Below the pieces are notes generated by a model. The model worked only from the letters and a program-made list of their open reading frames with translations, did no database searches and was not told the origin of the DNA. A stretch of 45,106 nucleotides of DNA. It comes from an uncultured Spartobacteria bacterium (GTDB taxonomy: Bacteria > Verrucomicrobiota > Verrucomicrobiia > Chthoniobacterales > Chthoniobacteraceae). Both the position numbers and the translations under genes were made by a program. This document shows, one piece after another, positions 1-45,106 of the stretch. The DNA lies in NCBI GenBank assembly GCA_903916085.1, contig CAIWVL010000328.1, positions 1 through 45,106 of the forward strand. Reading direction: 5' to 3'. The stretch's first letter is position 1. Every line of letters starts with the position of its first letter.

Positions 1-745
<745 letters not shown>

Positions 746-1639
746 TTAAGACAGGACCATCTGTGCGGTGGCGATTTCTAAAATCTCCGTCGTGATGCTT
801 GCCTGGCGAACCTTGTTATACTCAAGAGTAAGGTCCTTGATAATCTGCTTGGCGTTGTCGCTTGCGCTCTTCATCGCCACCATTCGTGCAGAGTGCTCGG
901 AAGCCCGGCTCTCGAGAACAATGTGGAAGATCTGGTAAAATACGAAGTGCGGGAGCAGCGAGTTCAGGAAATCGCTTTGGTTAGGCTCTAGGATGTACTC
1001 AGGTAAATCTACGATCACCTTGGTGTCCGGTTCATCCCCTCCTCCGATGGCAACATGGCCAAGCTCAAAGGACTGCACCGGCACCACCACACGCATCGCA
1101 GGATTCTGCGTCAACGTATTCACGTAGTGCGAATAAAGCACAGTGACGCGGCTCGCATCTCCGCTTAAAAAGCGATCGAGACAAAACTTCGCGACAGCCT
1201 GAGCGTCAAAGAAGGAGAAATTATCCTTCAAATTGAACTCTGCCAGCACGGGACGCTTGGCACGCGCTAAGAACTGCAATCCCTTACGGCCGATACAGAC
1301 AAAGTCTGTCGTTTCAGGGGCAAAGTTCGAAACCTCGCGGAGTAGATTCGTGTTGAGCGCACCGCAAAGACCTTTGTCGGTGGAAATGAGCAACACGAGA
1401 TCCCGTCCCCCAGTTCTCTTTTGCAAGAGGGGATGGCCGGAGTTCTCCTCGTCCACTTCGAGGTGCGTAAAGGGGAATAATAGACGCGAAAGCTCCTCGG
1501 CGTAAGGCCGACTCGCCAGGGCAGCAAGCTGAGCCTTTCGCATTTTGGACGCAGCGACCATCTGCATGGCCTTGGTGATCTGCGCCGTATTCTTCACCGA
1601 CTTAATACGTCGGCGGATGTCGCGAGTGTTGGCAGCCAT
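746..1639 (-). CDS. atpG: F1Fo ATP synthase subunit gamma
   Basis: Central rotor shaft of F1, coupling c-ring rotation to the catalytic sites. The 297-residue product is of normal length. It starts MAANTRDIRRRIKSVKNTAQ, the conserved N-terminal helix of the coiled coil, and ends with the matching C-terminal helix (EYNKVRQASITTEILEIATA), both hallmarks of gamma. It lies between atpA (5 bases upstream) and atpD in the standard operon order and is surely co-transcribed. An AAAGG sequence a few bases before the ATG is one of the few possible ribosome-binding sites in this window. Confidence 0.97.
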   Translation of the reverse strand: MAANTRDIRRRIKSVKNTAQITKAMQMVAASKMRKAQLAALASRPYAEELSRLLFPFTHLEVDEENSGHPLLQKRTGGRDLVLLISTDKGLCGALNTNLLREVSNFAPETTDFVCIGRKGLQFLARAKRPVLAEFNLKDNFSFFDAQAVAKFCLDRFLSGDASRVTVLYSHYVNTLTQNPAMRVVVPVQSFELGHVAIGGGDEPDTKVIVDLPEYILEPNQSDFLNSLLPHFVFYQIFHIVLESRASEHSARMVAMKSASDNAKQIIKDLTLEYNKVRQASITTEILEIATAQMVLS

Positions 1640-1644
1640 CGCCT

Positions 1645-3174
1645 TTAGGCTTTGTAGACTAGCTTGAAGTCGGCAAGCGATGCTTTGAGCTCAGAAGTGA
1701 TCTCATCGTCAATAGCTCCCTTGGTCCGGATCTTGGTCAGCAAAGCGTCCCTGCGCGTGAGGAAATAATCCTGCAACTGCGCCTGGAAGCTCTTGACGGA
1801 AGCCACAGGAACCTCGTCGAAGTACCCGTTCTGCATCGACCAAAGAACCGCAGCCTGTAGCTCTACCGTGACCGGCTTATACTGGGTCTGCTTGAAGAGC
1901 TCAACAATGCGTTGACCACGATCCAACTGCGCCTTGGTCTTCGCATCCAAATCGGAGCCGAACTGAGCGAAAGCCGCGAGTTCGCGGAACTGAGCAAGGT
2001 CACCCTTGATCTTGCCGGCCACCTGTTTCATCGCCTTGATCTGCGCGGCTGAGCCCACTCGGCTCACGGAGAGACCCACGGAAACGGCGGGGCGCACGCC
2101 CTGATAGAACAAGTCAGTCTCGAGGTAAATCTGCCCGTCCGTGATGGAAATCACGTTCGTCGGAATGTAGGCCGAAACGTCGCCGGCCTGGGTTTCGATG
2201 ATCGGCAGCGCCGTGAGCGAGCCGTTGCCAGCGTTTTCGCTCAAACGTGCGCTGCGCTCAAGAAGACGGGAATGGAGATAGAAAACGTCGCCGGGATACG
2301 CCTCACGACCGGAAGGACGCTTGAGGAGCAGAGACACCTGACGGTAGGCCACGGCGTGCTTGGAAAGGTCATCAAACACGATGAGCGCGTCCATGCCGTT
2401 GTCCATGAACCACTCACCCATGGCGCAACCTACGAAGGGAGCCAGGTACTGGTTGGTTGCGGTATCGGAGGCAGGAGCCGATACGACGATCGTGTAAGCA
2501 AGTGCACCGGCCTCCTCAAGAACAGCGACGGTACGAGCGATGTTCGCGTTCTTCTGTCCAATGCCGACGTAGATCGAGTAGATGGGACGGAACCCCTCAC
2601 GACCTTCGTTCTGCTTGTTGATGCGAGCATTGTTAATAATGGTGTCCACCGCGATGGTGGTCTTGCCTGTAGCGCGGTCGCCAATGATGAGTTCGCGCTG
2701 GCCACGGCCAATCGGAATCATGGCGTCAATGGCCATAATGCCGGTGTTCATTGGCTGCGAAACGGACTGACGCTTGATGATCCCGGGAGCGATCTTCTCT
2801 ACGGGATACTCCAACTTGGCACCGACTGGCCCCTTGCCATCAATGGGTTCGCCCAATGTGTTTAACACACGTCCGAGCAGCTCCCGGCCCACAGGAACCG
2901 AGAGCAGCTTGCCGGTGGTTTCCACCTCCATGCCTTCAGTCACGCCCTTGTCGTCGCCCAGCAAGATAGCGCCAACTTCGGTTTCTTCCAAGTTCAAGGC
3001 GATGCCGTAGAGGCCACCCGGAAACTTGATCATTTCGTTGAGCATGACATTGCTCAGACCCTCGATGCGCGCGACGCCGTCGCCGACCTGGCGGACCACG
3101 CCCACGTTAGAACGGACGGCGCCCGTCTTCAGGCCTGAAATCGACGTGGCAATTTCTTGAAGGATGTTGCTCAT
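1645..3174 (-). CDS. atpA: F1Fo ATP synthase subunit alpha
   Basis: Non-catalytic nucleotide-binding alpha subunit of the F1 hexamer. The product is 509 residues, the normal length. The P-loop GDRATGKT is at residues 165-172 (many bacteria have GDRQTGKT). The conserved segment with [14 protein letters not shown], containing the arginine finger region, is present in the C-terminal third. It follows atpH with a 71-base gap, the widest inside the F1 genes, and precedes atpG by 5 bases. No Shine-Dalgarno sequence is visible upstream of the ATG. Confidence 0.97.
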
Positions 3175-3245
3175 TGGGATGCGGATTAGAAAAGGTTGTG
3201 CACTGGGCCCGTTCAGGCGCGCAGGCGGGTGAAAACTTTAGGAAA

Positions 3246-3644
3246 TTAGTGATTCAGTTCAGAGCGCAGACGAGCCAGCCGCTCGCGCACATTGGAGTCG
3301 TAAACATCGCTCCCGATTCGGACGCGGATGCCTGCGATGAGCTCCGGATTGACGACGAAGGTCGCGTAGATGTCACTGCCAAAACGTTGCCTCAAAGACG
3401 CATCGACGGACGCCTGCTCTGCGGGTTCGAGAGCCGCGGCGGTTTCCACGAGAGCCGTGCGACGCTCGACATCGAGGCGGACTAGACGATGGAACTCGTG
3501 CAAAATCTGCCCCTGATAAGGTGGCGTGCGCTCCAGTACCGCTGCGAGGGCAAGGCGGACCTTAGATTCATCAAGACGTCCGCCCGTGCGAACCGCCTCA
3601 AACAGGGATTTTGCACCTTTGCGAGCTTCTTTACAGACCTTCAT
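3246..3644 (-). CDS. atpH: F1Fo ATP synthase subunit delta, short form
   Basis: Delta (OSCP-like) subunit of the peripheral stalk, tying the top of F1 to the b subunits. Position between atpF and atpA and the C-terminal signature (PELIAGIRVRIGSDVYDSNV, then RERLARL) identify it. It is only 132 residues against about 175-185 in most bacteria. Compared by eye with E. coli delta, the start (EARKGAKSLFEA) and the C-terminal domain align, and about 45 residues of the N-terminal helical bundle are absent. No longer start is available because the reading runs into atpF within about a dozen codons without another start. The reading frame looks intact, so this is a natural short form rather than a frameshift. 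Confidence 0.88.
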   Translation of the reverse strand: MKVCKEARKGAKSLFEAVRTGGRLDESKVRLALAAVLERTPPYQGQILHEFHRLVRLDVERRTALVETAAALEPAEQASVDASLRQRFGSDIYATFVVNPELIAGIRVRIGSDVYDSNVRERLARLRSELNH

Positions 3645-3680
3645 AGTAGGGGCGGTGGGCTGAGCGAGTGCAGACTGAGA

Positions 3681-4232
3681 CTAGGCGGCGATCTCGCGAT
3701 TCGCCTCTTCCATCAGACGACGCTGGTCCTCAGCTGTAAGAATTTTGCCACTGACCTTAGCGGTGGTATCCACCACGAGGCGGGCAACTTCGCCCTTGAG
3801 CTCGGCAAGCATCCGCTCGTAGTCGCGCTTGGTGGCCTCGCGCGCCTTCTCGATCAGCGCTTCGGCGTCTTGCTTAGCTTGGGTGATCTGCTTTTCTTGA
3901 AATTCTTGAGCAGCAGCCTTGGCCTCTTCCACGAGCTTGTGCGCTCCGGAGGATGCCTGCACCACAATCTCATTAGCGCGGCGCTCTGCGTCTGCCACTT
4001 GCACCTTAATGGCTGCGGCTTCGCGGTAGCTCAACTCAATCTTCTGACGCCGATCTTCGAGCAGCTTTAAGATAGGGTGGTACGCGAACTTGTAGAGCGC
4101 GGCGCACACGATCGAAAACGAGAGCACCTGCGCCACAAAAGCCCAGAGGCTGAACCCGAAAGTCTTCCCCACGGAAGAAGCGGTCTCCATAAGGTCCCCA
4201 GGAATCGAAGCAAGGATGGCGTTAGCAAACAT
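3681..4232 (-). CDS. atpF: F1Fo ATP synthase subunit b
   Basis: Peripheral-stalk subunit b: one N-terminal membrane helix followed by a long coiled coil that holds F1 against rotation. From the ATG at 4232 the product has 183 residues. A hydrophobic helix (FSLWAFVAQVLSFSIVCAAL) is followed by continuous charged heptads rich in Ala, Glu and Lys. The frame is open to an upstream ATG at 4286, which would add 18 residues. I prefer 4232 because the added residues (proline-rich) do not look like the family and would sit in the atpE-atpF spacer. Neighbours are atpE upstream and atpH downstream (36 bases). Confidence 0.93.
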   Translation of the reverse strand: MFANAILASIPGDLMETASSVGKTFGFSLWAFVAQVLSFSIVCAALYKFAYHPILKLLEDRRQKIELSYREAAAIKVQVADAERRANEIVVQASSGAHKLVEEAKAAAQEFQEKQITQAKQDAEALIEKAREATKRDYERMLAELKGEVARLVVDTTAKVSGKILTAEDQRRLMEEANREIAA

Positions 4233-4301
4233 AGTCTTAAGGCTGCAGAAGAGAGGTGAGCGCGGGACTGGAATTGCCAGTCCCACGCAGGGGAAACAGA
4301 A

Positions 4302-4517
4302 CTACTTCGCGAGGAAGATCGCGAAGAACACGATCCCTTCAGCGAGAGCAGAGCTCAAAATAGCCTGAATCAAGATGGGCGTAGCGGCACCAGGATTGCG
4401 ACCGACTGCCTCGGAAGCCTTATACCCAATGATGCCTACTGCAAGAGCAGAGGCGAGGGCTGCGAGCCCGATGTGAAAGCTGCCCGTGATTTCAGCGAGG
4501 TTGGCTGCAATGTTCAT
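4302..4517 (-). CDS. atpE: F1Fo ATP synthase subunit c
   Basis: Proteolipid of the rotor ring, carrying ions across the membrane. The 71-residue product is a hairpin of two hydrophobic helices joined by the conserved polar loop (GRNPGA, residues 39-44). The ion-binding carboxylate is Glu60 in ALAEGIVFF. The residue after Glu is Gly, and there is no Gln in the first helix at the sodium-ligand position, so the ring looks proton-coupled rather than sodium-coupled (inference from known ligand patterns). It lies between atpB and atpF. Confidence 0.96.
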   Translation of the reverse strand: MNIAANLAEITGSFHIGLAALASALAVGIIGYKASEAVGRNPGAATPILIQAILSSALAEGIVFFAIFLAK

Positions 4518-4601
4518 ACTACTTTGTGTTGTTTGGTTTGGTTGCCGAACGCCCCCGCAGTCTTTGCCACGGTCCGGCGTCCGAAAGTTTACAAAATGAG
4601 A

Positions 4602-5558
4602 CTAGTGAGCGTCGCCCTCGTGGGCTGCATGCGCATCGTCGTGCCCGTCGCCGTGATCGCAGATCAGAAGAGTGAAGACAGCCGTCAAAAGCATGAAAAC
4701 AAGCGACTGCACGAAGCCCACCAGAAGCTCCAAGAAATAGAAAGGGATCGGGATGATGGGAGCCAGCGGCTTCACCAAGCCCGCCATCGCTTCAAGCATT
4801 GTCTCACCCGCAAACACATTCCCGTACAGACGGAACGAGAGCGACACCGGCCGGAACATGATCGAAACAACTTCCAAAACGCCCACGCTCAGGAACACGA
4901 CAATCATGAGCAGCTTCAAGACACCCTTAGACTCCCCACGGGGCCCAAAGATGTGCATCAAGAAACCACCCAAACCATTGGCTTTCAGTGCCCAGAAAAT
5001 CCAGGAAGCAAAGAACACAATGGACATCGCGAGCGTCATGTTCAAATCGGCGTTGGCCCCACGAAACAGAGGTTCGCTAATGTGATTCAAGTTCCCCTCA
5101 GCGTCAGGGATGCCCCAACCAATCGTGCCCACGCCGGGCAGAAGGCCGAACCAGTTGGCCGTCAAAATGAAGATGAAAGCTGATGCAAAGAACCAGAACG
5201 TTTGTGCAGTCAAGTCACGCCCGATCACGCTCTCCAAAAAGTTACGGAGGCTTTCAACAATCCACTCCACAAAGTTTTGCAACCCTTCAGGCGTGTCCTT
5301 GATGTTACGAGTCGCCAGGTGCGCCACCAAAATGATTACAGCGGACACCACCCACATCAATACCATCGAGTTCGTCACCGGCAGCGGTCCAACGTGAAAT
5401 AGGACGGGGGCGTTAGGCGTTAGCGCCTCGTGGGCACCCGCTGCATGCTCCCCTCCTGAGGCCAGAGCTGCGCCGCCCAAGAGCAGACTCGCGAGAGACA
5501 CCACCGGGAGAATTCCGTTGGTGAGACGAGACAAAAAGCCTTGATGAGGGTGAAGCAT
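4602..5558 (-). CDS. atpB: F1Fo ATP synthase subunit a, with His/Asp-rich C-terminus
   Basis: Membrane stator subunit forming the two proton half-channels. From the ATG at 5558 the product has 318 residues. The essential arginine lies in LSFRLYGNVFAGE, and the helix QSLVFMLLTAVFTLL follows. The N-terminus looks like a cleavable signal (hydrophobic run ending ALASGG) followed by a His-rich periplasmic stretch, as in some Bacteroidota and related AtpB. The last residues (DHGDGHDDAHAAHEGDAH) are very rich in His and Asp. The frame is open upstream to an ATG at 5729, but that extension would cover an apparent regulatory palindrome and resembles no known part of the family, so I start at 5558. It opens the ATP synthase operon; no atpI is seen. 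Confidence 0.94.
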   Translation of the reverse strand: MLHPHQGFLSRLTNGILPVVSLASLLLGGAALASGGEHAAGAHEALTPNAPVLFHVGPLPVTNSMVLMWVVSAVIILVAHLATRNIKDTPEGLQNFVEWIVESLRNFLESVIGRDLTAQTFWFFASAFIFILTANWFGLLPGVGTIGWGIPDAEGNLNHISEPLFRGANADLNMTLAMSIVFFASWIFWALKANGLGGFLMHIFGPRGESKGVLKLLMIVVFLSVGVLEVVSIMFRPVSLSFRLYGNVFAGETMLEAMAGLVKPLAPIIPIPFYFLELLVGFVQSLVFMLLTAVFTLLICDHGDGHDDAHAAHEGDAH

Positions 5559-5696
5559 AGAGACGGTGGTAATGTTGGTGCCCCTCTTCGAACGACCTTT
5601 GTCGCGAGCGCACTCAGAAGGCGCTCGGAAAGCATAGGTGGAGAAAACGGGGCGGCGTGGTAGGGAAAACGAAGTGAAGCTGGGCGGCAAGTTCTT

Positions 5697-5712
5697 TGTG
5701 AAACTTTTCACA
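5697..5712. promoter_or_regulatory. CRP/FNR-type palindrome upstream of atpB
   Basis: The sequence TGTGA-N6-TCACA (N6 = AACTTT) lies in the obgE-atpB spacer, centred about 146 bases before the atpB ATG. It is an exact match to the core half-sites of the E. coli CRP consensus, and the inverted repeat extends to 7 bases per arm. Whether this organism has a regulator that binds it is not known from the window. A weak TATGCT -10-like hexamer sits about 70 bases closer to atpB (complement 5631-5636), which would put the site near -80. Confidence 0.45.
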
Positions 5713-5738
5713 ATCTCGCCACCCCTCAAGCCACAGAT

Positions 5739-6866
5739 TTATGCTTGAGCCTCCGAATGAAGCTTGATCAGCGCTCCCAACCGTTCTTTGAGGAACTCTA
5801 CCCCCTCGCCCACCGCAGCGGTCACCGGAAGAATCTCTACCCGACCAAAGCGGTACTTCAGCGTTTGGAGCATTTCTTCTGCACCGGGGAGATCCATCTT
5901 GTTGGCGATGATGACCCAAGGCCGCTCAGCGAGCGCGGCGTCGTACAGACTAATTTCACGACGCAGACTTTGCAGATCAGAAACGGGATCGCGCCCTTCG
6001 CTTCCTGCAGCATCTACGACAAACGCAAGAAGCTTACACCGAAGGATGTGCCGAAGAAACTCGTGTCCTAGACCGACATCTTGGTGCGCGCCTTCGATGA
6101 GACCTGGAATGTCGGCCATTGTATAACGCTGAAACCCTTCCAGCTCAACGACACCAATGTGAGGAGTGAGCGTAGTAAACGGATAAGCCGCCACCTTGGG
6201 ATGCGCCGCCGAAACGGCCCCGAGTAACGTCGACTTGCCTGCGTTCGGATAACCGACGAGGCCCACGTCGGCGATTTTCCTTAGTTCGAAATAGAAGACA
6301 CCCTGCTCCCCTTCCTCACCGTAGGTAAACTGAGTGGGCACTTGATTCTTTGAGCTCTTGAAGTGGACATTGCCGATGCCTCCCTTGCCTCCCTTACACA
6401 AGACAAACTCTTGACCGATCTCGCTTAAGTCGACCACAAGCTCAAGTTCATCGGGATCAGCGACCACTGCTTCGACATCCTCGTCTTCCGGGGATTTCTC
6501 CAAGTCCACAAACGTTGAATCCGTTCCATAGCGAACGGAGGCTTCGAGTTGAGTGGTATCGGGTGCCGGAGGCATGCGGTAAACGAGAGTCCCAACGGGG
6601 ACACGGTACACTTTGTCCTCCGACGACTTACCAAAACACTGCTTCCCCAAGCCCTGTTGGCCATGCGCAGCCTTCAGAATCGGCTCATAGAAAAAGGCGG
6701 TAAGATTGTCCGTGTGAACGTCGGCGCGTAAGATGATGGAACCGCCGCGACCGCCGTCGCCACCGTCTGGTCCGCCCTTGGGAACGAATGCTTCGCGGCG
6801 AAAAGATACGCAACCATTGCCACCGCGACCGGCAAACGCTTGAACCCGAATGTGATCTACAAACAT
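5739..6866 (-). CDS. obgE: GTPase Obg/CgtA, ribosome assembly
   Basis: Ribosome-associated GTPase acting in 50S maturation. The 375-residue product has the glycine-rich Obg fold (residues 1 to about 200, e.g. GGPDGGDGGRGG at 31-42) and a G domain with P-loop GYPNAGKS (205-212), switch-II DIPGLIEGAH and NKMD. It lacks a C-terminal OCT domain. Unusually, the Obg fold contains an acidic insertion of roughly 45 residues (about 98-145, including EKSPEDEDVEA) between the PVGT strand and LSEIGQEFVLCKGGKGG. It is downstream of the glycogen synthase on the same strand, not next to rplU-rpmA as in many bacteria. It may share transcription with the atp operon, but a 180-base spacer separates them. Confidence 0.95.
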   Translation of the reverse strand: MFVDHIRVQAFAGRGGNGCVSFRREAFVPKGGPDGGDGGRGGSIILRADVHTDNLTAFFYEPILKAAHGQQGLGKQCFGKSSEDKVYRVPVGTLVYRMPPAPDTTQLEASVRYGTDSTFVDLEKSPEDEDVEAVVADPDELELVVDLSEIGQEFVLCKGGKGGIGNVHFKSSKNQVPTQFTYGEEGEQGVFYFELRKIADVGLVGYPNAGKSTLLGAVSAAHPKVAAYPFTTLTPHIGVVELEGFQRYTMADIPGLIEGAHQDVGLGHEFLRHILRCKLLAFVVDAAGSEGRDPVSDLQSLRREISLYDAALAERPWVIIANKMDLPGAEEMLQTLKYRFGRVEILPVTAAVGEGVEFLKERLGALIKLHSEAQA

Positions 6867-6878
6867 GAAAGTAATGTG

Positions 6879-8108
6879 CTAAACTGTGGTCCGGTGCTTT
6901 TCCAGCAGGTCTTGGTATAGCCGATGCGTCTTAGCCGCAATAGCTTCCCATGAAAAAAAGTCTTCCGCCCGCTTTCTGCCAGCGCGCCCCATGCGCTCAC
7001 GCAGTGCAGGATCCGCCATAACGGTATTAACCGCTGTGGCAAACGCGCGCTCAAAGGCCTCAGGATCCGTGGGCTCAAAAGTTCCAGGGCGCAACTCGAG
7101 AGGCACAAGGAAACCGGTCTCAGCGTGGACCACGACCTCCTTGATCCCACCCACAGCACTTGCGACGACGGGTGTCTCACACGCCATTGCTTCGAGGTTA
7201 ATGATACCAAAAGGCTCGTAAACCGATGGGCAACAGAAGACTGAGGCATGTGAGTAGAGCTCGATCAGATCGGGCTTGGCGACCATTTCTCGCACCCAAA
7301 TCACTGAGCCATGGGCGGCCTGTGCTTCTGCCACGACACGTTGCATTTCCGCAGCGATTTCTGGAGTATCAGGAGCGCCCGCACACAAAACCACCTGGAA
7401 GTCCTTGTGCATGTGGCGGATCGCTTCAGCTAAGTGGATGATCCCCTTCTGGCGTGTAATACGCCCGACGAAAAGTGCGAACGGCCTGTCCGGATCAACC
7501 CCAAAACGGTCCAGGGCGCCGCGCGAATTCGTAACACGGAACTCACTGAGCTCAATGCCGTTGTGAATCACGTGCAGCTTCTGCTCCGGCACATGGAACA
7601 AACGCTGAATGTCGGACTTGGTGTCCTCAGAAACTGCGATAACGGCATCTGCCATCTCAATGGCAGTCTTTTCCACCCAACAAGTGAAGTCATAGCCATG
7701 CCCGATTTGTTCGCGTTTCCACGGACGCAGAGGCTCGAGGGAGTGAACGGTGAGAACGAGCGGCGTCCCGTAGTTAAGCTTGGCTAAAATTCCACCAAGA
7801 TGGGTGTACCAGGTATGAAGATGGACGATGTCTGCGTCGATGCCCGCAGAGTTCCAGTCCAAGCAGCGCTGTAGCGCGCTAAAGATCGAGTGCAACTGTT
7901 TTGGCGCACCAAAATTATCCGTGCTAGCCCCGTACGCAGTCGCAGTGAGCCCGCCCTCGGTCGGAAGCGAGCTGCGTCCCTGTGCGCCAAAGCAGCGCAC
8001 CTCGACATCCATGAGCCGAGAGAGCTCCCGAGTGAGGTAATCGACGTGGACACCCGCGCCACCGTAAATGTTTGGTGGAAACTCGTTGGTAAGAATCAGA
8101 CTCTTCAT
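6879..8108 (-). CDS. glgA: Glycogen synthase, GT4 (Corynebacterium/GlgM type)
   Basis: Glycosyltransferase of family GT4 predicted to extend alpha-1,4-glucan, or to make maltose-1-phosphate, from ADP-glucose. The N-terminus MKSLILTNEFPPNIYGGAGV with HVDYLTREL is typical of the actinobacterial-type glycogen synthase rather than the GT5 E. coli enzyme. The C-terminal domain holds the retaining-GT motif E-x7-E (YEPFGIINLEAMA) and the preceding sugar-nucleotide region (LFVGRITRQKG). Length is 409 residues, normal. It is 12 bases from obgE. Which glucan substrate is used cannot be read from sequence. No other glycogen gene is in the window. Confidence 0.88.
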   Translation of the reverse strand: MKSLILTNEFPPNIYGGAGVHVDYLTRELSRLMDVEVRCFGAQGRSSLPTEGGLTATAYGASTDNFGAPKQLHSIFSALQRCLDWNSAGIDADIVHLHTWYTHLGGILAKLNYGTPLVLTVHSLEPLRPWKREQIGHGYDFTCWVEKTAIEMADAVIAVSEDTKSDIQRLFHVPEQKLHVIHNGIELSEFRVTNSRGALDRFGVDPDRPFALFVGRITRQKGIIHLAEAIRHMHKDFQVVLCAGAPDTPEIAAEMQRVVAEAQAAHGSVIWVREMVAKPDLIELYSHASVFCCPSVYEPFGIINLEAMACETPVVASAVGGIKEVVVHAETGFLVPLELRPGTFEPTDPEAFERAFATAVNTVMADPALRERMGRAGRKRAEDFFSWEAIAAKTHRLYQDLLEKHRTTV

Positions 8109-8202
8109 TTCTGAGATGCGTAAAAAGATTCACTAGAGAGCACCACGCTCTTGAGACGACGCTTGGCCGAGGGGCGGGCAGCCAAATTTGAAGCCTCATT
8201 GA

Positions 8203-8291
8203 TCTAGCAATCTTGGGAGCCACTAGAAACACCAACGGCGCGACCCGTGCAAGCACAGGAAGCGCCGTTGAAAGAGAGATCGCTTGCTAGA
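8203..8291 (-). other. Nested inverted-repeat element after rplK
   Basis: Three nested inverted repeats share one centre. The outer arms are TCTAGCAA (8203-8210) and TTGCTAGA (8284-8291). The middle arms are CAACGGCGC (8233-8241) and GCGCCGTTG (8262-8270). The inner arms are GTGC (8247-8250) and GCAC (8253-8256), extended by two more pairs across one mismatch. All arms are perfect, and the internal loop is asymmetric (22 and 13 bases). It begins 17 bases after the rplK stop codon, so it would lie in the 3' untranslated region of the secE-nusG-rplK message. There is no strong U-run, so it is not a classic terminator; it may be one of another type or a structured RNA. Confidence 0.5.
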
Positions 8292-8307
8292 GGAGGGGCA
8301 AAGAGGC

Positions 8308-8733
8308 TTACGCCTCGACTTCAACACCCATCTGACGAGCGGTACCAGCGATGATGCGCACAGCGGCGTCTTCATTGCGGGCGTTGAGATCCTTCATTTT
8401 ACGCTGAGCAATTTCAGAGATCTGCTTCTTCGAGAGCTTGCCGACCTTGGTCTTGTTGGGTTCCTTGGAACCAGAGGCGATGCCGAGAGCTTTCTTGATC
8501 AAGATCGCAGATGGGGGCTGCTTGGTGATGAAGGTGAAACTCTTGTCCTTATAGACCGTGATGACCACGGGAAGGATGTCTCCAGCCTGCTTTTGTGTGG
8601 TGGCGTTGAACTCCTTACAGAACGCCATGATGTTCACACCGTTCTGACCTAGTGCAGGGCCGACGGGCGGTGCGGGGTTCGCAGCTCCCGCAGGAATTTG
8701 GAGCTTAATAGTTGCGACGATTTCTTTGGCCAT
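8308..8733 (-). CDS. rplK: 50S ribosomal protein L11
   Basis: L11 of the GTPase-associated centre of the large subunit. The 141-residue product has the N-terminal domain ([20 protein letters not shown]) and C-terminal rRNA-binding domain ([10 protein letters not shown]) at normal length. It follows nusG by 66 bases on the same strand, the usual order. Oddly, rplA, rplJ, rplL and rpoB do not follow: the next gene downstream is a glycogen synthase, after a structured spacer. Confidence 0.98.
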
Positions 8734-8799
8734 GGTTCGATTAGATTAAATTGTTGAATTCGGGGGTACGTAAGATGTCGAAAAGCATCAGGCGCTGCG

Positions 8800-9384
8800 C
8801 TACTCGGCGCGCTCTACCTGCCAGTACTCGAGATCTACAAAAGTTTCGCGTCCAAAGATACTCACAGCAACACGCAACTTGCCGCGTTCAGGGTCAATCT
8901 CATGGACCACGCCGCTCTGACTCTCAAAGGGACCGTCGGCCACCTTGACCACATCGCCGGGACTGAAGGAAATTTTGGGAGTCACGCTCTCTTCGCGCTC
9001 ACGCACCTGCGAAAGCAAGGCCTGGACCTCAGAATCACGCATCGGGATCGGACGATCTTTGGTCCCAGCAAACCCAATAACGCCGGCGGTATCCTTGATG
9101 AAATACCAGGTCCGATCCACCAAAGGCTGGCGATCGTGGTCTCTTGGATCATCGAACAACCACATGTTCACGATGAGATACCCTGGGAAAAATTTACGTG
9201 TCGTTTCCGTTTTTTTACCACGCTTCACCTCAGCGACGCGTTCGGTGGGAAGAACTACTTCGTACACGAAGTCACCCATCTCTTCTGTCTTGATGCGTTT
9301 GACAAGATTGTCGCGCACCTTCATTTCCTGCCCAGCAAGAACATGAACCACAAACCACTGCTTTCTCTTCTGTTCTTCAGTCAT
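8800..9384 (-). CDS. nusG: Transcription termination/antitermination factor NusG
   Basis: Elongation factor that binds RNA polymerase through its N-terminal NGN domain and Rho or S10 through its KOW domain. The 194-residue product has the NGN start (KQWFVVHVLAGQEMKVRDNL), the conserved VKRGKKTE...FPGYLIV core, and the KOW motif FSPGDVVKVADGPFESQSG. It follows secE after 3 bases and precedes rplK, the classic secE-nusG-rplK arrangement. Confidence 0.97.
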   Translation of the reverse strand: MTEEQKRKQWFVVHVLAGQEMKVRDNLVKRIKTEEMGDFVYEVVLPTERVAEVKRGKKTETTRKFFPGYLIVNMWLFDDPRDHDRQPLVDRTWYFIKDTAGVIGFAGTKDRPIPMRDSEVQALLSQVREREESVTPKISFSPGDVVKVADGPFESQSGVVHEIDPERGKLRVAVSIFGRETFVDLEYWQVERAE

Positions 9385-9387
9385 GGC

Positions 9388-9600
9388 TTACTTTGTGAGG
9401 GCACCAACGATGTTCATCATGACGAGGTCCCAGAGGGATACAAATCCACTCAGAAGTAGCATCGCGATGATCACAATACTCGTGGAGTCAATCAACTCTC
9501 TGTATTTCTTCACTCCATGCTCCTTCGGGTCCCAGGGCCAACTGGCTTTCTGGAGCTCGGATTTCACTTCAGTGAAAAATGTGGAAACTTTCGCGGACAT
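9388..9600 (-). CDS. secE: Preprotein translocase subunit SecE
   Basis: Small essential subunit of the SecYEG channel. The 70-residue product has an amphipathic N-terminal part (FFTEVKSELQKASWPWDPKE, the conserved W-P region) and one C-terminal membrane helix (SIVIIAMLLLSGFVSLWDLVMMNI). This is the short, single-span form found in most bacteria other than enterics. It stands between tRNA-Trp and nusG. Confidence 0.95.
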   Translation of the reverse strand: MSAKVSTFFTEVKSELQKASWPWDPKEHGVKKYRELIDSTSIVIIAMLLLSGFVSLWDLVMMNIVGALTK

Positions 9601-9652
9601 GCGATTAGCGGAGGAAAGAGAGACCGAAGGTCGTACGAGGGAACTGGAAGCG

Positions 9653-9728
9653 TGGCACGGCAGGAGGGACTTGAACCCCCAACAAGCGGTTTTGGAGACC
9701 GCTGCTCTACCAATTGAGCTACTGCCGT
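9653..9728 (-). tRNA. tRNA-Trp (CCA anticodon)
   Basis: Read on the minus strand, a full cloverleaf: acceptor ACGGCAG/CTGCCGT perfectly paired, D-arm GCTC/GAGC, anticodon stem GCGGT/ACCGC with loop CTCCAAA (anticodon CCA, Trp), T-arm with TTCAAGT loop, discriminator G. The 3' CCA is encoded (complement 9653-9655). It sits between tuf and secE, a common position for tRNA-Trp. Confidence 0.97.
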
Positions 9729-9775
9729 ATTTACGCTAAAGAAAATTTTCCCGAGGCCCCAAAGAACCTTAAGGG

Positions 9776-9846
9776 AGCAAATCCCCCCGGCCTTGCGACC
9801 GGAGGGATTTAACAGGCTCATTAAATGAGACGCAAGGCCTCATTTT
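9776..9846 (-). terminator. Two tandem hairpins downstream of tuf
   Basis: Two stem-loops lie between tuf and tRNA-Trp. The first after tuf pairs AAATGAG (9823-9829) with CTCATTT (9839-9845). The second pairs AAATCCC-CCCGG with CCGGAGGGATTT (about 9778-9810). The minus-strand read-out after each is moderately T-rich. They look like partial terminators or processing sites separating the abundant tuf message from tRNA-Trp-secE-nusG-rplK. Confidence 0.55.
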
Positions 9847-9873
9847 AAGGAGCAGTAGGATTCCTGAGGATCC

Positions 9874-11067
9874 TTACGCAAGGATGTCACCAACGCGGCC
9901 TGCACCGACTGTGCGGCCACCTTCGCGAATAGCGAAGCGCATGGTCTTTTCCATGGCGATCGGAGTGATCAATTCCACTTCGACGCTCACGTTGTCACCA
10001 GGCATCACCATTTCGGTGCCTTCTGGGAGAGTCACCGAACCGGTCACGTCCGTTGTACGGAAGTAGAACTGAGGACGGTAGTTATTGAAGAAAGGAGTGT
10101 GACGGCCACCTTCGTCCTTGGAGAGGACGTAGATTTCAGCCTTGAACTTTGTGTGCGCCTTCACGGAGTTGGGCTTCGCCAAAACCTGACCGCGCTCCAC
10201 GTCGTCCTTCTTGATGCCGCGAAGCAGCAAGCCTACATTGTCACCGGCACGAGCTTCATCGAGAAGTTTACGAAACATTTCGATGTCCGTGACAGTCGTT
10301 TTGACAGTGTCCTTTAGGCCGATCAGCTCAACTTCATCCATCTTCTTGAGGATGCCACGTTCCACACGACCGGTTGCGACAGTGCCGCGACCTTCAATGT
10401 TGAACACGTCTTCCACAGGCATGAGGAAAGGCTGATCCACTGGACGCTCAGGAAGCGGGATGTACTCATCCACTGCGTCCATGAGTTCTGCGATGCACTT
10501 CGCCTGAGGCGAGGTCGGATCACCAGACTCAAGAGCTGCCTTGGCAGAACCCTTGACGATGGGGATTGTATCGCCGGGGAAGTCGTAGGAGGAGAGGAGG
10601 TCGCGCACTTCCATCTCAACGAGCTCGAGAAGTTCGGGATCATCCACCATGTCGCACTTGTTCATGAACACGACCATCGAAGGCACACCCACCTGGCGAG
10701 CGAGCAAGATATGCTCACGGGTCTGGGGCATGGGGCCGTCGGCAGCGCTCACAACGAGAATTGCGCCGTCCATCTGAGCAGCACCGGTGATCATGTTTTT
10801 CACATAATCGGCGTGTCCAGGGCAGTCGACGTGAGCGTAGTGACGCTTGTCAGTCTGGTATTCGACGTGGGCAGTATTGATTGTAATACCGCGCTCGCGC
10901 TCTTCCGGAGCGGCGTCGATTTCGTCATACTTCTTCGCTTCCGCGAAGCCTTTCTTGGAAAGGATTGTGGTGATCGCTGCAGTCAGCGTCGTCTTGCCGT
11001 GGTCCACGTGGCCGATAGTGCCAACGTTGACGTGCGGTTTCGTGCGTTCGAATTGCGCCTTGGCCAT
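9874..11067 (-). CDS. tuf: Elongation factor Tu
   Basis: GTPase that delivers aminoacyl-tRNA to the ribosome. The 397-residue product has the P-loop GHVDHGKT (residues 19-26), [20 protein letters not shown] (switch II), NKCDMVDD, and the C-terminal end [11 protein letters not shown]. Full length and without breaks. It is flanked by tRNA-Thr upstream and tRNA-Trp downstream, as in many bacteria, so the tRNAs and tuf probably share a primary transcript from a promoter upstream of tRNA-Thr. No Shine-Dalgarno sequence precedes its ATG, notable for such a highly expressed gene. Confidence 0.99.
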
Positions 11068-11126
11068 AGGGTCAGGTCAGTGGGTTGTTGATGATGTGTG
11101 GATGAAAAAGCGGTTCTTGCAACAAG

Positions 11127-11202
11127 TGGAGCCTGGGACCGGGATTGAACCGGCGACCTCGTCCTTACCAAGGACGTGCTCTACCAACTGAGCTACCCAG
11201 GC
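11127..11202 (-). tRNA. tRNA-Thr (GGT anticodon)
   Basis: On the minus strand: acceptor GCCTGGG/CCCAGGC, D-arm GCTC/GAGC, anticodon stem CGTCC/GGACG with loop TTGGTAA (anticodon GGT, Thr), T-arm GCCGG/CCGGT with TTCAATC loop, discriminator T. CCA is encoded at complement 11127-11129. It lies 59 bases upstream of tuf. Confidence 0.97.
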
Positions 11203-11209
11203 ACTTGTC

Positions 11210-11233
11210 ACACTCGCGCAAACACTCGCGCAA
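11210..11233. repeat. Perfect 12-base tandem duplication
   Basis: ACACTCGCGCAA occurs twice head to tail (11210-11221 and 11222-11233), just upstream of tRNA-Thr in the presumed leader of the tRNA-Thr-tuf transcript. It could be a recent slippage duplication or a pair of protein sites. Confidence 0.8.
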
Positions 11234-11306
11234 GGCTTATGCCTCCCCAGAAGCGCTGCGTTGCATTTTGGGGTGCAGCACGGCATTTCTAAAAAAGCGG
11301 AGGCGC

Positions 11307-11334
11307 AACCTAACAAAGGAGACGACAGTGTCAA
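11307..11334 (-). promoter_or_regulatory. Possible sigma-70-type promoter for tRNA-Thr-tuf
   Basis: A consensus -35 hexamer TTGACA (complement 11329-11334) is followed after 16 bases by TAGGTT (complement 11307-11312), a poor -10 with the T-A...T frame only. The same layout (TTGACA, 16 bases, TAnnnT) occurs upstream of tkt. It would give a leader of about 100 bases before tRNA-Thr. Confidence 0.35.
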
Positions 11335-11449
11335 CAGATTCCTCGGGGAAGATAGCAAGTTGCCTCTTTTCTCTCCCTTCCCTCCGCAGGGTTCCCCAAA
11401 ATTCCAGTTTGCCCACACAACACTCCCCATTCATTTTCGCACTTCATTC

Positions 11450-12331
11450 ATGGAGCTTCAAGATTACCTACGTGCGTCCATCCAGAAGGTCGACAATGCC
11501 CTGGACACTCTCCTCCCCAAGGACACCACTCGCCCGGCAACCATTCACAAGGCGATGCGGTACAGCATTTTCGCGGGCGGCAAGCGACTCCGACCAGTGT
11601 TGGCTCTCGCCTCGGCTGAGGTCTGCGGAGGTGTTTCCGACGCCGCCTTGCACGCCGCGTCCGCTGTCGAATGTATCCATACCTACTCGCTCATTCACGA
11701 CGATCTACCTTGCATGGATGACGATGATTTGCGCCGGGGCCGTCCCACTAATCATAAAGTTTTTGGAGAAGGAGTCGCCGTACTCGCAGGAGATGCGCTT
11801 CTGACGCTGGCGTTCGAAATTCTGGCACAGGCCCCCACCACCCCGAGATACGGGACCGCAACTTTAATTGGCGAACTCGCCTCAGCCTCGGGCAGCCAAT
11901 GGCTGATCGCAGGCCAAGTCCTTGACCTTGAGGGAGAAGGGAAACTGATCTCCAAGGAGGACCTCCAATTTATTCACCAGTCCAAGACCGCAGCCCTCTT
12001 AACCTGCGCAATTCGCCTAGGTGCCATGAGCGCCGATGCTTCACCCGCTAAATTAAACGCACTCACGGAGTTCGGGCAGTCCCTAGGCCTCGCTTTCCAG
12101 GTGATCGACGACATCCTGGATGTGACGCAAACAACCGAGAAACTCGGTAAAACCGCCGGCAAAGATGTTGCAGCCACTAAGGCCACCTATCCGGCGCTGT
12201 TCGGCTTAGAGCGCGCACGCGAGATTGCGTCGGAGTTGACGAGAAAGGCGCTGGGCGCACTTTCCCTGTTCGGAGACGACGCCACCACCCTCCGGGCCCT
12301 TGCGGAGTCCCTCGTGGTGCGGGAGTACTAG
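11450..12331 (+). CDS. ispA: Polyprenyl (farnesyl/geranylgeranyl) diphosphate synthase
   Basis: Trans-prenyltransferase condensing isopentenyl diphosphate onto allylic diphosphates. The 293-residue product, from the ATG at 11450, has both aspartate-rich motifs: DDLPCMDDDD (about 84-93) followed by RRGRPT, and DDILDVT in the C-terminal half. FAGGKRLRPVL (first conserved region) is also present. Length fits the short-chain IspA group. The frame is open upstream to 11261, but that part is intergenic and overlaps the tuf leader. It is a single gene between the divergent tRNA-Thr and the convergent tsaD. Product chain length cannot be fixed by eye. Confidence 0.92.
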   Translation: MELQDYLRASIQKVDNALDTLLPKDTTRPATIHKAMRYSIFAGGKRLRPVLALASAEVCGGVSDAALHAASAVECIHTYSLIHDDLPCMDDDDLRRGRPTNHKVFGEGVAVLAGDALLTLAFEILAQAPTTPRYGTATLIGELASASGSQWLIAGQVLDLEGEGKLISKEDLQFIHQSKTAALLTCAIRLGAMSADASPAKLNALTEFGQSLGLAFQVIDDILDVTQTTEKLGKTAGKDVAATKATYPALFGLERAREIASELTRKALGALSLFGDDATTLRALAESLVVREY

Positions 12332-12366
12332 GCAGCGCGTGTGCTTCCCGTGAGCAGTGGCAGAGT

Positions 12367-13419
12367 TTACCCCAACCACTGCGCCGTGCTGAGACTGGGC
12401 TCGATCTCTGCCTCAAGCCGCGACGGATACGCATCCGCCAGCTTAAGTGCGGCCACGTAACCGATCATTGCGGCGTTGTCAGTGCAAACTGAGGGCGACG
12501 CCAACAACAGACGCACGCCCATTGCCTTGCACGCGTCCGTAAAACGCTCACGCAAACGGTGATTGCAGCTCACGCCCCCACTGACCGCGAGGGTATCTAC
12601 CCGAGCCTCGCGGACGGCCCGCAACGTCTTCGCCACCAGGACATCGACGACAGCTTCCTGAAAAGAGGCGCACACATCGGCCACGGGCACCGGATCATGC
12701 TTGGGCAGGAGATAGCGCACGGCCGTTTTAAGGCCACTAAATGAAAACGAATAGTCACCGGAGTTCAGCATGCTTCGGGGAAAATCGAACCGCCGGCCAT
12801 CGCCTTGCAGCGCCATCTCACTGACGTGCGGGCCTCCTGGGTACGGCAGTCCCAGAAGCTTTCCAACCTTATCAAAAGCCTCGCCAGCAGCATCATCCAA
12901 TGTTTTTCCGAGCAATCGGTATCGGCCTGTGCCGTGAATGCGAACGAGAAGAGTATGACCTCCGCTCACCACCAAGCCCACCGATTCCGAGGGACCGGGG
13001 CTTTCCAAAAGAAAAGGAGACAAGAGATGCCCCTCGATGTGATTCACGGGGAGGAATGGTTTCCCCAATGCCACAGCGATCCCTTTGGCGAGCGATAGCC
13101 CCAACATAAGAGACGTCGCCAAACCCGGCCCGGCTGTGGCAGCCACTGCATCGAACTCCTGAAGACTCACCCCTGCCCGCCTCAAAGTCATGTCCAACAC
13201 GGGTCTCAGCGCCCGCAAATGATTGCGAGAGGCCACCTCCGGCACAACGCCGCCATATTGACCGTGTACGGCGATTTGGGAAAACACCTCCGCAGCGAGG
13301 AGCTCCGTCCCTCGCAAAATCGCAGCGGCGCTTTCATCACAAGAAGTTTCCAGCGCGAGTATCAGGGGCTGCGACCCGGAGCCTCGTTGCCGGTCGTCAG
13401 TGAGTTCAGGCTGATTCAT
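12367..13419 (-). CDS. tsaD: tRNA N6-threonylcarbamoyladenosine transferase TsaD
   Basis: Transfers the threonylcarbamoyl group to A37 of ANN-decoding tRNAs. The 350-residue product has ALETSCDESAAA at residues 22-33, the metal-binding His pair in NHIEGHLL (His127, His131), VVSGGHTLLV and SGGVSCNHRLR, all typical of the Kae1/TsaD family. Its start overlaps the end of the upstream protease gene by 4 bases (ATGA), so they are translationally coupled. It is convergent with ispA, 35 bases away, with no clear terminator between. Confidence 0.96.
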   Translation of the reverse strand: MNQPELTDDRQRGSGSQPLILALETSCDESAAAILRGTELLAAEVFSQIAVHGQYGGVVPEVASRNHLRALRPVLDMTLRRAGVSLQEFDAVAATAGPGLATSLMLGLSLAKGIAVALGKPFLPVNHIEGHLLSPFLLESPGPSESVGLVVSGGHTLLVRIHGTGRYRLLGKTLDDAAGEAFDKVGKLLGLPYPGGPHVSEMALQGDGRRFDFPRSMLNSGDYSFSFSGLKTAVRYLLPKHDPVPVADVCASFQEAVVDVLVAKTLRAVREARVDTLAVSGGVSCNHRLRERFTDACKAMGVRLLLASPSVCTDNAAMIGYVAALKLADAYPSRLEAEIEPSLSTAQWLG

Positions 13420-14804
13420 TTGCGCGAACCAGCCACGCCAGCCTGTTCCCCACCAGCCCCTCGCGCTGCATACAAAACAACGGCTTTCAGGGTATCCGCA
13501 GCCCGCTCCAGTTGAGCGTCGATAAAGTTTTTGAGCTCAGCTTTTTCTTGGTCGTCAAGCTGCTCCTCGCGACGTTGAAGCGCCACTAATCGTTCCTGTT
13601 CCTGCGGCAACGTCGCGCGGATCGTGGGCTGAATTCCGCGTTCGTGGATCACCTGCTTGCCCGGGGTATAATATTTCGCGGTGGTAAGCCGGATTGCGGC
13701 ACCGTCCTGCAACGGGATAACGCTTTGAACAGAGCCTTTACCAAAAGTCGTTTCCCCCACGAGGACCGCCCGACGCAGGTCCTTGAGCGCCCCGGCAAGG
13801 ATTTCCGCAGCACTCGCACTCCCGCCGTTCACAAGCACCGCCATGGGGTAGCTGGGACGCGGGACAGCCGATTCTGGAGTTCGATACACTCGGTTCTGCG
13901 AGGCAATCCGCCCCTCGGTGGAAACTACCTGTGAACCGGCAGGTAAAAATTGTGCAGCGATTTCAATCGCTGACTCTAAAAGACCCCCAGGATTTCCTCT
14001 CAAATCCAGCACCAGAGCCTGCATCCCCCTCTTTTCAAGCCCATCCAGCGCCGTCGCGAGCTCCGCCGCGGTGGTCGTATTAAACTGAAGAATACGCACA
14101 TACCCGATTTTAGCCTCCCCCTGCACTTCCCCTGAAATTAAACGCGCATCGCGCACCGTAGCCACTTTGATGGACTCTCGCTGAATCTCCACCTCCCGGG
14201 TGTCTCGCGTGGACGGTCTGTACACCACAAGCTTCACCGGTTGCCCGGATTCACCTCGTAACAACGTCCCCGCATCGTTGGCATTCATGCTCTCCGTCAG
14301 CTGTCCGTCCACCTTGAAAAGTTGATCGCCCGGCTGGATCCCCGCACGAAGCGCGGGACTTCCTTCCATCACGCTCACAACGGCCAGGCGCCCCTCCTTT
14401 TGAGTGAGCACGAGCCCGATTCCACTAAAACGGCTCCGTGTATCCTCCTGAATCGCCTTAAAGTCCTTGGGATCAAGAAATTGCGAATGCGGATCCAGAC
14501 TGGAAATCATGCCCTTGAGCGCCGCCGACAAAAGCGCCGAATACGACACCTTCGCTTCATCCACGTAATCCTGGCGAATCAATTGAAGCGCCTTGCCGAA
14601 CATCGCGAGCGGCCCGTAAGCCGCAGGCTCCTTGCCTTGTTCAAAATCCGAGCCATACAATCGCCCAGAAAAAATGCTGACCCCACCGCAAATGCCACAA
14701 ATGACGGTCAGATACAGCGCCACCAATCCAGCCACTCCGCGAGCGCTCCGCCTCCTAAAAAAAGGAGGGCGAGCAGATTGGCGGTTTAAACATGCAGGTG
14801 CCAT
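13416..14804 (-). CDS. Carboxyl-terminal processing protease (S41, PDZ)
   Basis: Periplasmic or membrane-anchored serine protease of the CtpA/Prc family. From the ATG at 14804 there are 462 residues: an N-terminal membrane segment (ARGVAGLVALYLTVICGICG), a PDZ domain (about residues 120-200, SGIGLVL...GSPALRAGIQPGDQLF), then the peptidase domain with the catalytic Ser in NGGSASAAEI (Ser329) and Lys in FGKGSVQ (Lys356). LRGNPGGLL is typical of S41. A GTG at 14825 could add 7 residues. It lies between clpX and tsaD on the same strand. The substrate is unknown. Confidence 0.92.
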   Translation of the reverse strand: MAPACLNRQSARPPFFRRRSARGVAGLVALYLTVICGICGGVSIFSGRLYGSDFEQGKEPAAYGPLAMFGKALQLIRQDYVDEAKVSYSALLSAALKGMISSLDPHSQFLDPKDFKAIQEDTRSRFSGIGLVLTQKEGRLAVVSVMEGSPALRAGIQPGDQLFKVDGQLTESMNANDAGTLLRGESGQPVKLVVYRPSTRDTREVEIQRESIKVATVRDARLISGEVQGEAKIGYVRILQFNTTTAAELATALDGLEKRGMQALVLDLRGNPGGLLESAIEIAAQFLPAGSQVVSTEGRIASQNRVYRTPESAVPRPSYPMAVLVNGGSASAAEILAGALKDLRRAVLVGETTFGKGSVQSVIPLQDGAAIRLTTAKYYTPGKQVIHERGIQPTIRATLPQEQERLVALQRREEQLDDQEKAELKNFIDAQLERAADTLKAVVLYAARGAGGEQAGVAGSRK

Positions 14805-14883
14805 AACTCTTTCGTTTAACAACACCCACCCCGCCCGCTCCAGTTAAAAACCAGAGCGCAGCGGTACACTTTCCAGCTCCTAT

Positions 14884-16185
14884 TTACGCTGCGTCCTTAT
14901 CCTGTTTGCGACGCACCGTTGGCTGTCTTTTACCTTCTACAACTGCCCGGTTGATGGTGACCTCGGCCACGTCCTCGCGACTCGGGATGTCGTACATCAC
15001 GTCCAGCATGATTCGCTCAAGCATGGAACGCAGAGCCCGAGCTCCGGTACCCTTCTTGGCTGCCTGCTCGGCCATGGCGCGCAAGGCGTCCTTCGTCACA
15101 TTCAGAGTCACACCCTCAATGGACAAAAGCTTCGCATACTGCTTAATGAGCGCGTTCTTGGTGTCGGTTAGAATCGACATCAACTCATCCTCGGACAACG
15201 GATCCAGCGCGGCCACAACAGGCAACCGTCCGATGAATTCGGGGATCATTCCGAAGCTCAGGAGATCCTCAGGCTCCGCGTGACGCAGCAACTCGCTCGT
15301 CGCCACGTCCACCACTTCCGCCCCCGCTGCACTGGTAGCCGCTCCAAACCCCAAAGCGTTCTTACCCCGGCGCTTTTCTATAATTTTGTCCAGCCCGACA
15401 AATGCGCCGCCACAGATGAACAAAATTTTGTCCGTACTTACCTGGATATACTCTTGGTGCGGATGCTTGCGCCCCCCCTGCGGCGGCACGTTACAAACCG
15501 TCCCCTCCAAAATTTTAAGCAAAGCCTGCTGCACCCCTTCTCCGCTCACATCGCGCGTGATCGAAACATTCTCAGTCTTACGACCGATCTTGTCGATTTC
15601 ATCGATGTAAACGATCCCGATTTCAGCCCGCTTCACGTCGTACTCAGCCGCTTGAAGCAGCCTAAGGATGATGTTTTCCACATCCTCGCCGACGTACCCC
15701 GCCTCGGTGAGAGTCGTAGCGTCTGCGATACAAAAGGGCACATCCAGAACTCGCGCCAACGTTCTTGCCAGCAACGTCTTACCCGAACCCGTCGGCCCAA
15801 GCAACAGGATGTTGCTCTTGTCAATTTCCACATCGTTTAAGGAATCCATCTGGGAGGGCGTCGCTGCCGTTCCCCCCAGCATCCCAGCGCCGTTGTGCAA
15901 AACCCGCTTGTAGTGATTGTGCACCGCCACAGACAACACCTTCTTGGCGCGGTCCTGTCCGATGACGTGCTGATCCAAGGACCGACGAATTTCCATGGGC
16001 TTCGGCACCCGCAGATTGACAGACTGCTTGCGTCGTTCGTCACTGAGCTCCTTATCCAGGATGCCCTTGCACACGTTGATGCAACTATCGCAGATGTACA
16101 CCCCAGGCCCGGCGATGAGCTTGCGCACCTCCGCATGGCTTTTGCCGCAGAAACTGCACATGGTTAAATTAGATGCGCGCGCCAT
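14884..16185 (-). CDS. clpX: ATP-dependent protease unfoldase ClpX
   Basis: AAA+ unfoldase that feeds proteins to ClpP. The 433-residue product has the N-terminal zinc-binding domain with four cysteines (10, 13, 32, 35), Walker A GPTGSGKT (130-137), Walker [11 protein letters not shown], sensor regions, and the ClpP-docking region with LGFGA in the central part. Full length. It follows clpP after 137 bases, in the standard tig-clpP-clpX order. Confidence 0.97.
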
Positions 16186-16322
16186 TGTATTTTTGTCTAT
16201 TTCGCTACTTCGTCAATCCGTCTTTTGCCGGTATTTACTAAATGTCCTGAGGCAAATGCCCTGATGCTAAACGATCCCAACGGGGGTGTTATTGCAGGCA
16301 AATTACAATCTACAAAACCGCC

Positions 16323-17036
16323 CTACTCAGCGGCGGGCTCCGGTTTATCCCCGTTCTTCTCGGAAGTCTTATCCGACTTGTCCGTCTTATCTCCGCGGAT
16401 CGGTCCCGGGATTTCTTTCCGGCCCTTCACAACTTCATCCACCAGACCGTACTCTTTGGCCTCCTCTGCGCTCATGTAATAGTCGCGATCCGAATCAAAC
16501 TTCACTTGTTCTTCGGTTTTGCCAGTGTGATCCGCCAAAATCCGGATTAGACGCTTCTTGAGCTTGAACATGAACTCCACAGTACGCTCAACGTCGCTCG
16601 CAGTTCCTTGTGCGCCGCCAGAGACCTGGTGGATCATGATGTCTGAGTTGGGCAAGGCAAAGCGTTTCCCACGCGTTCCTGCGGCAAGCAGAACCGCCCC
16701 CATGCTGGCCGCCATGCCGATGCAGTACGTGTTCACGTCACACGTCATAAACTGCATCGTATCGTAAATTGCCAACCCTGCGGTGACCGAGCCGCCGGGC
16801 GAATTGATGTACAGATGGATGTCTTTCTTGGGGTCTTCCATCTGCAAGAAAAGCAGCTGTGCGATGATAGAATTCGCCACCATGTCATCGACGCCGGTGC
16901 CCAGAAAAACGATCCGGTCCTTTAATAGCCGCGAATAAATGTCGTACGAACGCTCGCCACGACCCGTCTGCTCGACCACATACGGTACGTAGTGGCTGGC
17001 GGAGGGAACTATTCTGCTGTTGCTCGGGGAATACAT
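16323..17036 (-). CDS. clpP: ATP-dependent Clp protease proteolytic subunit
   Basis: Barrel-forming serine protease. The 237-residue product has the catalytic triad Ser111 (GMAASMGA), His136 (MIHQVSG) and Asp185 (SDRDYYMSA). The last about 30 residues (from KGRKEIPG, with [16 protein letters not shown]) form a charged, low-complexity extension beyond the usual end of ClpP. It has its own apparent promoter with an extended -10 (TGC-TATATT), 17-18 bases before the start, so it can be made apart from tig. Confidence 0.96.
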
Positions 17037-17059
17037 AAATGAAGGGATCTCTGACGTTC

Positions 17060-17082
17060 AATATAGCACAGGCCCTAGGGCC
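17060..17082 (-). promoter_or_regulatory. clpP promoter -10 with palindromic operator-like site
   Basis: On the minus strand an extended -10, TGC followed by TATATT (hexamer at complement 17060-17065), lies about 24 bases before the clpP ATG. Five bases upstream of the hexamer is the perfect 12-base palindrome GGCCCTAGGGCC (17071-17082), between the -10 and where a -35 would be. No good -35 is seen. A palindrome at this position is typical of a repressor operator; the regulator is unknown. Confidence 0.5.
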
Positions 17083-17180
17083 GCACCCTTGAAGAAAATG
17101 TTTTTTTTGGACTAAAAATGCGCCTCTTACTTCTGGCCACGCACCTTCTTTAACAAAAAAGGAAAAGCAAACGGGCACAA

Positions 17181-17216
17181 GAACAGACCTAGGAACAGAC
17201 CTAAGAACCGATCTAG
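17181..17216. repeat. Three tandem 12-base repeats upstream of clpP
   Basis: GAACAGACCTAG, GAACAGACCTAA and GAACCGATCTAG follow one another without spacers (17181-17192, 17193-17204, 17205-17216). The first two differ at one base; the third differs from the first at two. They are in the tig-clpP spacer, about 100 bases upstream of the apparent clpP promoter. Confidence 0.8.
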
Positions 17217-17221
17217 GCGTC

Positions 17222-17266
17222 GAACGAAGAGGAGGTAGTCCCAAAGAACTAACCTCTCCTCCGTTC
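17222..17266 (-). terminator. Long hairpin after tig
   Basis: GAACG (17222-17226) pairs with CGTTC (17262-17266), and most of the sequence between also pairs: AGGAGGTAGT against ACTAACCTCTCCT with one bulge and wobble pairs, loop about 8 bases. On the minus strand it begins 28 bases after the tig stop codon. There is no U-run after it, so it could be a Rho-dependent end, an RNA-stability hairpin or an attenuator before clpP. Confidence 0.45.
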
Positions 17267-17293
17267 AATCCATAGCACCGGATTAAAATTTTA

Positions 17294-18625
17294 CTACTCA
17301 GCTGCCGGTGCGGATGGCGCTTCCACACTGACCGTAGCGTTGGAAACAACGAAATCAAGGGCCTTGGCGGTGAGCAGGTCGGACTCAATTTCCTGCACCA
17401 TGCGGCGGCGACGCACTTCCTTGACGGCTTTTTCCAAACTCATCTCAGCGGCCTGCGCCATCTGGGCGATGCGACCAATGATTTCGTCCTGCTTGACCAC
17501 CAGCTTTTCCTGCTCCGCAATGCGGCTCAGGATGAAGGAACCTTTCAGGCGATTGCGCGCCGTCTGCGAAGCCGTGGCGACCAGTTCTTTCTCGTTTTCC
17601 TTGAGCATTTCCTGGGTCACACCCCGACGCTGATTTTCCTGAAGCACTTCGCGCAGCACTCGGTTGGATTCAGCACGGGCCATGTCCTCGGGCAACTCGC
17701 ACTCTACCTGCGCCAGAAGGCGCTCCATCACTTGATCACGCTTGACGCCGTCGATTTCTGCTTTTTTACGGGTCTCAAGTTCCTGACGAATGAGGTCCCG
17801 CAAGTCTGCCAGCGTTTTTCCAGCAAGGAAGCCGGAGGCGAACTCGTCGTTGAGCTCTGGCAACACGCGCAGTTTGATTTCCTTAACGGTGACCACGTAA
17901 TCGAGCTTCTGGCCCCCAAAGCCTTCGACGGGAAAGTCGGCGGGCACTTCGATCTGGAACTCGCGTACATCGCCGGGTTTGGCACCGACTAGGTGAGCGC
18001 AGAAACCCGGAAAGAATGAAGCGTCGGTCATGCGCAGCCAGAAGCCTTCATTTTTGGACAGGATCTTGCCGACCTTTGGGAACTGCGCATCGATGGGCTG
18101 GCCACCGATGGTTCCCGTGTAATCAACCACCACAAAGTCGTCCATCGCGGCACCGCGATCTTCGGTGAGTTCAACAAAATCAGCCTGACGCTCACGCAGT
18201 CCGTCCAGAGTGGAATCAATTTCAGAGGCGGCCACCGCCTCGGCCGGCACGGAGACTGCAATGCCCTTGTATTCCGGAAGTTCGAAATGCGGCACGGTCA
18301 CAAGCGTCGCCGAGAAAGAGAGCTTGTCGGCCTCCATGCGAACGTCGTCCACATTCTGAACGTGAAGCACGCGCAGGCCTTTTTCGCGAATCGCTTCTTC
18401 GAGACTGCTATTGAGCATTCGAGACTCCAAGTCCTCAGAAATCTGCTTCTGGAAGCGCTTTTCAACCACAGCCCGAGGTACTTTACCCGGACGGAACCCT
18501 GGGATACGGGCCTCCTTCAGAAACTCGTTTACGAGCAGTTCGCGGGTCTGGGAGACGCGCTCCGAGCCCACCTCAATGTGAAGGGTGGCAAGACAGTTTG
18601 GCAGGGTTTCAACAACAGCGTTCAT
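17294..18625 (-). CDS. tig: Trigger factor, ribosome-associated chaperone
   Basis: Peptidyl-prolyl isomerase and chaperone at the ribosome exit tunnel. The 443-residue product from the ATG at 18625 has the ribosome-binding signature region (ARIPGFRPGKVPRAVVEKRF), the FKBP-like domain beginning DDFVVVDYTGTIGG, and a helical C-terminal domain (NENxR...EILEREK-type helices). The frame is open to 18712, but the extra residues precede the conserved start MNAVVETLPN. It heads the tig-clpP-clpX cluster, linking folding and degradation. Confidence 0.94.
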   Translation of the reverse strand: MNAVVETLPNCLATLHIEVGSERVSQTRELLVNEFLKEARIPGFRPGKVPRAVVEKRFQKQISEDLESRMLNSSLEEAIREKGLRVLHVQNVDDVRMEADKLSFSATLVTVPHFELPEYKGIAVSVPAEAVAASEIDSTLDGLRERQADFVELTEDRGAAMDDFVVVDYTGTIGGQPIDAQFPKVGKILSKNEGFWLRMTDASFFPGFCAHLVGAKPGDVREFQIEVPADFPVEGFGGQKLDYVVTVKEIKLRVLPELNDEFASGFLAGKTLADLRDLIRQELETRKKAEIDGVKRDQVMERLLAQVECELPEDMARAESNRVLREVLQENQRRGVTQEMLKENEKELVATASQTARNRLKGSFILSRIAEQEKLVVKQDEIIGRIAQMAQAAEMSLEKAVKEVRRRRMVQEIESDLLTAKALDFVVSNATVSVEAPSAPAAE

Positions 18626-18722
18626 AGTTCTAAAGCGTGAAAAGTGAGTCGAAAAGGTTGAGGGACATTTCGAAAAGGGGGGGCGAGCATAACCAGCGCA
18701 AAGATTTTGCAAACGCCGAAAT

Positions 18723-18754
18723 CCCGTAATTCCGACGGGAAGTTACTTGAGTAA
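18723..18754. promoter_or_regulatory. Two adjacent palindromes upstream of tig
   Basis: CCCGT-N7-ACGGG (18723-18739) and TTACT-TG-AGTAA (18743-18754) lie next to each other about 100-130 bases before the tig start. They are short but perfect and are possible operator half-sites. No known regulator consensus is recognised. Confidence 0.3.
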
Positions 18755-18781
18755 TCTACCACGACTTTGGTGAAAGTTCAA

Positions 18782-18811
18782 AGGCGAGGCCAAAAAACGA
18801 AGCCTTTGCCT
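18782..18811 (-). terminator. Possible terminator after the M16 peptidase gene
   Basis: On the minus strand AGGCAAAGGC and GGCCTCGCCT can form two stacked 4-base stems around a T-rich loop, 11 bases after the stop codon, followed by TTGAACTTTC. It is imperfect and weak. Confidence 0.3.
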
Positions 18812-18821
18812 CTTCCTGAGG

Positions 18822-20093
18822 TCAGCCACGTACCATTTTTCGGAGATCCTCCGTCCCCAACCCGGGTCCAACCAAGGCAGCGGCGGCACCTTCAAACTGA
18901 AGGCACTCGCGCGCCACTGCGTAAATTTCGTCGGCGCTCACCGCGAGAACAGCGCGCTCTACCTCCAACGGTTCCACCACGCGCCCCATCGCCATTAGGG
19001 ACTCCGCCATCCAGGAGGCCTGCTGAGTCGCGCTATCGAGGGCCAAACGCGTTTGCCCAATGGCATACTGAGCAGCCATTTGCAGATCTTTTTTCGAAGG
19101 TGGCCGGGCGCTAAACCGAGCGCACTCCCGGCGGATTGCCGCCACCGCTTTCTCCAGCTTGGCCGGATCCAAATCTGTATAGATGCAAAGCGCCCCTGCC
19201 TCCTCCATGGCTACCACAGAACTCTGCGCTGCATAGCAGTAGCCAAGCCGCTCACGTAGCGTCTGAAACAGACGCGAACTCATGTTTTCGCCCAACATCA
19301 CAGAGAGCAGTCTGAGTGCGAAACGACGCGGATCCGTGCGGCTACAGGTATGAAATCCCAAGGCAAAGTGGGCCTGACCCGTGTCCTCATCCGCTACCCT
19401 GATCGCGGCCTCCGGGTGAGCTGACAAAACCGGGCGAGAGGCAGTCCCTTTTGGCAAACGCTCCAACGGCTCGCGCACCTGCTTCAAAACTTCCTCGTGC
19501 GGGACGGGTCCGGCGACTGTAAAAATTGTATTTCTTCCAGTGTAATGCCTTTTACGGAAAGCAACTAGATGCTTTCGCCCGATACGCTCCACATCCTTTA
19601 AGGTACCCGTGAGAGGGCGCCCTAAGGGGTGATCTGGCCAGAGACTTTCCGAAAGCAAATCTTCTGCCCATTGCGAGGGAGAATCTTTGAGTGAAAGAAT
19701 CTCCTCGCGAATGACTTCCCGCTCCCGTTCGAGTTCCTGTTCGGGGAAGTCAGCGTCGAGATACATTTCCAGAAGCACGTCCGCGAGCCGTCCAAAATAA
19801 GAGGCGTCTGCTTTGGCATAATAACAGGTGTGGTCCTCGGTCGTGTAGGCGTTGAGATAACCGCCAACGCCCTCCACGGCTGCGGTGAGCTCCCGCGCGG
19901 AGCGGTTTCCTGTCCCCTTAAAGAGAAGATGCTCAAGAAAATGGGCGACCCCGCCTTCGCCCCGACGCTCGTGCCGTCCACCGACCTCGGCCCACACGCC
20001 GACGCTTGCACCACGCATGTGTGGCATCCAAGCGGTAGCAACGCGCGCTCCGTTGCTCAGAATGGTGACTGTATATTGTGAGGGAGCTGTCAT
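18822..20093 (-). CDS. Zinc-dependent peptidase, M16 (insulinase/PqqL-YmxG type)
   Basis: Processing-peptidase-like metalloprotease. The 423-residue product has the inverted zinc motif HFLEH at residues 51-55 (His51, Glu54, His55) with the third ligand about Glu130 in EREVIREEI. It has the C-terminal inactive M16 domain (LGENMSSRLFQTLRERLGYCY), the usual two-domain layout of single-chain bacterial homologues such as B. subtilis YmxG. Its start directly abuts the ispD stop codon, so the two are co-translated. The substrate is unknown. Confidence 0.92.
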   Translation of the reverse strand: MTAPSQYTVTILSNGARVATAWMPHMRGASVGVWAEVGGRHERRGEGGVAHFLEHLLFKGTGNRSARELTAAVEGVGGYLNAYTTEDHTCYYAKADASYFGRLADVLLEMYLDADFPEQELEREREVIREEILSLKDSPSQWAEDLLSESLWPDHPLGRPLTGTLKDVERIGRKHLVAFRKRHYTGRNTIFTVAGPVPHEEVLKQVREPLERLPKGTASRPVLSAHPEAAIRVADEDTGQAHFALGFHTCSRTDPRRFALRLLSVMLGENMSSRLFQTLRERLGYCYAAQSSVVAMEEAGALCIYTDLDPAKLEKAVAAIRRECARFSARPPSKKDLQMAAQYAIGQTRLALDSATQQASWMAESLMAMGRVVEPLEVERAVLAVSADEIYAVARECLQFEGAAAALVGPGLGTEDLRKMVRG

Positions 20094-20786
20094 TTAGGAG
20101 ATACCGACCGACTCCCGTGCGCGGCTGGCTAGAACCATTTCAGCTAACTCAATGTCGCGAGGGTAGGTGATTTTGAAATTCCAGTCGGGGTTATCAAAGA
20201 GTGCAACGGTTCTGCCTAGGCGCTCCATGGCGGAAACCTCATCCGTCACAAGCTCACCGCGAGCGATAATCCCGGCATAAGCTTGACGCAGCAGTGGCAG
20301 CTCAAACATTTGAGGCGTTTGCATGGCCCAAAGACCTACGCGTTCGACACTTCCGAGCACCATACGCGACTCATTGGCCCTCTTAACGGTATCCGCAACC
20401 GGCACGGCACAGCTCGCAGCGGCATGTTGGCGAGCGAGCGCCAAACAACCAGAGAAGGCACGCGGCGTGAGAAGGGGGCGTGCCGCGTCGTGCACCGCTA
20501 CAAGACCATCGGCAGCAAGCTTTTCCAGACCGGCACTCACGGAGAGATGCCGTTCGGCCCCGCCTGCAACCAGAAAAAACGGCAACCCAGGCGCAGCGGA
20601 TTCAGCAAGGCGAGCGGCCAGAGGAAACAGTTCTGGCCGAGTGACAAGCGTGATCGACTCCACCTCGGCGCACTGAGCCAAGGCACGAATAGAGTGCCAG
20701 AGCACGGGCTGGCCGGCCAACGGGGCTAAGAGTTTATCAAAGCCCATGCGTCGGGAGGAACCGGCAGCGACGAGGATGGCGTGCAT
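20094..20786 (-). CDS. ispD: 2-C-methyl-D-erythritol 4-phosphate cytidylyltransferase
   Basis: Third step of the MEP isoprenoid pathway: MEP plus CTP gives CDP-ME. The 230-residue product has the nucleotide-binding start AAGSSRRMGFDKLLAPLAGQ, the conserved VAVHDAARPLLTP and TPQMFE motifs, and EVSAMERLGRTV near the end. Normal length. It lies between yqeY (21 bases) and the M16 gene. The next pathway gene seen, ispF, is about 5 kb away on the other strand rather than fused or adjacent. Confidence 0.95.
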   Translation of the reverse strand: MHAILVAAGSSRRMGFDKLLAPLAGQPVLWHSIRALAQCAEVESITLVTRPELFPLAARLAESAAPGLPFFLVAGGAERHLSVSAGLEKLAADGLVAVHDAARPLLTPRAFSGCLALARQHAAASCAVPVADTVKRANESRMVLGSVERVGLWAMQTPQMFELPLLRQAYAGIIARGELVTDEVSAMERLGRTVALFDNPDWNFKITYPRDIELAEMVLASRARESVGIS

Positions 20787-20807
20787 GGGGCGGTGGAAGA
20801 AAAAGCC

Positions 20808-21260
20808 TCACCCGAGCTTTGCAGACACGGCCGCGCTGAGCGTACGACCATCGGTGCGACCGGCGGCTTTTTCGGAAGCGAGCTTCATAACGGCTCCCAT
20901 TTGCGCTTTGGACGTGGCGCCGAGCTCGGCGATGGCGGCGTCAACGACGGTTTGAAGTTCTGCCGGCGAGAGCGGCTGGGGTAAGTAAGCGTTCAGAACG
21001 AGCAGTTCTTCTTGCTCCTTATCGGCCAGATCCTGACGCCCACCCTTAGAAAAACCCTCAATAGAGTCTTGGCGTTTTTTGGCCTCTTTGCGTAGGACGG
21101 CCTGAGCGGCAGCAGCGTCCAGACGGACCTCAGCGCCCCCCAGTTCGATGGCTGCGTTTTTGAGAGCGCTTTTCAGCATGCGCAGCACTCCCAATCGGGC
21201 GGTTTGCTTGGCCTTCATCGCTTCTTTGATGTCCGAGTCGATCTGCTCCTGAAAATCCAT
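20808..21260 (-). CDS. yqeY: GatB/YqeY domain protein
   Basis: Small helical protein resembling the C-terminal tRNA-binding tail of GatB. The 150-residue product has the typical N-terminus (QIDSDIKEAMKAKQTARLGVLRMLKSALK), the EEQEELLVLNAYLPQPLS segment and the final GRTDGRTLSAAVSAKL. The molecular role of the family is uncertain; a link to tRNA charging is assumed. It heads the minus-strand run into ispD. It is one of few genes here with a clear ribosome-binding site (GGAG, 5 bases before the ATG), and this site is in a hairpin. Confidence 0.93.
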   Translation of the reverse strand: MDFQEQIDSDIKEAMKAKQTARLGVLRMLKSALKNAAIELGGAEVRLDAAAAQAVLRKEAKKRQDSIEGFSKGGRQDLADKEQEELLVLNAYLPQPLSPAELQTVVDAAIAELGATSKAQMGAVMKLASEKAAGRTDGRTLSAAVSAKLG

Positions 21261-21265
21261 AAGGA

Positions 21266-21284
21266 CTCCAGATTAGTGCTGGAG
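21266..21284 (-). promoter_or_regulatory. Hairpin burying the yqeY ribosome-binding site
   Basis: On the minus strand CTCCAG-CACTAAT-CTGGAG forms a perfect 6-base stem with a 7-base loop. The 3' arm contains GGAG, which is then 5 bases from the yqeY ATG, ideal Shine-Dalgarno spacing. Pairing would mask the site, so opening of the stem could control translation. Confidence 0.5.
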
Positions 21285-21404
21285 CGTGTGTCTGGGAAAG
21301 CATTTGAAGCCCCGACAGGCAGGAGTTCGGTCGTGAGGCTGAGTTTGGGGCCCATCCTTTGTTCAAGCGTCTCACCGTGCAGCAGTCGTCAACCTGCGGC
21401 GACG

Positions 21405-21480
21405 CAAAACGGGATCACGCCGTGTTCCTGCCGGTTGTAAAAATCGCGACTGTCCCGCAAGGGAGCTGGCCCAAGAAGCG
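21405..21480 (+). ncRNA. Cobalamin-riboswitch-like core, divergent or remnant
   Basis: The stretch 21439-21460 (AAAATC, 3 bases, then GACTGTCCCGCAA) matches the strongly conserved core of cobalamin riboswitches. An AAAACGGGA (about 21406-21414) resembles the upstream AAxxGGGAA element. The later conserved parts (a GCCACTG block and a closing AGACCTGCC) are not found, and the spacing is longer than usual. No B12-related gene follows; the next is trpB. This may be a degenerate copy. Confidence 0.3.
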
Positions 21481-21820
21481 GAGCAGAACGTTGACACGCT
21501 TCTGGTTCGACTAGGTGAGAAAACGTGAAGGCTTAAGTTTTGAGCCATGCCAAAGGCAGAGAGAACTTTTTGGGCACATCAGAGGAGCTTTTCGTCCAAC
21601 TTGAAGTTCATTCGCCTTGATCCGTTTCTGGCCCCCCAGATGCGGGCGGTTATGTGCGTGTGTTCCGATGGTGTTGCTTGCGTTCACTCGCTGGCTTGCG
21701 TTGAACCCCTCGGGTTCAGGAAGCGTTTATTTGTGATTGGCCCCAGGCGCGGGCGGGAGGCCTGCTCCTCTGTTCGGTTTGCATTGGCACTGCGCCGCTT
21801 CGCTTCCTAGACTGGCGGAA

Positions 21821-23014
21821 ATGATCGACCTCCAAAACCTCCCCGACCAGAACGGCCATTTTGGTCCGTACGGCGGCATGTTCGTCCCTGAGACGCTCAT
21901 GGACGCGCTCAACACGTTGACTGAGGAATACGCTAAAGCGCGCGAGGACAACACTTTTCAAGCAGAACTAGCCGCTTCGCTCAAGGATTTCGCAGGCCGC
22001 CCTACCCCACTCTATTTCGCGGAACGCCTTACCCGCGAGTTGGGCGGAGCCAAGGTGTACTTTAAACGCGAGGACCTTCTCCACACCGGGGCTCACAAAA
22101 TCAACAACGCCCTCGGCCAAATCATCCTCGCGAAGCGGATGGGCAAAAAACGCATCATCGCGGAAACAGGTGCGGGCCAGCATGGCGTCGCCACGGCAAC
22201 GGTGTGTGCGCGGGCAGGGATGGAGTGTATTATTTATATGGGCGCCGTGGACATGGAGCGCCAGGCACTCAACGTGGCCCGTATGCGCTTTTTGGGTGCC
22301 AAAGTCGTGGGAGTGACCGCCGGACAAGCCACTCTGAAGGAGGCCATCAACGAGGCCATGCGCGACTGGGTCACCAACGTGCGCACGACCCACTACATTT
22401 TGGGGTCCGCCTTGGGTTCGCACCCTTATCCTATGATTGTGCGAGATTTCCACAGGGTGATCGGGGAGGAAACGCGGCAACAAGTTTTGGAGCGCGAAGG
22501 GCGACTGCCAGATTTGCTCGTGGCCTGCGTCGGCGGCGGCAGCAATGCGATCGGACTGTTTTGGCCATTCCTGAACGATGAAGGCGTCAAAATGACAGGG
22601 GTGGAAGCCGGTGGACGCGGGATCCACTTGGGAGACCATGCGGCACGTTTTGAGGGCGGAAAGCTGGGCGTGCTACAGGGCACCCGAACCTATCTCCTCA
22701 CCGATAATGACGGCCAAATCCAGCTCACACACTCCGTCTCCGCGGGACTGGACTATGCGGCCATCGGGCCCGAGCACGCTTATTTACGAGACCAAGGCAG
22801 GATTGATTACGCTTACGCCACGGATGATGAAGCGTTGGCAGCGTTCCAGCACCTTTCGCGGACTGAGGGGATTATTCCTGCCCTGGAAACGGCTCATGCC
22901 GTTGCACATGTGCTTAAAGTCGCTCCTACGATGGATCAGGACCACATCCTCGTAGCGAACCTGTCGGGACGCGGAGACAAGGACGTAGCACAGGCTGCGG
23001 CGTTGCTGCTTTAA
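21821..23014 (+). CDS. trpB: Tryptophan synthase beta chain
   Basis: Condenses indole with serine to tryptophan using PLP. The 397-residue product starts [20 protein letters not shown], has the PLP lysine in [10 protein letters not shown] (Lys93), the catalytic Glu115 in AETGAGQHG, the phosphate-binding GGGSNAIG, and ends with the NLSGRGDKD motif. It is the TrpB1 type that works with TrpA. The frame is open upstream to 21737, but the conserved start is at 21821. trpA is not next to it; the downstream gene is yicC (15 bases). No Shine-Dalgarno sequence is visible. Confidence 0.97.
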
Positions 23015-23029
23015 CAAAACTGCAACACA

Positions 23030-23908
23030 ATGATGCGCAGCATGACAGGCTACGGCCGTGCCGAGGCAGCCGCCGACGGGATGCGATTCACCGTGGAAGT
23101 GCATTCAGTCAACCGGAAGCACATTGACATCGCCCTGAGCCTGCCCCGAGCGCTCCTGCCGATTGAAGGGCGTGTGCGTGAAAAAGCGCAATCACGGGTG
23201 GCGCGTGGGCGTCTAGCCGTGACCGTGGCCTTGGTGCCTGTCGGCGACTCCGCTGCCGTTCAGGTCATAGACGAAGCGCTCGCACAGCTTTACGCCGACT
23301 CCATGCGGCGACTTCAGCAGCGTCTTGGCTTGGAGGGCGGCGTTACCTTGGACGCCGTTTTGCGTGCGCCGGGTGTTCTGCTAACCCCGGGGCAAGGGGC
23401 AGATCCCGAGGCTGCGTGGCCGCTGGTGGAAATGGCGTTAGGCAGTGCGCTGGATGCACTCATTGCGATGCGCGAGACCGAGGGAGCGGCACTGGCAGCG
23501 GATCTTGAGTCCCGGCTGGCCACGCTGCGCGAGTGCGTGGCGCATATCCGAGTACGAGCGCCTGAGATCACCGCGCAGTATCGAAGGCTGCTGTTGGAAC
23601 GCCTTCGCACGGCGGAAATCGAACTGCCCGTGGACGATGAAAGGCTATTGCGCGAGCTTGCGTTATTTGCAGACCGGGGCGACGTAAGTGAGGAATTAAC
23701 CCGGCTGGATAGCCATTTCGCGCAGCTGGATAAACTCCTCCAAAGCACGGTGCCAGTCGGCCGGACTTTGGAGTTTCTGACCCAAGAAGTGGCGCGAGAA
23801 TTGAACACGCTCAGTGTAAAGTCAAACGATGCACCGACTTCTCACTGGGTGGTGGCTGCGAAGGCCGAGATCGAGAAGGTTCGCGAACAAATTCAAAACA
23901 TCGAATAA
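23030..23908 (+). CDS. yicC: YicC-family endoribonuclease
   Basis: Member of the YicC/YloC family, whose members have endoribonuclease activity. The 292-residue product has the hallmark N-terminus RSMTGYGRAEAA (start MMRSMTGYG at 23030; ATG at 23033 also possible), FTVEVHSVNRKHIDI, and the DUF1732 C-terminus RTLEFLTQEVARELNTLSVK with KAEIEKVREQIQNIE. Normal length. It is followed almost directly by gmk, the common yicC-gmk pairing. Confidence 0.95.
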   Translation: MMRSMTGYGRAEAAADGMRFTVEVHSVNRKHIDIALSLPRALLPIEGRVREKAQSRVARGRLAVTVALVPVGDSAAVQVIDEALAQLYADSMRRLQQRLGLEGGVTLDAVLRAPGVLLTPGQGADPEAAWPLVEMALGSALDALIAMRETEGAALAADLESRLATLRECVAHIRVRAPEITAQYRRLLLERLRTAEIELPVDDERLLRELALFADRGDVSEELTRLDSHFAQLDKLLQSTVPVGRTLEFLTQEVARELNTLSVKSNDAPTSHWVVAAKAEIEKVREQIQNIE

Positions 23909-23912
23909 CGCC

Positions 23913-24554
23913 GTGAAAACCGCCGAAGCACTTCCCTTCCACACCCGGCGCACCGGGATTTTGTTTGTCATTTCCGCTCCCTCGGGCGCGGGTAAAAGCA
24001 CACTCCTCCATGGACTTCGCCACTACGGCGATTTTGTCTACTCGGTTTCCTGCACCACCCGCAGTCCCAGGCCCGGCGAGCGCGATGGAGAGGACTATCA
24101 CTTCCTCTCCCGCACCCAGTTTGAGGAGGAGATTCACAACTCCAACTTGCTGGAGTACGCCGAGGTACACGGGAACTTTTACGGAACGCGCAAGGATGCC
24201 ATCGCCGAAATTCTGGCTTCAGGCACTGATGTCCTCGTGGACGTGGACGTGCAGGGGGCGAAGTCCATCCGCAACTGTGGCGACACGGCCATTACGGGCG
24301 CGTTAATCGACATTTTCCTAGCGCCTCCCAGCATGGAGATTCTGACCGAGCGCCTCCATAAACGCGGGACGGAAAGCCCCGAGCAACTCACGCTTCGTCT
24401 CAACAACGCCACACAAGAAATGCACTGCTGGAGAGAATACCAGTACCTGCTCATCAGCGGCACAGCCGAGGATGACCAGAAACGGTTCCGGGCAATCATG
24501 GAGACCGTCCGAATGCAGAGTGCGCGATTACAGCCCAACGGAGGGCAGGAGTGA
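23913..24554 (+). CDS. gmk: Guanylate kinase
   Basis: Phosphorylates GMP to GDP. I choose the GTG at 23913 (213 residues, normal length), 4 bases after yicC ends. An ATG at 23829 in the same frame would overlap yicC by 80 bases and add non-family residues. P-loop SAPSGAGKST is at about residues 21-30. The GMP-binding region (SCTTRSPRPGERDGEDYHFL) and DVDVQGAKSIR are present. Its stop overlaps the next start as GTGA. rpoZ, often next to gmk, is not here. Confidence 0.94.
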   Translation: MKTAEALPFHTRRTGILFVISAPSGAGKSTLLHGLRHYGDFVYSVSCTTRSPRPGERDGEDYHFLSRTQFEEEIHNSNLLEYAEVHGNFYGTRKDAIAEILASGTDVLVDVDVQGAKSIRNCGDTAITGALIDIFLAPPSMEILTERLHKRGTESPEQLTLRLNNATQEMHCWREYQYLLISGTAEDDQKRFRAIMETVRMQSARLQPNGGQE

Positions 24555-25093
24555 GTGCGCCCGTGGTGATTCTGGGAGTCACCGGATCCATTGCTGCCTA
24601 CAAGTCGGCCGACATCGCAAGCCGCCTATTGCGAGAGGGTTGCGAAGTTCACGTGGTCATGACGGCGGCTGCAGAGCAATTTATTACTCCCCTCACTCTC
24701 CAAACTCTTTCCCGCAACGCCGTGGTGCGTTCCAGTGCCACCGCACGCCCCGATTGGAAACCCGTCCACATCGAACTCGCTGACCGCGCGTCGCTCCTGC
24801 TGATTGCGCCGGCCTCAGCCAATGTACTCGCAGAACTAGCCCTCGGACTGGCGGGGCATCCGCTCGCGGAAATCGCGCTGGCTACACGGGCGCCGCTCCT
24901 GGTCGCCCCCGCGATGAACGGGAACATGTGGCATCATCCTGCGACCCAACAGAATGTGACGACGCTTAAAAGCCGGGGCGTCCATTTCATCGGGCCTGAG
25001 GAAGGTCTCCTCGCCTGCGGCTATGAAGGCACGGGGCGCCTTGCCGAACCGCCCGAGATTGTGGCGGCTGCGATGGCGCTCTTGGCCCTATGA
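24551..25093 (+). CDS. coaC: Phosphopantothenoylcysteine decarboxylase (CoaC only)
   Basis: Flavoprotein that decarboxylates phosphopantothenoylcysteine in coenzyme A synthesis. The 180-residue product (GTG start) has the flavin-binding N-terminus VTGSIAAYKSADIASRLL, the catalytic His in VHIELADRA, the PASANVLAELA loop, APAMNGNMWHHPAT, and the substrate-clamp region ACGYEGTGRL. It ends there: the CoaB synthetase domain, fused in most bacteria, is absent, so this is a stand-alone CoaC. The GTG start is embedded in the gmk stop. A flavoprotein of the UbiX/EpiD type is possible, but the motifs fit CoaC better. Confidence 0.88.
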   Translation: MSAPVVILGVTGSIAAYKSADIASRLLREGCEVHVVMTAAAEQFITPLTLQTLSRNAVVRSSATARPDWKPVHIELADRASLLLIAPASANVLAELALGLAGHPLAEIALATRAPLLVAPAMNGNMWHHPATQQNVTTLKSRGVHFIGPEEGLLACGYEGTGRLAEPPEIVAAAMALLAL

Positions 25094-25166
25094 GAATTTC
25101 GATTCCCCTTCCCGCCCGTTTGCAGCCTACGCTCAGGGCTGTCCGCACTACCCTTTTTCCTTTTTC

Positions 25167-25934
25167 ATGAACGCTCAGCACTCTGAATCCCTGCCCTTGA
25201 CCACGGCCATTGCCGCCGCACGCGCCGCCGGAAAACTGATCCGCTCGCAGTTTGGGCGTCCACTCGATGTGGCAGAGATGTTTGCCCACGACATCAAGCT
25301 GGATCTAGATGTGCAGTCGCAGGAACTCATCACCGAGGCGCTGTTGAAGGCGTTTCCGCACCACGCAATCTACGGGGAAGAGGGCATTGCTGGAGATCAA
25401 AGCAGTGAATGGCAGTGGATTGTAGATCCCATTGACGGGACGGTGAACTTTTTCTACTCCATCCCGCACTTCTGTATCTCCATCGCACTCAGGCATAAGA
25501 ACGAGATTGTCTTGGGCGTCATCTATGATCCGATGCGGGACGAACTGTGGGAAGTGGAGAAAGGTGGCGTTCCCAAGCTTAATGGGGAACCGATTCGAGT
25601 TAGCCAACGCACCAAGCTCTCGGATGCAGTGGTGAGCGTGGGGATGTCGAAATCACCAGATGTTGCCAAGCAGGCCACCGCCATTCTGGAGAAATACGTC
25701 CACCGGGCCCGCAAATGCCGCCTGATGGGAAGTGCCGCGCTGGACCTCGCCTATGTGGCCTGCGGCCGCCTCGACGCCTACATCGAGCAGTCCGTAAGCC
25801 TTTGGGACGTGGCCGCCGGACAGCTTTTGGTGGAAGCCGCTGGAGGCCGCTTTGAATCGGTCGCGCGCACCGATAACCCCGACAAAATCGCCGTCCGCGC
25901 CTGGAACGGAGTGGTAGATCTCTCCGTAGAATGA
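25167..25934 (+). CDS. suhB: Inositol monophosphatase family protein
   Basis: Metal-dependent phosphatase of the IMPase/SuhB/CysQ fold. From the ATG at 25167 it has 255 residues, with the metal-binding EEG (Glu71-Glu72), DPIDGTVNF (Asp87, Asp90) and the late WDVAAGQLLVEAAGG motif, all three standard for the family. The frame is open to 25023, which would overlap coaC, so I chose the inner ATG. It overlaps ispF by 4 bases. Substrate (inositol-1-phosphate, 3'-phosphoadenosine phosphate or another) cannot be decided from motifs. Confidence 0.9.
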   Translation: MNAQHSESLPLTTAIAAARAAGKLIRSQFGRPLDVAEMFAHDIKLDLDVQSQELITEALLKAFPHHAIYGEEGIAGDQSSEWQWIVDPIDGTVNFFYSIPHFCISIALRHKNEIVLGVIYDPMRDELWEVEKGGVPKLNGEPIRVSQRTKLSDAVVSVGMSKSPDVAKQATAILEKYVHRARKCRLMGSAALDLAYVACGRLDAYIEQSVSLWDVAAGQLLVEAAGGRFESVARTDNPDKIAVRAWNGVVDLSVE

Positions 25935-26431
25935 GCACTCCCGCGCCCATGATTCCCCTGACTGGCATCGGGTACGATGTGCACCGCTTTATCGAAGGCC
26001 GCCCTCTGGTGCTGGGCGGAGTCGAAATCCCCTCCCCTCGGGGATTGGACGGCCATTCGGATGCCGACGTGCTTTGCCACGCCATCGCCGACGCCATTCT
26101 TGGAGCAATCGGCGAGAAAGACATTGGATTTCACTTCCCCAATAACGACCCCAGTTTCCGCGGGATCAGCTCCATAGAGCTCCTGAGACGAGTGATGGTG
26201 ATTGTGAACGCGCAGGGGGCGAGACTTTTAAACGTGGACGCCTCCCTTGTGGCTGAGGCGCCCAAAGTGGGGCCGTATGTGGAGGCGATGCAGGCTAAAC
26301 TCGCTCAAGTGCTGGGAATTCCGCAAAAACGGATTGGCGTTAAGGCGACCACTAACGAGCGCATGGGATTTGTGGGCCGCGAAGAAGGTATAGCCGCCCT
26401 AGCCGTGGCCTCCGTTCTTGCCCCGGAGTAG
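25931..26431 (+). CDS. ispF: 2-C-methyl-D-erythritol 2,4-cyclodiphosphate synthase
   Basis: MEP-pathway enzyme closing CDP-ME 2-phosphate into the cyclodiphosphate. The 166-residue product has the zinc ligands in GYDVHRF (Asp16, His18) and the GHSDADVLCHAIADAILGA block, and the C-terminal KATTNERMGFVGREEGIAALA motif. Normal length. Translationally coupled to suhB through ATGA. Confidence 0.96.
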   Translation: MSTPAPMIPLTGIGYDVHRFIEGRPLVLGGVEIPSPRGLDGHSDADVLCHAIADAILGAIGEKDIGFHFPNNDPSFRGISSIELLRRVMVIVNAQGARLLNVDASLVAEAPKVGPYVEAMQAKLAQVLGIPQKRIGVKATTNERMGFVGREEGIAALAVASVLAPE

Positions 26432-26453
26432 TAGCACTCAACTTATTTGCCAA

Positions 26454-27857
26454 ATGTCTGTTCGCCTGTTGAACACCGCCTCACGTTCCCTCGAAAACTT
26501 CACCCCGCTGGATCCCGCCGGGCGTGTTGTCAAAATGTACACTTGCGGGCCGACCGTGTATAACTACGCGCACATCGGCAACTTCCGAGCCTACATCTTT
26601 GAGGACCTGCTTCAGCGACATCTGGAAGTGAGAGGTTATGCCGTCGAGCGCGTCATGAACCTGACCGACGTCGATGACAAAACCATCGCCGGATGCAAAC
26701 GCTGCGGCGTGCCCCTTGCTGACTTCACTCAGACGTTTAAGGACGCCTTTTTTGAAGATATCAAGACCCTGCGCATCCGCCCCGCCACGCACTACCCGGC
26801 GGCCACTGCGCCGGAGTACATCGAGCGCATGATCGACATGATCAAAACCCTCCAGGCCAAGGAGATCGCCTATCTTGCCGAGGACGGTTCGGTCTACTTC
26901 CGCATCGCCAAATTTCCTCGGTACGGGGAGTTGGCGCATCTCAATCTGGAAGAACTGCGCCCTTCAGGACGGATTCAAAGCGACGAGTACGAGAAAGAGG
27001 CGGTGGGTGACTTTGCGCTCTGGAAGGCGTGGAACCCGAATGACGGCGATGTTTGGTGGGAAAGTCCATGGGGCCGGGGGCGGCCCGGTTGGCACATTGA
27101 ATGCAGCGCGATGGCGACTGCCCTGCTGGGGCCGGAACTCGACATCCACTGCGGTGGCGTAGACAACATTTTCCCGCATCACGAGGCGGAGATCGCTCAG
27201 TCAGAGTGCGTGACGGGACGGCACTTTGCGCGCACTTGGTTGCACTGCGCACATCTCATGGTGGATGGGCAGAAAATGAGCAAATCGCTGGGTAATTTTT
27301 ACACGCTCCGCGATCTTCTGGCCAAGGGCTACTCAGGACGCGAAATCCGGTATGTGCTTTTGAGCGTCCACTACCGGTTGCCGTTAAATTTTACGCTCTC
27401 TGGATTGGACGCAGCCCGGGCTGCGCTCGAGCGTCTGGATGCCTGGGTGGAGCGACTACAGACTTTGGCAGGGGAAACGCTCGCGTCCAAGGAACACCCA
27501 CCCACGCCCGCCTGCACGCGCTTTTTGGAAGCGCTCGACGACGATCTCAACATTTCCGGCGCATTGGGCCATCTGTTTGACTGGATCCGCGAGTCCAATC
27601 GCGCCATGGACGCGGGCAGCGTGACCGCCCTCCTCGCCGCGCAAACCCTCGCTGACTTCGCCCGCATACAAAGCGTGCTCGAACTAGGGGCGGAAACCGC
27701 CGCAGTGCCAGCCCAAGTGCTCGCGCTGGTCGAGCAAAGGCAGGCAGCCCGTGCGGCCCGGGACTGGGCCGGTTCAGATGTCTTGAGGGACGCGATTGCG
27801 GCCGCAGGCTGGCAAGTCAAGGACACCAAACAGGGCCCGCAGCTTACCCGTGTATAA
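26454..27857 (+). CDS. cysS: Cysteinyl-tRNA synthetase
   Basis: Charges tRNA-Cys. The 467-residue product starts MSVRLLNTASRSLENFTPLD. The zinc/substrate cysteine and HIGN box are in YTCGPTVYNYAHIGN (Cys31, HIGN 40-43), with GWHIECSAMA and GVDNIFPHHEAEIAQ as zinc-site parts and KMSKS in GQKMSKSLGNF. The frame is open from 26418, but the ATG at 26454 fits the family. It follows ispF by 22 bases, an arrangement also seen in other bacteria. The cluster appears to end here with no clear terminator. Confidence 0.97.
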   Translation: MSVRLLNTASRSLENFTPLDPAGRVVKMYTCGPTVYNYAHIGNFRAYIFEDLLQRHLEVRGYAVERVMNLTDVDDKTIAGCKRCGVPLADFTQTFKDAFFEDIKTLRIRPATHYPAATAPEYIERMIDMIKTLQAKEIAYLAEDGSVYFRIAKFPRYGELAHLNLEELRPSGRIQSDEYEKEAVGDFALWKAWNPNDGDVWWESPWGRGRPGWHIECSAMATALLGPELDIHCGGVDNIFPHHEAEIAQSECVTGRHFARTWLHCAHLMVDGQKMSKSLGNFYTLRDLLAKGYSGREIRYVLLSVHYRLPLNFTLSGLDAARAALERLDAWVERLQTLAGETLASKEHPPTPACTRFLEALDDDLNISGALGHLFDWIRESNRAMDAGSVTALLAAQTLADFARIQSVLELGAETAAVPAQVLALVEQRQAARAARDWAGSDVLRDAIAAAGWQVKDTKQGPQLTRV

Positions 27858-27943
27858 GCGGAATACGGTTTTTCGCGTGTTATTTGGCAGAAATCGGTCA
27901 GTATTCGCGAAGTTCCTTCATCCCACTTCCTGAACATACTCAG

Positions 27944-28633
27944 ATGTCCGCACCCTACAGCCCGGAGACTTTTCTCGACCTACAACACTCTGAGCACCGC
28001 ATGCTTTTCGAGAGCTCTGTGAACGTGTGGGACGCGCTTTCGCAGATCAGCAGCTACCTTCAGTTCCGACTCAAACCAGGGATTTACGGCAGACTGTTAG
28101 GCAAACCCTTCATTAGTGGGGCGGTTTTCATCGGCGCAGGTACGGTCATTGAACAAGGGGCCATGATCAAAGGCCCCGCGTGGATCGGAGAAGGCTGCGA
28201 GATCCGAAATGGATGCTACATTCGCGAAAACGTGATTGTGGGGTCAGGATGCGTGCTCGGAAACTCGTGTGAGTTCAAAAACTCGATCATTTTCGACGAA
28301 GCACAAGTGCCCCACTTTAACTACGTAGGCGACTCGATACTCGGCTATCGGGCGCATCTCGGGGCGGGAGTGATTCTGTCCAATGTGCGTCTGGATCACG
28401 CCGAAGTCCTTGTCCCCGATGGAGAAGGTGGCCATCAACCTACAGGCTTGCGCAAGTTTGGTGCCATTATTGGGGATCGGGCCGAGGTAGGGTGCAATTC
28501 GGTGCTCAACCCGGGATCCCTCATCGGACGCAACTCCGTGCTGTATCCAGGCACCCAATGGCGTGGCCATTTACCAGCCAATTCCACGGTAAAAACGCTC
28601 CAAACCCAACAGGTGATCCAGCGACAGGCGTAA
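27944..28633 (+). CDS. Left-handed beta-helix (hexapeptide-repeat) protein, sugar-nucleotide type
   Basis: The 229-residue product is dominated by hexapeptide repeats ([LIV]-G-x4) over about residues 60-210: GAVFIGAGTVIEQGAMIKGP, then IGEGCEIRNG, VIVGSGCVLGN, LGAGVILSN, IIGDRAEVGCNSVLNPGSL. It resembles the C-terminal acyltransferase half of GlmU and related sugar-nucleotide enzymes, without the N-terminal nucleotidyltransferase domain. From position in an envelope block and from the fold, a sugar acyltransferase or UDP-GlcNAc-related function is inferred. The substrate is not determinable. The ATG at 27944 is preferred over 27884. Confidence 0.75.
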   Translation: MSAPYSPETFLDLQHSEHRMLFESSVNVWDALSQISSYLQFRLKPGIYGRLLGKPFISGAVFIGAGTVIEQGAMIKGPAWIGEGCEIRNGCYIRENVIVGSGCVLGNSCEFKNSIIFDEAQVPHFNYVGDSILGYRAHLGAGVILSNVRLDHAEVLVPDGEGGHQPTGLRKFGAIIGDRAEVGCNSVLNPGSLIGRNSVLYPGTQWRGHLPANSTVKTLQTQQVIQRQA

Positions 28634-28696
28634 ACACGCCACCGGACGTCACCTCCCCCTCTCAAAAGGGCACTCAGCCAACCTCCCCTCTCAATC

Positions 28697-29410
28697 ATGT
28701 CTCAAACTCCGTCTTCCCCCGCACCTCACGCCGATGATCAAGGTTTTGATCCGTTGGAGTTTTGGCTTCGGTACAAAGGCCACATCCGCGCGGGAAGTGC
28801 TCTGTTGCTTGCGGCCATGGCGGCGTACGCAGTGAGTGAATGGATTTCCAACCAGCGTGAGAATGCTGCCGCAGAGGCGTTTGCCGTGGCCAAAACTCCA
28901 GAGCAACTCGCGACTTTTGTGAGCGAACACCGGGGCATTCCTGCTGCGGGAAACGCGGCGATGCTTCTGGCAGGCAAACAACGCGCCGCTGGACAACTCG
29001 ACGAAGCCCTCAAAACGCTCCGCGATTTTGTGGCACAATCTCCAGCACATCCGATGGCAGGGGCCGCCCAACTCGCCACGGCCTCAATTCTTGAACAGCA
29101 AGGCAAACAGGACGATGCCCTCGCCGCCTACCGTCGACTCATCTCTATCGACCCGAGAGGCATGGCCACTCCCGCAGCTTACCTGCGCATCGCGCGGATC
29201 TCGAAGGGCCAGAATAAGATCGAAGACGCTAAATCTGCGTACGAAAGTTTGCAGAGCCAGTTCCCGAACTCCTCCTTTGCAAACGAAGCGATGCAAGAGG
29301 CCCAGCAACTGAGCGCGCTAACGCCGGCATCGGCAAATACACCGGAGACCGGGGAGGTGCCTGCACCGGCGGCTCCCTCCGAGACCAAGCCGGTTGAAAA
29401 AAACCCCTGA
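28697..29410 (+). CDS. Membrane-anchored TPR protein, YfgM-like
   Basis: A 237-residue protein with a cytoplasmic N-terminus, one membrane helix (IRAGSALLLAAMAAYAVSEW, about residues 30-50), then TPR-like helical repeats (QLDEALKTLRDFVAQSPAHP, KQDDALAAYRRLISIDPRG, KIEDAKSAYESLQSQFPNS) and a Pro/Ala/Glu-rich tail. The order (TM, then TPR outside) fits YfgM, the SecYEG-associated periplasmic chaperone helper. Function is inferred by architecture only. Confidence 0.7.
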   Translation: MSQTPSSPAPHADDQGFDPLEFWLRYKGHIRAGSALLLAAMAAYAVSEWISNQRENAAAEAFAVAKTPEQLATFVSEHRGIPAAGNAAMLLAGKQRAAGQLDEALKTLRDFVAQSPAHPMAGAAQLATASILEQQGKQDDALAAYRRLISIDPRGMATPAAYLRIARISKGQNKIEDAKSAYESLQSQFPNSSFANEAMQEAQQLSALTPASANTPETGEVPAPAAPSETKPVEKNP

Positions 29411-29446
29411 CAATCGCTCGGAACGTTCCCAAGGTTAGAACTATCC

Positions 29447-29827
29447 ATGGCCAAGCGCAGTCAACTTTTCATGCTCCCTCTTTCGGAGAGCCGGCCTCCC
29501 AGTCGCCTGAGTGCGCTGCTGCTTATCCTGATCGCCTTCTATTCACCCTTCGCATGGATCGTACTCCGGGTGGGACCCTGGGATGCAAAACGCTTGCTCT
29601 GGCTGAAATCATGGCCCGCCCTGCCCGGCTTCATTGTGCGCTCACTTGACGTTTTCGATGGCCGCCCCGTGTGGACCAGTTACGCAGCCATGGGCACGCT
29701 CGCTTTTATCGTGCTCGTGGCGCTACTGCGCATTGCCCGCATCAGTTGGCCATGGCTCGTGGTCGCCATGCTTCTTGCCGCTGGGTTCTCAAGCTGGAAC
29801 TCGTGGTTCGCCTTTCAATCTTGGTAA
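29447..29827 (+). CDS. Small membrane protein, unknown
   Basis: A 126-residue protein with about three hydrophobic spans (LSALLLILIAFYSPFAWIVL, AAMGTLAFIVLVALLRIA, WPWLVVAMLLAAGFSSWNSW) and a short basic N-terminus. I do not recognise a family. It is 36 bases after the TPR gene and 28 bases before the DHS-like gene in the same strand run, so it is probably co-transcribed. Codon use looks like that of its neighbours. Confidence 0.6.
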   Translation: MAKRSQLFMLPLSESRPPSRLSALLLILIAFYSPFAWIVLRVGPWDAKRLLWLKSWPALPGFIVRSLDVFDGRPVWTSYAAMGTLAFIVLVALLRIARISWPWLVVAMLLAAGFSSWNSWFAFQSW

Positions 29828-29855
29828 CCCGCCCACCCAAAGGACGTCCGCTCTA

Positions 29856-30809
29856 ATGCGTTTTCCGCCCCTGGATTTTTCCAAAATCCGCACTTTCCCA
29901 GTTGCAGAACGCGCCAATAAGGTTGCGGTAGAGTCCTTTGCAAAGCCTCTCGAAGCGGGAGGCAGTTTTTTGGACTTCCTCCATTCACTGCCTGCTTTTT
30001 TAGCGGTACAAGATCTTCGAGAAATCGCTGATGCGATTGCCACCGCAGTGCACAGCAGTCGTCCGGTAGTACTGATGATGGGGGCGCATTCCATCAAGGT
30101 AGGGTTAAACCCCATTTTCATCGACGCCATGCGCCGGGGCATTTTATCGGCGGTCGCCATTCACGGGGCGGGAGCCATTCACGACTTTGAGCTTTGTTAT
30201 CAGGGCGAAACCAGCGAAGACGTCCAGAAGGGTCTCAACGATGGTAGTTTTGGTATGGCCGAAGAAACTGGACGCCTTATGAACGAGGCATTCCAACTTG
30301 GTGCCAAGCAGGGACTTGGAGCAGGTCAAGCACTTGGGGCTGCCACGGCTGGGTTCCCCAATCGCGCCCTGTCCATTCTGGCCACCGGCCATGACCTGCA
30401 AATCCCAGTAAGCGTGCACATTGCCGTGGGAACAGACATTATTCACCAACACCCAAGCTGTGAAGGCGCGGCCCTCGGGGCGACTAGCCACACCGATTTC
30501 CAACGGTTCGCCGCTGTATGCGCGCAACTCGAAGGAGGCGTGGTGCTCAACATTGGAAGCGCCGTCATCCTGCCCGAAGTGTTCCTAAAAGCACTCACTG
30601 TGGCGCGTAACTTGGGCCATCGCGTGGAGAAATTCACAACGGCAACCCTCGACATGACCCGGCACTATCGTCCCTCAGAAAATGTCCAACGCCGTCCCAC
30701 TGCGCTTGGCGGAAAGGGCTTTTATCTCATTGGCCATCATGAGCTTAACGTTCCCCTGCTATTTGCAGCCGTAACCGAAGCCCTTCACACCAAAGCCTTG
30801 CAGCACTAA
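29856..30809 (+). CDS. Deoxyhypusine-synthase-like protein, function unknown
   Basis: A 317-residue protein from the ATG at 29856 (the frame is open to 29634, overlapping the previous gene). Motifs include MMGAHSIKVGLNPIFIDAMR, IHGAGAIHDFEL, GETSEDVQKGLNDGSFGMA, VGTDIIHQHP and GGVVLNIGSAVILPEVFLKAL. From memory these belong to a conserved bacterial family distantly like deoxyhypusine synthase (Rossmann-type fold, DS superfamily), but bacteria lack eIF5A, so that reaction is not expected. It is 6 bases before the heptose kinase gene, which hints at a role tied to LPS heptose or envelope sugars. That hint is inference. Confidence 0.6.
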   Translation: MRFPPLDFSKIRTFPVAERANKVAVESFAKPLEAGGSFLDFLHSLPAFLAVQDLREIADAIATAVHSSRPVVLMMGAHSIKVGLNPIFIDAMRRGILSAVAIHGAGAIHDFELCYQGETSEDVQKGLNDGSFGMAEETGRLMNEAFQLGAKQGLGAGQALGAATAGFPNRALSILATGHDLQIPVSVHIAVGTDIIHQHPSCEGAALGATSHTDFQRFAAVCAQLEGGVVLNIGSAVILPEVFLKALTVARNLGHRVEKFTTATLDMTRHYRPSENVQRRPTALGGKGFYLIGHHELNVPLLFAAVTEALHTKALQH

Positions 30810-30815
30810 CTGTCT

Positions 30816-31808
30816 ATGGATCGCTCTCGGGTTGACCAACTTTTACCTGCCTCCTCTCGGATTCTTGTAGTGGGGGAAATGATTCTGGATGAATTCATCT
30901 GGGGCAAAGTCTCACGTATTTCGCCAGAAGCTCCAGTGCCCGTGGTGGAAGTCTTGAAAGAAAGTTTCAATGCAGGCGGTGCCGCCAACGTCGCGCGCAA
31001 CCTGCGTGAACTTGTGGATCATGTGAAGATGCTCGGCCCCACCGGATCCGGCCCGGATGCCGACCGACTCCGTACCCTGCTCACCGGCCACGGCATCGAG
31101 CTGCAAGGCGTCCTACACGACCCCGAATACCAAACGATCCGCAAGACTCGGATCGTGGCCCGTACCCAACAGGTGGTCCGGGTAGATCGAGAAAAGAAGC
31201 GCGCCTTGGATTGCGCGGCGAGAAGTCGCGCCATTGCGCACTTCAAAGAGCTGTTGCCCGCATTAAACGCCGTGATTTTGGAGGATTACGACAAAGGGCT
31301 GTTTGATCAGGAGTTTGCCAATGCCTTGATCGGCAGCGCCCGCGAGGCAGGCATCCCGGTGCTCGTGGATCCCAAGCCCTCCAACCCTGTACGGTGGCGG
31401 GGAGTCACGGGAATCACGCCCAACCGCTCCGAGGCATTTCGAGCTGCCAGCCAGCCTTGGAGTGAGCCCGTAGACCCTCCCATGAGTGACACCGCCCTAC
31501 TTAAAGTGGGCGAACAGTTGCTCACCGATTTGGAATGCGCCTTTGTACTAGTGACCCTGAGCGAACAGGGAATGATGCTCTTCCAACCCAACCAAGTCCC
31601 GTACCACATTCCGACGCGTGCACAGGAAGTCTTCGACGTATCGGGAGCGGGCGACACTTCGATTGCGGTGTTCACGGCGGCACTTGCTGGCGGAGCGACT
31701 CCGGTGGAGGCTGCCGAAATCAGCAACCACGCGGCGGGGATTGTTGTTGGCAAGCTGGGCACCGCTACCGTCTCGCGGGCGGAGTTGCTGGAGAGCTTTT
31801 TGAGTTAG
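30816..31808 (+). CDS. D-glycero-beta-D-manno-heptose-7-phosphate kinase (HldE domain 1 / RfaE1)
   Basis: PfkB-family kinase making heptose-1,7-bisphosphate for LPS core synthesis. The 330-residue product has the N-terminal segment WGKVSRISPEAPVPVVEV, the GGAANVARNL motif, LEDYDKGLF, DPKPSN, and the C-terminal anion hole/catalytic motif DVSGAGDT. These are closely like the kinase half of HldE. The nucleotidyltransferase half is absent, so a separate RfaE2/HldC should exist elsewhere. The following gene is the matching phosphatase. Confident to family, good to substrate. Confidence 0.88.
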   Translation: MDRSRVDQLLPASSRILVVGEMILDEFIWGKVSRISPEAPVPVVEVLKESFNAGGAANVARNLRELVDHVKMLGPTGSGPDADRLRTLLTGHGIELQGVLHDPEYQTIRKTRIVARTQQVVRVDREKKRALDCAARSRAIAHFKELLPALNAVILEDYDKGLFDQEFANALIGSAREAGIPVLVDPKPSNPVRWRGVTGITPNRSEAFRAASQPWSEPVDPPMSDTALLKVGEQLLTDLECAFVLVTLSEQGMMLFQPNQVPYHIPTRAQEVFDVSGAGDTSIAVFTAALAGGATPVEAAEISNHAAGIVVGKLGTATVSRAELLESFLS

Positions 31809-31821
31809 GACGCCCATTGCG

Positions 31822-32382
31822 ATGAGGCAACCTGCGCCAGCCGTTTTCATTGACCGCGACGGGACCCTCATGGAGGAGGTCCATTATTGCAGAGATGCAG
31901 CGTTAGTACGGCTCTTTGAGGGCGTGCCAGACGCGCTTCACGCCTTAAAAAACGCAGGGTTCAAGACCGTATTGGTTACCAATCAAAGCGGCATCGCCAA
32001 GGGCATCATCTCACCCGAAGACTACGAAACAGTGCATGCCCGTCTCATGGAACTGCTGGGGCCAGACACTCTGGATGCCGTCTACATGTCCCCGGAGGCG
32101 GACGGGGTACCCTCGACTCGGCGCAAGCCCGCGCCCGGCATGTTATTTGAGGCAGTCCGCGACTTGGCCTTGGATCTGAGCAGATCCTGGATGATCGGGG
32201 ACAAAGACATTGATGTGGAGTGCGGCGTTAACGCAGGGATTCCAGGCATTCTCGTACGCACGGGACACGGTCACGCGGCGCACGGGCGGAGCGCGAGGCA
32301 CATCGCCGCCACGTTCGCGGAAGCGACAACCTGGTTACTGAGCCACGTGAGCCACGCGCAGACCGAGCCACTGAGAGCCTGA
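31822..32382 (+). CDS. gmhB: HAD phosphatase, D,D-heptose 1,7-bisphosphate phosphatase (GmhB-like)
   Basis: HAD-superfamily phosphatase expected to remove the 7-phosphate of heptose bisphosphate. The 186-residue product has the nucleophile motif FIDRDGTLMEE, TNQSGIAKG, the conserved KPAPGMLFEA and the late MIGDKDIDVECG. In E. coli GmhB a Cys/His zinc loop precedes the lysine motif; here that stretch (YMSPEADGVPSTRRKPAPG) has no cysteine, so the zinc site is missing, as in some homologues. It is 13 bases after the kinase. A histidinol-phosphatase role is possible but unlikely with this neighbour. Confidence 0.82.
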   Translation: MRQPAPAVFIDRDGTLMEEVHYCRDAALVRLFEGVPDALHALKNAGFKTVLVTNQSGIAKGIISPEDYETVHARLMELLGPDTLDAVYMSPEADGVPSTRRKPAPGMLFEAVRDLALDLSRSWMIGDKDIDVECGVNAGIPGILVRTGHGHAAHGRSARHIAATFAEATTWLLSHVSHAQTEPLRA

Positions 32383-32444
32383 AGTGTCACCTTCCCTGAG
32401 GGGCCTCCTTGACGGTAGCGGATGCACTGACTAAGTTGAGCCTA

Positions 32445-33746
32445 ATGTTTCGCCCCTCTCCACAGCCGAAGGCGTTCGTCTTGGCCGCCACCCTAGCCAC
32501 TTTAGCAAGCCTCGCCTGCCCGACGCGTTCACAGGCAGATCTTGTCTACCGCCCCAATGAAGGATGGGTACGCGAAGGTGGTTTCTTTGGAAACTCCTCG
32601 CCCGTGGCTAAAACAGCAGACCTCCAAATCCAGTACGCGGAAGATCTGGAAAAGAAGGGCGACATGGCCGGTGCGCGTAGTGCCTATGAGAGGTTGGCAA
32701 AGGCGTTCCCACTTTCGCAGCAGGTCTCGGTGGCAAATTTCAGGCTCGGCGGCATTTTAGAAAAGCAGGGCCGTTATGAAGAAGCCTTCGAAGCGTACGA
32801 TGCGCTAGTCGTCAAAAGCCCAGAGAGCAAGGAATTTACCCTCGCCTTGGAGGCCATGTTTGGCATCGCCAAACGCTACATGAACGGCGAACGGAGACGA
32901 CTCTTTGGCGTCAAAGCGTTCGCCTCCAACCAGCGTGCCGAAGAGATGTTCGATACCATTCTCAAGCGTGCGCCCTATTCCAGAAGTGCCGCCCAAGTCA
33001 TGCTCTTCCGAGGAATGATGATGGAGCGTCAGGGAAAAGATGTAGAAGCCTTGGCCGCCTACCAGCAGATCATCGAACGCTTCCCCACAGATCCCGTCGC
33101 CGATGAAGCCCAGTACCAAATGGGCTACATCCGTTTGCACAGTGTCAAAACCGGTTCCTACGACCATACCGACAGAGTTCGCGCTCAGGAATCCTTCGAG
33201 GACTTCCTCAACCGCGCTCCTCAAAACGGGCGTACCACTCAAGCTCGGGAAAACTTGCAGTTGCTAGAGTCCAACAACCGGAAGGCGGCGTTGGACGTGG
33301 CAAAGTTTTACGATAAAACCGCAAAAACCAAGGCGGCAGTCCTCTCCTACAAGGATGTCATCCGTGATTATCCCGGCACCAAGGAGGCTGATTTCGCAAA
33401 GAAACGCATCGAGGCACTCCGCGCGGAAAAAGGAGAGGACGCGGTTCAGACGTCCCATGGCCCGGCAGACACCGCCGAGGGCGTAGCCAACCGTAAACAG
33501 ATGCAGGCCAAAGTGAACACCGTTTCCCGACCGGACTATGTAGGCCCGCGCATCCAGCAGGCGGCCCCCGAACAGCGCAAACCTATTGCACTTGAGGAGC
33601 GAGCGCCCGCTGGCCCCGCACTTCGCTTACAGGAAGCGGATGCAGCGCCCCTTTCGCCGCAATCTCTCCAGGCCCCGGGCGGGTTGGACCTCCCACTGCC
33701 CCTCCCCGCGACCAGAGCGACGCCTCCGGTGCCTCAAAACCCATGA
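32445..33746 (+). CDS. Secreted TPR protein, BamD-like repeats
   Basis: A 433-residue exported protein from the ATG at 32445 (a TTG at 32409 could extend it). The N-terminus is a signal peptide (FVLAATLATLASLACPTRSQA). Then TPR repeats of the outer-membrane-assembly type follow: GDMAGARSAYERLAKAFPLS, GRYEEAFEAYDALVVKSPES, KDVEALAAYQQIIERFPTDP, and TKAAVLSYKDVIRDYPGTKE. The last about 90 residues are Pro/Ala/Gln-rich and probably unstructured. There is no lipobox directly after the signal, unlike true BamD. It precedes an LptE-like gene; a role in outer-membrane assembly is inferred. Confidence 0.7.
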   Translation: MFRPSPQPKAFVLAATLATLASLACPTRSQADLVYRPNEGWVREGGFFGNSSPVAKTADLQIQYAEDLEKKGDMAGARSAYERLAKAFPLSQQVSVANFRLGGILEKQGRYEEAFEAYDALVVKSPESKEFTLALEAMFGIAKRYMNGERRRLFGVKAFASNQRAEEMFDTILKRAPYSRSAAQVMLFRGMMMERQGKDVEALAAYQQIIERFPTDPVADEAQYQMGYIRLHSVKTGSYDHTDRVRAQESFEDFLNRAPQNGRTTQARENLQLLESNNRKAALDVAKFYDKTAKTKAAVLSYKDVIRDYPGTKEADFAKKRIEALRAEKGEDAVQTSHGPADTAEGVANRKQMQAKVNTVSRPDYVGPRIQQAAPEQRKPIALEERAPAGPALRLQEADAAPLSPQSLQAPGGLDLPLPLPATRATPPVPQNP

Positions 33747-33804
33747 TTGGTTCTGAAGCGTGACTGGTACCAAGCCGCCTAGTCTGCGCACCTTGGTTCG
33801 CCAC

Positions 33805-33838
33805 CCCAATCCCGAATGCTGCCCAATCCCGAATGTTG
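33805..33838. repeat. 17-base tandem duplication before the LptE-like gene
   Basis: CCCAATCCCGAATGCTG (33805-33821) is followed directly by CCCAATCCCGAATGTTG (33822-33838), one mismatch. It ends 12 bases before the chosen ATG of the LptE-like gene. The second copy contains another in-frame ATG (33833), so the duplication creates a possible alternative start. Confidence 0.8.
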
Positions 33839-33850
33839 CCATTAGCCCCC

Positions 33851-34423
33851 ATGCGTTTCCTTCGTCTTTTTGCATCCGCAGCGCTGCTGCTGGCGGGGGG
33901 CGCGCCCCTTGTGCTCTCGGGTTGCGTGGGCTATCACGTGGGGCCGGTGAAGCCGACCGCAATGAAAGAGATCCGTTCGCTGGCGGTACCTTCTTTCAAA
34001 AATAATACGCTGGAGCCACGTCTGGAGGTGCTTATGGCAAACGCGGTCATCCGGCAACTACAACAGGACGGTACCTACCGGATCACGTCCGAGCGCGATG
34101 CTGATGCGATCGTGGAGGGCACCGTGGAACGCATCGACCGCAACCCTGCGCGGGGCGTTCGAAACGATACAGACAAGGGAACACTCGCCGATTTTTATCA
34201 AACGAGCGAGTTTACCCTGGATCTCGCCATCAGTGTAAAAGTCACAGAAAAAAGCACAGGCAAAGTGCTCGCTACGCGTACAGTGAGCGGTAATGCCAGT
34301 TTCTTTGTCAGTGGGGCAAACCCGCGCACAGCCAACGTCAACCGTGACGAACGCCAGGCAATCCCACAAGCAGCAGAGGACGCTGCCGCGCGCATCACTA
34401 GCTACCTGAGCGAGGGCTGGTAA
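33851..34423 (+). CDS. LptE-like outer-membrane lipoprotein
   Basis: A 190-residue lipoprotein: signal peptide MRFLRLFASAALLLAGG with lipobox LVLSGC (Cys lipidated), followed by YHVGP. The mature part has the LptE-type layout: SLAVPSFKNNTLEPRLEVLMANAVIRQLQ, repeated beta-strand segments (AIVEGTVERI, FTLDLAISVKVTEKSTGKVLATRTVSG) and a C-terminal helix with AAEDAAARITSYL. LptE plugs LptD in LPS export. Similarity is to the broad LptE/DUF family. An ATG at 33833 in the same frame could add 6 residues. The end overlaps the rsmI start by one base (TAATG). Confidence 0.78.
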   Translation: MRFLRLFASAALLLAGGAPLVLSGCVGYHVGPVKPTAMKEIRSLAVPSFKNNTLEPRLEVLMANAVIRQLQQDGTYRITSERDADAIVEGTVERIDRNPARGVRNDTDKGTLADFYQTSEFTLDLAISVKVTEKSTGKVLATRTVSGNASFFVSGANPRTANVNRDERQAIPQAAEDAAARITSYLSEGW

Positions 34424-35103
34424 TGGCGACCCCTGCACCCCAATTGTTTCTTGTCGCAACGCCCATCGGCAACTTGGGGGACATTTCCAGCCGCGCTCTG
34501 GAAGTTTTGCGCACCGTGGACATTGTTGCGGCTGAGGACACCCGTCACTCGGGGAATCTTTTGCGCCATTTTGAAATCAAGGCCCGTCTTGTTTCTTGCC
34601 ATGCGCATAACGAGGCCCGGCGCACTGCAGAACTAACGCTCGAACTCAAAGCGGGCCGGACGGTTGCGCTCATCAGCGACGCTGGCCTTCCGGCTATATC
34701 TGACCCGGGCCATCGGCTGCTCCGAGCGTGTATTACAGAGGGTATTCCTTACACGGTCATCCCAGGTGCCAGTGCTGTTCTCACGGCCCTTGTGGGCTCA
34801 GGCTTCGACGCCACGCGCTTTTTCTTCGGCGGTTTTCTTCCAGTCAAAAGCGGAGGTCGTGAACGTGAAATCACCGCCGCAGGGGAACGTGAGGAGACGA
34901 CGATTGTTTTTGAATCACCGCACCGCTTACTTAAAACTCTGGAAGCGTGCTCGCGCCTCCTCCCCGAAAGACTGATTTGCGTAGCACGCGAATTAACTAA
35001 GCAGTTTGAAGAATACCGCCGCGGCCTTCCTGCGGAGTTGCTGGCACACTACACGGCACATCCGCCCAAGGGCGAAATTGCACTCGTGATTTCGGGGGCG
35101 TAA
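34423..35103 (+). CDS. rsmI: 16S rRNA 2'-O-ribose methyltransferase RsmI
   Basis: SAM-dependent methyltransferase that modifies C1402 of 16S rRNA. The 226-residue product begins with the hallmark LFLVATPIGNLGDISSRALE, then VAAEDTRHSGNLLRHF, SDAGLPAISDPGHRLL, PGASAVLTALVGSGF and the late PKGEIALVISG. It is slightly short at the C-terminus (E. coli has about 286), consistent with homologues lacking the last domain. The start codon shares a base with the previous stop. Confidence 0.94.
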   Translation: MATPAPQLFLVATPIGNLGDISSRALEVLRTVDIVAAEDTRHSGNLLRHFEIKARLVSCHAHNEARRTAELTLELKAGRTVALISDAGLPAISDPGHRLLRACITEGIPYTVIPGASAVLTALVGSGFDATRFFFGGFLPVKSGGREREITAAGEREETTIVFESPHRLLKTLEACSRLLPERLICVARELTKQFEEYRRGLPAELLAHYTAHPPKGEIALVISGA

Positions 35104-35171
35104 TCCACGCCAGTGCATTGATGGCTCCGTGAGCAACGGTTCGCCTTCAAGAACACAGCTCGGAGAAGACC

Positions 35172-35372
35172 TTACCCGCCCGCCACAATCCGAATAATTT
35201 CCAGTCGATCGCCCTCGTTCAGCTCGCACTCAGACCATTCGGTGCGTCTGAGAGCGACGCCGTTATGTTCAACGAGCGTAGCAGGCAAGGGCAGTCCCAG
35301 TTCGGCCACTAGCTCAGCCACCGTTCGAGCCAGCAGACCCTCACGCGTTTCACCGTTAATCAAAAGCTTCAT
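35172..35372 (-). CDS. thiS: Sulfur carrier protein ThiS
   Basis: Ubiquitin-like sulfur carrier for thiazole synthesis. The 66-residue product from the ATG at 35372 starts MKLLINGETRE, has VAELVAEL and VEHNGVALRR, EGDRLEIIRIVAGG, and ends in the diglycine that is adenylated and thiocarboxylated. It overlaps the end of thiH by 4 bases (ATGA). thiG, the partner enzyme, is not next to it. Confidence 0.94.
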   Translation of the reverse strand: MKLLINGETREGLLARTVAELVAELGLPLPATLVEHNGVALRRTEWSECELNEGDRLEIIRIVAGG

Positions 35373-36538
35373 ACAAGAGCAGGTTCTCCCAAAATACCAG
35401 GATCCCAATCCTTCCAAACAGCATCCAGCCCCCGCGCGTGCAAGGCGGCTGCCACTTCAGCGGGAGAACGTTCGTCGGCGATGGCAAACTGCTCGGTTGC
35501 GCCTTGGGCGGCTGCGGCTGGTTCCAAGGCTACTTGGCGCCCACGCACAGTGTGGTGCAGGGCGTCCTTCCCCTGCCCCGTGTAACCGCCTGGCTCGGTG
35601 TGACTACCAGCGCTCATCATTGTCACCCCCAAAGGTGCCAAAGCGTTGCGCAAATGGGCAGGTTCGCGAGTGCTCATCACAATACCGACCTGCGGAAAGC
35701 AAATCCGAAAGGCGCACTGTAACTGGGTAAAATCGCGATCGCCCACAGGGTGGGTGGGCGCAAACTCACCGGCACAAGGGCGCAATCTCGGCAGGCTGAG
35801 GGTAAACTGTCCACGCCAGCAACGCTTTAGCAAGTGCTCAAGGTGCCGCGCAAGCGCCAGCGCTTCCTCCCGCCAAGGGCACAACCCAAAAAGCGCTCCA
35901 ATACCAATCCGCCGGAAGCCAGCGTCGTACCCACGTTCCGGACAAGCGAGCCGCCAGGCGTAATCCCGTTTGGGACCGGCAACGTGTAATTGCGCGTAAT
36001 GCTCAGGATCGTAAGTTTCCTGATAGACAACCAGAGCCTCAGCTCCCGCACGCACCATCAGCCGGTAGTCTTCAGTGTCAAGCGGGGCCACTTCAAGAGC
36101 TACCGAGGGCACTTCTGCGGCCACAGCGGCCACGCATTTTTCGAGGTACCCGTTGGACACAAACTTTGGGTGCTCGCCGGCCACGAGAAGGAGGCTCCGA
36201 AAGCCCTGCGCCTTTAAGTGCCGCGCTTCAGCTACGACCTGAGCCACCTCCAAGGTCACGCGAACGATGGCATTTTCACGCGAGAAACCGCAGTAAGTGC
36301 AGGAGTTTATGCACTCATTCGAGAGGTAAATCGGAGCGAACATCCGCACCGCATTTCCAAAGTGACGCCTGGTGAGAAGAGAAGCGTCGCGAGCCATGCG
36401 CTCCAGAGCGGCGTCGTCGAGGGGCTCTAGGAGAGAGGCAAAGCGCCTGAGCAGGGGAGAGGGCGGGGAGCTGGGATTCCAGAAGGTCATGTGAGGAGCA
36501 ACGGCCAGAGACTGCCTGAGGAACGATAGGATGTCCAC
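35369..36538 (-). CDS. thiH: 2-iminoacetate synthase ThiH (radical SAM)
   Basis: Radical-SAM tyrosine lyase giving dehydroglycine for the thiazole of thiamine. The 389-residue product has the cluster motif CINSCTYC (Cys76, Cys80, Cys83), the upstream YLSNE, LLLVAGEHPKFVS, VYQETYDPEHYAQLHVAGPK and MSAGSHTEPGGY. The start is GTG at 36538. An ATG at 36490 would give 373 residues, close to E. coli ThiH, so the true start is uncertain. It forms a two-gene unit with thiS. I looked for a TPP riboswitch upstream and found none. Confidence 0.93.
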   Translation of the reverse strand: MDILSFLRQSLAVAPHMTFWNPSSPPSPLLRRFASLLEPLDDAALERMARDASLLTRRHFGNAVRMFAPIYLSNECINSCTYCGFSRENAIVRVTLEVAQVVAEARHLKAQGFRSLLLVAGEHPKFVSNGYLEKCVAAVAAEVPSVALEVAPLDTEDYRLMVRAGAEALVVYQETYDPEHYAQLHVAGPKRDYAWRLACPERGYDAGFRRIGIGALFGLCPWREEALALARHLEHLLKRCWRGQFTLSLPRLRPCAGEFAPTHPVGDRDFTQLQCAFRICFPQVGIVMSTREPAHLRNALAPLGVTMMSAGSHTEPGGYTGQGKDALHHTVRGRQVALEPAAAAQGATEQFAIADERSPAEVAAALHARGLDAVWKDWDPGILGEPALV

Positions 36539-36550
36539 TGACAGGCCGCA

Positions 36551-36599
36551 CTCGGGAGGGTCAAAGAAAGTATGTGACGCACAGTGCTCCCGAGAGTTT
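36551..36599 (+). promoter_or_regulatory. Nested hairpin with U-run between thiH and YbjN-like gene
   Basis: CTCGGGAG (36551-36558) pairs perfectly with CTCCCGAG (36587-36594), and inside the loop TGTG-ACG-CACA forms a second small stem. On the plus strand it is followed by AGTTTTT, as in an intrinsic terminator or attenuator. It sits in the 99-base divergent spacer, 44 bases before the YbjN-like start. Confidence 0.45.
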
Positions 36600-36637
36600 T
36601 TGTGCTAACATAGAATTGAGGAAGGACTAACGACCAC

Positions 36638-37075
36638 ATGAACGAGGAACAAATACAGGCCCTGTACATGGAAACCCTTGCGGAAGAGGGCTATCGACCA
36701 AAAATGGATGAAGATGGCGACATTGTCTTTAAGTCGGAAGGGAAGACATTGTACATCCGGATGTACCCAGACGACACGGAGTACCTACAATTGGTCCTGC
36801 CCAACTTTTGGAAAATTGAGTCCGAGGAGGAGCGAGAGTTGGCGAACATTGCGGCCAATTACGCGACGCGGGTGACGAAAGTTGCGAAAGTTTTCACGAC
36901 CAAGGCAAACACGTGCGCAAGCATTGAAATGTTTTTGCCGGTCCCCGAACAGTTCGCGAAGGTGATCAACCGTTGTGTGTGCGCACTGCGCAATGGGGCA
37001 GAGCATTTTGCCGAGAAAATGCAGGAAATGGAGCAGGAAGACGAACCCTCGGAATTTGGCGAATCAGAAGATTAA
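36638..37075 (+). CDS. YbjN-like / type III chaperone-fold protein
   Basis: A small acidic cytoplasmic protein (145 residues). The N-terminus EEQIQALYMETLAEEGYRPKMDEDGDIVFKSEGKTLYIRMYPDDTEYLQLVLP resembles the YbjN/T3SS-chaperone-like fold (helix, then a beta-sheet of paired strands), followed by helix NIAANYATRVTKVAKVF and a C-terminal acidic tail. No catalytic motif is seen. Function is unknown; the family binds partners or acts in regulation. Divergent from thiH; a TGC-TAACAT extended -10-like sequence lies about 30 bases upstream. Confidence 0.65.
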   Translation: MNEEQIQALYMETLAEEGYRPKMDEDGDIVFKSEGKTLYIRMYPDDTEYLQLVLPNFWKIESEEERELANIAANYATRVTKVAKVFTTKANTCASIEMFLPVPEQFAKVINRCVCALRNGAEHFAEKMQEMEQEDEPSEFGESED

Positions 37076-37192
37076 TCAGAGAACCCAGCAAAAGAGGACT
37101 CGAATGCACACTGGGTAAACTGGGTGAGACGCGTCTTTTTGCTTTTCGCTCCATTGCGTCAGTCTTATGAAGAGCCAGTTGACAGCTTCTCT

Positions 37193-38722
37193 ATGAAACC
37201 TCCTCGCATCCAACCCAGTTCCCGACTCAACGGCGTTAAGTATGAAATTCGGGGTCCCCTCGCCCGGAGGGCCAGCGAACTTGAAAAAGCTGGGTACGAA
37301 ATCATTAAGCTGAACATCGGGAACCCCGGTGCGTTCGGGTTCCGCGCCCCTGAAACGATGCGTCTTGCGATGATCGAGAATCTGCGTGAAGCGGATGCCT
37401 ACTGCTATCAAAAGGGCATCTTTCCGGCACGGGAGGCAGTCGTCATGCAACAACAGCTTCGCGGCGTCTCTGACGTCACGGCTGATGATGTCTTCATGGG
37501 CAACGGCGTCTCTGAGCTCATCCTATTTTGCCTCTCTGCTCTCTTGGAAGCTGGCGACGAAGTCCTCATTCCCAGCCCCGACTACCCTCTTTGGACAGCG
37601 GCCACCATTTTGCACTCTGGTAAAGCTGTACACTATCCCTGTCGGCCCGAAAACGGCTTCGTGCCTGATCCAGCGGAAATCCGTAGCCGGATCACAAGTC
37701 GCACGCGGGCGATTGTGGTGATCAATCCCAACAATCCAACCGGGGCTGTTTACCCGCTCGAAACTCTCAAGGAAATCGCGCGGATCGCCGAAGAGCACCG
37801 TTTGGTGGTATTCTCGGATGAAATCTACGATCAGGTGACTTTTGACGCTGCCGAACACGTTCCGTTGGCGACGTTGATCAAAAAAACACTCTGCGCAACC
37901 TTTGGCGGCCTCTCCAAGGTTTACCGTGCGTGCGGGTTCCGTGTGGGATGGGTGAGTTTCTCTGGAGAAAAAGGCGGCGCGCGAGATTATCTTCAGGCGC
38001 TTGAATTGCTGGCAAGTCTCCGACTGTGCTCGAACGTCCCTGGCCAGTGGGCAGTGCAAACCGCGCTTGGCGGCAAGCAGTCCATCACCGAACTGACCCG
38101 CCCAGGAGGTCGTTTGTGGAAAACTCGTCAGGCCATTTTAGATGCCGTTGCGACTTCGCCTTTTCTGAAAGTCGTGGCACCGCAGGGCGCCATGTACGCG
38201 TTCATCGGTGTTAAGACGGAGTTGCTACCGAATTTCGACGATCAAAAATTTGCGCTCGAACTGCTCGAACGCAAACACGTCCTCGTGGCTCCTGGCACCA
38301 GTTTCAATGTCGAGTACAAGGACCATTTCCGTGTCACCTTGCTGCCCGATTGGGAAACCATGCGAGATGTGTTCAACCGCATCAACGATCTGCTCCAAGA
38401 ACACTACAACGAAACTCCCGACACCGTCGAAATCCACGAGGAGCACGGGCATGCAGAACACGCAGCGCACAGCGAGGTGCACGCAGCGCACAGCGAGGTG
38501 CACGCAGATCACGCAGTCCACGCTACAGCCACGGAACTCGCCTTCAGCCTGCCTGACGTACACGAACTTCACGCACACGAGGACGATGCGCTCGCACACA
38601 AGGACGAGGATCTAGAACACAGCGCTCACGAGGCCGCCGCCGAACACCACGACGACCTCAACGGTAAGCACTCAGAAGACGAGATCCCAGCCGGTCTCGA
38701 TCCCATGCACGAGGCTCCTTAA
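37193..38722 (+). CDS. PLP aminotransferase class I (AlaA type) with histidine-rich acidic tail
   Basis: Aminotransferase of fold type I, closest in look to alanine transaminase AlaA. From the ATG at 37193 there are 509 residues. Motifs: YCYQKGIFPAREAVV, FMGNGVSELI, INPNNPTGAVYP, FSDEIYDQ and the PLP lysine in GGLSKVYRACGFRVGW (Lys242). The catalytic part ends about residue 405, the normal AlaA length. Residues 415-509 are an extra tail with about 20 His and many Asp/Glu, including two copies of HAAHSEV. The tail frame is intact. A terminator follows. The tail looks metal-binding, which is inference; substrate is probably alanine/pyruvate, not proven. Confidence 0.85.
   Translation: MKPPRIQPSSRLNGVKYEIRGPLARRASELEKAGYEIIKLNIGNPGAFGFRAPETMRLAMIENLREADAYCYQKGIFPAREAVVMQQQLRGVSDVTADDVFMGNGVSELILFCLSALLEAGDEVLIPSPDYPLWTAATILHSGKAVHYPCRPENGFVPDPAEIRSRITSRTRAIVVINPNNPTGAVYPLETLKEIARIAEEHRLVVFSDEIYDQVTFDAAEHVPLATLIKKTLCATFGGLSKVYRACGFRVGWVSFSGEKGGARDYLQALELLASLRLCSNVPGQWAVQTALGGKQSITELTRPGGRLWKTRQAILDAVATSPFLKVVAPQGAMYAFIGVKTELLPNFDDQKFALELLERKHVLVAPGTSFNVEYKDHFRVTLLPDWETMRDVFNRINDLLQEHYNETPDTVEIHEEHGHAEHAAHSEVHAAHSEVHADHAVHATATELAFSLPDVHELHAHEDDALAHKDEDLEHSAHEAAAEHHDDLNGKHSEDEIPAGLDPMHEAP
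38459..38500 (+). repeat. 21-base tandem repeat in the aminotransferase tail
   Basis: Two identical 21-base units (38459-38479 and 38480-38500), followed by a degenerate third, encode HAAHSEV, HAAHSEV, then HADHAVH. The unit length keeps the frame, so the His-rich tail has grown by in-frame duplication. Confidence 0.85.
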
Positions 38723-38786
38723 AAGCGACTCAGCCACGCCCCAAAGACAGGGCCACTGCAAGTCGCCGGTCTCTTGGGAAATCTGA

Positions 38787-38828
38787 AGAAAGCGGGCGAG
38801 CCCAAAAAGTTCGCTCGCTTTCTTTTTT
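38787..38828 (+). terminator. Intrinsic terminator after the aminotransferase gene
   Basis: GAAAGCGGGCGAGC pairs with GTTCGCTCGCTTTC across a short A-rich loop, and a T-run (CTTTCTTTTTTC) follows. A standard Rho-independent terminator about 65 bases after the stop codon. Confidence 0.85.
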
Positions 38829-38894
38829 CAAAGTCCTCTTGTCCCTCAGGATTTCTCGCCCCCGCCCTTCCCCCCTGTGTTACCTTGACGAAAC

Positions 38895-39404
38895 ATGACA
38901 CCTGACTGGCTCACTCAACCCTTCGCCCTCGGCGTTTACGCTGGGCTTATCCCCGCGGTTGTGTTCCGTATCCAACTCACGCTCGCGCGGCGAGATCTGC
39001 ACAAAGCGGAACGCTCCCAGTTAGCCCAGGTCAAAACTCTAACGGAAGCCTTTCAAAAACTGCAGGATGAACTCAAGGGATCTTCCACTGAGAAAGAGAA
39101 TCTGCGGGTTAAAGTCCAAGGCCTGCTCCAAACCCCAGAACGCCAGAAACTTCGCCTTTTAGAGGTGCTTAACAGGGCGGAACAGCGACTCACCGTCACG
39201 GCACCAGGATTTGCGCCCGCATGGCAGACTGCGAAAAATGAAGCGCAGCTCGAGTTGGAGGAGGAGGAACGCGGTCGAAGTGCTCCGAAACAGGTGCTCC
39301 ATCAGTTGATGAGCACGGGCACTGCATTTTTAGACAGACTTAAAAACGGAAATCCCCAACGCGAGGCGCAAGCGCAACCCGTTGAGGAGAATAAGACCGT
39401 TTAG
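38895..39404 (+). CDS. Membrane-anchored coiled-coil protein, unknown
   Basis: A 169-residue protein with one N-terminal membrane segment (FALGVYAGLIPAVVFRIQL) followed by charged heptad-rich helix from about residue 33 to 80 (LHKAERSQLAQVKTLTEAFQ and onward), and a second helical part rich in Glu. I do not recognise a family. It is a single gene between the terminator at 38787 and the convergent tkt. Confidence 0.6.
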   Translation: MTPDWLTQPFALGVYAGLIPAVVFRIQLTLARRDLHKAERSQLAQVKTLTEAFQKLQDELKGSSTEKENLRVKVQGLLQTPERQKLRLLEVLNRAEQRLTVTAPGFAPAWQTAKNEAQLELEEEERGRSAPKQVLHQLMSTGTAFLDRLKNGNPQREAQAQPVEENKTV

Positions 39405-39690
39405 GCGCGAGCAATGAGTAACGGGCCCACAAGGTGGAGGCTGGCAACACGCCTAAGGTGAGGCCCAGATCGAGCAAACCGCGCTCCGGCAAGAGCGGGA
39501 GAAGCCCCGCCAAGCCATCGTTCCTCCCGAGTAGCTTCGGCGCGCAGACTTTCGTTTCGGCGACACCGGTGGCCGCATTCACGGTACCCCTATCACACCG
39601 CGGCGCATCTCTTCTGAGCCACTGGTTCGTTTCTAGGGAGTGCCGGGCATCCGTTTCATCAGGATGCCCAGCTCTAAACCCGCTAAGCGC
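39405..39690. other. 286-base convergent spacer
   Basis: Between the coiled-coil gene and tkt. Open frames here (e.g. 39434-39757 plus, 39340-39582 minus) are Ser/Arg/Pro-rich with no family look and overlap real genes, so I annotate no protein. Besides the tkt-side hairpin I see an imperfect CCGCGCTC/GAGCGGG pairing near 39480-39500. Confidence 0.5.
39645..39669 (-). terminator. Perfect hairpin after tkt
   Basis: GGGCATCC (39645-39652) and GGATGCCC (39662-39669) form an 8-base perfect stem with a 9-base loop, 22 bases after the tkt stop codon on the minus strand. There is no T-run, so termination by this hairpin alone is uncertain. Confidence 0.5.
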
Positions 39691-41688
39691 TTACTTGAGG
39701 GAGCGAGCAGCGTCGACAACCGCCTGTGCGGTGATGCCGAGTTTCTCCATTACATAATTGCCTGGAGCGCTGAAACCAAACCGTTCCAGTCCGATCACAA
39801 TGCCATCCAAACCGACATAACGGAACCAAGCGTCTTTCACCCCGGCTTCGATGGCTACACGGCGGCGTACGGAACTTGGAAGCACCGCTTCCTTGTACTC
39901 AGCGGACTGGCCATTGAAGATTTCCATACATGGCATCGAGACAACGCGCACGCCCTCACCAAGGGTCTTAGCGGCTGCCATGGCATGTTGCAATTCACTC
40001 CCGCTGGCCAGCAGGATGGTGTGCAAGGTGCCCGTTTCTTTGTGAGCGATGTAACCGCCATGCAGAACCCCTTCCCGGCGGGTTTGTACTGGGACGTCGT
40101 TCAAAAGCGGAATCGCCTGGCGAGAGAGCGCCAGCAACGTCGGGCCATCTGTACGAGAGAAAGCGGAAGCGAAAGCGCCAGCCGTTTCTTCAGGATCGCC
40201 GGGGCGGATGACGTGCAAATTCGGAATCACGCGCAAGCCGCTCACCGTTTCCACGGGCTGATGGGTTGGGCCGTCCTCCCCCACACCCACGGAGTCGTGA
40301 GTGAAGATGTAAACCACAGGAAGCTTTGCGAGCGCCGCGATGCGAATCGAGGGCCGTGCGTAGTCGGCGAACACCAGGAAAGTGGCACCGCTGGCGTGGA
40401 AGATGCCATCGTAGGCGATGCCGTTCATGATGGCAGCCATGCCATGTTCGCGGATGCCATAACGGATGTTACGTCCTGCGTAATCAGCTGGGGTCACGTC
40501 CTTGGCGCCATTGATGTAGTTTAGCGTGGAGCCGTAGAGATCGGCGCTTCCGGAAACGGCCAGAGGCAATACGCCAGCGATGGGCTGGAGCACATCGGAA
40601 CCGGCTTTACGCGTGGCGATTTTGGAATCGGCAGCGAAGGCGGGGATGGCCGCGAGGAGTTCTTGGGCCGAGTGCACACGCTTGGCAACGCCATCATGCA
40701 ATACCTTGGCGAGCTCTGGGTTAGCAGCTTCCCAAGCCTCGAACGTGCGCTTCCACGCGGCGTGTTTAAGGGCCAACTCAGCGCGGTGCCCGGCGAAGAA
40801 TGCGTGCGTTTCAGGAGACACGTAGAAGTGCTCTTTTTCGGGCAAGCCGAGGGCCTTGCGAGCGGCGTCGATGAACTTGGCACCGCCTTCACCATGGGCC
40901 TTTGCTGTACCGGCGACTTCAGGGATCCCCTTGCCAATGAGAGTCTTGGCTACAATAAGATGCGGCTTGCCCTTCGTGGCGCGTGCGTGTCCAACGGCCC
41001 TTGCGAGGGCGTCAAAGTCGTGCCCATCCACGGTCTGCACGTGCCATCCGTAAGCCTCGTAGCGCTTGGCCGTGTCTTCGCTCTGAGAAGCATCCGCCAT
41101 CGCGTCCAGGGTGACATCGTTGGAATCATAGATGAGGATCAGATTATCCAGGTGATTGTGCCCGGCATAAGCAGAGGCCTCGGCCGAAACGCCTTCCTGC
41201 AAGCACCCATCCCCAGCGAGACAGAATACGTGGTTGTGGAAAATCGTGTGGTCCGCCGTGTTGAAGCGAGCGGCCGCCATTTTCTGGGAGAGAGCGATGC
41301 CTACAGCGTTTGCCACGCCCTGACCGAGGGGACCAGTCGTACACTCAACGCCTTGTGTTTCAAAGTTTTCAGGATGTCCTGGAGTGTGGGATCCGGCGAC
41401 GCGGAAAGCCTTTACCTGGTCAATCCCGACCTGCGCGTATCCCGCGAGGTGCAGCCAAGCGTACAGGAACATGGACCCGTGCCCGGCGGAGAGAACAAAA
41501 CGGTCGCGGTTCAGCCAGCGGGGTTCGGTGGGGTCGTAGCTGAGCAGATTCCCGAAGAGAACGGCACCGATTTCAGCACAGCCCAAAGGCAGGCCTAGGT
41601 GACCAGAGGAACAGGCGTGGACGGCATCCATGGCGAGGCCACGGGCTTCGGTGGCGGCGCGTTGCAGGGCTTCAGTCGGAAGATTCAT
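39691..41688 (-). CDS. tkt: Transketolase
   Basis: Thiamine-diphosphate enzyme of the pentose phosphate pathway, moving two-carbon ketol units. The 665-residue product has [40 protein letters not shown], the ThDP-binding [19 protein letters not shown] (with GDG and later N), and the pyrimidine-domain block [18 protein letters not shown] and [17 protein letters not shown]. Full length. It is transcribed alone, with a TTGACA -35 upstream. Thiamine genes thiS/thiH are a few kilobases away, but nothing shows a functional link. Confidence 0.97.
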
Positions 41689-41706
41689 AGCGTATAAAAG
41701 CTGTGG

Positions 41707-41734
41707 AGGTTAGAAACAGGGCCACAGGTGTCAA
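41707..41734 (-). promoter_or_regulatory. Possible tkt promoter
   Basis: TTGACA (complement 41729-41734), 16 bases, TAACCT (complement 41707-41712), ending 18 bases before the tkt ATG. The -35 is consensus; the -10 keeps only TA...T. Same layout as the candidate upstream of tRNA-Thr-tuf. Confidence 0.4.
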
Positions 41735-41803
41735 GGCATCCCCCTGAATGTGACGAAGCCTTTACCTAATGCGCCGCCAAGTTTAAGCTGAATTCCAAAC
41801 CGC

Positions 41804-42346
41804 GTGCACCGCACTCCTGCCATTCTCCTACGCAAAACCCGGCTTACGGAGACCAGTCTGATCATCACCTGGCTCACTCCCGGCCAAGGCCGAATCAAAA
41901 CTGTCGCCAAGGGAGCACTGCGTCCCAAAAGTCGGCTCGTGGGCGTGCTAGACCACTTTCATCTCTGCGAGATCCAGTTTCAGACCGCCCGCTCCGGCGA
42001 TTTGCACGGCCTGCGCGAGGCGCTGCTTCTGAATGCATTCCCCGGCATCCGCACCGACTATCCACGGATTTCTCTCGGAGCTTACGCGGTGGAACTGATC
42101 GAACGCTGCACCGAAGCAGAGTTCCCAGTGCCGGAAATCTTTGGTCTCTTGGAACGCGCTCTGCGTTTTCTGGACGCGAATCCCGCGTCGCCGAAAGCGC
42201 TGCGGCATTTTGAAGCAGAGTTGGTGCGATTTTTAGGTGTGGCGGAACCGGAAGTGGCGGCTGAAATCGCCTTAGAAAGCCTCCTCCACCGGCTTCCCAG
42301 TAGCAGAGCGGAGCTCCTTTGTAGAATGGCGCCCCGAGAAATCTAA
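41804..42346 (+). CDS. recO: DNA repair protein RecO, short form
   Basis: Recombination mediator that, with RecR, loads RecA. The 180-residue product (GTG start) has the N-terminal OB-fold pattern typical of RecO: TPAILLRKTRLTETSLIITWLTPGQGRIKTVAKGALRPKS, followed by a helical domain (AYAVELIERCTEAEFPVPEIFGLLERAL...). RecO is usually 220-250 residues, and here the C-terminal part with the zinc cysteines is missing. The frame ends normally before the next gene. Divergent from tkt. Confidence 0.85.
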   Translation: MHRTPAILLRKTRLTETSLIITWLTPGQGRIKTVAKGALRPKSRLVGVLDHFHLCEIQFQTARSGDLHGLREALLLNAFPGIRTDYPRISLGAYAVELIERCTEAEFPVPEIFGLLERALRFLDANPASPKALRHFEAELVRFLGVAEPEVAAEIALESLLHRLPSSRAELLCRMAPREI

Positions 42347-42351
42347 CGTTT

Positions 42352-42924
42352 ATGTTCAAGGACCTTCCATTACCCAAAACACCACCGGCATCCGCCGAGG
42401 AAGCCGTCGCCACTGCAAGGAATCTCCTGCAGGCCATCGGCTTGAACGACACCACAGTGACGTTAAAAACTCAGGCAACGGTGCCCGGCGGCCTCACAGG
42501 CGCGAGTTTGAGCGCGGAAGTGCCAGTAGCCTCGATGGAAGCACTCGCCCATAAAACGGCCCTCGAAGCAGCCGCAGAACATGGCGTGAACATCACCAAG
42601 ACGGCTCTCACGGTGGAACAGGCTGGAGAAAGCCGCCTGCATCTGCGCGTGCGAGTGGAGGCGCGCATTTTCGGGGGTACCATCCCGATTGAGGTGGAAG
42701 GCTATTTGGAAGCCCAAAACGGCTCTCACCTGCGCTTCAGCGCCCTGCACTTGGAGGGAGGAGGCGGAATGATGGCTGGCGTTGCGGCAGCCATGATTCG
42801 CCCCAAACTCGCTCAACTGGAAGCCACCCCGATGCCCCTGATCGAGCTCACGGGCGTCCCTCTGGAGATCACCCGCCTGAGCTCCACTCAAGGCGTCATG
42901 ATTGTTGATGCCACCTTCCAATAA
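42352..42924 (+). CDS. Uncharacterised beta-rich protein, DUF2993-like at best
   Basis: A 190-residue protein, no signal peptide, with alternating strand segments (ASLSAEVPVASMEAL, SRLHLRVRVEARIFGGTIPIEVEGYLEAQ, HLRFSALHLEGGGG, ITRLSSTQGVMIVDATF). The pattern of Leu/Val-rich strands around a glycine-rich turn recalls lipid-binding beta proteins of the DUF2993/LmeA kind, but I cannot confirm it. It lies 5 bases after recO and converges with the thioredoxin-fold gene. Confidence 0.5.
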   Translation: MFKDLPLPKTPPASAEEAVATARNLLQAIGLNDTTVTLKTQATVPGGLTGASLSAEVPVASMEALAHKTALEAAAEHGVNITKTALTVEQAGESRLHLRVRVEARIFGGTIPIEVEGYLEAQNGSHLRFSALHLEGGGGMMAGVAAAMIRPKLAQLEATPMPLIELTGVPLEITRLSSTQGVMIVDATFQ

Positions 42925-42937
42925 TCAAAAGGGCTCG

Positions 42938-43378
42938 CTACTTGGCACCAACCGCACTCTTGAGCTCGCCCAGCAGACCAGCCTCAAAGCCTTCCCAGCG
43001 CTTCACTTCCTTGCCCGAAGCGTCCAAGAGCACCAAGGTGGGATAGCCGTTCACCTTGAATTTTTTTCCAAGCGCCTCGTTCTGGGCCTTCACCTCGGCG
43101 GACTGCGGCTTGGCTTTCGGGAAATCTAACTCCACAAGGACGAGGTTCTTTTCGGCGAAAGCCTTGAAGTCAGGTTTTGAGAAAACCTCTTTATCGATCT
43201 TGATACACCATCCACACCAATCAGATCCGGTGAAATCCAGGAGCAGATGCTTCTTCTCAGAAGCCGCCTGGGTTTGAGCCTGGGGAAACGCCTCCGTCCA
43301 ACCTGGTTTGGCAGCGAGGCCCAGCGAGACGATGGAGAGAGAAAACAAAGTGATCAGAACGGGTGTGCGCATTTTCAT
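42938..43378 (-). CDS. Secreted thioredoxin-fold protein
   Basis: A 146-residue exported protein: signal peptide MKMRTPVLITLFSLSIVSLG with AA before cleavage, then a thioredoxin-like domain with the active site DWCGWC (Cys55, Cys58), KIDKEVFSKPDFKAFAEKNL, VNGYPTLVLLDASGKEV. The WCGWC form is typical of the thioredoxin_7/DUF255-like group found in envelope disulfide reduction. ATGs at 43372 and upstream 43420 are alternatives; 43378 gives a clean signal peptide. Convergent with the preceding unknown gene. Confidence 0.85.
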   Translation of the reverse strand: MKMRTPVLITLFSLSIVSLGLAAKPGWTEAFPQAQTQAASEKKHLLLDFTGSDWCGWCIKIDKEVFSKPDFKAFAEKNLVLVELDFPKAKPQSAEVKAQNEALGKKFKVNGYPTLVLLDASGKEVKRWEGFEAGLLGELKSAVGAK

Positions 43379-43525
43379 CAAAATAGAAATAGCGCCTAAG
43401 GTGAGCGGTGCCAACCACACGCAGCGTGTTTTCGAGTCAGGAAAGCCCTCAAAAACAGCCCATCCCTTTTTTTACCTTGCTCCGCCGTTTCGCGACAGTA
43501 TGTTTCAGGGTTCTTTTTCCACGCC

Positions 43526-43750
43526 ATGAAAGCTGACATTCATCCCCGCTACGAACAGACTAACATCACCTGCGCCTGCGGGACTGCGTACCAGACCCGC
43601 TCCACGCGGCGTGACCTGCGCATCGGCATCTGCGCCGCCTGCCATCCTTTCTTCACGGGCGAGCAAAAGTTCGTCGATACGGCTGGCCGCATTGAGAAGT
43701 TTGCAAAGCGTTACTCCGCAGCGCCCGCTCTGCGCCGCAAAAAAATCTAA
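43526..43750 (+). CDS. rpmE: 50S ribosomal protein L31, zinc type
   Basis: Large-subunit protein at the subunit bridge. The 74-residue product [20 protein letters not shown] has the four zinc ligands (Cys16, Cys18, Cys36, Cys39), [22 protein letters not shown] and a basic end. This is the zinc-containing form, usual when zinc is plentiful; a zinc-free paralogue may exist elsewhere. It precedes prfA, but a strong terminator stands between them. Confidence 0.97.
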
Positions 43751-43770
43751 GGTCAAACAGCTTCTTTCCA

Positions 43771-43809
43771 AACGGTGAAGGCGCCAAGTGCTCCTTCACC
43801 GTTTTTGTT
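43771..43809 (+). terminator. Intrinsic terminator after rpmE
   Basis: AACGGTGAAGG (43771-43781) pairs perfectly with CCTTCACCGTT (43793-43803), followed by TTTTGTTT. A textbook Rho-independent terminator, so prfA needs its own promoter or read-through. Confidence 0.93.
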
Positions 43810-43863
43810 TACCACACGGCCCTCCCCGCCTCTTCTTTCCCCGCCTTCGCGCACTAGATTCTC

Positions 43864-44949
43864 ATGGATTTCGGCCCTCTCATCGCCCGTAAACGGGAGC
43901 GTTTTGATGAACTCGAAAAGCTCGTCGCCGCCGGCGACCTGTACGACGACCCTAAACGGGCTCGGGAACTTCTGCGCGAACACACCCGATTGAAAGAGCT
44001 TCTCGCCCTTTGGCAAGACCTGAGCAAGACAAGCACAGAGCTCGAAGAGTCCTCCAAACTCGCCTCCGGCGCCGACCCCGATCTCGCAGAAATGGCGCAG
44101 GCCGATTTACCGGAACTCGAAAAGCACGTCATCGCCCTCAAGAAAGAAATCCAACTTGCTCTTTTGCCTCCCGATCCAAACGAAGATCGTGACGCTATTG
44201 TGGAAATCCGCGCAGGAACAGGGGGCGACGAAGCTGCTCTCTTTGCCGCAGACTTGGCGCGCTTGTACACGCGCTACGCAGAGGCAACGGGCCTCAAAAT
44301 CGAGCAACTCGAAGCCAGCCCCAGCGAACTCGGCGGTATTCGCGAAATCATTTTTAAGGCTTCAGGCCAAGCGGTCTTCCGCAAACTCCGCTACGAAAGC
44401 GGCGTGCACCGCGTTCAGCGCGTTCCAGCCACAGAGACCCAAGGCCGCATCCACACCTCCACGGCCACCGTGGCGGTCCTGCCAGAGGCTGAGGAAGTCG
44501 ACATGGAGCTCAAAGCCGACGATCTGCGCATCGAGGTCTGCCGCGCAGGCGGTCCAGGCGGGCAGGGCGTTAATACGACGGACTCCGCTGTACAAGTGCT
44601 CCACATTCCCACAGGCACCATCGTGCGCTGTCAAGACGGGCGGTCCCAACAGAAGAATAAGGAAAAGGCTCTCCAAATTTTGCGCTCTCGTCTTCTAGAA
44701 CGGAAACAGCGCGAGGAAGCTGAGAAATACGCAGCTCACCGCAAAAGTCAGGTCGGCACGGGAGGTCGCGAAGAAAAAATTCGTACCTACAACTTTCCTC
44801 AAAACCGCGTCACTGACCACCGCATTGGGTTGACTCTGTACAGCTTGGACAGATTCATGGAAGGCGAAATTGCGGACATGATCTCCTCGCTACAGGCTGC
44901 GGACATGGAAGATCGCATCGCCCAGGCGAGTGCCCCGGAAGCGCCCTAG
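43864..44949 (+). CDS. prfA: Peptide chain release factor 1
   Basis: Releases the nascent chain at UAA and UAG. The 361-residue product has the stop-codon-reading tripeptide PAT (188-190, in [18 protein letters not shown]), the catalytic GGQ (232-234, in [17 protein letters not shown]), and the domain-1 and C-terminal features at full length. The PAT motif is that of RF1, not RF2. It is followed by prmC, whose product methylates the GGQ glutamine, the usual pair. Confidence 0.98.
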
Positions 44950-44992
44950 GGCACTCCGCGCCCGTTTGACTGCAAGGCCTGGCGAAGAACCG

Positions 44993-45106
44993 ATGCCCAT
45001 GAAGAGCGTGCTTGAAGTGTTGCAGTCCACCTCCACCTACTTCGCCAAGGCTGGCGTGGAAAGTCCGCGCCTCAACATTGAACATCTACTGGCCCATGTC
45101 CTTGGA
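44993..45106 (+). CDS. prmC: Release factor glutamine methyltransferase PrmC, 5' part
   Basis: The reading from the ATG at 44993 (or 44999) gives [20 protein letters not shown] followed by [18 protein letters not shown], the conserved N-terminal helical domain of PrmC/HemK (pattern L-x6-YF-x2-GVESPRL-x2-E-LLAHVLG). It is cut by the right edge after 38 codons, so the SAM motif and NPPY are not seen. Position right after prfA supports the call. Confidence 0.88.

Follow-up and report, generated by a model that had tools for sequence, protein, structure and literature searches.

A histidine-rich, hypervariable C-terminal extension on an AlaA-type aminotransferase in a genus of Chthoniobacteraceae

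Our analysis of an AlaA-type aminotransferase gene supports a reading whereby its long histidine-rich tail is probably a lineage-specific, weakly constrained and disordered C-terminal extension, which grew by in-frame tandem duplication and has no conserved metal function. The gene lies in a 45,106-nucleotide stretch of DNA, analysed here as a whole and referred to as the window, from a species whose genus, within the Chthoniobacteraceae, is represented by metagenome-assembled genomes; judging from their isolate names, most of these come from lakes.

A complete enzyme core followed by an acidic, histidine-rich tail

The open reading frame begins with an ATG at 37193, runs to 38722 and encodes 509 residues (Table 1). 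Its core contains a complete fold type I aminotransferase domain (Pfam Aminotran_1_2, PF00155, 8.8e-51). The solved structure nearest to the core by sequence is the glutamate-pyruvate aminotransferase AlaA of E. coli (PDB 4CVQ, 1.9e-127), and the same structure again came first, with 48% identity, in a fold search with the predicted model. K242, R380, D209, Y70 and Y212 of the core are invariant in a 16-member alignment and correspond to Lys240, Arg378, Asp207, Tyr68 and Tyr210, the active residues of E. coli AlaA (PMC4094517). The likeness to the E. coli enzyme extends over the whole core fold and all catalytic residues checked, in agreement with the complete PLP enzyme of AlaA type described in the initial annotation. 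E. coli AlaA, however, stops at 405 residues (PMC4094517), whereas the present enzyme runs 104 residues further, and the histidine-rich tail thus starts at about the end of the E. coli enzyme. The top-scoring model among 66 NCBIfam matches of the protein, the alanine aminotransferase equivalog NF006230 (PRK08363), reached 306.8 bits, which is under its cut-off of 534; "AlaA-type" is therefore a statement of homology, and the substrate assignment relies on E. coli AlaA rather than on the model. The predicted gene product is an ordinary, single-copy AlaA-type alanine aminotransferase.

Two neighbors of the gene may be mentioned. Just upstream, window positions 36638-37075 hold a 145-residue open reading frame with an acidic end and no Pfam match, and positions 35369-36538 on the reverse strand encode a radical SAM protein with a BATS domain, probably ThiH-like.

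Table 1. Features of the aminotransferase gene and its 3' end (window coordinates)
Feature	Position	Strand	Basis or detail
AlaA-type PLP aminotransferase core, residues 1-405	37193..38407	+	Pfam, E. coli AlaA match, catalytic residues
Acidic C-terminal tail rich in His, predicted to be disordered, residues 406-509	38408..38719	+	Composition, pLDDT
Exact 21-bp tandem duplication, HAAHSEV-HAAHSEV	38459..38500	+	Array to 38507, 2.3 copies
Older, diverged 21-bp duplication, 81% between copies	38572..38613	+	Repeat search
TAA stop codon	38720..38722	+	
Intrinsic-terminator-like hairpin and U run	38780..38830	+	-26.3 kcal/mol, z -6.5

The tail comprises 104 residues with 28 Asp/Glu, 2 Lys, no Cys and a computed pI of 4.8; besides His, it is rich in Ala, Glu and Asp. 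It contains exactly 20 His, all within residues 415-509 (95 residues), so the acidic, histidine-laden end that had been reported after the enzyme stands in coordinates, frame and composition. It had also been called unusual, and rightly so: against a background of 2.34% His in the sampled genes of the genome (363 kb, taken as stretches), 20 His in 104 residues correspond to a binomial P of about 5e-13, and no other C-terminal 80 residues among the 244 closed ORFs of this sample are as rich in His. When the tail was searched against the genome, no further copy was returned, the best other match having an E value of 0.29, and our literature search turned up no relevant publication on an aminotransferase with such a tail. 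AlphaFold2 predicts no secondary structure over residues 410-509, where pLDDT is below 50 (based on a shallow alignment, with only moderate quality for the model overall, mean 64). His-His pairs at +3 and +7 occur above shuffled expectation (P about 0.007), partly owing to the duplication, while pairs at +1 and +2 occur below it, leaving few HH or HxH motifs; this spacing differs from that of tightly packed poly-His stretches, of which the COG0523 loop discussed below is one. A helical periodicity of the histidines was considered and set aside, as the signal at 102.9 degrees fell from P 0.006 to P 0.03 when one repeat copy was removed and AlphaFold2 placed no helix there. Elsewhere in this genome, ribosomal proteins L17 (L142:13361-13801) and L10 (L126:4616-5308) as well as ClpP (window 16326-17057) carry polar C-terminal tails rich in Ala/Glu/His or in Lys/Asp, and the L17 tail differs among congeners in length and sequence.

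The tail contains an exact tandem repeat, as had been noticed from its duplicated HAAHSEV units. The two copies span residues 423-429 and 430-436 and are followed by a partial third one; the 21-bp unit is divisible by three and lies in frame throughout the array (38459-38507), and none of 5000 shuffles of the tail codons matched the observed 28-bp self-match. Together with the older, diverged duplication and the variation of tails among congeners, this recent duplication supports the suggestion of a self-expanding low-complexity end. Both predicted disorder and in-frame repeats, the marks of a disordered region derived from tandem repeats, are thus found in the tail. The repeat sequence was read from one assembly of the species, and within this assembly the frame and the stop, which had been singled out for checking, are real, as GC content by codon position is 0.84/0.35/0.67, both other forward frames are interrupted by stops, and a hairpin with a U run, found by folding but missed by a simple terminator scan, follows within about 60-110 nt 3' of the stop.

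Variability of the tail within the genus

An AlaA-type enzyme is present in 11 of the 12 genomes of the genus (loci compared: window 37193-38407 and relatives L031-L110), and none was found at this similarity in the genomes searched from eight other Chthoniobacteraceae genera. The closest homologs outside the genus, at 66-73% identity, belong to Myxococcota, Planctomycetota, Gammaproteobacteria and others; these neighbors in other phyla, together with the absence from the eight genera of the family, suggest gene transfer or repeated loss. In the 72 homologs examined from outside the genus, the protein stops 1-26 residues past the core. Within the genus, tails of 67, 45, 40, 23, 21, 15 and 7 residues accompany the 104 residues of the present species, and one further tail measures at least 47 residues, a minimum because the contig ends before a stop is reached. 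Over the seven congeners with complete genes, identity is 0.82-0.92 for the core but 0.00-0.16 for the tail, which is unalignable, and only 0-4 of the 20 tail His are kept. In these close relatives the tail as seen here is largely absent, an outcome that the initial annotation had named as counting against its proposal.

In a tree of the cores, several forks of which are weakly supported, the congener with the 7-residue tail is the earliest branch in the genus, and the longest tails occupy nested positions. A tail of 15 residues sits among long ones, which suggests that shortening has probably occurred as well. DNA alignment of the 3' ends and downstream sequence, which might have revealed an origin of the tail from formerly untranslated sequence, gave no convincing homology past the core end in most pairs. 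Sequence 3' of the enzyme gene is likewise unalignable among most congeners (L031-L037), and local gene order appears rearranged in the genus.

Codon differences between two congeners, G003 and G008, point in the same direction as the protein comparison: the core has 105 silent and 15 replacement differences, compared to 2 silent and 4 replacement differences in the first 16 tail codons (Fisher P 0.005, on a small sample of six tail codon differences). A control for constraint is provided by a COG0523/CobW GTPase with a 19-His loop encoded in the same genome (L152:14055-15221). In the COG0523 family, stretches of His are read as indicating metallochaperone activity (PMC2770081), and this protein is a likely metallochaperone. 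It shares a His-rich segment with the aminotransferase, but its loop is dense in HH/HxH and conserved among congeners, whereas the aminotransferase tail is neither: all five congeners compared retain 17 of the 19 loop His, and loop identity is 0.81-0.93 versus 0.85-0.92 for the rest of the protein.

Metal binding and other readings of the tail

The initial annotation raised the possibility that the tail couples metal sensing or storage to amino-acid metabolism. This proposal fits poorly with histidines that are unconserved among congeners while the His-rich metallochaperone loop is conserved in the same genomes; the conservation among close relatives that would mark a functional metal-binding tail is missing, and no retained metal function is visible in the sequences. 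A narrower version, in which the tail is a young, species-level buffer on an abundant enzyme that stores Ni, Zn or Co with its 20 His and its acidic residues, strikes us as unlikely, yet it has several points in its favor. Twenty His in 95 residues is a high density, the tail of the congener G005 is also significantly enriched in His (7 of 45, P 8e-5), and housekeeping proteins offer precedents in which a complete domain continues into a C-terminal extension rich in His. The His/Cys-rich C-terminal extension of the GroES protein HspA of Helicobacter pylori binds Ni, and its deletion lowers cell nickel (PMC3856676), while the flexible His-rich C-terminus of mycobacterial GroEL1 binds Cu(II) (PMC10170517). 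For HspA, however, both nickel binding and a phenotype are established, whereas the candidate metal-binding tail of the aminotransferase has no Cys and is hypervariable; the GroEL1 motif (DHDHHHGHAH) is compact, whereas His in the present tail are mostly 3-4 or 7 apart within a long acidic segment. Of the 12 genus genomes, 9, the present one included, have a urease alpha match, which implies a likely need for nickel, but the presence of this match has no clear relation to tail length, and G001 has a urease match yet a tail of 15 residues without His; NiFe hydrogenase was not found in the genus genomes. The lack of Cys, the few HH or HxH pairs, the lack of conserved His at 89-92% core identity and the contrasting conservation of the metallochaperone loop all argue against such a buffer.

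Alternatively, the tail might act physically, as an unspecialized acidic and disordered appendage that serves, for instance, solubility, crowding or partner binding, so that its charge would count but its His would not. The congener tails of 40-104 residues are indeed acidic (pI 4.1-4.8), the tails of L17, L10 and ClpP also look polar and disordered, and that of L17 varies among congeners as well. We nevertheless regard this explanation as quite improbable, for the tails of G001, G010, G006 and G007 are not acidic, and tail sequence and length vary freely. Most speculatively, the tail could be a newly evolved nickel or zinc reservoir that arose in one genus by repeat expansion and is selected for its composition, a scenario to which we give little credence; if it were true, the stages of its origin (7, 21, 45 and 104 residues) would be visible in living species. 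That the tail is an artefact of assembly or of a frameshift within the repeat, as a fragmented draft of 379 contigs, the tandem repeat itself and the single assembly of the species might suggest, is very improbable given the open frame with its codon-position GC bias and stops in the alternatives, the terminator 3' of the stop, the shorter congener tails at the same place and a repeat array of 49 bp, short enough for a single read to span.

A probable weakly constrained extension grown by in-frame duplication

We therefore favor the reading of the tail as a weakly constrained, lineage-specific extension. In this genus, the 3' end of the gene would have become a hypervariable, disordered extension that is lengthened and shortened by in-frame duplication and loss, and in the present species it would have grown to 104 residues and gained a high content of His, Ala, Glu and Asp. 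The tail would extend from the final helix of the small domain, an arrangement that the enzyme presumably tolerates undisturbed, and it probably binds divalent metal loosely and passively, as many His-rich peptides do. We infer that selection on the tail is weak. Disordered regions can nonetheless have functions though they cannot be aligned, and the His enrichment in G005 together with the acidity of the longer tails means that composition, rather than sequence, could be selected. A related route to disorder has been described in Borg proteins, in which a repeat unit divisible by three gives an in-frame, disordered amino-acid repeat (PMC9879509). The aminotransferase tail shares this in-frame unit, but Borg repeats form arrays on extrachromosomal elements, whereas here a chromosomal enzyme gene carries about 2.3 units.

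The gene illustrates, on a small scale but clearly, how an enzyme of central metabolism can acquire a disordered tail rich in His, and it warns that His content alone is no proof of metal function. The conserved COG0523 loop and the unconserved aminotransferase tail provide a natural contrast within one genome. Finally, should metal binding by the tail prove useful to the cell, the stepwise birth of a metal store would be on view within the genus.
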